64,000 nucleotides of DNA. Origin: Barnesiella intestinihominis YIT 11860 (GTDB lineage: Bacteria > Bacteroidota > Bacteroidia > Bacteroidales > Barnesiellaceae). Positions 1 to 64,000 of the stretch are shown here, in pieces. The DNA lies in NCBI RefSeq assembly GCF_000296465.1, contig NZ_JH815204.1, forward strand, positions 62,001 to 126,000, written 5' to 3'. The translations under genes were made by a program, and so were the position numbers. The notes under the pieces were generated by a model that worked only from the letters and a program-made list of their open reading frames with translations, did no database searches and was not told the origin of the DNA. Each line of letters starts with the position of its first letter. Position 1 is the first letter of the stretch.

Positions 1-3000
1 TGATATCCGGTGTTCGGTGTGGCTGTTAATAGAGCAGTCACGTTACCCATATCTTCGTTTCCCGAGCGGACCGACAGCCGGTGCGAGCCTGTTTCGAACT
101 CGGCAGTTAGTTCGGTATCTTCCATAACGGTCACGGGTCTTGGATTCTCGGTATTCCCGTCATTCCATCGGGCAAATTGGAATCCTTCGTTGGGTAAGGC
201 GGAGAGAATAACAACTGTACCCTCGGCATATTCACCCGAACCTTCTACTATATCCGTGGTGGCGTCAGCTGTTACTGAAAGGCTGTGCAGCGGTAAGAAT
301 TCGGCAGTCAGTTCGGTATCTTCCATAACGGTTACGGGTCTTGGATTCTCGGTGCTTCCGTCATTCCACCGGGCGAACTGGAATCCTTCGTTGGGTAAGG
401 CGGAGAGAATAACAACTGTACCTTCGGCATATTCACCCGAACCTTCTACTATACCTGTGGTGGTATTGTCAGCCGCTACCGAAAGGCTGTGCAGCGGTAA
501 GAATTCGGCAGTTAGTTCGGTATCGTCCATAACGGTCATGGGTCTTGGATTCTCGGTACTTCCGTCATTCCACCGGGCGAACTGGAATCCTTCGTTGGGT
601 AAAGCGGAGAGAATAACAATTGTGCTTTCGGCGTATTCACCCGAGCCTTTCACCGTACCCATAGTTGCATCGTTCGATAAGACAGATAATCGGCAGACCG
701 CGGTGAATTCCGCAGTTAAAGATAGTTCGGATTCTACGGTGATCTTACGAGGGTTCTCGGTATTTCCGTCGCTCCATCGAGCGAATAGGTATCCGACTTT
801 GGGGGTAGCGGAAATTCTGACGATTTCACCGTCTTCGTACAGGCCTCCTCCCGATACGCTACCTTTCTCAATATCGGTCGAGAGGACAATCGTGTAGGAG
901 GCTCCATCATTGCGCAAGTCAGTGAAGTTGCTCCAATAGTCTGCTTCGTGGTATCGGGTCTTGCTGCCTATTGGCACATATAATTTTGTAGTGTAATCTT
1001 CAAAGGTCGTCTCGGAGATAGTCGGCGGGATAGAAGCCGAAGAAATTATTCGTTCCAATCCATCACAACCGTAGAATGCGAAATCTCCTATGTGGGTTAC
1101 CGTAGATGGAATGGAAATGGAATCTATCAAAGCCATGTCTTGGCAGATTCCTGATGGAATCAGACGTACATTTTTACCAAAGGTAAAGGCGGTTACCGTT
1201 TCAGGGAACGAGGTCGCAAAATCGGAACAATTTCGGGCATCCCATATAACCGACTTCAACCGGACACAATCCCCGAAAGCCTCTGCTCCTATGCTCGTCA
1301 GACTCATGGGAATAGAGACTGTGGATAGTCCACAGCCGTAGAAGGCTTTGCTGCCGATATTTGTCAGTGAGTTTCCGAGGTTCACCACTGTCACGCCCGA
1401 ACAGCCGGAGAAAGCCTCCGCCCCGATATAGGTCGCGCCTTCGGGCAATGTTATTTCGTCTATCGCTTCCAATCTCCGGCAGAGGAAAGCGGGAATCCGT
1501 TCTACCCCCTCTCCGAAAGTGAATGAGGCGATATTCGGGCTGGCATTGAAGGGAGATGATGTAAAGTCCGAACACCAGCGCGCATTCCATATTACCGATG
1601 TCAATGCCATGCAGTCGTTGAAAGCATCGGCTCCGATGGTCGTTGTAGATAGAGGTATGCTTATGGATTGCAGCCCGATACAGTTTTTGAATACTCCATT
1701 TCCCAAAGTCGTCGTTTTTTGAGGAAGGATTATCTCGGTCAACCTTTCCATACCGAAACAGAGATAGGCAGGAATTTTTTCCACGTTTTCCCCGAAAGCG
1801 AATGCAGTGATATTGGGGCAGGTGTTGAATCCCGCAGAGTTTTCAGCACTGGTGAAGTCTGTGCAAGTACGAGCATTCCATCTTACCGAGGTTATTCCCG
1901 GGCATTCTTTGAATGCAGCCCTACCCATATATGTCACGGACTCGGGTATGGATATCTCTGAAATTTGTGTTATGCCGGAGCAAAGATACGCGGGAATCTT
2001 CTCTACATTTTCTCCGAAAGTGAACGAGGTGATGTTGGGACAGGTGTTGAATTGAGGTGAATAGGCCGAATTTGAGAAATTTGCGCATTTACGCGCTTTC
2101 CATACGACCGATGTCAGTTCCGTACAATTTTTGAACGCCTCTTTCCCGATGCTTGTCACCGATTCGGGAATAGTCACGGAAGTGAGTTTTTCCATATCCT
2201 CGCAAATGCCTTCCGGAATCTTTTCCACATTATCGCCGAATGTAAACGAGGTGATAACGGAGGTAGGGAAGACATTGTCTCTACTGAACGAACAATCTCG
2301 CGCATTCCATGTAACCGATTTCAGATTCAAGCAACCGGAAAAAGCGTTGGCTCTTACGCCTTCCAAATTTTGAGGGATCGTGATGGAGCTTAATTTTACA
2401 CACCCGGAAAAGGCTTCTCTTCCGATTATCCCGGTTACGCCATCGGGAATGGATACAGAGGTTAACTTCGTGCAATCTTTGAACGAGGTATGGCCTATGT
2501 ATGAGACTGTGGCCGGAATGTCGACGGTGGTTAAACCGGTGCAGCCCTCGAAACAGTTGTCGCCTATGCCTGTGAGGGTGGAGGGAAATGTGATAGAGGA
2601 AAGAGCCGTACAGTCGGAAAAAGCCGATGTGCCTATTCCCGTAATCTTTTCGGGTATAGATATATGTATCAGACTTTTACAACCCGAGAATGCTGTTGAA
2701 CTTATTTCCGTGACACTATTGGGTATGTCGATGGACGTCAATGCCGTACAGGAGCTAAACGCAGATTCACTGATGACTGTCACACTGTTGGGTATGGAAA
2801 CCGAGGTCAGTCCGGTGCAATTGGCAAAAGCTCCTTTTTCTATTTTTTTTATTCCGCTCTCGATAATGACTGTTGTCAGTTTGCTGCATCCGGCAAAAGC
2901 TCTTTCCCATTGAGTTGCGTTTCCGGGAATACGGATTGATGTCAATTGGGTCGAGCTGAAAGCGTTATTTTCTATTATGGTTACACTATTGGGTATATTT

Positions 3001-3346
3001 ACGGAAGATAGACCCGAATAGTCAAAAGCCCCATTCCCGATTTTTGTCACGCTTTCGGGAATCTCGACAGATATCAATTTTTTACAGCTCTTGAAGGCTT
3101 GCTGCCCTATTTCGGCACCCGATACATTTTGCTGTTGTAGGTGACTGTCTTGGGTATTTTCACATGCCCCGAATAAGAGTTCCCGGAATAGGGAGTCCCA
3201 TTGTGGGTAACATATACCTCCGAATCTGAAAATTCTTTGTAATTGTAATAGATTCCTCCGCTCTCGAAATCGTAAGCGAGTGCATGCATCGAGAACATCA
3301 GCCCGGTTATTACCGGCAGCCATTTCTGTACTCGTGTTTTCATCAT
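1..3346 (-). pseudogene. BspA-like leucine-rich repeat surface protein with InlB-type repeats, frameshifted, 3' end outside window
   Basis: Predicted secreted surface protein, probably an adhesin. The start at 3346 (or 3343) opens a signal peptide (MMKTRVQKWLPV, then a hydrophobic run ending ALA). About 60 residues later the frame hits TAG at 3107-3109. Reading one frame over, the next codons give EIGQQAFKSCKKLISVEIP, the canonical BspA (LRR_5) repeat, and this frame stays open to the window edge. One extra G near 3110 (GTGCCG+G+AAATA) would join the halves as YRVPEIGQQAF. The body has about ten LRR units, then longer units with VxWNAR and ITxFTFGxNVExIP motifs, then four InlB/Listeria-Bacteroides repeats. 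Either a real frameshift or an assembly error; no start codon with a signal peptide was seen in the second frame. The C-terminal end lies beyond base 1. Confidence 0.85.
96..890 (-). repeat. Four tandem InlB/Listeria-Bacteroides repeats, about 204 bp each
   Basis: Units begin near 96, 297, 501 and 705, giving periods of 201, 204 and 204 bp (67-68 codons), so the reading frame is kept. The first three copies are nearly identical at DNA level (each carries SALPNEGFQFARWNDG on the minus strand); the fourth has diverged. Such near-identity suggests recent duplication or gene conversion. Confidence 0.9.
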
Positions 3347-4086
3347 ATGTATAAATTTTGTGTTGCCTCCCTGTCCCCCTTCGTTCGGCATTTAAAATAG
3401 AAAAGCGTGGGAACTTGTCAGTTTATCTAATAAGAGGTATCGCCAAACACCCAACACAAAATAAACAGCCAACCCACGCCAGTCGTATAACAACACCGCA
3501 TGGGCGATTGATTGTATACGCAAGCATGAACGTTTGTACCGTCTATCCCTTGTGTTTTGAAAATTGGCGATTTTCTTATTAAGGATAAAACTAAACGCTT
3601 CAATAATATGTATTTGCCGGAAGAGACCATTGTCTTTCCTGCACCGCAAAGATAGATAGGTCAAGAGAAGAATAAAATCAAATTTAAGTATTTGAATTTT
3701 TGTTCTCTACCGGATAATACTTGTTTTATTCTGCGCCGTAAAAACGTTCATGCCGGGTTGGCGCAGGTAATATAGAGTATTCAGATCGTTTTATTTTATT
3801 GGGGAGGGGGTATATAGATAGGGGAGTCCAGACTCTGTTACTTTCCCTGCCAAAGAAAGTCCTTGTTACATTATTCACTTTCTTTATTCATTTTTCTCAG
3901 CAGCGAGAAGAACGAACAAAGAAGCACCGCCGCAGTTATCGGGCTTAACGGTTTGCCGCCACGGTCACCGTTGGGGTCTGCGGAACTCGCATTTGCTCAA
4001 ACAGTCCTCGCCCTCTTTCCTCCGTCTCCCTTGCGTCTTCACCGCCCGATAAAGGCGGGGACTTTTTCCGTTTTTGAGAGCTTTTC
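3347..4086. other. Intergenic region upstream of the LRR gene; no gene seen
   Basis: No convincing coding frame. A minus-strand TATCTTTG (3647-3654) fits the Bacteroidetes -7 element, which would give the LRR gene a leader of about 300 nt, but no TTG sits at the right distance. The part after about 3990 grades into GC-rich repeat sequence. Confidence 0.4.
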
Positions 4087-4262
4087 TAACCCCTCCGTCA
4101 CTGCGTGCCACCTCCCCTATATTTCCTTACGGAAACACCCCGTAATGCTACGGGGTACGGCAAGGGAGGAGGGTGGGTGTAACCCTCTATTCATTGCAGA
4201 GAAGTGCACCTATATCGCATTACGACAACCCGTAAGGCTACGGGACACGGCAGGGAGGAGTG
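4087..4262. repeat. GC-rich palindromic intergenic repeat, island 1
   Basis: Contains the family pattern CCCCTCCGTCACTGCGTGCC, then CACCTCCCCTATATTT, an ACACCCCGTAATGCTACGGGG hairpin and GGCAAGGGAGGAGGG. A second partial unit follows at 4219-4262 (ACCCGTAAGGCTACGGG, CGGCAGGGAGGAG). The CCTCCC and GGGAGG ends pair, so the element could fold into a long hairpin. It lies just after the metH stop. Confidence 0.8.
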
Positions 4263-4281
4263 TAAGAGTACCCCTCTATTA

Positions 4282-7200
4282 TTATACCGATAGCCATTTG
4301 CCGGTCTCTTCGGGGGTGAAGCCTCTTTGGTGGGCATAGTGTTCGCGCTGGGTTTCGTCGATGTGCCCGATGTGGAAGTAGCGGGCATCGGGGTGTGCGA
4401 TGTAGAGTCCGGCGACAGAGGCATTGGGCATCATGGCGCCGTTTTCGGTGAGGGTTATTCCGATACGCGAGAAGTCTAACGCTCTGTCCCAATCGAAGAA
4501 AAGGGAATGGTCGGGCAGGGAGGGATAGCCTACTGCCGGACGTATTCCCCTATACCGGACGGAGAGGAGGGACTGCAAGTCGAGGTCGGGTTCATCGGGG
4601 GCGTAACCCCAAAATTCTCGGCGTATTTGCCGGTGCAGCCATTCTGCGGCAGCCTCGGCAAGACGGTCGGCGAGGGATTGGAGCAGGAGGGCGGTATAGT
4701 CGTCTCCGTCCCGACGCAAGAGCTCTATGCGACGTTGTATCTCGTTTCCGGCGGTGACGGCGAATAGTCCGGCATAATCGGGTTTCCCGTCGTTGGCGGG
4801 GCGAATGAAGTCGCTTAAAGAATAGTAGTGGGCATTGGCTTCGGATTTACGCACTTGTTGCCGCAGACAGGGTATGTCGAAATCGCTGTCGGGTAGCCGC
4901 AGTCGTATGATATTGTCGTAAGAGGCGGCTTCGGCAAGTAGATAGCAGACTTGTGGGGAGGTGTTGTTTTCTGCTTCGAGGGTGTCGAGCAGACGATTCG
5001 CCTCTTTGTAGAGCTGCATGGCTTCGGCGGCTTTGGCTCTCTCGGCCGATGGGAAAGAGGCGAGCCAGACGGCTTTGCAGTGGTCGCACCCTTGCATGTC
5101 GGCTATGGAGGCATAGCCTGCGCCTATTTTCCATACGGAGAAGAATGCCCGCCAGTTGATGAAAGGTCGTATGTCGCCGACAGTGACGGGGACGGTGTGC
5201 AATCCCATTTGCCGAGGCCGGGGGGCGGTATATGTGTCCCAATCTATGTAGGGGGCGTATCTTTCGGCTTCGGATAGGGTGACTAAATCGACCGGTTTCA
5301 AGGAGTTGCGCAGTGCTTCTTGTTCGGTGCGTATGCTGCGGATAAACTCCTCACGAGTTTGGGGATTGAGCAGTTGTGCGGCGATAAGCGGGTTTTGCGA
5401 TGCGTCGCCGGCATGTATGACCGCACCGCTGTAACACGGGGCGATTTTGACGGCCGTGTGGAGTTTCGAGGTGGTAGCTCCGCCTATGATGACCGGTGTG
5501 TGCAGTCCTGCTTTTTCCATTTCGGAAACGACGTGGCACATCTCTTCGAGGGAGGGGGTGATGAGTCCGCTCAACCCTATGAAATCGACTTGTTCGGCAA
5601 TGGCTCGCTCCACGATTTTTTCGGCCGGAACCATCACGCCGAGGTCGATTACCTCGAAGTTGTTGCAGGCGAGAATGACGGCGACGATGTTTTTCCCGAT
5701 GTCGTGCACATCGCCCTTGACTGTGGCTACAATGAATTTTCCCCGTTTGGAGGTTTCTCCATTGCGGGTATTTTCCTGCTCGATGAGTGGTTGCAATATA
5801 CCCACTGCTTGCTTCATGGTGCGGGCGCTCTTGACGACTTGGGGAAGGAACATTTTCCCGTCGCCGAAAAGTTGTCCCACCCGGTTCATGCCGTCCATGA
5901 GGGGTTGCTCGATGACGGCGAGTGCCGAGCCGTATTGACGGACGGCCTCTGCGAGGTCGGTTTCGAGGTGTGTCGATATGCCTTTGACGAGAGCTTGTTT
6001 CAGTCGGTCGGCGACAGGTTGCCGATGACGGTCTTCGTCGATATTGTTTTCTTTTTTGACTGCTTCGCCCCGATGTTTCTCGGCGAAGTCGATGAGACGT
6101 TCGGTCGCATCTGGCCGACGGTTCAATACGACATCTTCGATGAGCGCAAGAGTTTCGGTCGGTAGATCGTCGTAGGTAATCGATGTGGCGGGATTGACAA
6201 TCGCCATGTCGAGCCCGTTGCGGATAGCATGATAAAGAAAGACGGCGTGCATGGCTTCGCGAATGAAATTGTTGCCTCGGAACGAAAAGGAGAGGTTGCT
6301 CACGCCTCCGCTCACTTTCGCTCCCGGCAGGTTTTCGTGTATCCAAGCCGTAGCTCGAATGAAGTCTACCGCATAGTTGTCGTGGCTGTCGATTCCGGTA
6401 GCTATCGCCAACACGTTGGGATCGAATATAATGTCGCAAGGCGCTAATCCTGCTTCTTCGGTGAGGAGCTTGTAAGCCCGGGCGCAGACTTCGATTTTCC
6501 GTTCATAGGTATCGGCTTGGCCTTTTTCGTCGAAAGCCATGACGACTACCGCCGCTCCTAACCGTTTGATTTCAAGGGCATGCGCGAGGAATGTTTCTTC
6601 TCCTTCTTTCAGGCTGATGGAGTTGACGATGGCTTTCCCTTGCAGACATTTCAAGCCGGCGGAGATAACCTCCCATTCGGAAGAGTCTATCATTACAGGA
6701 ACCCGATAAATGTCGGGCTCGGAGACGATGAGATTCAAGAAGTCTACCATCTCTTTGCGGGCATCGAGCATGGCATCGTCCATGTTGATGTCGATGATTT
6801 GTGCGCCGGCCTCGACCTGTTTGCGTGCGATATCGAGCGCTTCGGTATAGTTCTTTTCGTGAATGAGCCTCAGGAATTTGCGAGAGCCTGCCACGTTGCA
6901 GCGTTCGCCTATGTTGACGAAATTGTTTTCGGGGCAGACAACGAGGTCTTCGAGCCCGCAGATGTGCAGACGATTGTCTTTCGCGATGGGACGGCGGGGC
7001 GAGGCATTTTGTGTGATTTCCCGATAGCGGGCTATGTGCTCGGGTGTCGTTCCGCAACAACCACCCACGATATTTACCAGTCCCTCGTCGATAAATTCTT
7101 TTATTTGTGCAGCCATCGATGCGGGCGTTTCGTCATATTCGCCCAACCGATTGGGCAGTCCGGCATTGGGGTAAGCACTGATGTAATAGGGGGAGATCGA

Positions 7201-7965
7201 TGCCAACCGATGTAGATAGGGTTTCATTTCTCTTGCTCCGAACGAACAGTTCAAACCTACCGAGAGAATTTCGGCATGGGAGACTGCCGTAAGAAAGGCT
7301 TCGAGAGTTTGTCCCGATAGCGTTCGCCCGCTCTCGGTGACTGTTACCGAGAGCATGACAGGAAGCTCTCGTCCTGTCGCTTTCATAGATTCCTGTGCAG
7401 CAAAAAGGGCGGCTTTGGCGTTGAGCGTGTCGAAAATGGTTTCGATGAGCAGAAGGTCCACGCCACCTTCTATCAAGGCCGTGATTTGCTCCCGATAGGC
7501 TGTCGCGAGTGTGTCGAAGTCGAGATTTCGCAAAGCGGGATTCTCCATATCGGGGGACATGGAACAGCTTTTGTTCGTGGGCCCTATCGAACCGGCCACG
7601 AATCGGGGTTTATCGGGTGTTGAATAGTCGTCGGCAGCCTTCCGGGCTATGCGGGCGGCTGCCCGGTTTATTTCCTTTACCTGGCTTTCCAAACGGTAGT
7701 CTGCCATCGATATGGCGTTGGCATTGAAGCTATTCGTCTCGATGATGTCGGCTCCGGCTTCGAGGTAGGCACGGTGTATCTCGTCGATGAGGTGTGGTGC
7801 GGTGAGACAGAGCAAATCGTTGTTCCCTTTTAATTCCACTGCCGAATCGGGGAACAACGAACCTCTGAAATCTTGCTCGTTCAGTCCGTAACGTTGTATC
7901 ATCGTTCCCATAGCTCCGTCGAGAATGAGAATGCGTTGGTCGAGTAGTTGTTTCAATGTCTGCAT
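4282..7965 (-). CDS. metH: Cobalamin-dependent methionine synthase (EC 2.1.1.13)
   Basis: Transfers the methyl group of 5-methyltetrahydrofolate to homocysteine through cob(I)alamin, giving methionine in the cytosol. At 1227 residues it has full family length. Domains in order: homocysteine-binding barrel with zinc-ligand cysteines C240 and C303/C304 ([10 protein letters not shown]); pterin-binding domain from about 350 to 620; helical cap and cobalamin-binding Rossmann domain with DVHDIG at 752-757, where H754 is the lower cobalt ligand; and a C-terminal reactivation domain that binds S-adenosylmethionine ([17 protein letters not shown]). All modules are present and intact. It lies on the same strand as ruvC but 452 bp downstream, with its own promoter module. 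No cobalamin riboswitch could be recognised upstream by eye. Confidence 0.98.
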
Positions 7966-8063
7966 ATATCTCGGTCTATGATTGTCATATAACGAAAGAT
8001 AAGAATCGGATAAAATGAATATGTTCGTTTTTTACCGAACCGTAGTCTGCTTTTCGCATTTGC

Positions 8064-8094
8064 CGAAGATACGGAAAGCTGGGAACAGCGACAA
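8064..8094 (-). promoter_or_regulatory. Bacteroidetes-type promoter of metH
   Basis: On the minus strand TTG (8092-8094) is followed by 20 nt and TATCTTCG (8064-8071), a one-base variant of the TAnnTTTG -7 element. It would start transcription about 90 nt upstream of metH. It is the downstream part of a 68-bp module shared with the lgt promoter. Confidence 0.6.
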
Positions 8095-8131
8095 ACGAAA
8101 ATCTCATTTCCGACTTGGCTATGCCGAACCG
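8064..8131 (-). repeat. 68-bp dispersed promoter module, copy at metH
   Basis: On the minus strand it begins CGGTTCGGCATAG and runs to TATCTTCG. It aligns without gaps to 19217-19284 on the plus strand, sharing TTCGGCATAG, TCGGAAA and TTTTCGTTTGTC. The most conserved part lies upstream of and across the -33 element. Confidence 0.7.
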
Positions 8132-8417
8132 TGTCCTATCTTCGCAGTTACAAATATAGGGATAATTGTTGTTTTGTCTACCGAAATATTTGTTGTTTGA
8201 AATGGAGTATGCAGTGGATTATTCTATTTTTGACCTTATTTTGTAGAGAAAATATTTGAATTTTCTTTTGTGTTTAGATATAATGTTCGTGGGCTACTGA
8301 TTCGTGTCACAGAAGGCAAGAGGGGCACGCCGTTGTATCGGACGTATATTTGTTTGAAAGAAAATCGAGGTGAGGAGATGCCGGTCGTTTGTCGTTCGAT
8401 AAAATGATAGCTCCCTG

Positions 8418-9005
8418 TTATTTTGGGTCGGATTTCTTTCCAGACGATACTTTATCGGGATTTTTGTTGATGAAGTCTTTCCAACTGTTGTAGCTTTTTT
8501 CGAGATGAGGCCGGTTGGTCTGGTAGAAATGGCAGAGAGCGGCGGCCAATCCGTCGGTGGCATCGAGAAGGGGTGGCATATTTTCATCGGGGATATGCAG
8601 AATGCGCTGTAACATGGCGGCGACTTGTTCTTTCGATGCACTTCCGTTTCCGGTAATCGACATTTTGATTTTTAACGGAGCGTATTCGGTAATGGGAATG
8701 TCGCGGGAGAGCGCGGCTGCCATAGCGACTCCTTGCGCTCGTCCGAGTTTCAGCATGGATTGCACGTTCTTTCCGAAGAATGGAGCTTCGATAGCCATCT
8801 CGTCTGGAAGATATTGTTCGATGAGGCCTAAGACCCGCTCGAAAATGCGACGTAATCGCAGATAGTGACTTTCGAATTTGTTTAATTGAATCACGCCCAG
8901 AGTCATCAGTTCGGGGGTGTTACCGACGATACGCAAGACTCCGTAGCCCATGACGTTGGTCCCGGGGTCGATGCCGATAATAATTCTATCGTTTGTCGTG
9001 TTCAT
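8418..9005 (-). CDS. ruvC: Crossover junction endodeoxyribonuclease RuvC
   Basis: Holliday junction resolvase that cuts four-way junctions symmetrically after RuvAB branch migration during recombinational repair. The 195-residue product has the RNase H-like fold signature [12 protein letters not shown], and the four acidic catalytic residues are visible as D13, E73 (IEAPFF), D148 and D151 ([11 protein letters not shown]). The central AQGVAMAAA helix is also typical. The start directly abuts the stop of the DUF4286 gene, so the two are almost certainly one transcript. The lysine-rich C-terminus is slightly longer than in E. coli. Confidence 0.97.
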
Positions 9006-9314
9006 TTATAAGTCGATTACTTCCAATAGGGTACTGAATCCCAATACTTGCTTGCCGAATTTCTTTTGCATATCGCAGAGTAGTGTTTCTCCGCACTCTT
9101 CGTGCCAACGTTCGAGCGTATCGGTATCGGGCGATTTGAATTGCAGGGAAAGACTTATGCCTTCTTCCTCATTCTCAGCGAAAATACGGGTCAGTTGCGG
9201 TTCTTGTAAAGCTCCGTGTTCCAGTACAGCCGGAATATAGAAATTTTTTAACCAACTTATAAATTCATCTTTCCGAGAGTGATCGGCGTGGTATGTGGTG
9301 TTGAATATAATCAT
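9006..9314 (-). CDS. DUF4286 family protein
   Basis: A 102-residue cytosolic protein of unknown function that I recognise as DUF4286, a Bacteroidetes family. It begins MIIFNTTYHADHS and has alternating strands and helices that suggest a small alpha/beta (ferredoxin-like dimeric barrel) fold, but no catalytic motif is evident. The stop touches the ruvC start, the only functional hint. No signal peptide or membrane segment. Confidence 0.8.
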   Translation of the reverse strand: MIIFNTTYHADHSRKDEFISWLKNFYIPAVLEHGALQEPQLTRIFAENEEEGISLSLQFKSPDTDTLERWHEECGETLLCDMQKKFGKQVLGFSTLLEVIDL

Positions 9315-9463
9315 AGTGGTATGGGGTTATCTTGTTGTTCGGAGAACCATATTATTCTTTTGACAAAGGTAAAAAAAATGGGGGCAGGAGCCAAATTTAT
9401 TTGGCTCCTGCCGAATGCCTGTTGCCTCGGTCTATCGTGAAGGTAAAAAAACTTCTCAATATT

Positions 9464-9494
9464 TTGTACAGTCGTAAAAATAGTTTTATCTTTG
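9464..9494 (+). promoter_or_regulatory. Promoter of tRNA-Ala
   Basis: TTG (9464-9466), 20 nt, then TATCTTTG (9487-9494), a perfect match to the Bacteroidetes primary sigma consensus. The tRNA begins 12 nt further on. Confidence 0.8.
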
Positions 9495-9506
9495 CACCGC
9501 ATTAAG

Positions 9507-9580
9507 GGGGTATTAGCTCATCTGGCTAGAGCGCGACACTGGCAGTGTCGAGGTGAGCGGTTCGAGTCCGCTATACTCCA
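9507..9580 (+). tRNA. tRNA-Ala (anticodon GGC)
   Basis: A cloverleaf folds by eye: acceptor GGGGTAT/ATACTCC with one G-U pair, D stem GCTC/GAGC, anticodon stem CGACA/TGTCG around loop CTGGCAG with GGC at positions 34-36, and T stem AGCGG/CCGCT around TTCGAGT. The discriminator base is A and CCA is not encoded. It reads GCC and GCU alanine codons. Confidence 0.95.
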
Positions 9581-9616
9581 CATCGTTATCCGTCTTTTGA
9601 GGTACAACAGTTTATT

Positions 9617-9643
9617 CCCCGGTAAAACGGGGTTTCTTTTTTT
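9617..9643 (+). terminator. Rho-independent terminator of tRNA-Ala
   Basis: Stem CCCCG/CGGGG with a GTAAAA loop, followed by TTTCTTTTTTT. Confidence 0.85.
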
Positions 9644-9845
9644 ATGGGGGGCAAAAGAGATAATACAAAGCAATAGGGGTAATCACATAGTTTCTGTCGA
9701 ATGTGGCTTGCAATTATTGTATGCTTTTGCTGTACTGCTCATCGAGTTGTTCTTTATCTATATGTTTATCATGCTCTCGGGCGTATCTGACAAAATCACA
9801 CGGACAGTCTGCACTTAGTCGTGTGTGGTTTTCCGTGTATATTCC
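9644..9845. other. Intergenic stretch with a possible coding remnant
   Basis: No intact gene. On the minus strand at about 9700-9800 a short open stretch reads CPCDFVRYAREHDKHIDKEQ before a stop. It is charged and protein-like, and could be the last part of a decayed gene, but I cannot assign a family. It sits directly downstream of a tRNA gene, a common integration site. Confidence 0.25.
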
Positions 9846-9887
9846 AACCCCTCTCCCCGGAAACAATAGTCTCCGGGGAGAGGGGTT
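9846..9887. repeat. Perfect 16-bp inverted repeat
   Basis: AACCCCTCTCCCCGGA (9846-9861) pairs perfectly with 9872-9887 across a 10-nt loop. It opens repeat island 2 and has no following T tract. Confidence 0.85.
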
Positions 9888-9922
9888 GAGGAAAGTTTCA
9901 TAGTAATTTCTGATTATGAGAT

Positions 9923-10280
9923 TAACCCCTCCGTCCTTCGGACACCTCCCCTATATTTTGCGTTGCAAAACACAGAGGAGGAGGTTTAAAATATCCTTCC
10001 GATAGTAGAACATAAATCCTTATTCAAAGAGTCGACTTTCTTATTTTCAGAATATAGGGAAGAGGGAGATTCTTTTTCTTTTATAGTCTGGCATTTTCAT
10101 GTGGCGAGCAGGAACTATCCAACCTTCTTCCCTGCCGTGTCCCATAGCATTACGGGGCACGGCAAGGAAGAAGGGTATATGTCTGATATAAACCGGCTGA
10201 TGAGATACCGTTTTCAACCCCTCTGTCACTTCGTGCCACCTCCCCTATATTTTTGCATTGCAAAAACACAGAGGAGGAGG
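9923..10280. repeat. GC-rich palindromic intergenic repeat, island 2
   Basis: Starts with AACCCCTCCGTCCTTCGGAC, then CACCTCCCCTATATTTTGCG and ACAGAGGAGGAGG. About 140 bp of AT-richer sequence with AAGAGTCGACTT follows, then a unit with GCATTACGGGGCACGGCAAGG and a last CCCCTCTGTCACTTCGTGCC unit ending GAGGAGGAGG. Bases 9923-10121 are near-identical to 20468-20667. It lies just beyond the 3' end of the GEVED gene. Confidence 0.85.
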
Positions 10281-10373
10281 GTAAATACAATCCATTTCAT
10301 TCGTTAAAATTCGGGTCTATCCCTACTAAATTTCTACTGAGTTCGAACAACCGTACTTTATACCCGATCAATA

Positions 10374-10419
10374 AAAAAATCGTATCAGCTTATTGATAGA
10401 ATAAGCTGATACGATTTTT
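10374..10419 (-). terminator. Terminator after the GEVED/T9SS gene
   Basis: Nearly perfect inverted repeat AATCGTATCAGCTTAT / ATAAGCTGATACGATT with a seven-base loop and A/T runs on both sides, placed about 20 nt after the gene stop. Confidence 0.8.
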
Positions 10420-10441
10420 AACCTATTATGATCTTCCGGGG

Positions 10442-13135
10442 CTATCGAACGACCGGTATTTTTACATTCTCTCGGCTTCCATCGGCATGTACAATACAAC
10501 AAATATAAATGCCGGTTTGCAAATTGTCAAGGCTCATATTCGTCGTATAACCATCGACATTTTGCATTTTCATTACAGCACCGTTCATATTCACCAAAGA
10601 TATACTCGATAAAGCTTTGTCAGTTTGTACCACCAAGTAGCCTCCATATGTATAAACTACTGTCGAAGCTAATGTTTGGAGTTCTACTTTTGACTCCCGG
10701 TCGTTATTCAGATATACTGGTATCTTCACAATTCTACTTACAGCATCGTTATTGGCTAACACGATTTGTGCTTCATATAAAGTATTTCTCTGTAATTGGG
10801 TTGCATCTAATGATACGGTGAGCGTTTCCATAACAGAAGGAGCGACAGAGAATTCATATTTATCAAGCGAGAGCCAGTTGATAGTCGGGGTGCGATTACC
10901 CATTACATTCGCGCGAATACAGAAGTTACTATTTAAACCTAAGTCTCCTGCTGACCACCATGTATTGCCAAGTTTAACCATATCGCCGAAGCCATTTTGT
11001 ACATGACCGCCGTCGATACCAATCACGAAGTCTGTCGGTTCAAAGCCATCTATATTAACACCTATCCATAAATCGGTATTCCCTATCGTCAGAGGTTGTT
11101 CGAGCACAATATGATTCCAAGACTGTGCTATTGGGGAAAAAGTCTGTCTCATCAATTCATTTCCGGCATTTGACTGTGAGCCTTGACCGAAAATTACCAC
11201 CTGAGCTTTGTCGGGTACGTCGTTTATATATACATCGACACTACTGATTTGCATACCCGACAATCCAGCAAGCATATTGCCCGGAAAATACTGTGCATAC
11301 ACGGCCGAAGAACCACCGCTGAGCGATACTTCGCTTTCGAGTCCGTTGTCATAGCGCAATACGAATTCTGCCTGCGACTCGGTTTCTTTCGCTTTAACCG
11401 AATGGGATTTTGCAGATTTTGTAAATCTCCAAGAAGGTTTGCTATTTTTTGTAGCAAAAGCCGACTGTTTGCTGCCCGGAGAGTGAGGTAGAGCATAAAG
11501 TACCGATGCTGTTCCTGTAAGCTCTGCACTACCTTCGTTCTTTATTTCTAGCGTTACCGGTCGTACGTCGAACGATTGGTACGAATCGATGATACTTAAT
11601 CCGGGTTTAATGATCGGTGAATTGTCGGAATGTTCCACGACCAGTGTATAATCTTCTGTTTCTCCATAACCATATTGACCGCAAGCGCTAAGAATGTCTT
11701 CATAAGAAGCTATGATTCGTAGGCGTCTTTCTCCCGGCACGACTACCGCCTCGTCAGGAATCGATACTTTAATAGATCCCTTAGGAAGATAACCGATAAA
11801 CTCGCCCGCTTCGTCGAACGAGCCGTTTCCATTCCAATCTACCCATGCACCTATATATAGACTTCCGCCTTCACACTCTACGTTCAAATCTAGCACTTCA
11901 CCGGGTTTAATGCTTGTTTTCATATCAGAAAAATCGCTGTATACGTTACCCTCGCTTGGGTTGCTAATGCTTCCAATTTTGACTGAGGTAATGTATTCGT
12001 AACTTGCATCCGTCGAATACGATTCGCAAACTATCCCTTCTTCTCTTTTTGTAATAGAGAAAAACATGGATTGATGGGCTGTTTGTTCATCGCCTTCCGT
12101 GACATTGCGTATTTCGATATTATGTTTACCCGGTTGCGAACAATCGATCCGTTGGTCAAACGTGTGTTTGTAGCTCTCCATAGAAGCTAGTGTCACACCC
12201 AGTTCTTCGGTTGCCAGTAATTTATCGTCTAAATATAATTGAAGTTTCGCATCGGATATAGCTTGCTCACCGATATTCATTACTTCCACCTGTACCTTTT
12301 CATATTTGTCGCTTGCTGTTTCCAAAGGAGATAATAAACGTTCGAACTTCAATGCTTTTTGTGCAATGTAGCCGCCGTCGCCCGTTAAACAGTAACACAT
12401 GGATAACTGAGAGGTCATATATTCTTCGTAAGCCTCCATCCAAATTAAACCTATTCCGGGGACATTGCTACATGTGAACACACTGAAAGCACAATTATGC
12501 GTTTCGTTGTCTACTTTGGCGGCTGCTACCGAAAAGAAACCGCTTTCTAGACAGATTGTTTCGTCCAATTCAACCGAAAATTCGTAAATGCGTGCCAAAT
12601 CATCATATTCGCTTGCACTCACTCCGGTGAATTTTCCCAAGACATCGAATTCTTTGCGGTAGACTTCTTTGCCGGGGTAACCGTCGGCTCCCATTTCATA
12701 AAACGCCACTTCAAAACGGATCGGTTCTGTCATTTCGCCATTTTCATCGATGCCGCCACGGTCGGCGCAAGACAACTACTCGTAATTTTCTTCGTCCCAA
12801 AACATGAATCTCCCTAACCAGCGAATTCCGTTCACTTTCTGATAGCATCCAGAAAAGGATTGGTAAAATTTGGTAGCTCCGTCGGCACGACCCATATCGG
12901 AACTTTGTTGTCCCATATAGTCGGCATCGCTACTAAATGCACCTGAGAGAACGGTATTAGGAGGACACCCCAATGCATCGTCAACGCTATTGCGCGGTTC
13001 TGCCTTCAAAAAAACATTGTTTTCGTATACAACCGCTACTTTTTCTTTTTCTCCAAATTTACTTGCATGCTGTTCGCCAAACACATTCACTGTAAACAAC
13101 ATTACAAGCAACACGCTCATGTAAATCTGTTTCAT
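10442..13135 (-). pseudogene. GEVED-domain protein with type IX sorting domain, interrupted by an in-frame TAG
   Basis: Predicted secreted surface protein. An N-terminal piece (12776-13135, 119 residues) has a signal peptide (MKQIYMSVLLVMLFTVNVFG). It ends at TAG (12776-12778), and the same frame continues directly as LSCADRGGIDENGEMTEP for another 777 residues, so the protein would be 897 residues with one nonsense codon. The TTG right after the stop is unlikely to be a genuine start. The body contains a GEVED domain (WVDWNGNGSFDEAGEFIGYL, GYGETEDYTLVVE), and the last about 75 residues resemble a type IX secretion sorting domain (LQTGIYICCI, ending KIPVVR). A nonsense pseudogene is the simplest reading; amber readthrough cannot be excluded, because the 3' part shows no further decay. 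A minus-strand TAATTTTG at 13184-13191 could be the -7 element. Confidence 0.85.
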
Positions 13136-13583
13136 TTTCTTTGTTTTTTTAATTAGTTTAATTCTTATTTAATTATGAGAGCGCAAAATTATAATATTAT
13201 AAATAAAGTAGAGAATAAAATAATTTAAATGGTTTTTTCTTAATATTATTTTATATGCAATAGGTGTATCTGTATAAAGTAGGAAAAGTATGTACAAAGA
13301 CTTCCTATGAAATCTTATTTATAGGGTAAGTTTTTTGTGTAAAATTGTATGCTGTCTAACAAATTTCTGTAACTTTGAGCTTTAAGAACGATAATACTAA
13401 TCGTTAAATATCATAATTGAGTATTATGAATAGATACTTTTATCACTGGATTTCTAATATTCAATGAAATAGTTTATCTCTCATGTTGGGTTTACGTCGC
13501 TTTCTGCTTTTTTTCGTAAGCGGGAAATCTATGATATGGGTATATAACAATTATCGTAAAGAAAATAATAACCATAAATTGAA
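13136..13583. other. Divergent promoter region
   Basis: AT-rich, no gene seen. Minus-strand TAATTTTG (13184-13191) may serve the GEVED gene. Plus-strand TTG (13345-13347), N22, TAACTTTG (13370-13377) may serve the phosphodiesterase gene with a leader of about 200 nt. Confidence 0.4.
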
Positions 13584-14495
13584 ATGAAGGTGAGACATTC
13601 GAGATTTTCGGTCGGAGTGATCCTGTTTGCATTAGCGATGCTTCCGACAATGGCACAAGAAAGAGCAGCCCAAATTCGGGAAAAGTTGTTGAATCGGAAT
13701 CTCCACTCTGTAATCGTAGTATCGCATCGAGCAGACTGGCGTAATTTCCCTGAGAATTCGTTGGAAGCTATCGAGAGTGCAATTCGCATGGGGGTCGATG
13801 TCGTTGAACTCGATTTACAGCGGACGAAAGATGGAAAATTGATATTGATGCATGATTCTAAACTCGATCGTACGACGACCGGGAAGGGTAAGGTCTCGGA
13901 TTGGACGCTCGATTCTATTAAAACATTGCGGTTAAAGAACGGTTGCAATATCAAAACAATACACAAGGTTCCCACTTTGGAAGAGGCTTTACTTGCCGCA
14001 AAGGGGAAAATAATGATTAACTTGGATAAAGCCGACCGTTATTTCGACCAAGTTTATGAATTGTTGCAAAAGACCGGCACGACCGAACAGATAATCATGA
14101 AAGGCAGTAAGCCAGCGAAAGAGGTGAAAGCTCGATTCGGGAAATATCTCGATGAGGTAATTTATATGCCCATTGTGAATCTCGATAAAGAAGATGCAAA
14201 ACGACAGATAGATGTATTTGTCGAGGATATGCGGCCGGCCGCTTTCGAATTGTTGTTTGTCAAAGATAGCAACCCATTGCCCCGAATGCTTGCCGATTCG
14301 TTGAAAGGGGAGTCCCTTATTTGGTATAATACTTTGTGGGACACAATGGCGGGAGGACATGACGACGACATGTCGCTTGCCAATCCTGACGAGGGGTACG
14401 GTTATTTGATCGATGTACTCGGCTGTCGTATCATACAGACCGACCGTCCGGCATATTTGCTCGATTATCTGCGGAAACGAGGGTTACACGATTGA
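13584..14495 (+). CDS. Secreted glycerophosphodiester phosphodiesterase family protein
   Basis: Predicted periplasmic or exported GDPD-family enzyme, which cleaves glycerophosphodiesters to glycerol-3-phosphate and an alcohol. A signal peptide ends TMAQ at about residue 24. The first catalytic histidine lies in SHRADWRNFPENS; the family usually has HRG or HRGD here, so Ala replaces Gly. The metal-binding acidic pair is in VVELDLQRTKDGKLILMHD, which also carries the second catalytic histidine, followed by LDRTTTGKG. About 303 residues is usual for the family. It faces the two glycosidase genes and is separated from them by a bidirectional terminator, so it is probably an independent gene. The exact substrate is unknown. 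Confidence 0.88.
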   Translation: MKVRHSRFSVGVILFALAMLPTMAQERAAQIREKLLNRNLHSVIVVSHRADWRNFPENSLEAIESAIRMGVDVVELDLQRTKDGKLILMHDSKLDRTTTGKGKVSDWTLDSIKTLRLKNGCNIKTIHKVPTLEEALLAAKGKIMINLDKADRYFDQVYELLQKTGTTEQIIMKGSKPAKEVKARFGKYLDEVIYMPIVNLDKEDAKRQIDVFVEDMRPAAFELLFVKDSNPLPRMLADSLKGESLIWYNTLWDTMAGGHDDDMSLANPDEGYGYLIDVLGCRIIQTDRPAYLLDYLRKRGLHD

Positions 14496-14517
14496 TTTTT
14501 GTTTATTGGTAAAAAAT

Positions 14518-14551
14518 AAATCCATGAAGATTCCGGAATCTTCATGGATTT
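14518..14551. terminator. Bidirectional terminator
   Basis: AAATCCATGAAGATTCC pairs with GGAATCTTCATGGATTT without a mismatch. It sits between the convergent phosphodiesterase and agarase-like genes. Confidence 0.8.
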
Positions 14552-14574
14552 GTGAGAATGAATAGAAGTTTTAT

Positions 14575-16515
14575 TTATTCCCAGAGATCGGGTATGGGAG
14601 AGTGTCCCACGGCGTTAGGCGCTTGATGGAAAGGTGTTTTTGTACCGGAATGTATTTCATATAGCGATTTGGCTGCTTCGATAGCCGCATCGACCATATA
14701 GGGATAGGGCCTGTCGGTAACGTCGATAAAACCGCAATTGTAATTCTCCCCGTCGGTGCGTCCGTTGATGTTCTGATCGATCCATCGGAACCAGCCTGTA
14801 CCGATGAGCCCTCGGTGAGCAAAGGCGTTTTCGGTATAATACCGAAAAGCATCTCCTCTTTCTTTTTGTGAGTTCACTTGCCATAGGGATTGTGCGAGTC
14901 CTCTGTCGACTGTCCCGAAGTGGTACTCCCCGATAATCATCGGCAAGCCAGAGATTTCCAAAGCATGATTCATTTTTTCGTGGTCGGGAGATAGAGCGTA
15001 GCAGTTGAAACTCAAAGCATCGAACGACTCTTTACTAATTCGTAGCAATTCGTCGTCTAATTGCTCTATGTAGCCATATCTTATTCCTAAGTTCAGATGA
15101 TTGGGATCGTTCTTCTTTAACGATTTGGATATGGCTTTCATGAGTTTCTCGAATGTATTATATATAAAAGTTTTGCGGGAGTCGGGTGTATCGCCGGATT
15201 CTTTCAGAAAATTTTGTAATTCTGTTTTGATGGGGCGATCTTTTCCATTTAGAATTAAGGAACACAGGCGATTTTCTTTCGAAATCCAAGCGGGTTCGTT
15301 TCCGATGAAATAGCCTATTAACCAATGATTGTTTTTGTATTTTGCCACATTACGGGCAATCGCTTCGTCTATCTTTTTTTCAATTCCGTTGTCATATACG
15401 TCCATCAATCCCATCAGTTCGTTTTCGAACCCTATATTTTCCAAAGGTAGAATGAATGCTTTTCGATTCTTGTCGTATATAGTTTTATCCGACCAGTTTG
15501 CAAGGGTATTCAATCCCCACTTGTCCATTCTTTTGATTGTCATTTCGGCAGCTCGGTCGAGATAATTTTTTCCGTATCGACGATATAGGTTCCAGATACC
15601 GAAAGAGGCTGTATGTGTTTCGGGCGATACATTCTCGGATTCGACGAAAAGTTCTCTGGGCGGAAGTTCTTGAAACATATTTGTGCATTTGTCGGTGTTT
15701 TTCGTGTAGTAGTCTCCTATGGGGGCGACGCAATCGACCCCATAGGAGAGGAATAAATATCCGTCCGGGTCGATGAGCCACCAACGATCGTCGATCTGTT
15801 CTGTCCTGAAAAAGCCCGTCGATTTTACTCGTTTGTTCAAATAGCCTCCATAACGGGAATAGTTGAAATTTTCTGTTTCGTTAATTTCGGTTTCTTCTTG
15901 CAGCCATTCTTTTTGAAGTTGTTCTTCGGAGTAAATTTTTCCTTCATAGTCGCCCAAGTTCCATTGACCGAACTTGTCGAAAGCGGGCTTATTCTCTAAG
16001 TACCTGTCGCCGGGATCGTCTTTTGACAAAGCGATCGATCGCAGTTCGATCGTAGGGTTATCGATAGGGGCTCTCATGCGTATGCCTATTGAATCTACTC
16101 CTGTCAAAGGGCCTCGTTTTCCTCCCAAGTTGATCCAGCCTGTTATTCTCGGTTGATTGGAAGTTGCTGCTATATCGTGTTTGGCAACGGGTAGTTCTCT
16201 GAAAAATCTCAGTGGAATGGTTAATTTGTTCCATGCGTTGGGAACATATGATATAAGTCGTAGTTCGTTGTATCCTGAGTCGGTGGTGAATCCTAATTGA
16301 AATCGCTGTGGCGTGGTGGAACGAAATTCTATGGTTACATAGTCATACTCGTCCCAATCGGTAGGTAGTTGGGGTGCGATGTCTTTTATCGCGATTTTTT
16401 TACCCGACACGATTTTCTTGCTGTCGAATTGGAATTTTACAGAATCGTTGGTATGGCATGATGTCAAACCGAGAACGAGGGAAATGATTCCGTAGGATAA
16501 CAGTCTGTTTTTCAT
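14575..16515 (-). CDS. Agarase-like clan GH-A glycoside hydrolase, lipoprotein
   Basis: Predicted outer-surface or periplasmic glycosidase. A lipobox ends at C20 (GLTSC). Residues 25-165 form a beta-rich, CBM-like domain, followed by a TIM barrel from about 230. The clan GH-A catalytic pair is visible as E407 in GYFIGNEPAW (acid/base) and E530 in IIGEYHFG (nucleophile). The overall look resembles GH50-type beta-agarases, but the family assignment is by eye only. The start overlaps the GH16 stop by four bases, so the two are translationally coupled and probably act on the same polysaccharide, perhaps a beta-linked galactan. No SusC/SusD pair is adjacent. Confidence 0.75.
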   Translation of the reverse strand: MKNRLLSYGIISLVLGLTSCHTNDSVKFQFDSKKIVSGKKIAIKDIAPQLPTDWDEYDYVTIEFRSTTPQRFQLGFTTDSGYNELRLISYVPNAWNKLTIPLRFFRELPVAKHDIAATSNQPRITGWINLGGKRGPLTGVDSIGIRMRAPIDNPTIELRSIALSKDDPGDRYLENKPAFDKFGQWNLGDYEGKIYSEEQLQKEWLQEETEINETENFNYSRYGGYLNKRVKSTGFFRTEQIDDRWWLIDPDGYLFLSYGVDCVAPIGDYYTKNTDKCTNMFQELPPRELFVESENVSPETHTASFGIWNLYRRYGKNYLDRAAEMTIKRMDKWGLNTLANWSDKTIYDKNRKAFILPLENIGFENELMGLMDVYDNGIEKKIDEAIARNVAKYKNNHWLIGYFIGNEPAWISKENRLCSLILNGKDRPIKTELQNFLKESGDTPDSRKTFIYNTFEKLMKAISKSLKKNDPNHLNLGIRYGYIEQLDDELLRISKESFDALSFNCYALSPDHEKMNHALEISGLPMIIGEYHFGTVDRGLAQSLWQVNSQKERGDAFRYYTENAFAHRGLIGTGWFRWIDQNINGRTDGENYNCGFIDVTDRPYPYMVDAAIEAAKSLYEIHSGTKTPFHQAPNAVGHSPIPDLWE

Positions 16516-17843
16516 GATTGATGGGATTTGTGATTTTTATTTTTTTCGGGAAGTGGTATGGAATATTGAATGTCGTTTTCGGCGAATACTCGTACGTAAT
16601 CTACATACATATCCGATGCATTCCCGAAACGTTCGAGGTCGATAGGCCAACCGCTTATTCCTCCGATCGCATAGTTTATCAGGAAGAAAAGCGGTTTTTC
16701 TTTTGATATGTCGTTCGTTGGATGCCTCAGTACTTCGATACCGTCGAAATAGTATATCGTTTCGTCTCGTCCTACATATAGACCATAGGTATGGAAGGTG
16801 GTGGACCAATATGATTTTCCACCCAGTTCCATGATGGGAACTCGTTTATTAAAGCGTTTTTTATATGTCCCATCGGGTTCTTTTTGTCCCCAGAAATGGC
16901 TCGTGATGGAGTAACCCGGGTGGTTGGGGTTACCTTTTCCTACCCCTCCATAGGCTTCGACAATATCCAGTTCGTCTCCATTGATGCCTCGGTCGATGCT
17001 GGTGAGAGTCCAAAATGCAGGCCAAGTACCGGGCGCAGACTGGGCGGTAAACCTACATTCGAGATAACAGGGGGCTTTTGTGAAAAATCCTTCACCGTCC
17101 ATATTTACAGACGATATTAGTCCTGAGCTTCCTTTTGTTCCGGCTCTTTTACGGGCTTTAATTTTCAAATAGGTGTCGACTTGTTCGAAAGGATTATCAG
17201 GACCGTCGACATCGGAAAATGGCCAGCCGCTGAAATCTCCGTATCGGGGCTTGTGAGCGCAGTACCGGGCGTTTTTGCCGTCATTGGATATGGATAATTC
17301 ATTATCGAAGTCATCTTCAAATACGAGTTTCAGTCCTTTGGCCTGAGAGGGAACGGTATCCGGTATACCGTAATTCCATTTTTTACCGGCTTTGTTGTAG
17401 AGCTGTAACTCAAATACATCTTTTTTCCCCTCGTTGTTACTTGCGTATATGCGGATATTTGTAGGGCCGTAGGGGAAGTCCCGGGCTGGAAAGACGAAAG
17501 AGACCTTTTCAGCTCCTTTTGTTTCAATTCCTCCCGGGGTGAGGTTTACATCGTGCCCCCATTTATTGGGTTGTCCTGTCGTGGGTTGTTGCCAACAATA
17601 AGCATATACTCGATTCATTCCCGGTGCTCTCAATGTGATTTTTGTGTCGTCGGTGATAACTGTACGTAATCGAGGTGTGATTATTTCGATCGATTTCGTC
17701 CACTTGTCGTGAGTCGTATCGTTTCGGCTGAAATTGAAATCGGCATAGATATTTTGATTGTGAGATGTCTGAGCGGTTATAAAAAATATATTCAGTATGG
17801 ACAGTATTACGGTGTATTGCCAAAGATTTTTTCTTGATTTCAT
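16512..17843 (-). CDS. Family 16 glycoside hydrolase
   Basis: Secreted endo-acting beta-glycanase of the GH16 jelly-roll family (laminarinases, agarases, porphyranases, mucin endo-galactosidases). Signal peptide of about 24 residues. Residues 30-160 form an accessory beta domain and the catalytic domain follows. The signature GDELDIVEAYGG places catalytic E291 and E296 with D293 between them (ExDxxE, the beta-bulge form). WPAFWTL and a WPIDLERFG segment near the C-terminus fit substrate-cleft positions. First gene of a two-gene operon; ATGA overlap with the agarase-like gene. Substrate not decidable from sequence alone. Confidence 0.88.
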   Translation of the reverse strand: MKSRKNLWQYTVILSILNIFFITAQTSHNQNIYADFNFSRNDTTHDKWTKSIEIITPRLRTVITDDTKITLRAPGMNRVYAYCWQQPTTGQPNKWGHDVNLTPGGIETKGAEKVSFVFPARDFPYGPTNIRIYASNNEGKKDVFELQLYNKAGKKWNYGIPDTVPSQAKGLKLVFEDDFDNELSISNDGKNARYCAHKPRYGDFSGWPFSDVDGPDNPFEQVDTYLKIKARKRAGTKGSSGLISSVNMDGEGFFTKAPCYLECRFTAQSAPGTWPAFWTLTSIDRGINGDELDIVEAYGGVGKGNPNHPGYSITSHFWGQKEPDGTYKKRFNKRVPIMELGGKSYWSTTFHTYGLYVGRDETIYYFDGIEVLRHPTNDISKEKPLFFLINYAIGGISGWPIDLERFGNASDMYVDYVRVFAENDIQYSIPLPEKNKNHKSHQS

Positions 17844-18204
17844 AGGTTGAAGTGTCGTTTAACTGGTAATCAGATGTAAGTTCTTTTTTATAAAGACGAT
17901 AAAGAGAGCTTTTTGTGTACTACTTTATCGATGTTTTTTTGTTCAAAAAGGGCTTTCCTTTCTATTCGTAATATGTCATTGTATTTCATAGCGGGGTTCA
18001 ACGAAGGGGTGGGACGGGTTCCCGAAATTTTCGAACTGTTTTTGGAACTTCTCATAGGGAATGATGTTTACAAACTGAAAAGCGAGATGGAATGTTTAGC
18101 TCTTTTTGTATGGAGTTTGGGGAAATTGTTAGAAATTTATATGCAAGAATTGGGTTTTACAGATTTTTTGTATCTTTACGCCTCGTAATTTAAATGAATA
18201 GAAT
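17844..18204. other. Intergenic region upstream of ddh and GH16; no gene seen
   Basis: Divergent upstream region of about 360 bp. One plus-strand open frame (17913-18188) has no family resemblance and overlaps the ddh promoter, so I do not call it. Confidence 0.5.
18150..18178 (+). promoter_or_regulatory. Probable ddh promoter
   Basis: TTG (18150-18152), 18 nt, TATCTTTA (18171-18178); one mismatch to the TAnnTTTG element, 26 nt before the start codon. Confidence 0.55.
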
Positions 18205-19101
18205 ATGAAAAAGATTAGAGCTGCCATTGTCGGTTATGGCAATATAGGGCATTTTGTTTTAGATGCTTTGCAAGTCGCTCCTGATTTTGAAATAGCGGGT
18301 ATAGTCCGTCGTCGTGTTTCGGAGGTTCCCATAGAATTGTCGGCTTATCCGGTAGTGTCTTCTCTCGACGAGTTGAAAGATGTGGACGTCGCTATTCTTT
18401 GTACGCCTACTCGCGAAGTGGAGCATTTCGCTATCAAGGCTCTCGAAAAGGGTATACGAACCGTGGATAGTTTCGATATTCACACACAGATATGCGATTT
18501 GCGCAAAACGCTCGATGCAGCAGCGAAAAAATACAATTCGGTCGCTATTATATCGGCGGGTTGGGATCCCGGAACGGATTCGGTCGTGCGAGCCCTTATG
18601 GAGGCTTGTGCCCCCAAAGGTATCACGTATACTAATTTCGGTCCCGGTATGAGTATGGGACATACGGTCGCTGTGAAGGCTATCGCCGGAGTAAAAGCGG
18701 CTTTATCGATGACTATACCTTTGGGAACGGGTATACATCGTCGTATGGTTTATATCGAACTTGAAGAGGGTTATACATTCGAAGAGGTGGCTCACGCTAT
18801 AAAGACTGACAATTATTTCGCCCATGATGAAACGCATGTCATGCAGGTGGAGAGTGTCGATGCTTTGAAAGATATGGGGCATGGGGTGAACATGACTCGG
18901 AAGGGTGTTTCGGGAAAGACACAGAACCAGCGGTTCGAGTTCAATATGTCTATCAATAATCCAGCATTGACAGCTCAGGTTTTAGTATGTACGGCTCGTG
19001 CCGCTATGTTGCAACGTCCTGGTTGCTATACGTTAATCGAAATTCCTGTTATCGATTTACTGTATGGTGATCGAGACGAGTTGGTGCGTCGGTTGGTATA
19101 A
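18205..19101 (+). CDS. ddh: meso-Diaminopimelate D-dehydrogenase (EC 1.4.1.16)
   Basis: NADP-dependent enzyme that forms meso-diaminopimelate directly from tetrahydrodipicolinate and ammonia, giving lysine and peptidoglycan precursors by the one-step route. Product of 298 residues, matching the family. The N-terminal Rossmann fold carries GYGNIG at 10-15. SAGWDPGTDSVVRAL and FGPGMSMGHTVAVKAI are the conserved substrate-domain segments. Single gene with its own promoter; the lgt gene follows on the same strand after 222 bp. Confidence 0.95.
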   Translation: MKKIRAAIVGYGNIGHFVLDALQVAPDFEIAGIVRRRVSEVPIELSAYPVVSSLDELKDVDVAILCTPTREVEHFAIKALEKGIRTVDSFDIHTQICDLRKTLDAAAKKYNSVAIISAGWDPGTDSVVRALMEACAPKGITYTNFGPGMSMGHTVAVKAIAGVKAALSMTIPLGTGIHRRMVYIELEEGYTFEEVAHAIKTDNYFAHDETHVMQVESVDALKDMGHGVNMTRKGVSGKTQNQRFEFNMSINNPALTAQVLVCTARAAMLQRPGCYTLIEIPVIDLLYGDRDELVRRLV

Positions 19102-19216
19102 GCTAAATAAATTTGTTTATTCGACGAGATTGTAACAAACAATAGAAGGGGGAAATGGTTTTATCATTTTTTCTTCTATTGTTTTTCGTATCTTTGGTTG
19201 GGTTAAATATAGGTTG

Positions 19217-19284
19217 CGGTTCGGCATAGTCAAATCGGAAACGAGGTTTTCGTTTGTCTCTGCGCTCACCTTGCACTATCTTTG
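19217..19284 (+). repeat. 68-bp dispersed promoter module, copy at lgt
   Basis: CGGTTCGGCATAG through TATCTTTG, aligning without gaps to the minus-strand copy upstream of metH. The metH copy differs at the -7 element (TATCTTCG). Confidence 0.7.
19254..19284 (+). promoter_or_regulatory. lgt promoter
   Basis: TTG (19254-19256), exactly 20 nt, then TATCTTTG (19277-19284), 40 nt before the lgt start. It is the downstream part of the dispersed module. Confidence 0.75.
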
Positions 19285-19323
19285 CCTCTGCCAATATCGG
19301 TAGGGTTTTATTTTTACTAAAAT

Positions 19324-20175
19324 ATGTTGACTGAATTTATTACATGGACTGCTAATCCGGCTCTTTACGACGGCTTTATCGAGATACGGTGGTACGGATT
19401 GTTTTTTGCTATCGGTTTTATTGTCGGTTACAACATGATGGAACGCATGTTTCGTCATGAGCAGGTGAACCTGAAATGGCTCGATTCGTTGTTTATTTAT
19501 GTGGTAATCGCGACGGTTTTGGGCGCTCGCTTGGGACATTGCTTGTTTTATGCATGGGATTATTATTCGCAGCACCCCTTAGAAATATTGAAAGTGTGGG
19601 AAGGCGGTTTGGCGAGTCACGGAGGTGCGATAGGGATTATTATCGCCATTTGGCTATATTCCCGACGGGTTACTCACCGGAATATGTTGTGGACTTTTGA
19701 CCGATTGGTCGTTCCGGTCGCTTTGGTCGCTGCGCTTATTCGTACGGGTAATTTGATGAATCATGAGATTTACGGACATGTGACGACTTTGCCGTGGGGA
19801 TTCCGGTTCATACAGAATTTATCGGAGTGGATGAAGGGTGCTGCCCCTATTTTTACGGAACCGTCGCACCCTACCCAGATTTATGAGGCTTTGTGTTATC
19901 TGCTTCTGTTCGGATTGCTTTTGTATATGTATTGGAAACGTAATGCGGAGGAACGGGAGGGTCTTATTTTCGGGACCTTTTTGATAGGCATATTTCTACC
20001 TCGTTTTTGTATCGAGTTTATCAAGAACAATCAAGAGGTGTTCGAGGAGACTATGTTGTTGAATATGGGGCAGTTGTTGAGTATTCCGTTCGTTATCGCC
20101 GGGGTGTGGTTGGTTATTCGTGCTTTGTCTCGACCGAGAGTGCCGATTAAATTTGCGAAGGAGAAAAAGAAATAG
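19324..20175 (+). CDS. lgt: Prolipoprotein diacylglyceryl transferase
   Basis: Inner-membrane enzyme that moves diacylglyceryl from phosphatidylglycerol to the lipobox cysteine, the first step of lipoprotein maturation. This matters here because the window encodes many lipoproteins. The 283-residue product has about seven membrane helices. Signature segments: GGLASHGGAIGIII with the essential His, RTGNLMNHEIYG (the Lgt signature with Arg and Asn) and HPTQIYEAL. Single gene ending in a lysine-rich tail, followed by a repeat island. Confidence 0.97.
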   Translation: MLTEFITWTANPALYDGFIEIRWYGLFFAIGFIVGYNMMERMFRHEQVNLKWLDSLFIYVVIATVLGARLGHCLFYAWDYYSQHPLEILKVWEGGLASHGGAIGIIIAIWLYSRRVTHRNMLWTFDRLVVPVALVAALIRTGNLMNHEIYGHVTTLPWGFRFIQNLSEWMKGAAPIFTEPSHPTQIYEALCYLLLFGLLLYMYWKRNAEEREGLIFGTFLIGIFLPRFCIEFIKNNQEVFEETMLLNMGQLLSIPFVIAGVWLVIRALSRPRVPIKFAKEKKK

Positions 20176-20225
20176 ATTGTACAATTTTTCTATTTCTAAC
20201 CCCTCTTCTATTGCTTTGCGACTCC

Positions 20226-20529
20226 CCGTAATACTACGGGAGACGGCAGGGGAGGAGTATAGAAACTTTCCAACAACGTTGCTATACTGTTTTTTAACCC
20301 CTCCGTCCTTCGGACACCTCCCCTATATTTCGCTGTGCAAAACACAGGGGAGGAGGATTGAAAAGCTGCCTTTTTCCCATGCTGTTTTGTGACACTCCGC
20401 AATGCTACGGGGCACGGCAGGGGGGGAGGAGTATAGAAATCTTACAACAACGTTGCTATACTGTTTTTCAACCCCTCCGTCCTTCGGACACCTCCCCTAT
20501 ATTTCGCTGTACAAAACACAGGGAGGAGG
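20226..20529. repeat. GC-rich palindromic repeat, island 3: tandem pair
   Basis: Two direct copies (about 20226-20357 and 20396-20529) share CTACGGG, ACGGCAGGG, GGAGGAGTATAGAAA, CAACAACGTTGCTATACTG, CCCCTCCGTCCTTCGGACAC, CCTCCCCTATATTTCGCTGT and a closing GGGAGGAGG. Within each copy the CCTCCC and GGGAGG ends are complementary, as are CAACGTTG and the TCCTTCGGA mini-hairpin. It lies between the convergent lgt and PCMD genes. Confidence 0.88.
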
Positions 20530-20667
20530 TTTAAAATATCTTCCCAATAGTGGGACATAAATCCTTATTCTAAGAGTCGACTTCCTTATTTTCAGAATAT
20601 AGGGAGGAGGGAGATTCTTTTTCCTTTATGGTCTAGTATTTTTATGTGGCGAACGGGAGCTATTTAA
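20468..20667. repeat. About 200-bp duplication of 9923-10121
   Basis: From the CCCTCCGTCCTTCGGACACC start through AAGAGTCGACTT, TTATTTTCAGAATATAGGGA and GGGAGATTCTTTTT to TTATGTGGCGA, this copy matches 9923-10121 with only scattered differences. It overlaps the second unit of the tandem pair. Confidence 0.85.
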
Positions 20668-20709
20668 CCTACTCTCCCTCTGCTCGTCGAAGATGAGATA
20701 TTTTCGTTT

Positions 20710-20802
20710 TAACCCTCTCGCCCTGCGGGCACTCCCCCTATATTCGCTTACGGAAACACCCCGTAATGTTGCGGGATAGGGCAGGGGCGAAGGTGAGGGA
20801 TT
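20710..20802. repeat. GC-rich palindromic repeat, variant unit
   Basis: AACCCTCTCGCCCTGCGGGC, then ACTCCCCCTATATTCGC, the ACACCCCGTAATGTTGCGGG hairpin and GGGCAGGGGCGAAGG. It is a C/G-shifted variant also found at 30664-30728. Confidence 0.75.
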
Positions 20803-20937
20803 CTTGTTTGCCAAGAGAAATCTTATAGCCTTATCTGCAAAAATCATACGAAATTTCCTATCGGCCTCGGAGTAGGGGCGGAGTGTCAGATATGGTTTTT
20901 CCCTTTTTCGGCTTTTGGATTCACCGGAAATCGCCGA

Positions 20938-22506
20938 TCAGTAATCGTATTCGAGCGTGAAATCGTCTAAGAAGAGTACGCTACCGTCACCCCCGGTGAA
21001 ATAGTCGCCATATTTACTAGCTGATGCTACTACTACGATATAGGTGGGAATCCGGTCGGTATCTCGATATTCGAGTTCAAGAGTGAACGGTGTGTATTCG
21101 GTTACGGATTTTCCGCTGTACATATCGGCATAAGCGATAATATGCGGATCGTTTTTATCGAATAGTTTGCGGTCACTTGGTTTTGTGCGTATCTCGACCG
21201 GTTCGCTCCAATCCCCGAGTGCTATGAAGATTTGGCAGGTATCGGGTTGTCCGATAAGATATTTCATCTCGTCGTTCGATTTGTTTATCTCGACCGAGGT
21301 GTATTTGAAATATCCTTTTAGCCGTGTGGGGCGTTGGGTAAATTGTTTTCCGAAGTTGAGCACTCCGTTGGTTCCTTCTGTACGGAGGTAATTTCCCGTG
21401 TACATATTCCCGGCAGCCAGTTTCCCGATGGAACCTATTCCTACGAACTTGGTCGCTAATTTAGCCGCTTGTCCGGTTCCCGACCAAGTGTCGTCGGTGG
21501 GTTGTGTATTGCTGTCACCCAATGTAGTGGCTCCTTTATTGCCTGTATCCCAGAAGTTTTCGCTTCCTTCGGCCCATGGATTCCAGACTTTTCCTACTTT
21601 GTTCCAATCGTCGAAACTTCCGTTGGGAAGTTCGGCTGCGCTTCCGGTCGTAAATGTTATTTCGTTCCCTGTCAAGTCACCAGATACGGCTCGGCATACA
21701 TAGGTCGTGTTGGCTTTCAAATGTATCATGCGAGCGGTGAAACTTCCCTTATCGTGTGTGACGTATTCGTCGGGGACTTTTTCCCATGTGCCGGCTGTCG
21801 CTTCTTTTATTTCGAATCCATTTTCGGCATCTTCTTTTCCGCTACCGTGCAGCCAAGCAACATTCGTCCAAGCATCGACCCCGTCGGTAGATATTTCGGA
21901 TTCAGATGGTACGATATATAGGGTCCATTCTTCCATAATACCGTGGTATACGATAATGACTTTTTGGTATCCCAAAGAGAAATCGGTGAGTTTTTCTTTT
22001 TCGGGAGAATATGAGGTTATTCCCTGAGGGCCTAAAACGAGCTCGGTGATTTTTATGTTCGCTAAATCGATGTCTTTATTGACATAGGCAATGGCTCTGT
22101 GATTATGGGCATCGAATACCGGTGCTCCTATTTGTCCCTCTACTCTGAAACTTCTTTCGATATTTTGGGTGGCATTTATCGTCCATGTGTAGTCTTGATA
22201 GATGGAGAGTGTCAACGTGTAACTTTTGGAGAGGTCGATAATCGAATCGGAAGGAAGATCGGATACGGCTCCTTCGGTGAGATCGAGGGTTTCGATATGT
22301 ACTCGTCGCAAATCGACCGTATCGGACAATTCCATCGTTACCATGCGTTTGTCGTTGTCGATAGCGGCTGTACCGATTTGTCCGTCGGCGGAGATCCCTA
22401 ATATCTGCGCTTTGATGCGAGGGTAGGGAATATCGTTCTTAATACAAGCCGATAAGAGGAGTGTACATAAAAGAGAGTATATGATGTGTATATAGTTTCG
22501 TTTCAT
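20938..22506 (-). CDS. FN3/PCMD-domain surface lipoprotein (last gene of the operon)
   Basis: Predicted outer-membrane lipoprotein. I place the start at 22506 (MKRNYIHIIYSLLCTLLLSA followed by Cys, a good lipobox); a longer upstream frame would overlap the preceding gene. Two N-terminal beta-sandwich repeats (residues 25-200) have the look of Bacteroidetes Ig/DUF5018-like domains. An FN3-like domain follows with LKANTTYVCRAVSG and FTTGSAAELPNGSFDDW. The rest is a PCMD domain, with RLKGYFKYT, CQIFIALGDW and VVASASKYGDYFTGGDGSVL just before the C-terminus. The last two thirds closely resemble the gene at 24095. PCMD stands for putative carbohydrate metabolism domain; binding rather than catalysis is my inference. 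It lies 7 nt after the barrel gene. Confidence 0.85.
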   Translation of the reverse strand: MKRNYIHIIYSLLCTLLLSACIKNDIPYPRIKAQILGISADGQIGTAAIDNDKRMVTMELSDTVDLRRVHIETLDLTEGAVSDLPSDSIIDLSKSYTLTLSIYQDYTWTINATQNIERSFRVEGQIGAPVFDAHNHRAIAYVNKDIDLANIKITELVLGPQGITSYSPEKEKLTDFSLGYQKVIIVYHGIMEEWTLYIVPSESEISTDGVDAWTNVAWLHGSGKEDAENGFEIKEATAGTWEKVPDEYVTHDKGSFTARMIHLKANTTYVCRAVSGDLTGNEITFTTGSAAELPNGSFDDWNKVGKVWNPWAEGSENFWDTGNKGATTLGDSNTQPTDDTWSGTGQAAKLATKFVGIGSIGKLAAGNMYTGNYLRTEGTNGVLNFGKQFTQRPTRLKGYFKYTSVEINKSNDEMKYLIGQPDTCQIFIALGDWSEPVEIRTKPSDRKLFDKNDPHIIAYADMYSGKSVTEYTPFTLELEYRDTDRIPTYIVVVASASKYGDYFTGGDGSVLFLDDFTLEYDY

Positions 22507-22513
22507 TTTACTT

Positions 22514-23368
22514 CTATATGTGCAGGCACATGCCAATGTTGATGTTGAACAAGTTTATTTTGAAATCGGCTCCGCTCGATCTGCGACTTCCGGTTTCTTC
22601 GTTATTCGTCGTTTGTTTGATCGTTCCGTATCGTAATCCGGCTACTCCGAACGAAACACTGGTACTGATGTTGTTCATGATAAATACGCAAAATCCCGGA
22701 TTTAACCCCAATTTGATTTCAGATGTCGTTGTTTTGGTATTTTTCAATGACTCGTCGCTCCCTCTTACAAAGCGGTTCGAACCGCTTGAAAAGGCTAATT
22801 CCGTTTCGTTGAAGAAGCCGAAGCGCTTGTTTTTGTCGATTCCGATATATGCCCTATGGAACAGAGCGGCCGAGAAGGTCTCGCCTAAATAACGTATATC
22901 GCCCAAATTGAATTGCATATCGTCGTCGATGTCTATATCCAAATTGTCTAAGTTTGCACTTAAATGACTGTATCCGAGTTTTATACCTATACATTCGTTA
23001 TCTTTGATGAAATAGCCTACGAATGGGTTCAGGGTAGTTATGTTGCCTTTGAAATTAAAATCTTTGATGAAGATCAGGAGGTTATTGTCTTTACTGTCGA
23101 ATTCTCCGTGCGAGAGAGTCAAACCTGCGATCCATTGCTTTTGGGGAATGAGCAGATAGTTTTTCAATCCCCGTTTGTATTTTTTTCTGCTGAGCCCGTG
23201 TTTTTCGGCGATCGTATCGGGCTCGGACGTGGCGACAGAAGTGTTTCCCGGAACGATGGTTACCGTATCGGGAATGACGGTTGTCGAATCTTGCACTTCG
23301 GCATGAAGCAATATTTGTCCGGGAATGAGTATTCCTATTAAAATCAATATGTATTTTAAGTTTTTCAT
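22514..23368 (-). CDS. Outer-membrane beta-barrel protein, paralogue 2
   Basis: Unnamed 284-residue barrel. The signal peptide ends LLHA at about residue 23; a Thr/Val/Pro-rich linker of about 35 residues leads into an alternating beta pattern with aromatic girdles and a terminal FNINIGMCLHI strand. It shares layout with its neighbour at 23365: an IPQKQW / IPKGQW motif, a GYFIKDN / CYIVKDN strand, RFGFFNE / RFGLFNE, the run IKQTTNNEETGSRRS / VKQTTDQVYTGKRS, and a closing amphipathic strand. The two genes therefore arose by duplication. Start and upstream stop overlap by four bases. Confidence 0.8.
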   Translation of the reverse strand: MKNLKYILILIGILIPGQILLHAEVQDSTTVIPDTVTIVPGNTSVATSEPDTIAEKHGLSRKKYKRGLKNYLLIPQKQWIAGLTLSHGEFDSKDNNLLIFIKDFNFKGNITTLNPFVGYFIKDNECIGIKLGYSHLSANLDNLDIDIDDDMQFNLGDIRYLGETFSAALFHRAYIGIDKNKRFGFFNETELAFSSGSNRFVRGSDESLKNTKTTTSEIKLGLNPGFCVFIMNNISTSVSFGVAGLRYGTIKQTTNNEETGSRRSSGADFKINLFNINIGMCLHI

Positions 23369-24102
23369 AAATAAAAAGCGATACCTAAACCCAAAGAAAA
23401 GATGTTGACTTTGAAGTTTGCCATGTTTTGAGACCGTTTACCGGTATAAACTTGGTCGGTGGTCTGTTTGACATGACTGTAATTAAAACCTAATAAGCCG
23501 ACGTTTACCTCGATGGCTGTGTAGTCATTGAGAAATGCCATGAGCCCCGGCGCTATTCCGATATTGAAGTTGAACGAACGCTCGAATGTTCCTGTGAGAG
23601 ATTCTCCCGACCCGTTTACCATTTTCGATTCTCCACCACCCAAAGAGAGTTGCAGTTCATTGAAAAGTCCGAAGCGGCTACTGTTCCCGATACTGATGTA
23701 GTTACGCATGATCGCCATTCCCGAATAGGAGTGGCTCAGACTATACACGTTGTCCATGTCGAAGTTGAGATCGTCGCCTATTTTGATGGAGGCATTGTCG
23801 AGTTTCGTCAGGCTTCGTTCATAGGCAAACCGACCTCCCAATCCCAAATTATCTTTGACGATGTAGCAAAACATGGGGCTTACTTTGAATGTGTAGCCTA
23901 TACCGTCCATGTTTTCGATGACGAGGAACTGGTAGTTGTCGTTGCTATATTCGGAATAGGATATGGAATTACCTACTACCCATTGTCCTTTGGGTATGAA
24001 TGTATTTAGTACAATACCTCGGTCGAACTCCTGAGCGTGAACCGTAGTAAGGCTTACCCCTAAAAGCAGAGATGAGCATATCGCAGAGATGAGTTTATTC
24101 AT
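23365..24102 (-). CDS. Outer-membrane beta-barrel protein, paralogue 1
   Basis: A 245-residue barrel with a signal peptide ending VHAQ. IPKGQWVVGNSISYSEYS opens the barrel; RFGLFNELQLSLGGG and the C-terminal FSLGLGIAFYL are strands typical of small Bacteroidetes porin-like proteins. The start overlaps the stop region of the PCMD gene at 24095 by eight bases and its end overlaps paralogue 2 by four, so the three are translationally coupled. I expect an anchoring or export role for the lipoproteins of this operon, but that is inference from context only. Confidence 0.8.
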   Translation of the reverse strand: MNKLISAICSSLLLGVSLTTVHAQEFDRGIVLNTFIPKGQWVVGNSISYSEYSNDNYQFLVIENMDGIGYTFKVSPMFCYIVKDNLGLGGRFAYERSLTKLDNASIKIGDDLNFDMDNVYSLSHSYSGMAIMRNYISIGNSSRFGLFNELQLSLGGGESKMVNGSGESLTGTFERSFNFNIGIAPGLMAFLNDYTAIEVNVGLLGFNYSHVKQTTDQVYTGKRSQNMANFKVNIFSLGLGIAFYL

Positions 24103-26203
24103 AAATCAATTCTAAATCGTCGAGCCACATGGTACTACCCGTGCTACCTGTAAAGTAGTCTCCGTATTTGCTGGCAGAGGCCACGATTACAATGTAGTTG
24201 GGAATACGGGTGAGAGAACGGTAATCGATAGGAATTTCGAATTCCAGAAGTCCGCCGTCTTCTCCCTGTGTTTGGGTTGTTAAATCCCATTCGCCATAGG
24301 CAATTATTTTTTCGTCGTTTTTATCGAACAGGTTTTTATCTTTTGTCGTGATACGTACCGGAGCATCCCAGTCTCCAAGTGCGATATAGACACTGCCTAT
24401 ATCCGTTGCGCCATTTGTAAGTGCATCAGTTTCGGAATAGTCTACGGTTCCCGGCGTGTATTTAATGTATCCGCGAAGTTTGGACGGTCGCGAGGTAAAT
24501 GTTCGTCCGAAATCGAGGATACCGTTCGTACCGTCTCGTCCGATAAACTGTCCGGTGAACAAGTTTCCGGCAGCAAATTTGCCAATACCCATGACACCAA
24601 CGAATTGAGATTGTAATTTAACAGAGTATTTACCGCTGTGTTTGTAGGTCTCGTCGGGTGTAGTCACGTTTTTATTCATCGTCGCAGAACCGTGGTTCCC
24701 GCTATCCCAAAACATTTCCCCTCCTTGCGGGTATATTACCATTGCTTTGTCCGGGGTATGCCAATCTTCGAAACTGCTGTTGGGCAGTTTCGTCGCTTCT
24801 TCGGTAGTGAACGTTATTGTTTTTACCGAGGCTTGTGTTCCTGCAACGGCTTGATATTCGTATGTCGTTCCCGGTTCGAGTTGCGTTACCTCGGCAGATA
24901 TACTTGTTCCCGACAGGACGGCAGGAACGGATATCCATTCTTGCGAACCGGATTTGCGATATTGGAAAGAGAGAGTTTCCGATGTTTCTTTTACCAAAGT
25001 CCCTGATAGCGTGGCTTTCTTTGCCCAGATACCGGATCTTGCCGGGGCTTCCGTAACGACTATGGCATCGGATACGACTATCGTCAAAACCTGTGTATTT
25101 TCTTTTTCATTTGTATCGACGGCTTTTATTGTGAAGATATATTCTCCATCGGGGAGCGATTTTACAAAGTTCTCGGACAGAGTGATTTTTGCGTTCGAAA
25201 GGTCTTTATCTTCCTGATAGATGTGTTTTGCTCCGATGCCTTTGACTTGAAATTCCGTGATGATGCCTTCGGGGGCCGACAGGAAATCGATGGAATCGGC
25301 CGAGAGTCCTAAGGAGGGGAATTTTTCACAAGAAAGTTTTACATTTTTCAATTTGGTCGCGGCATTCACCCAAATCGCAGCTTCTTTTCCGCTGTTCGTT
25401 TCGTAATAAAGCGGTTGGGTTATATCGAATTTGTCTCCGACAATTTGCGGACGTTGTGTAATCACTACATTATGGGTGGAGTCTACGGTCGATTCATTTA
25501 CTTTGACGTCGATGAATGTACCTCCGGTCGCTGCGTTGTCGGCGTTATAGCTGAATGTGAATGCGTATTTCGTCGCTTTAACTACGTTTTCGACAACCCC
25601 CGATTGGGTATAGTTTTTACCGTCTGTTTTTTTCCCTTCGAAACTCCATGCCAAGCTGCGGTCTTTCCCGTTGAGCATATAGTATCCTACGGAATCTACG
25701 GTAGATTCTGTAAATGAGAGCTCGCCGGTAGTAGTAAATATTTTTACTTTATAGTCGGTTACGACGTTTGCTAACTCGGGCGAGAACGCAACCGTCGCCA
25801 ACGTATTTGCAATAGTACATTTTACTTCGGCCGAGGTAGTTTCTCCGCTTTGGACGGCGAAGTCGGCCGATCCTGTATAATAGGGGGTATCGAATGCTGC
25901 CGGGACAGAATCTCCGGCTATTACAAAGACATGATACTGTCCGCTTGCCAAGTTCAGTATGTCGGGCATGAGATTTTCTCTATCGTAATAACGAATGAGC
26001 CCTTTACTGCTGTATATGCGGGTTTGCATGGAGGCGTATATGCCCGGGTCGATAGCACGGGAAACGACAGCCACCTCGTCGGAAACTTTTACGTTCAACC
26101 GTACCGATCCTTCGCCGAGGGTCATGTCTTCTTCTTTACAAGCCGATAGCAGTCCTACAAGGAGCAGTCCGCAAGTAAAGTATGTTTTTATATAGCGTTT
26201 CAT
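24095..26203 (-). CDS. DUF4493/FN3/PCMD-domain surface lipoprotein
   Basis: A 702-residue lipoprotein (LLVGLLSAC lipobox at about residue 22). Residues 30-260 match DUF4493: GSVRLNVKVSDEV, a VVSRAIDPG segment, LASGQYHVFVIAGDSVPAAF, PYYTG and CTIANTLATVAFS. A middle beta domain follows, then an FN3-like domain (LEPGTTYEYQAVAG) and a C-terminal PCMD domain with LPNSSFEDWH, LRGYIKYTPG, VYIALGDWDAPV and VVASASKYGDYFTGSTGSTM. It begins one base after the upstream gene's stop. The DUF4493 part resembles the N-terminal domains of fimbrillin-like proteins in architecture only. Confidence 0.88.
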   Translation of the reverse strand: MKRYIKTYFTCGLLLVGLLSACKEEDMTLGEGSVRLNVKVSDEVAVVSRAIDPGIYASMQTRIYSSKGLIRYYDRENLMPDILNLASGQYHVFVIAGDSVPAAFDTPYYTGSADFAVQSGETTSAEVKCTIANTLATVAFSPELANVVTDYKVKIFTTTGELSFTESTVDSVGYYMLNGKDRSLAWSFEGKKTDGKNYTQSGVVENVVKATKYAFTFSYNADNAATGGTFIDVKVNESTVDSTHNVVITQRPQIVGDKFDITQPLYYETNSGKEAAIWVNAATKLKNVKLSCEKFPSLGLSADSIDFLSAPEGIITEFQVKGIGAKHIYQEDKDLSNAKITLSENFVKSLPDGEYIFTIKAVDTNEKENTQVLTIVVSDAIVVTEAPARSGIWAKKATLSGTLVKETSETLSFQYRKSGSQEWISVPAVLSGTSISAEVTQLEPGTTYEYQAVAGTQASVKTITFTTEEATKLPNSSFEDWHTPDKAMVIYPQGGEMFWDSGNHGSATMNKNVTTPDETYKHSGKYSVKLQSQFVGVMGIGKFAAGNLFTGQFIGRDGTNGILDFGRTFTSRPSKLRGYIKYTPGTVDYSETDALTNGATDIGSVYIALGDWDAPVRITTKDKNLFDKNDEKIIAYGEWDLTTQTQGEDGGLLEFEIPIDYRSLTRIPNYIVIVASASKYGDYFTGSTGSTMWLDDLELIYE

Positions 26204-26204
26204 A

Positions 26205-27482
26205 TTATTCTGTTACGAGTATTAATGTTTCTGTTGTCGTTCCTTGCGCGTCGGTAGCCTTTATGATAAAGTTGTGAGTCCCTGCGCCCAATAATCCTAA
26301 TAACGGCATAAAGTCGCTGATGTCGAAGGTTACTTTCGATTGGTTCAAGACGTTCGAGCCAGTGGGGAATCCCAATCCTTCTATGGCTGTTTTCAAGTCG
26401 CCCGGATTTACCAAATCGAGATGCGAGGCCAATCCCATACCTGCAAGTTCGTCGGGAGTCAATGTCGGCGATTCTATATCGACTACAAGTCCTGTAAGTC
26501 CGTTCTTATCGGAGCTTGTAATATCTACGATTACTTGTAATCCCTCGGTTACAGTGACCGGAGTTCCAAGTTTTACGGTCGCGCTTGTAATTTTCGGGGC
26601 ATCGGTGGGCTCGGGGTCCGGACCCGGATCGGGTTTGGTGCCGGGATCGATAGGGTTGGGGTCGACAATGACTTCTTCGTCTATCGTGACATTCCCGAGA
26701 TGGTCGATGATTTGGCACGAGGCGTCGAGTGTAACCGACGGTGTGACGCCTCCTGTCTCGCTTCCCGGTTCGGGTCGTTTGATATCGTAGTGTATTTTAC
26801 GCCATTCGCCGGCTTTTACGTTGTCTACCTGTATGCGATTGACCTCTTCATAGCCGTCGATCGTACCGGAGAAGGTCGCGATGAGCAGATTGCTCTCTTT
26901 GTCGGAACGGAAATAACCGGCACGAGATTCTTCTTTCATAAAATCGAGAGCTCCTTCTCCAACGGTAACCGATACTTTGCAATCTTCGCCCATCAGTGTT
27001 TTTAAATCCTCGGAGTAGGAGACCGAGACTTTTATATTTTGGAGGGTACATACGAGCGTATCGATTTGTGTCACTCTGTTTTCTTCGATAGAAAAAGTTT
27101 TATCTGCATAGTAATAGGGCTTTTCCCATTCGGCGGGTTGAACCTCGTGGGAAAATACTTTTAAATTATAATTACCGATGTTTAGTGTAACTATTTCGGG
27201 GGTTTCGCTGTATTTCCAATTTTTTTCGAGGGTTTCGCTACCATTGTCCGCGCGGAATATCTGTACTGTAAAACCGCCTGTGTCGACAGCCCGGCTTATC
27301 GGTTTTTTCTCGGTTTCTTTTATGTCGTTATTGGGTATGGCATCGAAAGAAGAAAGATCGAGAGTTCCGGTTTTCCCTGAAATTTCCCCGGGTTCGGAGT
27401 CGTAGGTGAGTTTCTCGCGGTCGCAAGATGTGCCTGCCAGTCCCAAGACTATGGTCAGAGCTATGTAGAATATCTTTTTCAT
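26205..27482 (-). CDS. DUF4493-domain lipoprotein with acidic Pro-rich linker
   Basis: A 425-residue lipoprotein (lipobox GLAGTSC). DUF4493 covers about residues 45-240: KPISRAVDTGGF, LNIGNYNLKVFSH, PYYYADKTFS and LVCTLQNIKVSVSYS. Then comes a spacer of Pro/Asp repeats (DPNPIDPGTKPDPGPDP) and a final beta-sandwich of about 120 residues with ITSATVKLGTPVTVTEG. Unlike its operon partners it lacks PCMD, so it may be an internal or linker subunit. Gap of 12 nt from the upstream gene. Confidence 0.85.
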   Translation of the reverse strand: MKKIFYIALTIVLGLAGTSCDREKLTYDSEPGEISGKTGTLDLSSFDAIPNNDIKETEKKPISRAVDTGGFTVQIFRADNGSETLEKNWKYSETPEIVTLNIGNYNLKVFSHEVQPAEWEKPYYYADKTFSIEENRVTQIDTLVCTLQNIKVSVSYSEDLKTLMGEDCKVSVTVGEGALDFMKEESRAGYFRSDKESNLLIATFSGTIDGYEEVNRIQVDNVKAGEWRKIHYDIKRPEPGSETGGVTPSVTLDASCQIIDHLGNVTIDEEVIVDPNPIDPGTKPDPGPDPEPTDAPKITSATVKLGTPVTVTEGLQVIVDITSSDKNGLTGLVVDIESPTLTPDELAGMGLASHLDLVNPGDLKTAIEGLGFPTGSNVLNQSKVTFDISDFMPLLGLLGAGTHNFIIKATDAQGTTTETLILVTE

Positions 27483-27494
27483 ATCGCTATGGGT

Positions 27495-30119
27495 TTATTC
27501 ATAAATGAAATTCAAGTTGTCTATTGTCAGAGTCGCTCCCCTCGAATTGGATTCGTATCGGGAGTAGTAGTCGGTCGTTTTTATCGTTGCGGTTTCTTCG
27601 CTTTGTGAATAGGAAGCGTGATTGGACGATGTAATCATTATTTTCAACAGATTGGCTTTTTTGTCGGTAACGTTGTAGACCAATGGAACTGTAAATTCGG
27701 TATAGTCTGATGCTGCCGTAAGGTTGATAGTACCGGATGCGAGTACCGTTTTTCCGTTTAGCAATGTTACCGAGATCACTCCGGTTTCAGAGCCGTCTTT
27801 GTTGTCGGGAGTGTATTTATACCACCCTTTCAGAATCGATGGCCGCGACGAGAATGCGGCTCCTTCGTTGTAGGATTCGGAATTACCGGAATAGGAGTAG
27901 GTGCCCAAGAATAGTTTGCCTGCGGAGCGGTTGGCTATCGAGGGGACGTTTTCGCTGTAATAGTATGCCGACCCTCTTGTTTTATAGTGGGGGGGAGGAG
28001 TCGTTCCGTTTTCGTCCCAAGCGACATTGCGAACGACCATGGCGTTAGAGCCATTTTGAGCTGTCAGGTTTTTGTATATGTCGGGAGTGTCGGTTCCTCC
28101 ACCTCCGAAAATGGGGATTCCGGGGACTGTCCCAGTCCATGACAATGTGGTGTTGTATGTGGAGGGGCAGACAAACCAAGACATTTGGTTGGTTGCTGAT
28201 GTATTGCTTGTTTTTGCGTTTACACTGGCCCACCCGACAGGTTCGCTGACGTTGAAACTGCATTTGCTTTGGTAGGTGGGGTTTCCTACGGTAGGCGACC
28301 ATTTTCCGCCTTGATTCATGTCGGATATGTTTATGGTTTGTGCCAAATTTTCGAAGTCTCCGTTCGGTACTCCCGCGGCGGCTTCGGTGTGGATTGTGCA
28401 ATTACCGTGATAGTTGACATTTTTTTGTTGGCTGTTGCACGTTCCTTTTATTTGGTAACGAGTATCGGGGAACAATCCGCTGATGGTGTAAATATTGTCT
28501 TTGTGTGTAGAGGAGGCTTGAATCCACTGCCCTGAGCTGTTTGCGAAAAGTACCGCATAACGGTTTACGGCCTCTTGGTATTGCGGGTCGGTGGCTGTGA
28601 GCTTGACGGTGGCTTTTTTTGCCCAAACGTCGTATTCTTCGGCTGATATCGTGAATTCGGGCGTGAGGACAGGAATGGAAGTCGCAGCCGTCTTTAATCC
28701 ACCGGATAGAGAGGCTTCTATTTTTACCGGTTTGTTTGTGGCTTCGACGGATATTTTAACTTGGTATAGATTTTCCTCGGTCGATAGAACTGTCGAGGTA
28801 CAATTTACTTTGTGGCCTTCGGCGTTAAGGTAACTGAATTGAACCAAATCGATATCGGATCCATCGTATAATACCGGAATTATGGCCGAAGAGCTACCCA
28901 CAAAAACGGCTTCGGGTTCTTGTAGGGTGAATGTTAAAGGAAGGTTTTTTACCGATAAAGAAATAGGCGATTCGCTAACTTTTCCGTACAGGTCTTTTGC
29001 CGAAATAGCGAACATGTGTTGATCGCTATTGTCGATAATTTGTAATTGTGTGAATAGTTCGGTGAAGTCGATGAATCCCATTTTATTTCCAACTTCGGAG
29101 AATCCCTTGATTTTCAGCCCTAATCGACGGAGTATTTCTGCTTGGTCTTCACTCATATTTATGAGGTCGATTTCTTGCGGCCACCCTTTGCTTTCGAGGC
29201 TGCGGGAAGAGGTCGTAAGGGTACACCCTGCCAATCCTCCTTTGGCCGTGAGAGATATATTTACGTTTTTGTCGGCCGGATAATTAAATTCTTTTGCTTC
29301 AACCGGAACACCGGATTCAAAACCAGACAGGAGGAAAGAGGGAGCCGGAGCTACCATTACTTCATCGGATATGTCTATTTTGATAGGTTGTGTTTCGGTT
29401 GTCTCGTCGAAACTGATGTTGAGTTGTGCTTCACCGGCGTTGTTGTCGCTGATGTCGAGTTTTATTTTGTAGTGCTGACGAGCGGCTGCGTTGGGTATGG
29501 CTGCCGGTTCGAAAGTAGATTCGATCCCATTTTGTTTTTTCAAGTGGGTCTGAATCGTGATTTTCCCGGGTTTTACGTAGGCTGCTCTCGTCTCGGTTTT
29601 AGAAAATTCGATGTATTCTCCTCCGGTAGAGTGAATGGTGGTCGAATAGTCGGCAAAGTATTTTTTGAAAGCGTCGGAATACTCGACGGTTACTTTTACA
29701 TTAGCCAATGTACAATTGATTTCTACCGAACTATTTTCCCGGTCACGCACGGCTACCGGGGTTTCTCCGAGATAGAACGGCTTTTCGAATCCTTCTATAT
29801 CGATATCTCCGTAGAAGGCACTCATCGTATAGGCTCCGACCGGTATTTTGGTAGCCGGGTCGAAATCGGCCAAACTATCCCATGCCCGAGAAAAACTACC
29901 GTCGGAAGAGACCAGTTTCAAAGCAAATTCGCTTACATCGGGATTTTCGATTGTCGAGGCTGATTCTGCTGTGGAGCGAGTTACAGGAACTACTTTATAA
30001 TCGGCTGAAACTTGTACGTTGATAGCACCGTATCCGGAAGACCCTTGCTTATCCTCATTTGCGCATGATACTAACAATAGCATGGTTGCGCTATACAGGA
30101 AAATTTTTTTTAATTTCAT
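27495..30119 (-). CDS. DUF4493/FN3/PCMD-domain surface lipoprotein (first gene of the operon)
   Basis: The largest member, 874 residues, with a lipobox MLLLVSC. DUF4493 spans about 25-290: GYGAINVQVSADYKVVPVTR, IPVGAYTMSAFYGD, PFYLGETPVAVRD and CTLANVKVTVEYSD. Several beta-sandwich domains follow, an FN3-like unit (GLFPDTRYQIKGTC), then VPNGDFENL and the PCMD region with SSRPSILKGWYKYTPDNKDG and a final LTIDNLNFIYE strand. The DNA is AT-balanced and unlike the GC-rich islands on either side of the operon. Promoter element at 30221. Probably exposed on the cell surface; ligand unknown. Confidence 0.88.
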   Translation of the reverse strand: MKLKKIFLYSATMLLLVSCANEDKQGSSGYGAINVQVSADYKVVPVTRSTAESASTIENPDVSEFALKLVSSDGSFSRAWDSLADFDPATKIPVGAYTMSAFYGDIDIEGFEKPFYLGETPVAVRDRENSSVEINCTLANVKVTVEYSDAFKKYFADYSTTIHSTGGEYIEFSKTETRAAYVKPGKITIQTHLKKQNGIESTFEPAAIPNAAARQHYKIKLDISDNNAGEAQLNISFDETTETQPIKIDISDEVMVAPAPSFLLSGFESGVPVEAKEFNYPADKNVNISLTAKGGLAGCTLTTSSRSLESKGWPQEIDLINMSEDQAEILRRLGLKIKGFSEVGNKMGFIDFTELFTQLQIIDNSDQHMFAISAKDLYGKVSESPISLSVKNLPLTFTLQEPEAVFVGSSSAIIPVLYDGSDIDLVQFSYLNAEGHKVNCTSTVLSTEENLYQVKISVEATNKPVKIEASLSGGLKTAATSIPVLTPEFTISAEEYDVWAKKATVKLTATDPQYQEAVNRYAVLFANSSGQWIQASSTHKDNIYTISGLFPDTRYQIKGTCNSQQKNVNYHGNCTIHTEAAAGVPNGDFENLAQTINISDMNQGGKWSPTVGNPTYQSKCSFNVSEPVGWASVNAKTSNTSATNQMSWFVCPSTYNTTLSWTGTVPGIPIFGGGGTDTPDIYKNLTAQNGSNAMVVRNVAWDENGTTPPPHYKTRGSAYYYSENVPSIANRSAGKLFLGTYSYSGNSESYNEGAAFSSRPSILKGWYKYTPDNKDGSETGVISVTLLNGKTVLASGTINLTAASDYTEFTVPLVYNVTDKKANLLKIMITSSNHASYSQSEETATIKTTDYYSRYESNSRGATLTIDNLNFIYE

Positions 30120-30220
30120 GCTTATTTTATTTTTATTTCACCGATAAAGAGATATTAATAAACTCTTTATGAGCGGCTTCATTGTGTAAATACTCTTATT
30201 TGCACAAATGAAAATCGGTT

Positions 30221-30228
30221 CAAAGGTA
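30221..30228 (-). promoter_or_regulatory. Probable -7 element of the six-gene lipoprotein operon
   Basis: Minus-strand TACCTTTG matches TAnnTTTG and would give a leader of about 100 nt. No TTG lies at 18-21 nt spacing, so this promoter may depend on an activator. Confidence 0.45.
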
Positions 30229-30434
30229 TAAATTTTTTTCTTAGATGAAACAGTCAATAGAAAGTTTTGTTAAGTATAATAATATAAATTAAGGAGATAT
30301 AGGAGTTTTGGGCTACAAAATCCGGGGAATTTGCTAATATTTTTTTAGGGTCGGATTTTGTAAAAAATCGATTATTTTTTATTTTATAGTATTTAAATTT
30401 ATTCTGTATTTTTATACGTAAAGATAGCCTTTTT

Positions 30435-30588
30435 TAACCCCTCCGTCCTTCGGCTACCTCCCCTATATTTTGCTGTGCAAAAACACCCCGTAATACTACG
30501 GGACACGGCAGGGAGGAGGTTGAGATGTATTCCCCCCCCTATTGCTTTGCGACACCCCGTAATGCTGCGGAGCATTACAGGGGGAAGG
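30435..30588. repeat. GC-rich palindromic repeat, island 4a
   Basis: AACCCCTCCGTCCTTCGGCT, CACCTCCCCTATATTT-like core, ACACCCCGTAATACTACGGG and ACGGCAGGGAGGAGG, then a truncated unit with ATTGCTTTGCGACACCCCGT and CATTACAGGGGGAAGG. Confidence 0.85.
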
Positions 30589-30604
30589 AAAGGTTTCCCG
30601 AATT

Positions 30605-30635
30605 TTGTTTCTGTTCTCGGCTTGTACTATCTTTG
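30605..30635 (+). promoter_or_regulatory. ugd promoter
   Basis: TTG (30605-30607), 20 nt, TATCTTTG (30628-30635). The stretch from TTTTGTTTCTG to TATCTTTGC also resembles the last 35 nt of the dispersed promoter module. Confidence 0.75.
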
Positions 30636-30663
30636 CAAAATGTGAAGATAGTCAAGTTTATTT

Positions 30664-30728
30664 TTAACCCTCTCGCTCTGCGGGTACTCCCCACTATCTC
30701 GTTAAAGACGAACGGTGGGAGAGGGGCG
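30664..30728. repeat. GC-rich palindromic repeat, island 4b, in the ugd leader
   Basis: AACCCTCTCGCTCTGCGGGT, ACTCCCCACTATCTCG and GGTGGGAGAGGGGCG. Its ends pair, so it would form a hairpin between the promoter and the ugd start codon. Confidence 0.75.
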
Positions 30729-30745
30729 ATAAAAAATTGGAATAT

Positions 30746-32068
30746 ATGAAAATAGCGGTAGTAGGTACAGGCTATGTGGGCTTGGTTACGGGAACTTGTT
30801 TCGCCGAGATAGGAGTGGACGTTGTCTGTGTGGATATAGATGCCGAGAAAATAGCTCGTATAGAGCGTGGCGATATACCTATTTACGAGCCGGGGCTCGA
30901 CGAGATGGTTATCAGGAATATGAAAGCCGGACGTTTGCGGTTCGCCACCGATCTATCGGCTTGTCTCGACGGGGTGGAAATCTTGTTCAGTGCGGTGGGT
31001 ACTCCTCCTGACGAAGACGGATCGGCCGATTTGAGATATGTGCTCGATGTGGCTCATAGTGTGGGACGGTATATGACTGATTATCTTGTTGTCGTTACCA
31101 AGAGTACGGTTCCGGTGGGGACTGCCCGAAAAGTGAAAGCGGCTATACAGAGCGAGTTGGATAAGAGGGGCGAAAAGATTGACTTCGATGTGGCTTCCAA
31201 TCCCGAATTTTTGAAAGAGGGGAATGCGATAGCCGATTTTATGCGTCCCGACCGTGTGGTCGTTGGGGTCGAAAGCGAGCGGGCGGAGGCTTTGATGCAA
31301 AAGCTCTACAAGCCCTTCATGATCAACAAGTACAGGATTATTATTACCGATATTCCTTCGGCGGAGATGATTAAATATGCGGCTAACGCTATGCTGGCGA
31401 CTCGTATCAGCTTTATGAACGAAATTGCGTTATTGTGCGACGAGGTGGGAGCCGATGTAGGGGCCGTGCGCAAAGGTATCGGAGCCGACGATCGTATCGG
31501 CAGCCGCTTCTTGTATGCCGGCTGTGGATATGGGGGCTCTTGTTTCCCGAAAGATGTGAAGGCTTTGATAAAGACGGCGGAAGAGAATGATTGCGATATG
31601 CAGATTTTGAAAGCTGTCGAACGGGTGAACGAGTCGCAAAAGGAATTGCTTTATTACCGATTGCTCCGCTATTTCGACGGGAAAATATCGGGACGAAAAT
31701 TTGCCGTGTGGGGGCTTTCCTTTAAACCGGAGACCGACGATATGCGCGAAGCCCCGGCTTTGATATTGATCGATAAGTTATGTGATGCAGGAGCCCGTGT
31801 AAAGGTATATGACCCGGTGGCTATGCCGGAATGCAAGCGGCGGATAGGGAATAAGGTGGAATATGCCGAGAATATTTATGAAGCGGTTGCCGATGTGGAT
31901 GCTTTGTTGATTGTAACGGAATGGAAAGAGTTTCGTTTGCCGGATTGGAAAACGGTTATCCGGTCTATGAAATCACCTGTGATATTCGACGGTCGTAATA
32001 TTTATGATCCGTCTGAGATGAAAGAGTTGGGATTTGCTTATTATAGTATAGGTCGTCCGACGGTTTAA
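30746..32068 (+). CDS. ugd: UDP-glucose 6-dehydrogenase (EC 1.1.1.22)
   Basis: Oxidises UDP-glucose to UDP-glucuronate in two NAD-dependent steps, feeding capsule or other polysaccharide synthesis. I choose the ATG at 30746, since the frame upstream has only a TTG and the NAD motif GTGYVGLVTG sits at residues 7-16 from this start. The catalytic cysteine is C266 in GYGGSCFPKD. VTKSTVPVGT and FKPETDDMREAPAL are further family motifs. About 440 residues, as expected. Single gene between its promoter and a strong terminator, with a GC-rich hairpin repeat in its leader. Confidence 0.96.
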   Translation: MKIAVVGTGYVGLVTGTCFAEIGVDVVCVDIDAEKIARIERGDIPIYEPGLDEMVIRNMKAGRLRFATDLSACLDGVEILFSAVGTPPDEDGSADLRYVLDVAHSVGRYMTDYLVVVTKSTVPVGTARKVKAAIQSELDKRGEKIDFDVASNPEFLKEGNAIADFMRPDRVVVGVESERAEALMQKLYKPFMINKYRIIITDIPSAEMIKYAANAMLATRISFMNEIALLCDEVGADVGAVRKGIGADDRIGSRFLYAGCGYGGSCFPKDVKALIKTAEENDCDMQILKAVERVNESQKELLYYRLLRYFDGKISGRKFAVWGLSFKPETDDMREAPALILIDKLCDAGARVKVYDPVAMPECKRRIGNKVEYAENIYEAVADVDALLIVTEWKEFRLPDWKTVIRSMKSPVIFDGRNIYDPSEMKELGFAYYSIGRPTV

Positions 32069-32089
32069 GGACTGATCCGATAAAAAAGT

Positions 32090-32134
32090 AAGACAGGTAT
32101 GCGCCCTATCCCGGGGCGGATACCTGTCTTTTTA
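32090..32134 (+). terminator. Terminator of ugd
   Basis: AAGACAGGTAT (32090-32100) pairs with ATACCTGTCTT (32120-32130), with an inner GCGCC-type stem, followed by TTTTTAT. Confidence 0.85.
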
Positions 32135-32452
32135 TAATAGAAAGGGGCTGAGAGGAATATCCTTCTTCGTAATGGCTGCTCCTCCTTTTACCGTTACGGT
32201 TTCGGGAATCCTTCGGAGCGCCCTTTCTGTCTATAATAACGATATAGGAGTGTTTTGGTTCAATGTGGTCGTGCTTTTATCGTGATTTGTCTTATTTTTA
32301 ATTTTTTTGTCGAAAATCTGTTTTTGAGGAACACTTTAATTGTTTGGAGCGTATCTTTGCAATGGAACAGAACTCGATATCGGTAAGTGAGATTAGATTG
32401 TTTCGAGATGTATTGTTTTTGTAAATAAATAATGTTGTAAAGAGATTTTATT
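32135..32452. other. Intergenic region upstream of the DUF4923 gene
   Basis: No gene seen. A plus-strand -7 element TATCTTTG at 32352-32359 is the only clear signal. On the minus strand a short stretch reads ALRRIPETVTVKGG, faintly LRR-like, but too short to call a remnant. Confidence 0.4.
32352..32359 (+). promoter_or_regulatory. -7 element of the DUF4923 gene
   Basis: TATCTTTG, about 95 nt before the start codon. No TTG at standard spacing. Confidence 0.45.
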
Positions 32453-33088
32453 ATGAAAAAATGGGTGTGCAGATTATCTATCGTATGCTGCTTGTGTTTG
32501 TTTTTTACCTCTGTGAAAGCTCAGCTTTCGTTGGGTGGGCTTGGAGACATACTGAATTCATCGACAGTGAATAAGGTTGTGAGTGCTATTGCCGGTACAG
32601 ATGCTTCGTTGACGGTTGCCGATTTAGCCGGGACGTGGAAATATTCGGCTCCTGCTTGTAAGTTCGAAAGCAGCGATTTCTTGAAATCGGCGGGAGGTGA
32701 GGTCGTGGCTGCATCTTTGAAAACAAAGTTGGCGACCTACTATACAAAGGCCGGTATCACGCCTTCGCGGGTTTCATTTGTTTTTGCCGATACTACTTTT
32801 GTAATGAAATATGGTAATGCGAAATTGAACGGTCATATTGTTAAAGACGAAGAGAGCGGAAGATTCGTGGTTACATTTACTGCCGTGGGTGGTTACATTC
32901 CCATAATGGTTATGGATGCCGTTATAAACAAGAATGGCAATACGTTGGAAATGCTTTTCGATGTGGATCGATTCGTGAAGGTATTGACTACTATTGCATC
33001 GAAGTCTCAGAGTTCTACATTGAAAAGTGTCGGTGGATTGCTCGATGAGTATGAGGGTGTATTGATGGGGTTTGAACTAGTGAAATAA
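32453..33088 (+). CDS. DUF4923 family secreted protein
   Basis: A 211-residue exported protein of unknown function, which I recognise as DUF4923, a Bacteroidales family. The signal peptide ends VKAQ at about residue 24. The mature part starts with a Gly/Leu-rich segment (LSLGGLGDIL), then ADLAGTWKYSAPACKF, an AGG.VAA helix and a lipocalin-like run of beta strands (FVMKYGNAKLNGHIV, FVVTFTAVGGYIPIMV). Probably periplasmic. Monocistronic, with its own promoter element and a strong terminator. Confidence 0.82.
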   Translation: MKKWVCRLSIVCCLCLFFTSVKAQLSLGGLGDILNSSTVNKVVSAIAGTDASLTVADLAGTWKYSAPACKFESSDFLKSAGGEVVAASLKTKLATYYTKAGITPSRVSFVFADTTFVMKYGNAKLNGHIVKDEESGRFVVTFTAVGGYIPIMVMDAVINKNGNTLEMLFDVDRFVKVLTTIASKSQSSTLKSVGGLLDEYEGVLMGFELVK

Positions 33089-33105
33089 GAAAATCATAGT
33101 AAAAT

Positions 33106-33142
33106 AAAATAAGGAGGGAGTTTTAAACTCCCTCCTTATTTT
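33106..33142 (+). terminator. Terminator of the DUF4923 gene
   Basis: Perfect 18-bp stem: AAAATAAGGAGGGAGTTT with AAACTCCCTCCTTATTTT. Confidence 0.9.
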
Positions 33143-33207
33143 ATTATATTTTAACGCAAAAAGAAAAAAAACGGGAAAATAGAAGACCGATCTTTTTGTC
33201 GAATGAT

Positions 33208-33215
33208 TACCTTTG
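33208..33215 (+). promoter_or_regulatory. -7 element of the small barrel gene
   Basis: TACCTTTG, 30 nt before the start codon. The -33 region is not recognisable. Confidence 0.45.
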
Positions 33216-33245
33216 TTCCATATTATAAACTAAAAAATAAATAAA

Positions 33246-33743
33246 ATGAAGAAATTAGTTTTAACCTTAGCTCTTGTGTTTGGTGTGTTAGCAGCCAATG
33301 CTCAGTATTTTGTGGGTGGTCAATTTGGGTTACTTTACGATGATGCATCGGAAAATACCATGATTACAATCGCTCCTGAATTCGGTTATGCATTTAACGA
33401 TACTTGGACGGTTGCCGGTATGATAGGTTATACTCATATGGACAATTTCAATTCGTTTTATATCGCTCCGTATGCCCGTTGGAATTTTTGGAAGAAAGAT
33501 TTCGTAGGCTTGTTGGTAGATGGTGGTTTCGGTATTTCTACTCAAAAGTATAAAGGGGCGGATTCGGATACCGGTTTTGAAATTGGCTTTAAGCCGGGTA
33601 TATCTTTTAATTTGACCGATAATTTCTCTTTGGTAGCTCATTACGGCTTTCTGGGATATCGTACTAAATATAACGGAAGCAGCGTGTCGGGCTTGTCTTT
33701 GAGCGGCAATGAGATAAGTCTCAGCTTGTATTATTGTTTTTAA
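33246..33743 (+). CDS. Small outer-membrane beta-barrel protein
   Basis: A 165-residue OMP_b-brl-type porin-like protein. The signal peptide ends ANAQ at residue 20. The mature protein has about eight alternating amphipathic strands (YFVGGQFGLLYDD, MITIAPEFGYAF, FVGLLVDGGFGIS, FEIGFKPGISF) and ends in ISLSLYYCF, a strand closing on an aromatic residue as in BamA substrates. Function unknown. Monocistronic. Confidence 0.85.
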   Translation: MKKLVLTLALVFGVLAANAQYFVGGQFGLLYDDASENTMITIAPEFGYAFNDTWTVAGMIGYTHMDNFNSFYIAPYARWNFWKKDFVGLLVDGGFGISTQKYKGADSDTGFEIGFKPGISFNLTDNFSLVAHYGFLGYRTKYNGSSVSGLSLSGNEISLSLYYCF

Positions 33744-33768
33744 TATTTGAAACGAATCGATATTTCGA

Positions 33769-33797
33769 CCGTCCGATTTTTATCGGACGGTTTTTTT
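33769..33797 (+). terminator. Terminator of the barrel gene
   Basis: CCGTCCGAT and ATCGGACGG pair, followed by seven T. Confidence 0.9.
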
Positions 33798-33967
33798 ATT
33801 CTTTTCGGTAGAATTGTAAGGTGAGAAGGTGTTGCCGAACTTCTTTTTTGCGAGATGACAAATCGGGATAGGTCAGTGGCATAGGGGGAGTGCATAGGGA
33901 TTGATTGTAGAATTTGAGCTCTTCTCCTTGCGGGTATTTCCCTTATATTTCCTGCCATTCCTGTTAT

Positions 33968-34054
33968 TACCCCCTCCGTCACTACGTGCCACCTCCCCTA
34001 TGTTTTGCGATGCAAAACACCCCGTAAGGCTACGGGACACGGCAGGGGAGGAGT
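33968..34054. repeat. GC-rich palindromic repeat, island 5a
   Basis: CCCCCTCCGTCACTACGTGC, CACCTCCCCTATGTTTTGCG, ACACCCCGTAAGGCTACGGG and ACGGCAGGGGAGGAG, between the convergent barrel and valS genes. Confidence 0.85.
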
Positions 34055-34206
34055 GTAGAAATTTTCCAGCGTTTTTGCTCTACTGGGGTTTTGAGTTCTC
34101 CGATACTTCGTTTACTTCTCTTATCCATTGCAGATGAGGGAGGGGAGAAGCCGATGCTTGATTCTGTTTCCGTTACTGTCGGTATTTTTCGACATTTCCA
34201 TTGAGT

Positions 34207-34262
34207 TAGCCCCTCCGTTATTCCGTGCCACCTTCCCTATATGTCCATGCCACAGGGGAGGA
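34207..34262. repeat. GC-rich palindromic repeat, island 5b
   Basis: Short unit: AGCCCCTCCGTTATTCCGTG, CACCTTCCCTATATGTCC and ACAGGGGAGGA. Confidence 0.75.
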
Positions 34263-34332
34263 ACTAAAAGACAATTCTCATTGATTTCCTATTGAGTCGT
34301 AAAGGGTGGGGCTGTTTTTTTGTTCGGGTATG

Positions 34333-34377
34333 AAAATCCCGCTCTATCTAATTTCGATAGAGCGGGATTTTATTTTT
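34333..34377. terminator. Strong hairpin downstream of valS
   Basis: AAAATCCCGCTCTATC pairs perfectly with GATAGAGCGGGATTTT. The T tract is better on the plus strand (ATTTTTTT), so it may act in both directions. Confidence 0.75.
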
Positions 34378-34392
34378 TTGTATGGTCTTTTA

Positions 34393-37017
34393 CTACTTTT
34401 TCAAGGCTGCTATGCTTTCTTCGAGCGATTTGATTTTTTCTTCGGCATCGGCTTTCTTTTTGCGCTCCATAGCTACCACGGCTTCGGGTGCATTTTGAAC
34501 GAAGCGTTCGTTGCCGAGTTTTCCCATCACTGTTTTGAGGAATCCCTGAGCATATTTTAATTCGGCTTCGAGTTTTTTCAATTCGGCTTCTACATCGATG
34601 GCGTTGCTCATAGGAATCGCATATTCCGTTGCATGTACCCGGAACGAAGCGGCGGCCGGATCTTTTTCTTCGATTGTTTCGATCGTTGCCAGATTGGTCA
34701 TTTTGGTCAATATGCAATCGTTCGAGTGATCGTGTGCGCCGATAATTTGCAGCGTGAGCTGTTCTTTATTGGCTATGCCTTTTTGCAAGCGGATCGTACG
34801 TATTCCCGCTACGACCAGTTTGGTCGTTTCGAATCGGTTTATGATTTCCATGTCGACCGGTTGGGGCTCGGGCATGCGTGCTGTCATGATGCTTTCGCCT
34901 TCTTTGCGGTCATACAGGTGTTGCCACAATTCTTCGGTGATGAAGGGCATGAAAGGATGCAACATACGGAGCAGTGCATCGAAGTACCGGAGTGTAGCAT
35001 CGTAGGTTTTGCGGTCGATAGGTTGTTGATAGGCCGGTTTAACCATTTCGAGATACCAAGATGAAAATTCGTCCCAGAAGAGTTTGTATATAGCCATGAG
35101 GGCTTCGGACAGACGATATTTCCCGAACAGGTCTTTGACTTCTTCGAGCGTACGGTTGAGTTGTGCGTCGAACCATTCTACGGCAATGGCTGCCGTTTGA
35201 GGTTGGGGGAGGGTTTCATCTACGTTCCAACCTTTTACCAAGCGGAAGGCATTCCATATTTTGTTGTTAAAGTTGCGTCCTTGCTCGCATAACGCATCGT
35301 CGTATAGTATGTCGTTTCCGGCAGGTGCGGCCAACATGAGTCCCATGCGGACACCGTCGGCTCCGTAGGTTTTTATCAGTTCGAGAGCGTCGGGCGAATT
35401 ACCGAGCGACTTGGACATTTTTCGTCCTATTTTGTCCCGTACGATTCCGGTGAAATAGACATTGCGGAAAGGAAGTTTGTGTTCATACTCGTATCCGGCC
35501 ATAATCATTCGAGCCACCCAGAAGAAAATGATATCGGGGGCTGTAACCAAATCGGTGGTCGGGTAATAGTAGTTTATTTCTTCGTTGCCGGGATTGTTGA
35601 TACCATCGAAAAGCGAGATGGGCCATAACCACGAAGAGAACCATGTGTCGAGGCAATCTTCGTCTTGTCGCAGATCGCTCATTTGAAGGTCGGCCTTACC
35701 ACTTTTCTCTCGGGCTAATTTCAACGCTTCTTCGGGTGTGGCAGCTACTACGAATCCGCCTTGCGGAAGGTAGTACGCCGGGATGCGATGTCCCCACCAA
35801 AGCTGGCGGGAGATACACCAATCTTTAATGTTTTCCATCCAGTGCCGATAAATGTTTTTGAATTTATCGGGGTGGAATTTGATTTCGTCTTTCATGACGG
35901 CATCGAGAGCTGGGGCTGCAAGTTTATCCATTTTGACAAACCATTGCATCGATAGTTTGGGCTCGATAACGACATTGGTACGTTCGGAATAACCCACTTT
36001 ATTGTCGTAATCTTCGACTTTTTCGAGTAATCCAGCCTTTTGTAAGTCTTTGGCGATTTGTTTGCGAACGTCGAAACGATCCATTCCTACGTAAAGTCCT
36101 CCGGCTTCGCTGATGGTTCCGTTGTCGTTGAATATGTCGATACTCGGCAGATTGTATTTTTCTCCCAACATATAGTCATTTACATCGTGTGCCGGGGTGA
36201 CTTTTAAACAGCCGGTTCCGAACTCAATATCGACATAGTCGTCCATGATAATAGGAACCACTCGATTTACCAGCGGTATGATGACTTTTTTCCCTTTAAG
36301 AAATGAATAACGCGGGTCGTTGGGGTTTACGCAAACTGCCGTGTCGCCTAAGATTGTTTCAGGTCGTGTGGTGGCAACGATAATGTATTTATCCTCGCCT
36401 TCGATAAAATAGCGCAGATAATAGAGTTTGCTGTGTTCGTCTTTATAAATGACTTCTTCGTCGGAGAGGGCGGTGAGGGCTTTGGGGTCCCAATTTACCA
36501 TGCGGACTCCTCTGTAAATGAGTCCTTTGTTGTATAAGTCGACAAATACTTTCAAAACACTTTCGGAACGGATTTCGTCCATAGTGAAAGCAGTGCGGTC
36601 CCAATCGCAGGAAGCTCCCAATTTTTGGAGTTGTTTCAAGATGATTCCGCCGTGTTCTTCTTTCCATTCCCAAGCGTATTTGAGAAATTCTTCTCTGGAA
36701 AGATCGCTTTTTTTAATACCTTGCGCTGCAAGTTTATTTACCACTTTGGCTTCGGTGGCGATAGATGCATGGTCTGTGCCGGGAACCCAACAAGCATTTT
36801 TCCCCTCCATGCGAGCCCGGCGTACCAGAATGTCTTGTATCGTATTGTTCAGCATGTGCCCCATGTGCAGAATCCCGGTGACATTGGGTGGCGGAATGAC
36901 AACGGTATAGGGTTCTCGACCGTCGGGCTTCGATTTGAAAAGACCGTTTTTCAACCAATAGGCATACCATTTTTCTTCTACGTCGGCGGGATTGTACTTC
37001 GTGGCAAGTTCGTTCAT
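34393..37017 (-). CDS. valS: Valine--tRNA ligase (EC 6.1.1.9)
   Basis: Charges tRNA-Val. The 874-residue class I synthetase has HMGH at 51-54 ([13 protein letters not shown]) and KMSKS at 533-537 ([10 protein letters not shown]). The editing domain lies between ([29 protein letters not shown]). [13 protein letters not shown] and the C-terminal coiled-coil arm (about 810-874, [16 protein letters not shown]) are characteristic of ValRS. A minus-strand TACTTTTG (37058-37065) may be the -7 element. Monocistronic. Confidence 0.98.
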
Positions 37018-37195
37018 AAAGTCGTTCTTTCAGAATGTTCTATATTATTTCAAGATACAAAAGTAAAAAGGCTTTTGTACCAATCGGGTGCAAAAATATA
37101 AAATATTTTCCGAAAAAGATATTCTTCGGAGTCAAAGGTGTTTATGGTATTTGTCTCGAAAAGAAAGTTTTTTTGTTTTCGACATATTTCGTAAG

Positions 37196-38380
37196 CTATC
37201 GTTTAAGCCCGTCCACGGCGGAACGTAGTTGTTCGAGCGCTTTTTGCAAAACTGCGCGAGGTGTACCTACATTTAGCCGCATGTGTCCTTTGCCTTCGGG
37301 GCCGAACATTTCACCGTCGTTGAGTGCGAGTCTGGCTTTATCGACAAAAAGGTCGATGAGTGCATCGTGTTCGAGGTGAAGCCGTGTACAGTCGAGCCAT
37401 ACGATAAAGGATGCTTGCGGCCTGATGGCTTTGATGTCGGGAATATGACAATCGAGAAACTCTTCGACAAATAGTATATTTTGTTCGATGTAGGCTAACA
37501 TTTGTTCGCGCCATTCTCTACAATGGTTATAAGCGGCTTCGGTGGCTATGGTCGCCATGAATGTGGGTTCGTTCAGCTCGTTTGCCGTGAGCCAGTCGAA
37601 GAAGCGCTTACGAATCGTTTCGTTGGGAACAATGGCATAGGAGCTGACCAAGCCTGCGATGTTGAACGTCTTGGAAGGAGCTCCGAATGATATACTGTTT
37701 TGAGCCGCTGTTTCGGATACCGAGGCAAAAGGGTGATGTTTGGCTCCGAAGAGAGGCATATCGGCATGAATTTCATCGGCAATGATGAGTATGTTGTGCC
37801 GTGCACAGATTTCGGCGATTCGCTGTAATGTTTCCAACGGCCAAACCACTCCTCCGGGATTATGAGGATTACAGAGAATGAACAGCTTGCATTGGGAGTC
37901 GATGATCGATTCAAGGTGATCGAAGTCCATTTCGTAGTGGGAGCCGTTCCATTTGAGCGGATTATGTACAACCTGCCGACCGTTACTTTCGGGGACGGCC
38001 ATGAACGGTGTATAGACCGGAGTCTGTATGATGATTTTATCTCCGGGGTTACTAAATACATTGACTGCCAAGCCTATGCCCTTGACAATCCCGGGAATAT
38101 AGGTGATCCATTCTCTTTTTACTTTCCAGCCATGCAGGTAGTCGAGCCAATCGATAATGGATTGCCAATAGCTCGCAGGAGCCTCGGCATATCCGTAAAC
38201 CGGGTGTTGTAACCGGCGTACGAGAGCATCCGTTATACAGGGGGCGACCGCAAAATCCATGTCGGCAATCCATAAAGGAATGAGATCTTCCCGACCATAG
38301 CGCTCACAGAGAACATCGGTTTTCATAGCTCCGGTGTGATGCCGGTCGATAATTGTGTCGAAATCGTACTGAGAGGACAT
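37196..38380 (-). CDS. MalY/PatB-type PLP-dependent aminotransferase, probable cystathionine beta-lyase
   Basis: Fold-type I PLP enzyme of 394 residues. MalY/PatB members split cystathionine or cysteine by beta-elimination. Visible are PLWIADMDFAV near the N-terminus, the CNPHNPGG motif, ADEIHADM with the PLP aspartate, and the PLP lysine in SFGAPSKTFNIAGL. The C-terminal RLNVGTPR holds the carboxylate-binding arginine. The link with metH (methionine synthesis) is only by pathway, not by position. Monocistronic, with 41 bp to the porin gene upstream on the same strand. Confidence 0.9.
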   Translation of the reverse strand: MSSQYDFDTIIDRHHTGAMKTDVLCERYGREDLIPLWIADMDFAVAPCITDALVRRLQHPVYGYAEAPASYWQSIIDWLDYLHGWKVKREWITYIPGIVKGIGLAVNVFSNPGDKIIIQTPVYTPFMAVPESNGRQVVHNPLKWNGSHYEMDFDHLESIIDSQCKLFILCNPHNPGGVVWPLETLQRIAEICARHNILIIADEIHADMPLFGAKHHPFASVSETAAQNSISFGAPSKTFNIAGLVSSYAIVPNETIRKRFFDWLTANELNEPTFMATIATEAAYNHCREWREQMLAYIEQNILFVEEFLDCHIPDIKAIRPQASFIVWLDCTRLHLEHDALIDLFVDKARLALNDGEMFGPEGKGHMRLNVGTPRAVLQKALEQLRSAVDGLKR

Positions 38381-38421
38381 TTTATATACTGTTTAGGTGT
38401 TAGGTTGCTTATGTCGATTTG

Positions 38422-39699
38422 TCAAAAGCCGAGTTCTATCTGAAATCTTAATTGCCAGCGATTATAATCGGAATCGACAAATTCATTTTTGTAATTGTAA
38501 GACAGGTCGGCTTGTACTTTTAATCTGTGATCTATCAGATATTTCGTGACACCGAACGTCGATTGGTTGTGACTGCGATAATTGGCATAAGGCTGTACTT
38601 CTTTATCCGGCATGATGGTAGAGTTTCTCAATGCGATTTCCCAATTGGAACGAAAGAGATAACTTGCCTGTACGTTGAGCCCCATTCCAGTGAGGACATA
38701 TTGTTCTACATTTTCGCCCGATTTAATGAGCGGAGAGGAAGATGATATACGCCCCATGAAATCGGTATAAAAAGCAAATCCTTGATATTTGAAGATGAAG
38801 TCGACAAAATAGGAAGAAAGGTTACGGGTCTGGTCAAACAGTAATTTGTCCCCATTGGAACCTTGTGCCCGAAGAGCTCGGTCGTTATAGCTGTATGCTC
38901 CCGCTAAAAGGATTTTGGGCGTTTGTTCTCGTTCATAATCGCCTTCCATAGCATCTCCTTTCCCGGTGAATCGTCCCAGTGGGAATAGTTCTATGCGTCC
39001 CGTATATGCGAGTCCACTCCCTTTATTGTTTCCCCAGTTTCTGCCTTCTCCGGTAGTAATAGAGGCTTTGGCCGCTAAATCCAAAGAGCCGAATAGATGT
39101 TGATTGTATTCTCCGAAGATACCGAAATCGCGGTCGAGATTGAATTCGGAGTTTACAATGGAACGATCTACGAATTGTAGGGCACTCGAAGAGTTTATTC
39201 GGGCGCGATTCGCCCGTATTTTGGTTTGTCCGAAACCGATATTCCATGTCGAGTTGGGAACGTAGTAAATCATTGCGTCGCGTACGATGTTGTTGTTCCC
39301 ATTGGGCAGCGTTTTCATATCGTAAGGCGAGAAGCCTAACTGAACTAAATAGGTGAGTTTGGGTGTATAGATATATCCATCGAAACGTAACCTGAGCCGT
39401 TTGACGCGGGCGTCGATATCCTGAGCCTCGAATTTCTCGTTGAAGTCGATATCGACCAAATTTTGCATGCGAATGCGCATCGTGAGTTTATAGCTTTTGT
39501 TTTTAGGTTGGAAAGATATACCGTTCCCGACTTCTATATCGGGCATGTGCATTCGTATTTTTTCTAATTCATCGGCATAATCGGTATCGGAGGTGCGGAC
39601 CGTGGTCGAATCGTTCCCGATGATAAATGTCTTTGCGGATGCAGATAGCATGAATAGCGAGAGAAATATTCCCGATAGAAATAATCGTTGATAATTCAT
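38422..39699 (-). CDS. Porin of the phosphate-selective OprO/OprP type
   Basis: Outer-membrane porin. The start at 39699 (MNYQRLFLSGIFLSLFMLSA) gives a clean signal peptide; an ATG at 39729 is also in frame. A short coiled helix (DELEKIRMHM) precedes the barrel. The family hallmarks are YKLTMRIRMQNLVD, RVKRLRLRFDGYIYTPKLTY and QLGFSPYDM, where basic residues line the channel. The C-terminus RWQLRFQIELGF is a terminal strand closing in Phe. The anion preference is inferred from the family, not shown here. Confidence 0.85.
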   Translation of the reverse strand: MNYQRLFLSGIFLSLFMLSASAKTFIIGNDSTTVRTSDTDYADELEKIRMHMPDIEVGNGISFQPKNKSYKLTMRIRMQNLVDIDFNEKFEAQDIDARVKRLRLRFDGYIYTPKLTYLVQLGFSPYDMKTLPNGNNNIVRDAMIYYVPNSTWNIGFGQTKIRANRARINSSSALQFVDRSIVNSEFNLDRDFGIFGEYNQHLFGSLDLAAKASITTGEGRNWGNNKGSGLAYTGRIELFPLGRFTGKGDAMEGDYEREQTPKILLAGAYSYNDRALRAQGSNGDKLLFDQTRNLSSYFVDFIFKYQGFAFYTDFMGRISSSSPLIKSGENVEQYVLTGMGLNVQASYLFRSNWEIALRNSTIMPDKEVQPYANYRSHNQSTFGVTKYLIDHRLKVQADLSYNYKNEFVDSDYNRWQLRFQIELGF

Positions 39700-39978
39700 A
39701 ACGTTGTTTGATTTGATTTTGAAATTCATGCTACAAAAATTGAATGTGATTTTGAAATAGATTTGAAATACTTGGAATATTATTAAAAATATTCATTTTT
39801 ATTGGTGCATTTTGTTTCTTCGATAAGGCGTTTTTTCTGTGTAAATTTCGACAAAAGGAATATTTTTGAAATTTTTCATACCTTTATTTTAAATTGCTCC
39901 AAAATTACAACCAATGTGTCAATATTCCAAAGACCGTTTCTGAAATTTCGACAATGGGGGGAATCGATTCAAATAAAA

Positions 39979-40013
39979 AAAGTCCATAGCGTATATATTA
40001 CGCTATGGACTTT
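39979..40013 (-). terminator. Terminator of tRNA-Ser
   Basis: On the minus strand AAAGTCCATAGCG and CGCTATGGACTTT pair, followed by TTTTATTT. Confidence 0.85.
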
Positions 40014-40020
40014 GCATTTG

Positions 40021-40107
40021 CGGAAGGAGGGGGATTCGAACCCCCGGTACCCATTCGAGTACGTCAGTTTAGCAAACTGGTGGTTTCAGCCACTCACCCA
40101 TCCTTCC
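40021..40107 (-). tRNA. tRNA-Ser (anticodon GCT)
   Basis: Type II tRNA with a long variable arm. Acceptor GGAAGGA/TCCTTCC, anticodon loop TTGCTAA with GCT, variable stem from GTACTCG to GGGTAC, T arm GGGGG TTCGAAT CCCCC. Discriminator G, CCA not encoded. It decodes AGC and AGU. Confidence 0.95.
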
Positions 40108-40214
40108 AAAGGACGATTTGTCGTTGACGCCATTTTTTCAAATGCAGCGCAAAGATAAGCGGAATATTTGAAACAGCAAACTTTTTCGCATTATTTTATT
40201 TCGGGAATAATCGT

Positions 40215-40222
40215 TACTTTTG
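40215..40222 (+). promoter_or_regulatory. -7 element of mltG
   Basis: TACTTTTG, about 42 nt before the chosen mltG start. Confidence 0.4.
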
Positions 40223-40263
40223 TCCCGTCAAGGTGCTTTTGCGCTGTGTATAATCGGATTATT

Positions 40264-41304
40264 ATGTCGAATGTGAATAAAGGTATAAAGATATTTGCTT
40301 GGATAACAGGAGGGCTTATTTTGATTCTCGCATGTTTGTTTATTCCGGTAATGAAGAGTTATTTGTATGATCCTGTTATTACCGAACAAACGGTGTGCTA
40401 TGTTTATCCGAAGTGGAATGATGTTCAGCTCGATAGTGCTTTGCATTCGGTGATTCCAGATGAGAATTCGATCCCGAGAGTAAAACGTTTGCTGTCGTTT
40501 TATAAATTCGATTCTAATGTTCGTGTAGGAGCTTATCGGCTTCATGCCGGTATGACAGCTCGGCAGATGGCTTTGAAATTGTCGAGGGGAAGCCAATCTC
40601 CCATACGAGTTACATTTAATAACGTACGCACTCTCGAACAATTGGCCGAAAGGGTATCGGGGCAGTTGTTTTTTTCGAAAGAGGAGTTGTTGGCTTTGCT
40701 GTACAACGATAGTGTTTGTGCGGATTTAGGTTTTACGAAAGCGACTCTCCCGGCTTTGTTTTTGCCGGATACTTATGAGTTTTACTGGACTGTGACTCCC
40801 GAATCTTTTTTACAGAAGATGAAGCGGGAGTATCGCATTTATTGGGAAGGAAAGCGGGAGCAACAGGCAAAGCGGTGGGGATTGACTCCTGTGGAGGTAG
40901 CGACTCTGGCTTCGATCGTAGAGGAAGAGACTAACAAACGTGATGAAATGGGAAAGGTTGCGGGTCTTTATATGAACCGATTGCGTAAAGGCATGCCTTT
41001 GCAGGCAGACCCTACGGTAAAATTTGCCCACGGGGATTTTTCGCTGAAACGCATATTGAATGTTCATTTGACCATAGAATCGCCATATAATACTTATCGG
41101 GTTACGGGATTGCCTCCCGGCCCTATACGGATTCCTTCGAAACAGGCTATCAATGCCGTGCTGACACATACACCGAACGGGTATTTTTATATGTGCGCCA
41201 AAGAGGATTTTTCGGGCTATCATAATTTTGCCGTGACTTTGGCAGAGCATCAACGAAATGCAATTCGATACCAGCAAGCATTGAACAGACTCGGAATACG
41301 TTGA
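40264..41304 (+). CDS. mltG: Endolytic murein transglycosylase MltG
   Basis: Inner-membrane lytic transglycosylase that cuts nascent glycan strands and limits their length. The start at 40264 gives MSNVNKGIKIFAWITGGLIL, a single N-terminal membrane helix. A LysM-like region follows (YRLHAGMTARQMALKLSRG, RTLEQLAERVSGQL). The YceG domain has LPALFLPDTYEFYWT, the catalytic glutamate in IVEEETNKRDEMG, GLYMNRLRKGMPLQADPTV and SPYNTYRVTGLPPGPI. 346 residues from this start. The upstream extension of the frame begins with TTG and lacks a membrane-start logic. Confidence 0.95.
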   Translation: MSNVNKGIKIFAWITGGLILILACLFIPVMKSYLYDPVITEQTVCYVYPKWNDVQLDSALHSVIPDENSIPRVKRLLSFYKFDSNVRVGAYRLHAGMTARQMALKLSRGSQSPIRVTFNNVRTLEQLAERVSGQLFFSKEELLALLYNDSVCADLGFTKATLPALFLPDTYEFYWTVTPESFLQKMKREYRIYWEGKREQQAKRWGLTPVEVATLASIVEEETNKRDEMGKVAGLYMNRLRKGMPLQADPTVKFAHGDFSLKRILNVHLTIESPYNTYRVTGLPPGPIRIPSKQAINAVLTHTPNGYFYMCAKEDFSGYHNFAVTLAEHQRNAIRYQQALNRLGIR

Positions 41305-41319
41305 TGGGGGAATGTAAAT

Positions 41320-41351
41320 AGTAAAGCCTCGTCTCACGACGGGGCTTTACT
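41320..41351. terminator. Hairpin after mltG
   Basis: AGTAAAGCCTCGTC pairs with GACGGGGCTTTACT over a short loop. The T tract is weak. Confidence 0.65.
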
Positions 41352-41363
41352 ACTTGAAATATA

Positions 41364-41564
41364 TCAAAAACAAGAAAGAGGATAATGTTTATTACAGGAA
41401 TAAACAAAGGATAATATAATACCAATGAAACACACAAAAAACAAGAATATTATCGTATAAATTAACTCTTCCAGACCGGAGATTTTGGCTCGACGGAAGC
41501 GACGCTTCGCTTCTTTTTCCCTAAGGAGAGCCGTTTCTTTCCCGGTTTCGATAATAAAACACAC
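41364..41564 (-). CDS. Possible small membrane protein (66 residues)
   Basis: Basic N-terminal half (REKEAKRRFRRAK) followed by one hydrophobic helix (YTIIFLFFVCFIGIILSFVY). It lies downstream of dnaB on the same strand. No family recognised; the helix is persuasive but the frame is short, so it may be spurious. Confidence 0.35.
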   Translation of the reverse strand: MCFIIETGKETALLREKEAKRRFRRAKISGLEELIYTIIFLFFVCFIGIILSFVYSCNKHYPLSCF

Positions 41565-41607
41565 TCGTATTGCAAAAAGTTTTTATCCGGAGCGATTTTA
41601 GTATATT

Positions 41608-41757
41608 TTAATAATTCGAGATTTCTTCTACGGGAGGAGGCATAGGGGTATCGGTATCATCGTCTATCCAAATGGCCAATGTGAGCCAATATAACAGTAG
41701 TGCGATAGCTATGCCTACACCTATCGCAGTCCAGATTTTTTGTCGTTTTTTCTCCAT
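41608..41757 (-). CDS. Small single-helix membrane protein (49 residues)
   Basis: Reads MEKKRQKIWTAIGVGIAIAL, then LLYWLTLAIW and an acidic/proline tail ending in SNY. The basic N-terminus, single membrane helix and acidic tail suggest an inner-membrane peptide with the tail outside. It follows dnaB by about 50 nt on the same strand, so it is probably cotranscribed. Function unknown. Confidence 0.6.
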   Translation of the reverse strand: MEKKRQKIWTAIGVGIAIALLLYWLTLAIWIDDDTDTPMPPPVEEISNY

Positions 41758-41809
41758 ACTATATTAGTTATTCGAAAGAATAACATCGGTCGGGAGATAA
41801 AAGTTCTTT

Positions 41810-43366
41810 TTAGAAGGGTATATCGTTATTGGACGAACCGGGGGGATTCAGGAAATCGGGGTTCCCAGACAGTGGCGCTGCCGATGGTGTGCTCGTGTCG
41901 GGAGTATTGAACTTCGAGGTTACCGGTGCACTGAAATCGGTCAGTCGGGTGTCTTCGTCGTAATTTTGGAATCGAGCCAGATAAGAGACGAATTTCATAT
42001 TCACGGTATCGGTCGCACCGCTACGGTGTTTGGCTATGATAAATTCTGCCAAGCCTTCGATGCTGTTTCCATTGGCATCTTCCTTGGACCGCGTATAATA
42101 TTCGGGACGGTGTATAAAGCAAACCATATCGGCATCTTGCTCGATAGCTCCCGATTCACGCAAGTCGGAAAGTTGCGGGCGTTTCCCTTCTTTACCGTCT
42201 TTGTCGTTACCCCGGGATTCCACACTACGATTTAACTGGGACAGGGCGATGATAGGTATTTGAAGCTCTTTTGCCAATTGTTTGAGCGAACGAGATATGG
42301 TGCTGACTTCTTGTTCTCGGCTCCCGAAGGACATACCGCTAGCGTTCATCAGTTGCAAGTAGTCTATGATGATGATTTTGATTCCGTGCTCGCGAACCAA
42401 TCGGCGTGCTTTTGTCCTAAGTTCAAAAACGGAAAGGCTGGGGGTATCGTCTATATATATAGGAGCGTTCCTCAGTATTTCGATACGAGACATGAGCCGT
42501 TCCCATTCGAACGGGGCCAACTGTCCGCTTTTGATTTTATCGCCGGGGATTTCGCAAGTGTTGATGATGAGACGATTGACAAGCTGGACATTGGACATTT
42601 CGAGCGAGAAGATAGCCACCGGCGTGTTATAGCTGACAGCCATGTTCTTTGCCATAGAAAGGACGAATGCCGTTTTTCCCATAGCGGGACGGGCGGCGAT
42701 AATGATGAGGTCGGAATTTTGCCAACCGGAAGTAATTTTGTCGATGTCGTGAAACCCGGTTTGCAGTCCGCTCAATCCGTCACTTCGATTGGCTGCTATT
42801 TGAATTTGTCTGATAGCTTCGCTCAGTACCGGGTCTATTTGAGTAACGTCTTTTTTCAGGTTACGTTGGGAAATTTCAAAGAGTTTCCCCTCGGCTTCCT
42901 GCATAAGGTCATCTACGTCGTTGGTCTCGTCAAAGGCCTTGTTGAGTATTTCGCTGGAAAATTCGATTAATTCCCGAGCCAAATATTTTTGGGCTACGAT
43001 GCGGGCATGGTATTCGATGTGCGCCGCCGATGCTACACGTCCGGTAAGTTCGGAAATACGGAGGGCTCCGCCGACTTCATCGAGCTTTCCGTCGAGTCGC
43101 AGTTGCTCGGTGACGGTGAGCATGTCAATGGGGCGTTGTTGTGCTCCCAACCGGGATATTGCACTATAAATGAGCTGGTTGGTCGGCTCATAGAAACACT
43201 CTGGCTTTAAGATGTCGCAAACGGTGGTATAGGCATCTTTTTCGAGCATGAGAGCTCCCAACACGGCTTCTTCGAGCTCTTTGTCCTGAGGTTGTAGCTT
43301 GCCTTGTTCCGAAACTTTCGGAGCGTAGGCTTTTTTCTGGCGAGTGTAATTTCTTCGAGTTTCCAT
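41810..43366 (-). CDS. dnaB: Replicative DNA helicase DnaB
   Basis: Hexameric 5'-3' helicase of the replication fork. Start chosen at 43366 (METRRNYTRQKKAYAP), 518 residues; the upstream frame begins without a good start. The N-terminal domain (LEEAVLGALMLEK) is followed by a RecA-like domain with Walker A ARPAMGKTAF, Walker B IIIIDYLQLM and SQLNRSVESR, with a Gln/Arg finger region (RESGAIEQDADMVCFIHR). A Pro/Ser/Asn-rich tail ends DIPF. No intein. Confidence 0.97.
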   Translation of the reverse strand: METRRNYTRQKKAYAPKVSEQGKLQPQDKELEEAVLGALMLEKDAYTTVCDILKPECFYEPTNQLIYSAISRLGAQQRPIDMLTVTEQLRLDGKLDEVGGALRISELTGRVASAAHIEYHARIVAQKYLARELIEFSSEILNKAFDETNDVDDLMQEAEGKLFEISQRNLKKDVTQIDPVLSEAIRQIQIAANRSDGLSGLQTGFHDIDKITSGWQNSDLIIIAARPAMGKTAFVLSMAKNMAVSYNTPVAIFSLEMSNVQLVNRLIINTCEIPGDKIKSGQLAPFEWERLMSRIEILRNAPIYIDDTPSLSVFELRTKARRLVREHGIKIIIIDYLQLMNASGMSFGSREQEVSTISRSLKQLAKELQIPIIALSQLNRSVESRGNDKDGKEGKRPQLSDLRESGAIEQDADMVCFIHRPEYYTRSKEDANGNSIEGLAEFIIAKHRSGATDTVNMKFVSYLARFQNYDEDTRLTDFSAPVTSKFNTPDTSTPSAAPLSGNPDFLNPPGSSNNDIPF

Positions 43367-43472
43367 GCAGCAATTCTTTCCCGTTACAAAAGTAGTCAAT
43401 CTTTCTGCTATCGGGAAATTTGGTGAGTGAATCTTATAATGAACTTTTCAACAGGCGGATATTTCCGATTAA

Positions 43473-44771
43473 TTACAGGGCCGGTGTCGTATCGGGGTAT
43501 TTCGCCATTTGCTTTTCACAATATTTTTGGAATAGCTTCCAATCGTAATAAGGTGCATATTCCGAATCGATGGGTAATTTTGTTTCTTGTTCATTGAACA
43601 ATACTTTCACGAGTATTTTCCCATCGGTATTTTTATAAAGTATCCATTGGATATTCGTCGCCATAGGATTGTATTTGAAGTCTTGCCAAACCTCGGTTAC
43701 TTTTTCGGGATCGGCTTCTACAACGGCTGCATTCTCAATGCCTAACAGGGCGAGTAAAGGAATTGTATTTTCACCGTGTGCAAAACGTAAATTGGCTTCG
43801 ACACCGTTTCCGTCGATCGCCGCTTGCGATGTAGCCAACATGTCTTTTAACAGAGGTTTCGCAATGGCGACAGGAAGTCCTTTTCCGGGAATGGAGTTGG
43901 CTTTACGCAGGTATTGCGATAGATTGTTCGCGCTCCACAAATCGAATTTTTCTTCTTCTGTGAACCACGGATACAGGGATATGTCGTAGTCGGTATTCGG
44001 TAATATGATGGTTAAAGCGTATAGGTGGGTCATGAATGTAATAGGATCGGGTATGATTTGCTCCCACCCTTTCTTGAATATACGGTCGATAAGCCTTGTG
44101 GGTGTATGCTTTTCCTGATAGGCTCGGAGTATCTTTTTCCATGAGCCTTTCGAGAGATATTGTTGGTATTCTTTTCCTTTGAAGAATCGCAGGGTATTGT
44201 CATATCCGTTGCTGGGATCCATAGAAAACTCCGCCGTGGGGGTATAACCTCTCATTTCTGCGACGAATGCCGCCATACTCGCCATAGAGCGTGGAACCGT
44301 GGTCGATTGTGCCACAAGGGTCACTTTGCCGTCCTGAGGTGTAAACGCCGGACGAAAGCGGTGATACATGCGACGAGCCATATCCCGGTGTTGTCGGGCT
44401 CCGAGCGGAGTGAGGTCTCCCCAGCGATGATTCATCAAATGGTAGATGGTGTCGATTTGATTGCGCAGCAGTTTGCCTTCCCGGGTTAAAAGGTTCAAAG
44501 AATCGGCTTTATTCATTAGTTTGTACAGGTTCGGAACCATGCTTTTTGAATCGTGGGTGCGTGAACCGTGTCGAGCTATATGATCGATGTGAAACGGTAT
44601 GAAATCTTTTGGAGCCGGGGTGTCTGTGGTGTCGTTGCAATAATAAACAGAAGCCGTACTACCGAAAAATTGTGGATTTTGATGTAGAAAATCTTTTATA
44701 GAATTTTGCCCGAAAGAGATTGCAGATAGGCATAAAAGGATAGTACCGGCGGTGAGGGTTCTTTTTTTCAT
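43473..44771 (-). CDS. Histidine acid phosphatase, multiple inositol polyphosphate phosphatase (MINPP)-like
   Basis: Exported phosphatase of the branch 2 histidine phosphatase family; related gut enzymes dephosphorylate phytate. The start at 44771 gives signal peptide MKKRTLTAGTILLCLSAISF and 432 residues. RHGSR at 67-71 carries the phosphohistidine H68. The proton-donor motif reads HGEN (332-335), where MINPP enzymes usually have HAE; if functional, E334 would be the donor. The upstream long frame is AT-rich leader, not coding. Divergent from ispE. The substrate is inferred from the family. Confidence 0.78.
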   Translation of the reverse strand: MKKRTLTAGTILLCLSAISFGQNSIKDFLHQNPQFFGSTASVYYCNDTTDTPAPKDFIPFHIDHIARHGSRTHDSKSMVPNLYKLMNKADSLNLLTREGKLLRNQIDTIYHLMNHRWGDLTPLGARQHRDMARRMYHRFRPAFTPQDGKVTLVAQSTTVPRSMASMAAFVAEMRGYTPTAEFSMDPSNGYDNTLRFFKGKEYQQYLSKGSWKKILRAYQEKHTPTRLIDRIFKKGWEQIIPDPITFMTHLYALTIILPNTDYDISLYPWFTEEEKFDLWSANNLSQYLRKANSIPGKGLPVAIAKPLLKDMLATSQAAIDGNGVEANLRFAHGENTIPLLALLGIENAAVVEADPEKVTEVWQDFKYNPMATNIQWILYKNTDGKILVKVLFNEQETKLPIDSEYAPYYDWKLFQKYCEKQMAKYPDTTPAL

Positions 44772-44912
44772 TTGTTTCTGTTTTTCTATTATGTCGGTAA
44801 AATTATAATAAATTTTCTCTTCGATGAAATTTTTATTCTTTTTTAGAGTGGAGTTGCCTATGTGACTGAGAATGGTTATTTTCGCAAAGATTCTCGAAAA
44901 ACAAGGATATAG
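44772..44912. promoter_or_regulatory. Divergent promoter region of the phosphatase and ispE
   Basis: 141 bp, AT-rich. TATTTTCG about 40 nt before ispE resembles a -7 element on the plus strand; no strong minus-strand element. Confidence 0.4.
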
Positions 44913-45731
44913 ATGATTAGATTTCCCAATGCAAAAATCAATTTGGGGTTGCGTATCGTAGCCCGTCGTCCCGATGGTTATCACAATATAGAGACGGTAT
45001 TTTATCCCGTTCAGTTACAAGATGCTTTGGAGATTGTTCCAACGTCGCAACAGGAGACGGAGTTGTCTTTGTCGGGAATTGTCATAGACGGTGATCCCCA
45101 GAATAATTTGGTGATGAAAGCGTGGCGAAGATTGAGCCATCGTTTTTCGTTACCCCCGATATCTATTTATCTCCATAAAGCCATACCCTTTGGTGCTGGG
45201 TTAGGAGGTGGTTCTTCCGATGCCGCTTTTTTGTTCGCGATGGTGAGAGATTATTTTCGTTTGCCGTTGAGCGATGACGAGCTTGACAAGGAAGCTGCTT
45301 CTCTGGGAGCCGATTGCCCATTTTTCTTGCATAATAAACCTTTATTAGCCAAAGGAATAGGCGATGAGTTCGAGCCGATCGAATTGTCGTTGAAGTCCTA
45401 TCGAATCGTATTGGTAAAGCCTTCTGTCTCCGTGCCTACGTCGGTGGCTTATTCGTTGGTTACTCCGGTATTGCCGGAAGAGTCGGTGAGGGATACCGTT
45501 TCCCGTCCGGTCGAGGAGTGGAGAGGTAGATTGATCAATGACTTTGAAGAAAGTGTGTTTGCCCGATTTCCGGAAATAGGAGAGATAAAGGATCGTTTAT
45601 ATGAACAGGGAGCTGTATATGCATCTATGTCCGGTTCGGGTTCTTCGGTATTTGCCCTATTCGATAAAGAAGTCGATCTTGCCGATTGTTATCCGGGGTG
45701 TTTTGTTTGGACTGGAATTTGTGAAGTATAG
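44913..45731 (+). CDS. ispE: 4-diphosphocytidyl-2-C-methyl-D-erythritol kinase (EC 2.7.1.148)
   Basis: GHMP kinase of the MEP pathway to isoprenoids; it phosphorylates the 2-hydroxyl of CDP-methylerythritol. Motif 1 is FPNAKINLGLRIVARRPDGYH, split here as an N-terminal catalytic segment; motif 2 is PFGAGLGGGSSDAA; motif 3 is SGSGSSVFALF. SLGADCPFFL also fits. 272 residues. The next gene begins 27 nt on, so cotranscription with the regulator is likely. Confidence 0.96.
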   Translation: MIRFPNAKINLGLRIVARRPDGYHNIETVFYPVQLQDALEIVPTSQQETELSLSGIVIDGDPQNNLVMKAWRRLSHRFSLPPISIYLHKAIPFGAGLGGGSSDAAFLFAMVRDYFRLPLSDDELDKEAASLGADCPFFLHNKPLLAKGIGDEFEPIELSLKSYRIVLVKPSVSVPTSVAYSLVTPVLPEESVRDTVSRPVEEWRGRLINDFEESVFARFPEIGEIKDRLYEQGAVYASMSGSGSSVFALFDKEVDLADCYPGCFVWTGICEV

Positions 45732-45758
45732 CGTATAAAATCGTTTTTGAAAAAGAGA

Positions 45759-46343
45759 ATGATCGAAGATTGTTACATGACCGGTATTATAGATAAGATA
45801 AATTCTTTATATCCGATTTCCGATGATACGATACGGACATTGAAAGAGAGCATGACTTTGTGCCGTTTTCCCAAGAAGTATCAGTTGATAAGGGCGGGCA
45901 TGTATTGTAAATCGGCTTATTTTATAGGGAAGGGAATGACTCGCTCGTTTTGGTTGGTGAACGGAGAAGAGATAACGACTTCTTTTTCGTGTGAGGGCGG
46001 AATCGTGTTCAGTATGGACGAACTCTATTATAACAAGATGAGCGAAGAATTTGTGGAGACCCTTGAAGATGTAGTCGTTTATAGAATATCTCTGGATAAA
46101 TTGCGTCGGCTGTTCGAAACGAATATCGAACTGGCTAATTGGGGGCGGATTATTCATCAAGACGAGTACCGGCGTTTGCATCGCTCCCATAAGGAACGTT
46201 TGACTTTATCGGCAAAAGAACGGTATGAGGAGTTCAGGCAGCAATTCCCTCAGGTGAACCAGCGAGCTCAACTTGGGTATATCGCATCGTATTTGGGTAT
46301 AACACTCTCGACGCTCAGTCGTCTCAGGGGAGCCCGAAAATGA
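45759..46343 (+). CDS. Crp/Fnr-type transcriptional regulator
   Basis: Cytosolic regulator with an N-terminal cNMP-binding-like beta roll and a C-terminal helix-turn-helix. Start chosen at 45759 (MIEDCYMTG); the TTG twelve bases upstream is unlikely. The sensor domain includes LIRAGMYCKSAYFIGKGMTR and TTSFSCEGGIVFS; the HTH reads AQLGYIASYLGITLSTLSRL. No Cys cluster for iron-sulfur, and the phosphate-binding loop of true CRP is missing, so the ligand is unknown. It is followed after about 110 bp by an acyltransferase gene, which could be a target. Confidence 0.88.
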   Translation: MIEDCYMTGIIDKINSLYPISDDTIRTLKESMTLCRFPKKYQLIRAGMYCKSAYFIGKGMTRSFWLVNGEEITTSFSCEGGIVFSMDELYYNKMSEEFVETLEDVVVYRISLDKLRRLFETNIELANWGRIIHQDEYRRLHRSHKERLTLSAKERYEEFRQQFPQVNQRAQLGYIASYLGITLSTLSRLRGARK

Positions 46344-46395
46344 CCTTTCGGAGGATTTTTTGACATAGGACAAATTTTAAATTATATAAGTCCTG

Positions 46396-46403
46396 TAATT
46401 TTG
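46396..46403 (+). promoter_or_regulatory. -7 element of the acyltransferase gene
   Basis: TAATTTTG, 50 nt before the start; -33 not visible. Confidence 0.4.
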
Positions 46404-46453
46404 CCGTAATATTAATCATCACTAAAATCAAAAATCTAAATTACCAATTCATT

Positions 46454-47605
46454 ATGCAACAAATTTCTTCTGCTGCGTTTTCAGATACCAAACCTCATTA
46501 TGAGTTGCTTGACGGATTACGTGGTGTAGCTGCGCTTTTGGTCGTGTGGTATCATGTCTTCGAAGGGTATGCTTTTGCCGGTGGTACTCTTATAGAAAGC
46601 ATCAATCATGGATATTTGGCCGTGGATTTCTTTTTTATTTTATCGGGCTTCGTTATCGGTTATGCTTATGATGATCGTTTGGGAAAGAGCCTGACGGTAA
46701 AAAATTTCTTTAAGCGGCGGTTGATTCGTCTTCACCCGATGGTTGTCATGGGTGCAGTTTTAGGTGTGATTACATTTTGTATCCAGGGTAGCGAACAGTG
46801 GGACGGGACTCATGTAGCAACGTCGATGGTGATGTGGGCTTTGCTTTTCGCGATGTTTTTCATTCCGGCCTATCCGGGTGCAGGTTATGAGGTTCGGGGT
46901 AATGGTGAAATGTTTCCTTTGAACGGTCCCAGTTGGTCATTATTTTTCGAGTATATCGGTAATATTTTGTATGCTTTGTTTATTCGTCGTTTGTCTACTA
47001 AGGCGTTAACTGTTTTTGTGGTATTACTGGGAATCTGTCTGGCTTGTTTCGCTATCTTCGATGTATCGGGGTATGGCATGATAGGGGTAGGCTGGACGCT
47101 CGATTCGGTGAATTTTGTGGGCGGATTGTTGCGAATGCTTTTCCCGTTTTCTTTGGGACTGTTGTTGTCTCGTAATTTCAAACCCGTGAAAGTGAGAGGG
47201 GCATTCTGGATATGTTCTTTCGTATTGTTGGTTTTGTTTTGTGTTCCTTATGTAGAAGGGGTTGAACCTATATGCATGAATGGTCTTTTTGAGGCTTTTT
47301 GTATAGTCGTGGTATTTCCTGTTCTTATTATATTGGGTGCGTCGGGAAACACAACCGATAAAACATCTACGAGGATATGTAAATTTTTGGGAGATATTTC
47401 TTTCCCTCTTTATATCACGCATTACCCGTTTATGTATTTGTTCTATTCTTGGTTGATTGAGAACCAGTATTTTACATTCGGGGAAACGTGGCAAGTAGCC
47501 TTGTGTGTTTATGTATGGAATATATTGGTAGCCTATCTTTGTTTGAAACTTTATGACGAGCCGGTGAGACGGTGGTTGAGCAAGAAATTTTTGAAAAAAC
47601 GCTAG
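46454..47605 (+). CDS. Acyltransferase family 3 membrane protein (OafA-like)
   Basis: Integral inner-membrane O-acyltransferase of 383 residues, with about ten helices. It begins HYELLDGLRGVAALLVVWYH, the conserved Acyl_transf_3 start with the catalytic His in WYH. GYLAVDFFFILSGFVIGYAY and FFKRRLIRLHPM follow, the latter a conserved Arg-rich loop. It probably acetylates a surface polysaccharide or lipid; acceptor unknown. Confidence 0.9.
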   Translation: MQQISSAAFSDTKPHYELLDGLRGVAALLVVWYHVFEGYAFAGGTLIESINHGYLAVDFFFILSGFVIGYAYDDRLGKSLTVKNFFKRRLIRLHPMVVMGAVLGVITFCIQGSEQWDGTHVATSMVMWALLFAMFFIPAYPGAGYEVRGNGEMFPLNGPSWSLFFEYIGNILYALFIRRLSTKALTVFVVLLGICLACFAIFDVSGYGMIGVGWTLDSVNFVGGLLRMLFPFSLGLLLSRNFKPVKVRGAFWICSFVLLVLFCVPYVEGVEPICMNGLFEAFCIVVVFPVLIILGASGNTTDKTSTRICKFLGDISFPLYITHYPFMYLFYSWLIENQYFTFGETWQVALCVYVWNILVAYLCLKLYDEPVRRWLSKKFLKKR

Positions 47606-47609
47606 GGAT

Positions 47610-47631
47610 AACCCCGTTAATGGGGTTTATT
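47610..47631 (+). terminator. Weak terminator after the acyltransferase gene
   Basis: AACCCC / GGGGTT hairpin with GTTAAT loop, then TTATTT. Confidence 0.5.
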
Positions 47632-47668
47632 TGATAGATAATAAAATTTCCATGCTTAAATTAGTTTT

Positions 47669-50248
47669 ATGAAAATGATAGATTGTAGAAAGTCGTTGAT
47701 GGTATGCATCGGTTTGTTGCTGTGCGGAACCTTTTCGGCGCAGGAATCGGAGTTCGATTTGGCATCGCAGAGATCGGAAGCGCAAGACGTTTTTGCTGTG
47801 CCGGGTAAAAAATTGGATCATAAAGGGATAATTATTAACCCTACTCCTCATAAACTGGTTCTCGACCCAACCGGGAGGCTCGATATTTCGGGTGGAGTGT
47901 GTCTAAAAGATAAGCATGGAAAGTTTTCCGAGGATTTGGATTTTGTCACTTTTAACAAGAAGGGGGTAAAACTCTCCGTCGATTTTGGTTCGAAGGCTTC
48001 GGCTAAGTATGGGGTAAAACCTGTTTCGGGTGCATATCGCATGAATATCGGAAAGAATGGTATATCGCTCGTCGGTTATGACGAGCGGGGAGCTTTTTAC
48101 GGTTTGCAGACCCTTCGCCAGTTAGTCGAGAGTCCTGCGACTGTAACGGGCGAATTACCATATGTGGAAATCGACGATTACCCCGATTTGAAATACCGGG
48201 GAGTAGTAGAAGGATTTTATGGAACGCCGTGGTCTCATGAGGTGAGAATGTCTTTGATAGATTTCTATGGAAAGTTCAAGATGAATAGTTATTTGTACGG
48301 TCCGAAAGACGATCCGTACCACAGTTGTCCGAATTGGAGGCTTCCATATCCCGAAAAAGAGGCCGGAAATATCAAAGAATTGATAGAGGCTTGTAAACGT
48401 AATCGGGTCGATTTTGTCTGGGCGATACACCCGGGACAAGATATTAAATGGAACGAGGAGGATTATCAAAACCTCGTTAATAAGTTTAATTTGATGTATG
48501 ACCTCGGTGTACGGGCTTTCGCCCTCTTTTTCGACGATATATCGGGTGAAGGGACAAATCCGGTGAAACAGACGGAGCTTTTGAATAGATTGACTAAGGA
48601 TTTTGTGAAGTCCAAAGGCGATGTAGCATATTTAACGGTTTGTCCGACCGATTATTCCAAGCTTTGGGCAAACCCCACACCGCAAGGAAGTCTTGCTATT
48701 TATGGAGAAACTCTCGATCCGTCGATAGAAGTGTTTTGGACAGGAGACGTAGTATGCAGCGACTTAACACCGGAGACTTTGGATTGGGTTAATTCCAGAA
48801 TTAAGCGGCCGGCATATTTTTGGTGGAATTATCCGGTTACCGACTATGTGCGCAATATTATTTTGCAAGGACCTGTTTATGGCTTGAATACTTCGTTGGA
48901 TTCTAATGATCTTTGCGGAATAGCAAGTAATCCGATGGAACATGGAGAGGCTTCGAAATTGGCCTTATACGGGGTTGCCGATTATACCTGGAATATAGCG
49001 GCTTATAATCCTATCGATAATTGGGAGAGAGGACTCGGCGAATTGATGCCGAAAGCAAGGGAGGCCTATCGGACATTCGCTATTCATTCCTGCGATACGG
49101 AGACCGGTTATCGCCGCGATGAATCGTGGGAAACCAAGACATTCAGAATCGGTGATTGGAATGAAACGGAGGCTCAGGCTCTTTGGGCAGAATTCGATAA
49201 GGTAGAGAAAGCTCCTGCCGAAATAGAAAAAGGTTGCACCAATAAAGGTTTGATGAGTGAGTTGACTCCGTGGCTCCAAGAATTCGGAAAGTTGGGTACG
49301 AGAGGAAAACGGGCTTTGGAACTTGCCCGTGTTTATCGTGACGGTAAAGATGATGCCGATTTTTGGAATAAGTATATTCGGAACTTGATGAGTAAGAAGG
49401 ATCGAGAAGATTATGAAGCTCATAAAAGCGGGACCATGAAACTGCAACCATTTTATGAAAATGCTATGGACGATATGGCATACGGCTTTTTAACTCGGTT
49501 GTCGGGCGAGACTCCTATCTGTTATAGGGGTATAGGTTCGTTCCATAATGCGAAAACCACGTTGAGCAAGTTAATGTTTGATCACGATACTACGACTTAT
49601 TATACATCGGGAATCGCTCAAAAAGCCGGCGATTGGATCGGGGTTGATTTGGGAAGTGTCAAAGATGTGACCGAAGTTTCTATTTTGCAGGGGCGTAATT
49701 CTGTGGACGATGTCGATTATTTCGACCATGCCGTAGTGGAATATTCGATTGATGGTAAAGCATGGACTCCGTTGACGGAAGAGTTGAATAAACAGTATAT
49801 CGTTCGTTGGAACGGGGAGCCTGTAAAGGCCAGATATGTCCGATTGAAAAGACTCGAATCTACTCGCACGAATTACGCATCGGTTCGTTCATTCGAAGTG
49901 AATCCTCCCAGAGTGGAACATTTGGGTTTCAGCTTAAAGTCCGACGATGTACAGCAAGCTCTTTATGCGTTTGATCAGCAAATAGGCACAAGTTATCGAA
50001 ATAATGGAATTTTTTCTTTCGGGGTCGCTCCTCGGACCGAGGGATATACTTTGTTGGTGAATGAATTGCCGGAGGCGGGGAATGGAGCTCCTGTCGTGCA
50101 TTTGAGACAGTTTAGGCCCGATGGTTCGTTGGCGGTTGAGTCGGTTATCGATTCGTTGTTTTTTAAGGTCGAGTTGGCCGAGGTAGTTTCCGAAGTACAA
50201 ATAGAAGGGCCAGTGGAGATATTCGAGATAGTGCCGAAGTTTGATTAG
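47669..50248 (+). CDS. GH84 beta-N-acetylhexosaminidase (O-GlcNAcase/hyaluronidase-like)
   Basis: Exported hexosaminidase of 859 residues. Signal peptide of about 24 residues. Order: an alpha/beta hexosaminidase-like domain (about 50-170, GAFYGLQTLRQLVE), a GH84 TIM barrel (about 175-460, RGVVEGFYGTPWSHEVRM) with the catalytic aspartate pair D289-D290 (ALFFDDISGEG), a helical spacer, and a C-terminal discoidin/CBM32-like domain (about 630-780, YYTSGIAQKAGDWIGVDLG, ARYVRLKRLE). It uses substrate-assisted catalysis on terminal beta-GlcNAc. Its layout resembles the Bacteroides GH84 of known structure. Confidence 0.93.
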   Translation: MKMIDCRKSLMVCIGLLLCGTFSAQESEFDLASQRSEAQDVFAVPGKKLDHKGIIINPTPHKLVLDPTGRLDISGGVCLKDKHGKFSEDLDFVTFNKKGVKLSVDFGSKASAKYGVKPVSGAYRMNIGKNGISLVGYDERGAFYGLQTLRQLVESPATVTGELPYVEIDDYPDLKYRGVVEGFYGTPWSHEVRMSLIDFYGKFKMNSYLYGPKDDPYHSCPNWRLPYPEKEAGNIKELIEACKRNRVDFVWAIHPGQDIKWNEEDYQNLVNKFNLMYDLGVRAFALFFDDISGEGTNPVKQTELLNRLTKDFVKSKGDVAYLTVCPTDYSKLWANPTPQGSLAIYGETLDPSIEVFWTGDVVCSDLTPETLDWVNSRIKRPAYFWWNYPVTDYVRNIILQGPVYGLNTSLDSNDLCGIASNPMEHGEASKLALYGVADYTWNIAAYNPIDNWERGLGELMPKAREAYRTFAIHSCDTETGYRRDESWETKTFRIGDWNETEAQALWAEFDKVEKAPAEIEKGCTNKGLMSELTPWLQEFGKLGTRGKRALELARVYRDGKDDADFWNKYIRNLMSKKDREDYEAHKSGTMKLQPFYENAMDDMAYGFLTRLSGETPICYRGIGSFHNAKTTLSKLMFDHDTTTYYTSGIAQKAGDWIGVDLGSVKDVTEVSILQGRNSVDDVDYFDHAVVEYSIDGKAWTPLTEELNKQYIVRWNGEPVKARYVRLKRLESTRTNYASVRSFEVNPPRVEHLGFSLKSDDVQQALYAFDQQIGTSYRNNGIFSFGVAPRTEGYTLLVNELPEAGNGAPVVHLRQFRPDGSLAVESVIDSLFFKVELAEVVSEVQIEGPVEIFEIVPKFD

Positions 50249-50297
50249 TGTCGGATTTTTACGTTTAAAGAACAATTATTATTTTTGAACAGGATAT

Positions 50298-50326
50298 AAA
50301 AAGAGCAGGTTTGCCCTGCTCTTTTT
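50298..50326 (+). terminator. Terminator of the GH84 gene
   Basis: AAAAAGAGCAGG and CCTGCTCTTTTT form a 12-bp stem, followed by CTTTT. Confidence 0.9.
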
Positions 50327-50389
50327 CTTTTGGAGAAAGGGAATTGCTTTTTTGCAGGTAATGGATAGAAATGAAAACATTGGGAAGGT

Positions 50390-50435
50390 GGCAGTGCACT
50401 CTGACAAAAGTGCAGTTTGGGCTTGTTTGGCAGTG
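50390..50435 (+). promoter_or_regulatory. Possible heat-shock operator upstream of grpE
   Basis: TGCACT (50395-50400) and AGTGCA (50409-50414) form an inverted repeat with 8-nt spacer, and GGCAGTG occurs twice (50390 and 50429), 39 bp apart. No CIRCE element. The role as an operator is a guess from position. Confidence 0.3.
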
Positions 50436-50519
50436 TTTTTGATACTATAATGGTGCTCATTGGTAATGATGATATGAGCGTGATGAAAATGAAAATGTAA
50501 CAAAAGAAAAATTATAAAT

Positions 50520-51131
50520 ATGGCCGAAAAGAAAGAATGCGAAAAATCGCAAAATATTGTAGATGAGGCTTCTGAAAAGGAGAAGAAAGAGTCGTTGAAC
50601 CAAGAACCCGAAGTTTCGGAAGAAACAGGTTCCGAGGAGGGCGGTGAAGAAGGCGAGGCTGATGAGGCTGCCAGATTGTCAGCCGAATTGGAAACTTTGA
50701 AGGCGACTATCGAGAAAATGCAGAAGGATTATTTGCTATTGATGGCCGAGTTCGATAATTTCAGGAAACGGACGTTGCGTGAGAAATCGGAGTTGATCAA
50801 GAATGGCGGTGAGAATTGCATGAAAGCTATTCTGCCGGTTATCGACGATTTTGAACGCGGATTGGCAGCTGTGGAAGAAAGTAATGATTTAGCGGCTGTG
50901 AAAGAGGGAATGAGCTTGATATATAATAAATTCAAAAGCTATCTAGAACAAAACGGCGTAAAGGAGATTCCTACGGAGGGAGCGGATTTCGATACAGAAT
51001 ATCACGAGGCTGTGACGATGTTCCCGGCTTCGGATCCGGCTCAAAAAGGTAAAGTGATAGATACCGTACAAAAGGGATATACGCTCAATGACAAAGTTAT
51101 TCGCTTTGCCAAAGTCGTGGTAGGGGAATAA
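50520..51131 (+). CDS. grpE: Nucleotide exchange factor GrpE
   Basis: Releases ADP from DnaK. 203 residues: an acidic, low-complexity N-terminus, a coiled-coil (ELETLKATIEKMQKDYLLL, FDNFRKRTLREKSEL), then the family region LPVIDDFERGLAAVEE and the beta domain with YHEAVTMFP and GYTLNDKVIRFAKVVVG. The dnaJ gene follows after 18 nt. Confidence 0.96.
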   Translation: MAEKKECEKSQNIVDEASEKEKKESLNQEPEVSEETGSEEGGEEGEADEAARLSAELETLKATIEKMQKDYLLLMAEFDNFRKRTLREKSELIKNGGENCMKAILPVIDDFERGLAAVEESNDLAAVKEGMSLIYNKFKSYLEQNGVKEIPTEGADFDTEYHEAVTMFPASDPAQKGKVIDTVQKGYTLNDKVIRFAKVVVGE

Positions 51132-51149
51132 ATTATAGGACAGGGAGCA

Positions 51150-52301
51150 ATGGAAAAAAGAGATTATTATGAAGTGCTGGGTGTCGCTAAAAATGCGACG
51201 GCCGAGGAGATAAAAAAGGCATACCGTAAAAAAGCTATCCAATATCACCCGGATAAGAACCCCGGAAACAAAGAGGCTGAGGAAAAGTTTAAAGAGGCTG
51301 CCGAAGCGTATGAAGTATTGAGTGATGCGGATAAGCGGGCTCGTTACGACCAGTTCGGGCATCAAGGGTTAGGTGGTGCTGCCGGTGGCGGTTTCAGTGG
51401 CGGCGGTATGTCTATGGAGGATATTTTCTCGCATTTCGGCGATATTTTCGGTGGTGGATTCGGCGGATTCGAAGGCTTCGGGGGCGGCTCACGAGGGGGA
51501 CGTCGTCATGTCAATAAAGGTTCGGATTTACGAGTAAAGGTGAAACTGACATTGAAAGAGATCGCTACCGGTGTCGAGAAAAAAATAAAGGTTCCTAAGT
51601 ATGTGAGCTGTTCTCATTGTAACGGTACGGGTGCAGAGAACGGTACGGCTTATACGACGTGTTCGAAATGTAACGGGTCGGGAGTAGTGACACGGGTACA
51701 ACAGACTTTTCTCGGAGCTATGCAATCGACGACTACGTGTCCCGACTGCGGTGGAGAGGGCCGTATTATTACGAAGAAGTGTCCGCATTGTGCTGGGGAA
51801 GGTATCGTACGTGAAGAAGAGGTAATCACGTTGAATATTCCGGCCGGGGTATCCGAAGGTATGCAACTCTCTATGGCGGGCAAAGGGAATGCTGCTCGTC
51901 ATGGCGGTGTGAATGGTGATTTGTTGATTTTAATCGAAGAGGAACCGCATCCCGATTTACTGCGCGACGAGAACGATTTGATATATAATTTGCTGCTCGA
52001 TTTGCCGACTGCCGTATTGGGCGGTTCTATCGAAGTTCCTACTCTTGATGGTAAGGCTCGTATAAAAGTGGATCCCGGTACTCAACCCGGAAAAATATTC
52101 CGGCTTAGGGGAAAAGGATTGCCTTCGGTCAATCGTTATGGAGTAGGTGACTTGATTGTAAATGTATCGGTTTACATTCCAGAAAACCTCAATGCCAGCG
52201 AAAAGAAGCATTTCGAGGATTTGAAAACTGCACCCAATATACAGCCTACACTCACAGCTAAACAGCGAATATTCAGTAAATTGCGTCATATGTTTGAGTG
52301 A
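51150..52301 (+). CDS. dnaJ: Chaperone protein DnaJ
   Basis: Hsp40 cochaperone that loads substrates on DnaK. J domain with HPD (YHPDKNPG) at residues 1-70, a Gly/Phe-rich region (about 75-125), and four zinc motifs: [24 protein letters not shown] and CPHCAGEG. Two C-terminal beta domains follow. 383 residues. Operon with grpE; dnaK is not in the window. Confidence 0.98.
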
Positions 52302-52317
52302 AAACGACGATGATATA

Positions 52318-52361
52318 AAATGAAAGCACCGTATATCAATAATATACGGTGCTTTCATTTT
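52318..52361. terminator. Bidirectional terminator
   Basis: AATGAAAGCACCGTATAT pairs perfectly with ATATACGGTGCTTTCATT, between convergent dnaJ and the small membrane gene. Confidence 0.9.
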
Positions 52362-52379
52362 ATATTGGGGAATAGTTCT

Positions 52380-52610
52380 TTACATTCCTTGTATAACGTA
52401 ATAGGTGTAGATTAAAAAAATGATTCCTACCGATAACCCGATGAATGACCATCGGGTGAATAATTTGTCTTTGCCTATAATTCCATAACATAATCCGATT
52501 ATGGAGCATAGGGTAATGCCTATCGGAAAAATGAAAAACCCTATTGTGATGAATCCTATGAGCATGATAATGCCCATTATGATTAGTATTTTACTCCTCG
52601 TTATTTCCAT
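52380..52610 (-). CDS. Small membrane protein (76 residues)
   Basis: Two or three hydrophobic helices (ILIIMGIIMLIGFITIGFF, LCSIIGLCYGIIG, SFIGLSVGIIFLIYTYYV) with a short basic loop. No family recognised. Its start overlaps the lipoprotein gene by 20 bases, so it is coupled to it. Role unknown. Confidence 0.7.
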   Translation of the reverse strand: MEITRSKILIIMGIIMLIGFITIGFFIFPIGITLCSIIGLCYGIIGKDKLFTRWSFIGLSVGIIFLIYTYYVIQGM

Positions 52611-53232
52611 TTTTGTAAAATTTGAATGTTTCCTCTGTGATTTCGTAATCTAAGTTGAGGAGTATGGAGTCTTTTTCGCGGGGAGAGAGCGTAGAATCTT
52701 CTTCCCAGCCGTACTCCTTAGCCAATTCTCGAATAGCTTTTATTTTTTCTTGATCTGAATTGAATACCCGTTTCTTCTTGTGTAACTTAGCTTCTACATA
52801 TTTCCGGAGGGTTTCTTGTGCTCTGAATTGTTCGCCTCGGGTATAGTCGAATGACTTTAAGCTATCGATGTCTTGCAGTTCGTCATATAGCGTTAATGTC
52901 CAAAATAGGTTTTTGTCGGGCAATCGGGTGATGATACAGGGAATGATTTTTTTCCCCATGTTTAGCAATTGCGGAAATTGTTCCAATTTTTTCGCATCAT
53001 TCGTGTTGCTGCTGAGGTGAGTTATCGGGTTGGTGTTGTAATTGTTTACCCATGCGTTGAAAAGACTGTCGAATTTTTCTAAGTCATCTCCTGTTAAAAT
53101 CGTATCGGTATCACAGTCAGCAACGATAATTTCGGTAGATCCGTTAGCCCCGCCGATAACAGAAGCGGATTTCCCGGAACAACCGATGGTTAAAAGATAA
53201 AGTAGAATGATGTATGTGAAAGGGCGTTTCAT
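52591..53232 (-). CDS. Lipoprotein of unknown function
   Basis: A 213-residue lipoprotein (lipobox LLTIGC at C18, then SGKS). The mature region is charged and largely helical, with FDSLFNAWVNNY and EKIKAIRELAKEYGWEED. No family recognised. It lies five bases after the beta-lactamase stop and overlaps the small membrane gene, so the three probably form one operon. Confidence 0.75.
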   Translation of the reverse strand: MKRPFTYIILLYLLTIGCSGKSASVIGGANGSTEIIVADCDTDTILTGDDLEKFDSLFNAWVNNYNTNPITHLSSNTNDAKKLEQFPQLLNMGKKIIPCIITRLPDKNLFWTLTLYDELQDIDSLKSFDYTRGEQFRAQETLRKYVEAKLHKKKRVFNSDQEKIKAIRELAKEYGWEEDSTLSPREKDSILLNLDYEITEETFKFYKNGNNEE

Positions 53233-53237
53233 GTTTC

Positions 53238-54143
53238 TTATTTTTGAACCGCGGAATTGTAAATGATTCTTGCGATATCGGCGATAATTTGTGCATTGGT
53301 TTGGTCGCTCTCACGAGAGTCTTTGATGAAAATAGCGAGAAAGCATAATTTTCCGTTCGGGAGATAGATTACGCCGGTATCGTTGTCGCCGATTTTTGTT
53401 CCGTCGTCCAAACGGTCGGAGCTGCCTGTTTTGTGTCCTAAGACAATATTATCGGGCAATCCGGCTTTTATTTTATCTTTTCCGGTAGAAGTTTCTATCA
53501 AAATATTTTTTAGAAATTCGGTATGTGTTTCATTCAGTATCGGTTCGTTGTAGAGTTTTTCCAATAGTTGAAGTGTAGACGAAGGTGTGCTCCAATTGTT
53601 ATAGCAATTGGATATGCGAGAGTGCATGGTTTCTTCGGTTTCGGTGAGATTGTAGTTTGTGATACCTAATTTGTCGATTCGGTCTTTCACGATATCGATA
53701 CCGCCGAGATAGTCTATGAGAATGTCGCAAGCGTTGTTGTCGCTTTGAGAAACGGCATAGCGCATGAGGTCGGCGTAAGAAAGATAAAAGTTTCTTTCGG
53801 GGTATAATTCTCTTAGTGGGCTATAAGTGTCTTTGTGTATTTGAGACGATTCGATGAAGCGTAAAGAGTCCAGAGCGATACATTCGTTTTCCATTTTTTG
53901 AAGAGCTGCTATGGCAACATGGAGTTTAAAAACACTCATTAGCGGATACCGATGTTCGTCGTTAAACGTAAATAATTGTCCGTCGATCGAGAATGCTACG
54001 CCGACCGTTGCATTTTTCCCTTGTATGGCCTGACGAATCTTTTGTCCGACGGTCGATTGTTTTTCCAAGCTAATAGCAGCGATAGGGTGTAGTCCTATCC
54101 ATGAAAACAGAAAACAGAATAGAATTATTTTATTCTTGGGCAT
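53238..54143 (-). CDS. Class A beta-lactamase, Bacteroidales subclass A2 type
   Basis: Periplasmic serine hydrolase that opens the beta-lactam ring. Signal peptide ends at about residue 23. Catalytic S70-V-F-K73 (PLMSVFKLHVA), S134-D-N136 (SQSDNN), an omega loop with TETEETMHS carrying the general base glutamate, and K238-T-G240 (VLGHKTGSS). This layout, with the extended TETEETMHS segment and HKTGS, matches the CfxA/CepA/CblA group, whose members often hydrolyse cephalosporins. Spectrum is not predictable from sequence. No mobile element adjoins it, and its base composition is not visibly foreign, so it may be resident. Confidence 0.93.
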   Translation of the reverse strand: MPKNKIILFCFLFSWIGLHPIAAISLEKQSTVGQKIRQAIQGKNATVGVAFSIDGQLFTFNDEHRYPLMSVFKLHVAIAALQKMENECIALDSLRFIESSQIHKDTYSPLRELYPERNFYLSYADLMRYAVSQSDNNACDILIDYLGGIDIVKDRIDKLGITNYNLTETEETMHSRISNCYNNWSTPSSTLQLLEKLYNEPILNETHTEFLKNILIETSTGKDKIKAGLPDNIVLGHKTGSSDRLDDGTKIGDNDTGVIYLPNGKLCFLAIFIKDSRESDQTNAQIIADIARIIYNSAVQK

Positions 54144-54611
54144 GATGTTTTGCTTGTTTTAAGTTGAGTAAAGATATAATAAATTTAATCATGTATGCCC
54201 GGCTTTATTTAATTTAACAGGGAGATAGGGTATCGGTGCGTGTTTATCGGAATATCTTGTTCGGGAGTATTTTTCATTCGATGTTGAAGAATCAGAGGTT
54301 AATAATGGAGATTATATTGTTATCCTTATTATAATTTTAAATAAATATATTGTATTAAGAAAATTTTTGTGTGTTTATTTATCTGAATATAAATAAAATA
54401 AAGATTAATAAACGTGGTTTTATTTTTCGTTTGTTCAAAAAAAATAGAAAAAAATTACGAATCTCACTAGGGATATAGTTCGATTTAGGGTTAATATTAT
54501 TGATACGGTATGTAAAAATGTTTCGTGAGATTTATTTACGCAAGGTATACGAGAGAGGAATGTTTAAATAGTATTATTTATGTTAAATATTAAATGGTTA
54601 AATCTAAAAGC
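54144..54611. other. AT-rich region upstream of susC; no gene seen
   Basis: About 470 bp of strongly AT-rich DNA between divergent beta-lactamase and susC. It should hold both promoters, but I see no clear TTG/TAnnTTTG pair. No sensor or anti-sigma gene lies nearby. Confidence 0.5.
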
Positions 54612-57600
54612 ATGAAAAAAAATCAGAAGTGTAAAATTGGGCTTTTGGCGTTTTCTTTGTCTTTTTTTGTTCCGTTTTTTGCTAATGCAATAGATCAAGG
54701 GGCAGGAAAGGTTACTGCAAATGTAACCCAGCCAAGCAAGCGTACTATTAAAGGAGTGGTTTCCGATGTTTCGGGAGAACCACTAATCGGTGTGAGTGTA
54801 TTAGTGAAGGGAACTTCGATAGGAGCTTCTACTAATATAGACGGTGTTTACTCGGTAGAGGTCCCGAATAATAATGCCGTGCTCGAATTCAGTTATGTCG
54901 GGTATCAAAAGGCGACTTTGTCGTTGGCGAATGCTTCCTCATACGATGTCGTTATGCATGAGGAGACACGGGTTTTACAAGAAGTCGTAGTAACGGCGAT
55001 GGGTATATCGCGGGAATCCAAAACGCTTACCTATGCTACCCAGACTATTAAGAACGAGGAAGTGACCCGTATCAAGGATAATAACTTCATTAACTCGCTG
55101 CAAGGAAAGAGTGCTGGTCTTACTATCGTTCCCAATAATTCGGGAGCGGGCGGTGGAGCTTCTAAAATTGTGCTTCGCGGTTCCACTTCTATTCTCGGAA
55201 CCAATCAGCCGTTGATCGTTGTCGACGGTGTACCTATGCAAGACGGTATGGGTACGCAGGCGACCGATAATATGATACTCGGCGGCGGACGTAGCGGCGA
55301 TGACCTCTTGTCGACGATCAACCCCGAAGATATCGATAACATGACGATTTTGAAAGGCCCGAATGCCGCAGCTCTTTACGGTAGCGCAGCCAATAACGGT
55401 GTGATCGTTATCACGACCAAATCGGGTGCTTCGGGTTCTGTCAAGGTGAATGTGTCGAGCACCACGTCGATCGAGACGATAGCCATGTATCCTCGTACCC
55501 AACAGATTTATGGTATCAGTGGCGGAGACCAATGGTCGGCGTGGGGTCCTAAGATCGGTACTCGTTCGGCCGACGAGGTGGCTTCTGCCCCGTATCTGAT
55601 GAATTCTGCACGCAATGCCGTAAAAGACTTTTTCAACAAAGGCGTGACTACGACCAACGGCGTTACGTTGAGTGGCGGTACGGAAAACTTCCGAACTTAT
55701 TTTTCTTATAATAATACCTATCAAACGGGATTGATACCGAACAATAAGTTTACCCGTAATAACGTGATGTTCAAGGAATCTTTCTCGTTGTTCGACAAGC
55801 GTATCAATATCAACACGAGCCTTAACTGGATACATCAGAAGACCGATAACGCTCCTGTTGTGGGTAAGGCATTGAGCGCTCTCTATGCTTTGTACCGTAC
55901 TCCGGCCGATATCGATATGCGTTATTTCAAGCATAACTATAAACACCTCGGTACGGTGGCCGACAATATCGTGAGCGATCCGGAGAAAGGTAATCCCAAA
56001 TTGATTGGACAACCGGTTCAAACTTGGTACTGGTATGACCAATATCTAAACAACCCCTACTGGGTGGCCAACATGTATAACGATTATTTGAAGCGCGACC
56101 GTTTGTTGGCAAATATTACTTTGGATGCCAAGATTTGGCAAAATATTAAATATCAGACGCGTTTCAATGTCGATTATGTGACTCAGAATAATCTGAACGA
56201 GGAGTATGCCGGTATGAACCGGGTAGGCTTCGATTATGTAGGTGGTAAATATTACAATGGAGATTCTCGCTCGAGCGACATTTATAATGACCACATGCTC
56301 ACTTGGAACGACCGTTTCAATGATAAAATCGATGTGAATGTGGCTGTGGGAACCAGCTTTTCACGTCATTACGATCGTAACACGAGCATCACTACGGCGA
56401 TAGATACTTGCGGTGTGCCCAATGCTTTCGTTCCTCAGAATAATAAACACAGCCGTCCCAACAACCCTAACGGAAGTGCTACATCGGCTTCGGACAGTTG
56501 GAATAACAAGGATTGGAGCACGGCACTCTTCGCTACGGCTTCGGTCGGATTATTCGATAAAGTTTACCTCGACGGTAGTTATCGTTTGGAGTGGGCACAG
56601 TCGTTCCAACAGTTCACGCAAGGGAGCGGATATAAATCGTTCGATTACTATTCGGCCGGTGTGAATGTGCTCATCGACAAGTTTTTGCCTCGCCGGGATT
56701 GGCTCAATCAGTTGAAATGGCGCGGTAGTTGGTCGGTGGTAGGTAACCCCATTCCCAACACCTTGTTCGCCCGTCAGAGCTACGATTTCTCCAACGGTAC
56801 GATCAGTACTCGTCCTCCTTTGTTCGACGATCCTCAACCGGAGACGACCACTTCGTTCGAGACCGGTTTGGACGTTTGGATGTTCGAAAACAAATTCAAC
56901 TTCGACCTTACTTATTACAATTCGACGTTACGTAACCAGTTCTTGTATGTCACCACTGCCAATGGCGAATCGAAGCCGGTCAACACAGGTAAGATACGCA
57001 ACTATGGTTTGGAATTCCAAGCATCTTATCGCTGGAACATCAATAAGGATTGGAGATGGCAGACTGGATTCAATATCGCATGGAATGACAACCGTATCCT
57101 CGAAACTTACAAAACCGAGAGCGGCGCTCCCTACGAAGTGCAAATGGGTCCCAACGCTTTCAAGATTAAATACGTAGAAGGCGGACGCTATGGCGATATT
57201 TATGTCAACTCTTTCGCCCGCGATGAAAACGGCCATATCAAAATCAATGATGCCGGTAATTACGAGAATGCCGTTCCCGTGATGGCTTCCGGTAAATACG
57301 AGACCAAAGTGGGCAATATGACTTCGCCTGTCACTCTCGGTTGGAACAATACATTTACTTGGAAAAACTTCACGCTCTATTTCTTGATAGACGGCCGTAT
57401 CGGCGGTAAGGTGATGTCATTGACCGAGGCTGATCTCGACCTGTACGGCCTTTCCGAACGTTCTGCACAAGACCGCTTGAACGGAGAACGGGTTATGCAA
57501 AACGGAAAGGAATATATTCTCAAACCTCTACCTGACGGATCGGGGAACAAAGTTTCGGTCGAGAACTACTATACGACCATCGGTGCTCTTCCCATGGAAG

Positions 57601-57848
57601 ACCATGTATATAATGCCACCAGCTTGCGCATGCGTGACATCTCGTTGAGCTACGACATGCCCAATTTGTTCGGTAAGAATCAAGGTATGACCGCTCAGTT
57701 CTCGGTGAAGAATGCGTTCTTTATCTATAAAGATTCTCCCGTGGATCCCGACATCTCGGTATCGGCCGCCAACGGTTACTCCGGTATCGACTGTTATTCT
57801 TTGCCTACGACGCGTAGTTTTGCGTTAACATTGAAATTCAATTTCTAA
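54612..57848 (+). CDS. SusC/RagA-type TonB-dependent outer-membrane transporter
   Basis: Imports glycans across the outer membrane together with its SusD partner. I prefer the start at 54612 (MKKNQKCKIGLLAFSLSFFV), which opens the signal peptide; an ATG 18 nt upstream is also in frame. Residues 45-120: carboxypeptidase-regulatory-like domain (IKGVVSDVSGEPLIGVSVLV, SYVGY). Then the TonB box (LQEVVVTAMGISRESKTLTY), plug (IVLRGSTSIL, LIVVDGVPM, ITTKSG) and barrel, ending in TLKFNF. About 1080 residues. First gene of the locus; susD starts 32 nt on. Confidence 0.95.
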   Translation: MKKNQKCKIGLLAFSLSFFVPFFANAIDQGAGKVTANVTQPSKRTIKGVVSDVSGEPLIGVSVLVKGTSIGASTNIDGVYSVEVPNNNAVLEFSYVGYQKATLSLANASSYDVVMHEETRVLQEVVVTAMGISRESKTLTYATQTIKNEEVTRIKDNNFINSLQGKSAGLTIVPNNSGAGGGASKIVLRGSTSILGTNQPLIVVDGVPMQDGMGTQATDNMILGGGRSGDDLLSTINPEDIDNMTILKGPNAAALYGSAANNGVIVITTKSGASGSVKVNVSSTTSIETIAMYPRTQQIYGISGGDQWSAWGPKIGTRSADEVASAPYLMNSARNAVKDFFNKGVTTTNGVTLSGGTENFRTYFSYNNTYQTGLIPNNKFTRNNVMFKESFSLFDKRININTSLNWIHQKTDNAPVVGKALSALYALYRTPADIDMRYFKHNYKHLGTVADNIVSDPEKGNPKLIGQPVQTWYWYDQYLNNPYWVANMYNDYLKRDRLLANITLDAKIWQNIKYQTRFNVDYVTQNNLNEEYAGMNRVGFDYVGGKYYNGDSRSSDIYNDHMLTWNDRFNDKIDVNVAVGTSFSRHYDRNTSITTAIDTCGVPNAFVPQNNKHSRPNNPNGSATSASDSWNNKDWSTALFATASVGLFDKVYLDGSYRLEWAQSFQQFTQGSGYKSFDYYSAGVNVLIDKFLPRRDWLNQLKWRGSWSVVGNPIPNTLFARQSYDFSNGTISTRPPLFDDPQPETTTSFETGLDVWMFENKFNFDLTYYNSTLRNQFLYVTTANGESKPVNTGKIRNYGLEFQASYRWNINKDWRWQTGFNIAWNDNRILETYKTESGAPYEVQMGPNAFKIKYVEGGRYGDIYVNSFARDENGHIKINDAGNYENAVPVMASGKYETKVGNMTSPVTLGWNNTFTWKNFTLYFLIDGRIGGKVMSLTEADLDLYGLSERSAQDRLNGERVMQNGKEYILKPLPDGSGNKVSVENYYTTIGALPMEDHVYNATSLRMRDISLSYDMPNLFGKNQGMTAQFSVKNAFFIYKDSPVDPDISVSAANGYSGIDCYSLPTTRSFALTLKFNF

Positions 57849-57880
57849 TGAAGAACGATTTAATATAAATAGTCATCAAT

Positions 57881-59644
57881 ATGAGAAAAACAATATATTC
57901 GATCGGATTCCTCGTTATCGAATCCGTGTTTTCAGTAGGTTTGTTCACTTCTTGCGGCGACCAGTTTCAGGAGGAGTATCCGTGGTTGATCGGTAAGCAG
58001 GAGGAGATGGACAACAATAACGAAGAGGGGGCGGGAGCTACCGATATTACTGTTCTCGAGAAGGAGCTGAAAGGAGCTATTCCGTTCATGATCAACTATT
58101 CGCACGAACCTAACGGATCGTGGGCGCCTCACAAATATCAATATTACAGGGCGAACAGTATTGACAACTATGCAGGATACTGGACGACTACCAAGAGTAC
58201 TTTTGCTTTCGGTGGTCCGTTGCCTACGCTTTATACTTTCCCCAACGATTATTTGGGGGGCCCTATGGATAACCAGATTTTCACACAGTCTTACAATGCC
58301 ATTCACCACGCTACCGAATTGGGTAAACCCGAATGGCGTGCTGTGGCGTTGATTATCCAAGCCTATCAAGGCCACGAAATCGTCGACTTCTATGGCGCGG
58401 CTCCTTTTAGCGACTGGCGTAATTTGAAACGTACTCCGCCGTTGACCTATGAAAAGGGCGAGGACATTTACAATTTGATTTTCGACGATCTCGACGAGGC
58501 TATACGCATATTGAAAGAGCGTCAGCCGTCCCGCGAGGAGTTCGCCAAGATCGAGGATTTGACTATCAAGACGCTCTCTAATGGAGATTGGCGCATGTGG
58601 GTGAAGTTTGCCAACTGTATTAAAATGCGTATGGCCATGAACATGGTGAAAATCAATCCGGGTACGGCTCAGTCCAAATTTGAACAAGCTGTCACCGACG
58701 AAATCGGTGTCCTCACCGACACCGATGCGAAGGATATAGCCTATTATCAGGAGCAAAACGCTTGTGCTTTGTGGCGTATCGGTAACGAGTGGCACGATAT
58801 TCGTTTGGGCGCTTCGTTTGAAAATATTCTCAAACGTTACAATCACCCGCTGCTTACCCGCTGGTTCGATACCAATGCATATCCTATTAAAGAGAAGTCT
58901 ACGGGTATACAGGCTCCCATCGATGTTTACGGAGTGCGTACGGGTATCAGCATGCGTAACAGCAATACCACAGGCAAGGACAAAGGCGGTTATGGCCCAT
59001 TCTCGACTTTATCGGGCGAATTCAAATATATGCATCAATCTTTCTTCAAACGCACCGAGAGTATCTTCTTGTTGGCCGAGGCTGCTTTGAGAGGCTGGAA
59101 TGCGCTTGGCCGTGACGCTCAGAGTTGGTATGAGGCCGGTATCCGTCTTTGTTTCCAAGAGAATGGGATCACCGACGGAACCGTCATCGACGAATATCTT
59201 GCCCAGACTGCGGCGAAAGATATCGATTATGTCGATCCGTATAACAACGAGAACAACATAGCCGGTCGTGTGAAAGTGGGTGTGAAATGGGATGCGAGCG
59301 ACTCGAAGGAGGTGATGCTGGAAAAAATCATCACTCAGAAATATATCGCCAACTTCCCCATGAGCGCCGAGGCATGGACCACGTTCCGCCGCACGGGATA
59401 TCCCCGTATCTTCCCGGTCGATGTGAACAACATGAAAGACCAAGGCGTCGACACCGAGTTGCAATTACGTCGTATTCCCATCGAGGAGACAGCCAACAAT
59501 ACGTTGGAGATCGCTTCACTCGTACAGGCTCTCGGGCAACCCAACACCGGCGCTTCGCGTGTTTTCTGGGATAAACAGACCGAAACCCGAGGCGAGCAAA
59601 GCCCCGATAACGAATTTACATTGGTAATTCCGGTAAACTTTTAA
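57881..59644 (+). CDS. SusD/RagB-type nutrient-binding outer-membrane lipoprotein
   Basis: Lid and binding partner of the SusC channel. 587 residues with lipobox GLFTSC at C25. The TPR-type helices (AIHHATELGKPEWRAVALII, LIFDDLDEAIRILKER, FLLAEAALRGWNALG) fit the SusD-like 2 family. The C-terminal TFRRTGYPRIFPVD is typical of the family. Ligand unknown; glycans released by the downstream GH85 are the likely ones. Confidence 0.93.
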   Translation: MRKTIYSIGFLVIESVFSVGLFTSCGDQFQEEYPWLIGKQEEMDNNNEEGAGATDITVLEKELKGAIPFMINYSHEPNGSWAPHKYQYYRANSIDNYAGYWTTTKSTFAFGGPLPTLYTFPNDYLGGPMDNQIFTQSYNAIHHATELGKPEWRAVALIIQAYQGHEIVDFYGAAPFSDWRNLKRTPPLTYEKGEDIYNLIFDDLDEAIRILKERQPSREEFAKIEDLTIKTLSNGDWRMWVKFANCIKMRMAMNMVKINPGTAQSKFEQAVTDEIGVLTDTDAKDIAYYQEQNACALWRIGNEWHDIRLGASFENILKRYNHPLLTRWFDTNAYPIKEKSTGIQAPIDVYGVRTGISMRNSNTTGKDKGGYGPFSTLSGEFKYMHQSFFKRTESIFLLAEAALRGWNALGRDAQSWYEAGIRLCFQENGITDGTVIDEYLAQTAAKDIDYVDPYNNENNIAGRVKVGVKWDASDSKEVMLEKIITQKYIANFPMSAEAWTTFRRTGYPRIFPVDVNNMKDQGVDTELQLRRIPIEETANNTLEIASLVQALGQPNTGASRVFWDKQTETRGEQSPDNEFTLVIPVNF

Positions 59645-59663
59645 TCTATAAAACATTTGAAAC

Positions 59664-61595
59664 ATGAAACGATATAGCTTTATATTCTTTTTGGCGAGCT
59701 TCCTCGGTGTGACTTCGTTCACCGCATGTGAAGAGGAAGCTACGCTCGACGGTGCGACCGAGGTGTATATTACCATCGATCCCATGGACATTAATTTGAA
59801 ATTGGGCGATACGGTGAGGATTTCGGCGACGGTTACCAATGTGAGTGGGAAAGTGATCGAGACTCCTGTCTCTTGGTCGATAGAAGACCAGACGGTTGCT
59901 GCCTTGCTGGGTGATACCGCTGTGGTGGCTTTGGATGGCGGTCAGGAAAAAGAGACCCGGCTCAAAGCCATGTTGGAGAACGGCAAATATGCCCTTACTA
60001 CCGTTACCGTGTCGCGCAATTTGCCCGACGGTGTGATGTGTATTCCCAACGACAGCACTTTCACCGAAATGACTTCGAAACGTAGTTACAATACGGCCCA
60101 CGATTCGGTGCTGTTCTCTGTTTCTCCCAAAGAACTTCTTTATGATTATGATCCGGTTCCTACTCTCGAAGGGCTAACCGCTTTCGATCCGGTGATGACG
60201 GTCGACACCGTGAGAGGTCTCGTAGCCGTGCACTATGCAGCTCCCCGTGCCTCGGGGAAGGGAAAAGTCACCCTTTCCATTGGTGATGCTTCCACGGCCA
60301 AGTCGGCATCTTGCGATATCATGTTGGCTCCCCAGTTGTTGGCTACTTTCTATGGCAAAGGTTTCGAAAATATGCCCTATATAAATACCCGTCCCAGTAA
60401 GGAGGTATTGTCGATGTACTTTGCCTATACGTACGAGGCCGAAATGGACATCAATTCGGAAGATACCGTGCGTATCGCCATGAACGTGCAGTCGGGCGCC
60501 AAAGAGGATATCGAGGCGGGCTACGATGCCTATCGTTGGGAAGTCGTTTCGAGTAATGGGGTATTGATTACGGGCAAGACCGAGGAATATGTGAAAGGCG
60601 AGGGATTCGATGCCGTGCTTGCGTTGCGCTCGGGTTCGGAGGAAGGCGAAGCCGAATTCCATTGTATTACTCCCGACACGGTGTTCGTAGCGACGTTCCG
60701 TGTGCAGGACTTTAAGACTCGTTATCCGGTGGAGGAAATTACGGTCGACCACGATCCGATTTCCATGCCTGTGGGAAGTGTGTTGAGACTTACGACGGGA
60801 GTGATTCCCGCTTCGTCTTATGCTTATCACAAGCCGGTAGTCAAGGCAGTCGATCCTTCCAAAGTTCAAGTGGGTGAATATAACGGTAATGTCATAGAGC
60901 TGAGGGGACTCGCATTGGGCGAGACCGAGCTGGTTCTTACGGCCAACGGCAAGGAAAAAAGGGTTCCGGTGAGTGTCACCGAGGGTATCTTGTCTGTTTT
61001 GTGGAAATCGGGTAATGCGCGTACTCTTTTCGAGGGACAGACTGTGCAATGGGGTATCGATGCCAAAACTTTGTCGGGAGGAGAGAATCCTTATGACGTG
61101 ACTTGGACTTCATCTGCTACCGATGTGCTCACTGCCGAGCAAACCGGCGACGATAACACACAGGGGACGATTACGGGTATTAAGGCCGGTAAGGCAGACG
61201 TTATTGCCGAGGTGGCTGGCGTATCGTCCGAGAAGGCCGAGGTGAAAGTGATCGCTCTACCTGTCGATTTGGAATTGAACGCCTCCAACACCGTGAAAGA
61301 AAACTCGGTGGTTTATGACGAGGGCGGCGATTTGGTAGTGTTCATTTCGCCCACATCGGGTTATGGGCAAATCATGCTTACGTTGACCGATGCCTATAAG
61401 GGTGGCGGTTATGCAGGACATTACGATATTCCTGTCGGTACGGTAGTCGATATAGACGGAGCTCGGGCCGAGGTGACGGGCAGCATGGATATCTCGGGCA
61501 GCGGCGACGAGACAACCGTTTCGTTCTCGATTACGGGTAATGTGGGAAGTCGCACTCTCTCTATCGAAGCCGATAGTGTTCCCGTGGTGTTGTAA
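59664..61595 (+). CDS. Ig-like-domain surface lipoprotein, probable surface glycan-binding protein
   Basis: A 643-residue lipoprotein (lipobox SFTAC). Big_2-type Ig domains are visible near 35-110 (ITIDPMDINLKLGDTVRISA), 360-440 (EITVDHDPISMPVGSVLRLT, GLALGETELVLTANG) and 440-530 (GIKAGKADVIAEVAG); the last about 100 residues form another beta domain. Position three in the Sus-like locus and the multi-domain lipoprotein form fit a surface glycan-binding protein, but no binding site is recognisable. The gene lies 19 nt after susD. Confidence 0.82.
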   Translation: MKRYSFIFFLASFLGVTSFTACEEEATLDGATEVYITIDPMDINLKLGDTVRISATVTNVSGKVIETPVSWSIEDQTVAALLGDTAVVALDGGQEKETRLKAMLENGKYALTTVTVSRNLPDGVMCIPNDSTFTEMTSKRSYNTAHDSVLFSVSPKELLYDYDPVPTLEGLTAFDPVMTVDTVRGLVAVHYAAPRASGKGKVTLSIGDASTAKSASCDIMLAPQLLATFYGKGFENMPYINTRPSKEVLSMYFAYTYEAEMDINSEDTVRIAMNVQSGAKEDIEAGYDAYRWEVVSSNGVLITGKTEEYVKGEGFDAVLALRSGSEEGEAEFHCITPDTVFVATFRVQDFKTRYPVEEITVDHDPISMPVGSVLRLTTGVIPASSYAYHKPVVKAVDPSKVQVGEYNGNVIELRGLALGETELVLTANGKEKRVPVSVTEGILSVLWKSGNARTLFEGQTVQWGIDAKTLSGGENPYDVTWTSSATDVLTAEQTGDDNTQGTITGIKAGKADVIAEVAGVSSEKAEVKVIALPVDLELNASNTVKENSVVYDEGGDLVVFISPTSGYGQIMLTLTDAYKGGGYAGHYDIPVGTVVDIDGARAEVTGSMDISGSGDETTVSFSITGNVGSRTLSIEADSVPVVL

Positions 61596-61611
61596 AAAAA
61601 GAGTCGTTTCG

Positions 61612-61641
61612 GGATAGGAGGCCGCTAAAACGCCTCCTGTC
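61612..61641 (+). other. Hairpin between the lipoprotein and GH85 genes
   Basis: AGGAGGC and GCCTCCT form a stem around CGCTAAAAC, without a T tract. It could tune expression between the binding genes and the enzyme. Confidence 0.45.
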
Positions 61642-61711
61642 CGCGGAACTTGAAGATAGAAAAAACTTTTTGAGAATAATTCAAATTTTTATTAACCAAA
61701 AAAAATTTTCC

Positions 61712-64000
61712 ATGAAAAAAAATCTATTTTTATTATCTGGAATTTTAGTTCTTTCATTTTCTTCGCAAGCACAAGAATTGAAAGAAGATTACATGACGTG
61801 GCCGGAGAGTTCGAAACTCGGTCAGTATGTTAGTAGTTGGGTTCTCGGCGAAGATTTGTTCGAGGACGAGAATTTTTATGTTTCCCGTGTGAAACCCAAA
61901 GAACGTTTTCGCAATGCGGCCACGCAGATCGACGAGACGCTCACCGAGGCCAACGACAGAAAACTCGTTTTCTGGGTTCCGGTAGGAAATGCCAGCAATG
62001 GTAACACCAATGCGCGTCCTAACGGTAAGTTCGATTCCGAGGCTTTCAGTACTTGGTCATACGTTACTCATTACGGAGACTGGACGGCTCCACACGGGTG
62101 GGTCCCCGGTGGATTCGCCGATGTCGCCCATAAAAATGGTGTAGGTGTTTCGGGTGTGGCTTCCGTTCCTTGGGGAGGTATAAGTTCAGAGTGGTCCTCT
62201 GGTTTTTCCACGTTGGTGGGCATAGAGGCAGAGAAAGTGGCTAAATTCCTCCATTATCATGGTGTGGACGGATTAGGCTATAACTCGGAGTTCAGTACAG
62301 GTTCTTCTTTTATTTTGTCGGGATTGCGTGCATTGCACGAGACAGTTCACAAATACCTTACGGAAAAAGGTAACCCGGTGGTCGAGAACTTCTGGTACGA
62401 TGGAACCAACGATAATGGGCAGATTACTTTCGATAGTGGTCTCGGTAATCATAACAACGATACCTTCGGCGATGGCGAGCATATCCGCACCTCGCTTTTT
62501 CTCAATTACAATTGGCATGGAGTATTGGGAGGGTTGACCCAATCTACTGTAGATACCTATGCCCCCGGTCGCAGTTCGCTCGATCTTTATGCCGGCTTCA
62601 ACATGCAGGGCGGTGATCCTTCTACGTGGAGAACTCTCAAAGACTATAATCTCTCTATCGGTCTGTGGGGCGCTCACGATTATAATATGTTGTGGGCCGA
62701 CCGTGCTAATAACGGTAGTACAGATGTAGCCAAGCAAACATATTATCAACATCTGATCGAGCAGTTCTTTACCAACGGTAACCGCAATCCCATCGATAAA
62801 ATCGAGGTTTACAATCGCGGTAACCATCACCCCGATGACAAGTGGTTCGGTATGTCGGCTTTCATGACGGCACGCAGTTCGCTCAAATGGGATCTTTCCG
62901 AGGAACCGTTTATTTCTTATTTCAATTTGGGTAACGGTCGTTTCTTGAACTGGATGGGCGAACGTCAGAACGATAACGAATGGTACAATATCGGTGTACA
63001 GGACTATTTGCCTACTTGGCGTTGGTGGTTTGCATCCGATTTCATGGGTAAAACGGCCGACAAGGTAGTGGAAAATGGCTTGGAGGCCAAGTTTACTTAC
63101 GACGATGCCTATGTAGGCGGTTCGTGTCTGCGCCTCTTCGGTTCTGTGGACAATGAGTATTTGCATTTGTTCAAGACCGAGTTCGCTTTGTCCGCAGCCG
63201 ATGTGATTACGGTTCGTTACAAATTGGTAGGCGGTCAGGCCGATGTTAATTTGGCACTTTCTGCCAAAGGCGACGAGCAAACGATTTTGCGCGAGAGCGG
63301 TTTCAAGGTATTGACTGTCGCCGATGAGGCCGACGATGAAGTGTGGGTGGAAAAGACGTTTAAAGTGAGTGGATCTTTGGCTATGTTGGCCGGTAAGGAA
63401 ATCGCTATGGTTGCCCTCCATTTCGAAAATGCCGAGAACCTCGACTTATACCTCGGTGAATTTTCTATCACCCGCGGTGCTATGCCTACACCGGCGGCTC
63501 CCGAGATTAAGATTGCCAAAGTTCTTGCATCTCACTACAAAGGTGTAGATGGTAAGGTGATATTTAACATGGATAACGACAAATTGCCGGGCGAGCCGGT
63601 TTATAACCTCGACGTGAATGCTTCGATGTTCAAACTGTATGCTCAACAAAAAGGCGGTGAGCCTCAATTCATGGGTATCACTACTTCTTGGGCCGGTATG
63701 TATTTCTCTGTTCCTACCGATTTGCAGGGCGAACAGGAGATTCGTTTCGGTGTCGCAGCCGTTTCGGTCGATATGAAGTCCGATTCCGAGATCGCATGGA
63801 GCGATTATATGAGTATGGGTGAGTATACGGTTACCGACGATATACAGATAAATAAAACTACCATCAAGCCGGGCGAGAGCTTCGAAATTTCGTATGTCGA
63901 TCCCCGTCACGCCGCTGCCGACTGGAAATTGCTCAACAGTACCGGTGAGGTCGTAAAAGAGGCAAGTAATACGACTGTATTTACCGTATCGGAAGGTATT
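61712..64000 (+). CDS. GH85 endo-beta-N-acetylglucosaminidase, 3' end outside window
   Basis: Cuts the GlcNAc-beta-1,4-GlcNAc core of N-glycans. 763 residues are visible. The signal peptide ends QAQE at residue 21. The TIM barrel includes FSTWSYVTHYGDWTAPHGW, FADVAHKNGVGVSGVASVPWG and the catalytic NxE as N191-S192-E193 (VDGLGYNSEF), where N191 orients the acetamido group and E193 is the acid/base. YNMLW and WFASDFMG lie further on. A galactose-binding-like beta domain (about 440-590) and Ig/FN3-like modules follow. I assign GH85 by motif. Last visible gene of the locus, on its strand and spaced for cotranscription. Confidence 0.8.
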   Translation, partial: MKKNLFLLSGILVLSFSSQAQELKEDYMTWPESSKLGQYVSSWVLGEDLFEDENFYVSRVKPKERFRNAATQIDETLTEANDRKLVFWVPVGNASNGNTNARPNGKFDSEAFSTWSYVTHYGDWTAPHGWVPGGFADVAHKNGVGVSGVASVPWGGISSEWSSGFSTLVGIEAEKVAKFLHYHGVDGLGYNSEFSTGSSFILSGLRALHETVHKYLTEKGNPVVENFWYDGTNDNGQITFDSGLGNHNNDTFGDGEHIRTSLFLNYNWHGVLGGLTQSTVDTYAPGRSSLDLYAGFNMQGGDPSTWRTLKDYNLSIGLWGAHDYNMLWADRANNGSTDVAKQTYYQHLIEQFFTNGNRNPIDKIEVYNRGNHHPDDKWFGMSAFMTARSSLKWDLSEEPFISYFNLGNGRFLNWMGERQNDNEWYNIGVQDYLPTWRWWFASDFMGKTADKVVENGLEAKFTYDDAYVGGSCLRLFGSVDNEYLHLFKTEFALSAADVITVRYKLVGGQADVNLALSAKGDEQTILRESGFKVLTVADEADDEVWVEKTFKVSGSLAMLAGKEIAMVALHFENAENLDLYLGEFSITRGAMPTPAAPEIKIAKVLASHYKGVDGKVIFNMDNDKLPGEPVYNLDVNASMFKLYAQQKGGEPQFMGITTSWAGMYFSVPTDLQGEQEIRFGVAAVSVDMKSDSEIAWSDYMSMGEYTVTDDIQINKTTIKPGESFEISYVDPRHAAADWKLLNSTGEVVKEASNTTVFTVSEGI

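Follow-up and report, generated by a model that had tools for sequence, protein, structure and literature searches.

Type V pili of the Bacteroidota are formed by FimA/Mfa proteins with FimB/Mfa2 (PF08842) as the anchor, and many type V pilins have a conserved Trp near the C-terminus that is packed between the domains. BT1062/Mfa2 is described as two seven-stranded domains arranged in tandem (PMC2954217). RgpA/B use an Arg of Mfa1, Mfa3 and Mfa4 at or beside the β1-β2 loop, according to an account that presents the assembly of Bacteroidota surface fibers without a known usher or chaperone as an open question (PMC5789003). Surface lipoproteins with carbohydrate-binding modules are found in SusC/SusD loci, and the BT2081-type proteins (3hbz, 4het, 4jrl, 3s30) end in the jelly-roll family PCMD with its aromatic pocket. 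Here we describe a set of six genes, recurring in many Bacteroidales, that looks like an undescribed adhesion apparatus. On balance we favor reading it as a divergent pilus-like adhesion complex, a relative of the type V pili with PCMD tips and a pair of OmpA-like barrels as membrane partners, whose assembly we infer. New here are the remote relation of DUF4493 to pilins, an Arg in its first loop, a PCMD pocket without the Asp259 equivalent, and a barrel pair that can be unlinked from the subunit genes yet is kept; no paper on DUF4493 was found in the literature searched.

The window analyzed is a stretch of 64,000 nucleotides from Barnesiella intestinihominis YIT 11860 (contig NZ_JH815204.1). 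Six minus-strand genes run from 30119 to 20938, with successive gaps of 12, 1, −8, −4 and 7 nt:

27495..30119, minus strand: P1, 874 aa lipoprotein with DUF4493 (about 30035-29367), an Ig-like region, an FN3-like region and a diverged PCMD end (about 27926-27606)
26205..27482, minus strand: P2, 425 aa lipoprotein with DUF4493 and a C-terminal Ig-like domain, without PCMD
24095..26203, minus strand: P3, 702 aa lipoprotein with DUF4493, Ig-like, FN3-like and PCMD (about 24775-24104) parts
23365..24102, minus strand: P4, 245 aa outer-membrane barrel a, assigned as a paralog of the modeled P5
22514..23368, minus strand: P5, 284 aa outer-membrane barrel b, OmpA/OmpW-like by AlphaFold2 model me2ee5e696330 and Foldseek
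20938..22506, minus strand: P6, 522 aa lipoprotein counted from ATG (532 aa from the upstream TTG of the ORF list), without DUF4493, with a C-terminal PCMD (about 21618-20953)

A sequence-only reading had given this layout with identical gap values and had counted DUF4493 in three proteins and PCMD in three, in agreement with our Pfam searches. DUF4493 matches P1, P2 and P3 at 7.8e-52, 1.2e-43 and 1.4e-41. PCMD is clearly over its curated cut-off in P3 (8.1e-46) and P6 (1.4e-47) and weak in P1 (9e-8; 32.6 bits where the cut-off is 28; matching positions 80-218 of the 234 in the profile), and P2 has DUF4493 without PCMD. Domain searches also bore out the statement that the six genes include no enzyme, regulator or SusC/SusD, which sets them apart from SusC/SusD loci; the lack of a SusC/SusD partner is also a difference from the BT2081-type proteins. 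FN3 in P1 and P3 scores under the Pfam cut-offs, no Pfam family exceeds its cut-off in P4 or P5, and a search of NCBIfam returned no family above cut-off. The C-terminal domain of P2 resembles the Ig-like domain of P3 (hhalign probability 98.1%). The lipobox pattern is present in 56/63 P1-type, 57/63 P2-type and 61/63 P3-type proteins; the lipobox region of P6 is CIKNDIPYP, and P4 has an ordinary signal peptide by inspection.

The layout recurs across many Bacteroidales and is not due to chance. Three DUF4493 matches are clustered in 9/9 genomes of Barnesiella, and the gene order is identical in the window and eight other fetched loci, the second barrel being masked by a competing reverse ORF in three. 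Among 80 related loci from a separate search, the order DP-D-DP (D, DUF4493; P, PCMD) occurs in 65 and the whole order DP-D-DP-B-B-P (B, barrel) in at least 31, a lower bound because of contig ends and competing ORFs. As the same contig can occur under two ids (e.g., L054/L101, L060/L109, L063/L092, L066/L097, L074/L091), the related-locus, barrel-locus and neighbor counts are not of independent genomes. Among 247 genomes sampled from the order, the fusion-type set was found in 21, which were sorted manually on the basis of the loci fetched; a few DUF4493 genes lying beyond these loci (G016, G092, G177, G247) were left out of the PCMD check. A barrel match at E < 1e-30 was found in 21/21 DUF4493-PCMD fusion genomes as compared to 2/226 others (Fisher p 1.8e-28, which ignores relatedness), at a threshold picked after viewing the list, the next weaker match being 4.8e-24. 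The exceptions are G160, with barrels and a PCMD gene and no DUF4493 match, and G092, with a weaker barrel (1e-33) and fetched DUF4493 genes that are without PCMD.

The linkage of barrels to PCMD genes, on which the sequence-only reading depended, is retained. In 74/80 barrel loci by script, or 75 with a start-codon correction in L050 (L083-L089 dropped as repeats of genus genomes), the barrels are followed by a PCMD-only gene of the same strand; of the rest, four are cut off by the end of the contig, and L072 is the exception. The adjacency of the barrels to the DUF4493 trio is looser: barrels are absent beside it in 38/80 related loci, and a six-frame check found none in any of the 38. They are still encoded elsewhere in the genome in 35/35 barrel-less-trio genomes searched whole, a search that left out L096, L128 and L143 (short contigs). 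The stretch downstream of the trio is covered for at least 2 kb in 31 of these 35 loci; in L119, L138, L140 and L155 the contig stops before that distance, and these four do not demonstrate unlinking. The genomes with unlinked barrels form a large group, by record title largely Muribaculaceae and similar.

P1-P3 share a lipoprotein subunit build with type V pili, and DUF4493 profiles suggest a remote relation to the pilin family Mfa2/FimB. A DUF4493 profile of 102 rows aligned with 24 Mfa2/FimB proteins at 91.5% in hhalign over 188 columns (pairwise E 8.4e-7, not database-corrected). This value comes from a second attempt with a broader 24-row Mfa2/FimB set; the first set, 10 rows and mostly Barnesiella, gave 20%. 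Narrower DUF4493 profiles reached 2.2, 41.5 and 5.5% for the subfamilies alone and 65.7% for the 60-row alignment A4, and DUF4493 against Mfa_like_1 sets gave 2.0-12.9%. In control comparisons with this 24-row set, eight further profiles from the system or its neighbor gave 0.1-2.8%, reversed DUF4493 0.2%, reversed subfamilies 0.3-2.1%, and column shuffles at most 0.2% in 20/20 cases. When an Mfa2/FimB profile was searched with hmmsearch against 980 ORFs, of which 240 were DUF4493, a true Mfa2 ranked first, and the next 18 matches at E < 0.05 were 14 DUF4493 proteins, three PCMD-only proteins (weak) and one other. DUF4493 falls outside the Pfam fimbrillin models, as Mfa2 and Mfa_like_1 had no match in P1-P3 at E 0.1. 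A PDB profile search with A4 returned no pilin and a designed protein as top match; a full-length profile was swamped by FN3.

The AlphaFold2 model of P3 (pLDDT 87.1) has seven strands (31-131) followed by seven plus one (134-239), a strand count that resembles the tandem reported for BT1062/Mfa2 (PMC2954217). Together, hhalign and strand count point, remotely, to a FimA/Mfa-related, transthyretin-like fold with two domains in tandem. In a Foldseek search the pilin-like 4gpv ranked 29 and 3gf8 ranked 48, with low TM-scores; many Ig/FN3 proteins outrank both, and the list does not tell the matched region. The fold search alone is not conclusive. In contrast to many type V pilins, DUF4493 has no invariant Trp close to its C-terminal end (best 39/63, P3 position 186), the conserved Trp lying early instead (P1 60/63, P2 56/63). 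No repeated stalk subunit was recognized in the set, and a barrel pair and a PCMD-only lipoprotein belong to it.

The loop after the first DUF4493 strand holds an Arg in 57/63 P1-type, 62/63 P2-type and 55/63 P3-type proteins, as compared to 28-47% of random windows. The loop borders were set by hand from alignments, and the background windows come from these proteins as well, starting at residue 100. The candidate processing sites in the window are:

29976..29978, minus strand: Arg48 codon of P1, loop after first strand, possible processing site
27291..27293, minus strand: Arg64 codon of P2, loop after first strand, possible processing site
26057..26059, minus strand: Arg49 codon of P3, low-confidence loop after first strand, possible processing site

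In P1-type loops the motif [STA]R[SATGN] occurs in 44/63 (random windows, 0.070 for the motif and 0.47 for Arg). Arg64 of P2 is Arg in 62/62 aligned sequences (one of 63 is gapped) and belongs to the 14 positions with at least 97% conservation, while Arg49 of P3 is Arg in 51/60 aligned; the clade L090-L094 has lost the P3 motif. Six solitary DUF4493 proteins have Lys at the loop site, by eye. An Arg or Lys exposed on the strand 1-2 loop is a feature of type V pili, and the Arg of the P1-P3 types lies in this loop, near the cut site of type V pilins. The source genome has one clostripain-family gene.

The PCMD ends are likelier binders than hydrolases, since the aromatics of the proposed sugar pocket are kept and one of the two proposed catalytic aspartates is lost. 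Four pocket aromatics that we checked are aromatic in 63/63 P3-type proteins. The equivalent of Asp338 (BT2081 numbering) is kept in 63/63 P3-type and 57/57 P6-type proteins, and an Asp at the position of Asp259 is found in 1/63 and 0/56, respectively. An active glycoside hydrolase is disfavored, as the equivalents of Asp259 and Asp338 are almost never present together. P6 is nearest to the BT2081-type proteins in build; P1 and P3 differ from them in the fusion of PCMD to DUF4493-Ig-FN3. In P3-type proteins the lipid Cys is followed by acids at +3 (82%) and +4 (56%), and such acids are described as the surface signal of B. fragilis surface lipoproteins (PMC5080379). The acidic signal is weak in P6-type proteins (7/25 with two or more acids).

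P4 and P5 are paralogs, as had been proposed from the sequence, and P5 is modeled as a small barrel (pLDDT 76.3) with eight long strands and one of five residues. Its best PDB matches in Foldseek are OmpA-type barrels; larger barrels, including the polypeptide transporter FapF, also match with weaker scores. With eight long strands it agrees with OmpA/OmpW-type barrels (1bxw, 2f1v), from which the pair differs in being a tandem tied to PCMD and DUF4493 genes and in lacking the OmpA periplasmic domain. Of the two functions suggested earlier for the barrels, anchoring (or a part in assembly) is possible; export seems unlikely given the eight long strands and the OmpA-type best matches. The link of the barrels to the other operon proteins is one of gene order and co-occurrence, and a physical tie is putative.

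In the pilus-like complex that we favor, P1, P2 and P3 would start as outer-membrane lipoproteins, reach the cell surface, and be cleaved at the Arg of the loop that follows the first DUF4493 strand. The cut would release the subunit from its lipid and open a groove, to be filled by a strand of the next subunit. From the layout, P1 and P3 are tip-like and would act as caps with a ligand-binding PCMD on an Ig-FN3 stem, and P2, without a PCMD end, is internal-like. P6, which has no DUF4493, probably keeps its lipid anchor and adds another PCMD binder at the base. The pair of small barrels may be membrane partners that fix or organize the complex, and look too narrow for its export. The adhesive assembly put forward by the sequence-only reading is strengthened by the pilin relation, the Arg loop, a likely PCMD binder at the chain end and P2 without PCMD, and its export role for the barrels is disfavored. 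More tentatively, the set may represent a pilus-like class in which DUF4493 pilin relatives have a barrel pair of their own. It would serve them as a dedicated base in the membrane or as a partner in assembly, such as is not known from type V pili, and would be encoded by a module able to move off the subunit genes yet kept. The kept barrel pair would then bear on fiber assembly without a known usher or chaperone, and linking an unnamed Bacteroidales family to type V pilins makes it an adhesion apparatus that can be tested, with cut sites predicted to the residue.

It is doubtful, if conceivable, that the set captures glycans without polymerization, with P1, P3 and P6 as surface glycan binders like BT2081, P2 as a spacer and the barrels as small pores or anchors. 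The BT2081 fold of PCMD and its kept pocket aromatics agree with this, as do the placement of BT2081 and its paralogs in polysaccharide-utilization loci (PMC2954218) and the presence of the Bacteroides glycan-binding protein SGBP-B in the Foldseek list. However, SusC/SusD, an enzyme and a regulator are missing from the six genes, and the DUF4493 pilin relationship and the loop Arg are left unexplained.

The neighborhood bears on two further readings. A UDP-glucose dehydrogenase gene adjoins the operon in the window, four polysaccharide-related gene clusters are represented in 28/113 loci, and by our own reading of first residues some solitary DUF4493 genes lie among polysaccharide genes, so that the lipoproteins might hold or organize the cell's own exopolysaccharide or capsule. 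We consider this unlikely: 85/113 loci are without these clusters, and several trio loci adjoin genes that we read as housekeeping. The signal is suggestive, 28/113 being a raw count; three of the clusters were assigned by Pfam (UDP-glucose dehydrogenase, Polysacc_synt_2, glycosyltransferase) and the fourth (sugar dehydratase) by our own reading. The gene for Lgt, which lipidates lipoproteins, also adjoins the operon in the window, and barrels and lipoproteins occur together also in genomes where their genes are unlinked, which would suit a part in lipoprotein sorting or membrane stability. Such a part in outer-membrane biogenesis is very improbable, as a set found in 21/247 genomes does not meet a general need and the Ig/FN3/PCMD ends fit ligand binding. 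Upstream of the operon, a divergent gene encodes a possible accessory protein:

32453..33088, plus strand: DUF4923 lipocalin-like protein

The operon described by the sequence-only reading was confirmed: it spans 30119-20938 and comprises six genes on the minus strand, separated by 12, 1, -8, -4 and 7 nt. P1 (874 aa), P2 (425 aa) and P3 (702 aa) each start with a lipobox and DUF4493, PCMD lies at the C-terminal end of three proteins (P1, a weak match, P3 and P6), and the barrels P4 and P5 are paralogous to each other. There are three DUF4493 matches in the whole genome, all within the operon, and three of the four PCMD matches also reside there. Genes for Lgt, which lipidates lipoproteins (19324-20175, plus strand), and UDP-glucose dehydrogenase (30737-32068, plus strand) flank the operon. 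A GH84-like beta-N-acetylglucosaminidase with an F5/8 type C domain is encoded at 47669-50248 (plus strand).

The operon most likely encodes a surface adhesion complex with a type V pilus-like build. By homology, the DUF4493 subunits would most likely be made as lipidated precursors, cut at an Arg and joined by strand exchange, with the PCMD ends capping the assembly; on co-occurrence only, P6 and the barrels would form its membrane side. Profile comparisons and a model suggest that DUF4493 is remotely related to the type V pilins (Mfa2/FimB). The DUF4493 profile (102 rows) matched 24 Mfa2/FimB proteins at 91.5% over 188 columns, as compared to 0.1-2.8% for eight other profiles, 0.2% for the reversed profile and at most 0.2% for 20 column shuffles against the same set. 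The narrower 60-row alignment gave 65.7%, and single subfamily profiles gave 2.2, 41.5 and 5.5%, each over the same first ~140 positions. Values were lower against Mfa_like_1 (1.7-12.9%) and a first Mfa2 set (2.0 or 20%). When an Mfa2/FimB profile was searched with hmmsearch against 980 ORFs, 240 of them DUF4493, a true Mfa2 protein came out on top, and the next 18 hits below E 0.05 included 14 DUF4493 proteins and three PCMD-only proteins.

Modelled with AlphaFold2 from 52 sequences (pLDDT 87.1, pTM 0.54), P3 has seven strands at 31-131 and seven plus one at 134-239; the Mfa2 homologue BT1062 is described, in the available text of PMC2954217, as two seven-stranded transthyretin-like domains in tandem. 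In a Foldseek search with this model PCMD structures rank first, and 4gpv (a Bacteroides cell-adhesion protein) and 3gf8 (DUF1812, i.e. Mfa2) follow many Ig/FN3 proteins at ranks 29 and 48; because of these low ranks, and with the matched region not reported, Foldseek supports the kinship weakly. An ordinary Mfa_like/Mfa2 fimbrillin cluster is present in the same genome (contig C2, 530820-535296), so two such systems may coexist. In Coprobacter secundus a true Mfa2 family gene lies ~2 kb past the operon end (L097:17388-18380, minus strand).

A candidate processing site lies in a loop of the DUF4493 proteins. The P2 loop Arg is found in 62/62 aligned sequences amid variable flanking residues, and 14 P2 positions reach 97%. 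Arg-containing loops occur in 57, 62 and 55 of 63 P1, P2 and P3 sequences (random windows 0.47, 0.28 and 0.42), and [STA]R[SATGN] in 44, 41 and 52 of 63 (random windows 0.070, 0.037 and 0.033); the clade L090-L094 has lost the motif from P3. In the P3 model the Arg is at position 49, in a low-confidence stretch following strand 1. According to the accessible part of PMC5789003, Rgp cleaves Mfa1, Mfa3 and Mfa4 at Arg49, Arg43 and Arg54, in or beside the strand 1-2 loop. Gut Bacteroidales use a surface clostripain, as an extract of PMC12632263 states, and this genome has one clostripain-family gene. Acidic residues are frequent after the lipidated Cys in P3 (+3 82%, +4 56%), P1 (+4 68%) and P2 (+2 47%, +4 54%), a pattern resembling the acidic signal described for B. 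fragilis surface lipoproteins in the portion available of PMC5080379. P6 exhibits a weaker acidic signal, often with CIKNDIPYP at that place.

PCMD of P3 and P6 matched the structures 3hbz, 4het, 4jrl and 3s30. The pocket of the reference protein BT2081 includes four aromatics termed strictly conserved in the available text of PMC2954218; its residues were equated with ours by reading printed alignments by eye with the paper's residue numbers. All four remain aromatic in 63/63 P3-type proteins and each does so in at least 55 of 57 P6-type proteins. The Asp338 equivalent is retained in 63/63 and 57/57, and Asp occupies the Asp259 position in 1/63 and 0/56. With the aromatics and Asp338 kept and the Asp259 position nearly always without Asp, ligand binding by these ends appears likelier than hydrolysis. 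On inspection, a GDYF stretch is missing from P1 PCMD.

We do not class the operon as a type V pilus, because its proteins have no match to curated fimbrillin models, DUF4493 has no invariant Trp towards its C-terminal end, and the operon has no recognised stalk subunit or fibre. The literature searched, with subscription papers mostly outside its scope, yielded no paper on DUF4493, PF13201 or PF14900 and one relevant paper on BT2081; queries on lectin-tipped type V pili and on Barnesiella adhesins yielded no such system among the matches listed.

DUF4493 is present in 31/247 genomes of an even sample of the order, and 9/9 genomes of the genus have three matches each. Among the best 80 of 340 relatives from a P3-seeded search, 65 loci share the order DUF4493-PCMD, DUF4493, DUF4493-PCMD, and 31 the complete order ending in two barrels and a PCMD-only gene. 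A barrel is present in 42/80 and absent from 38/80, as checked in six frames. For 35 of these 38 the whole genome was searched, and 35/35 have a barrel match elsewhere, the barrels standing as a neighbouring pair (in G259 one is only partial). Across the order sample, a barrel match below E 1e-30 occurs in 21/21 genomes with a DUF4493-PCMD fusion versus 2/226 others (Fisher p 1.8e-28, relatedness not taken into account), and in one (G092) of the 10 genomes with DUF4493 seen only without PCMD. The DUF4493 and barrel modules thus stay together in genomes even where their loci are separate. Two loci (L288, L075) have a layout intermediate between joined and split, with a DUF4493-PCMD gene immediately 5' of the barrel pair.

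The proposed barrel-PCMD linkage holds in other genomes: a script placed a PCMD-only gene directly after the barrels in 74/80 barrel loci, or 75/80 once a start-codon artefact (L050) is counted; four loci are cut off by the end of a contig, and L072 does not follow the pattern. All 23 fetched barrel loci (20 from the 35 genomes, L274 from the genome also handled as G281, and the exceptions G160 and G092) have a PCMD gene without DUF4493 at the barrels. In 12/23 a c2-family small barrel gene lies 3' of the barrel-barrel-PCMD genes (e.g. L295:11804-12478, plus strand). Compared by identity to P5, the barrels of other loci sort into a first-position and a second-position group (22-36% and 36-82%), which suggests that the pair is old. 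Modelled at pLDDT 76.3, P5 shows eight long strands plus a five-residue one; the model matches OmpA structures best, then a mixture including OmpW, and more weakly larger barrels such as FapF and EspP. At E 0.01, a general Pfam barrel profile picks up only 9/49 barrel members.

Two further plus-strand genes lie beyond the operon's upstream end:

32453-33088, plus strand: DUF4923 lipocalin-like gene, divergent upstream of the operon
33246-33743, plus strand: OMP_b-brl outer-membrane barrel protein, 165 aa, 3' of DUF4923

The DUF4923 protein is a possible accessory part. Of the 21 genomes that have the system, 18 were covered, and strong copies occur in 10 of these 18 versus 1/20 without the fusion, on another contig in some of the 10. 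In 5/23 fetched barrel loci DUF4923 is instead divergent from the barrel pair, 164-314 bp away. The OMP_b-brl gene follows DUF4923 in 8/9 Barnesiella loci examined, L048 being the locus where it was not seen.

In some lineages short DUF4493-only proteins (225-284 aa), which look like minimal subunits, are encoded in or near the operon. Nine loci (L052, L055, L059, L062, L065, L069, L073, L076 and L080) carry solitary DUF4493 genes of ~385-455 aa from other families, some of which, from a reading of their neighbours, sit amid polysaccharide-synthesis genes; six of the solitary proteins have Lys-Ser in the loop.
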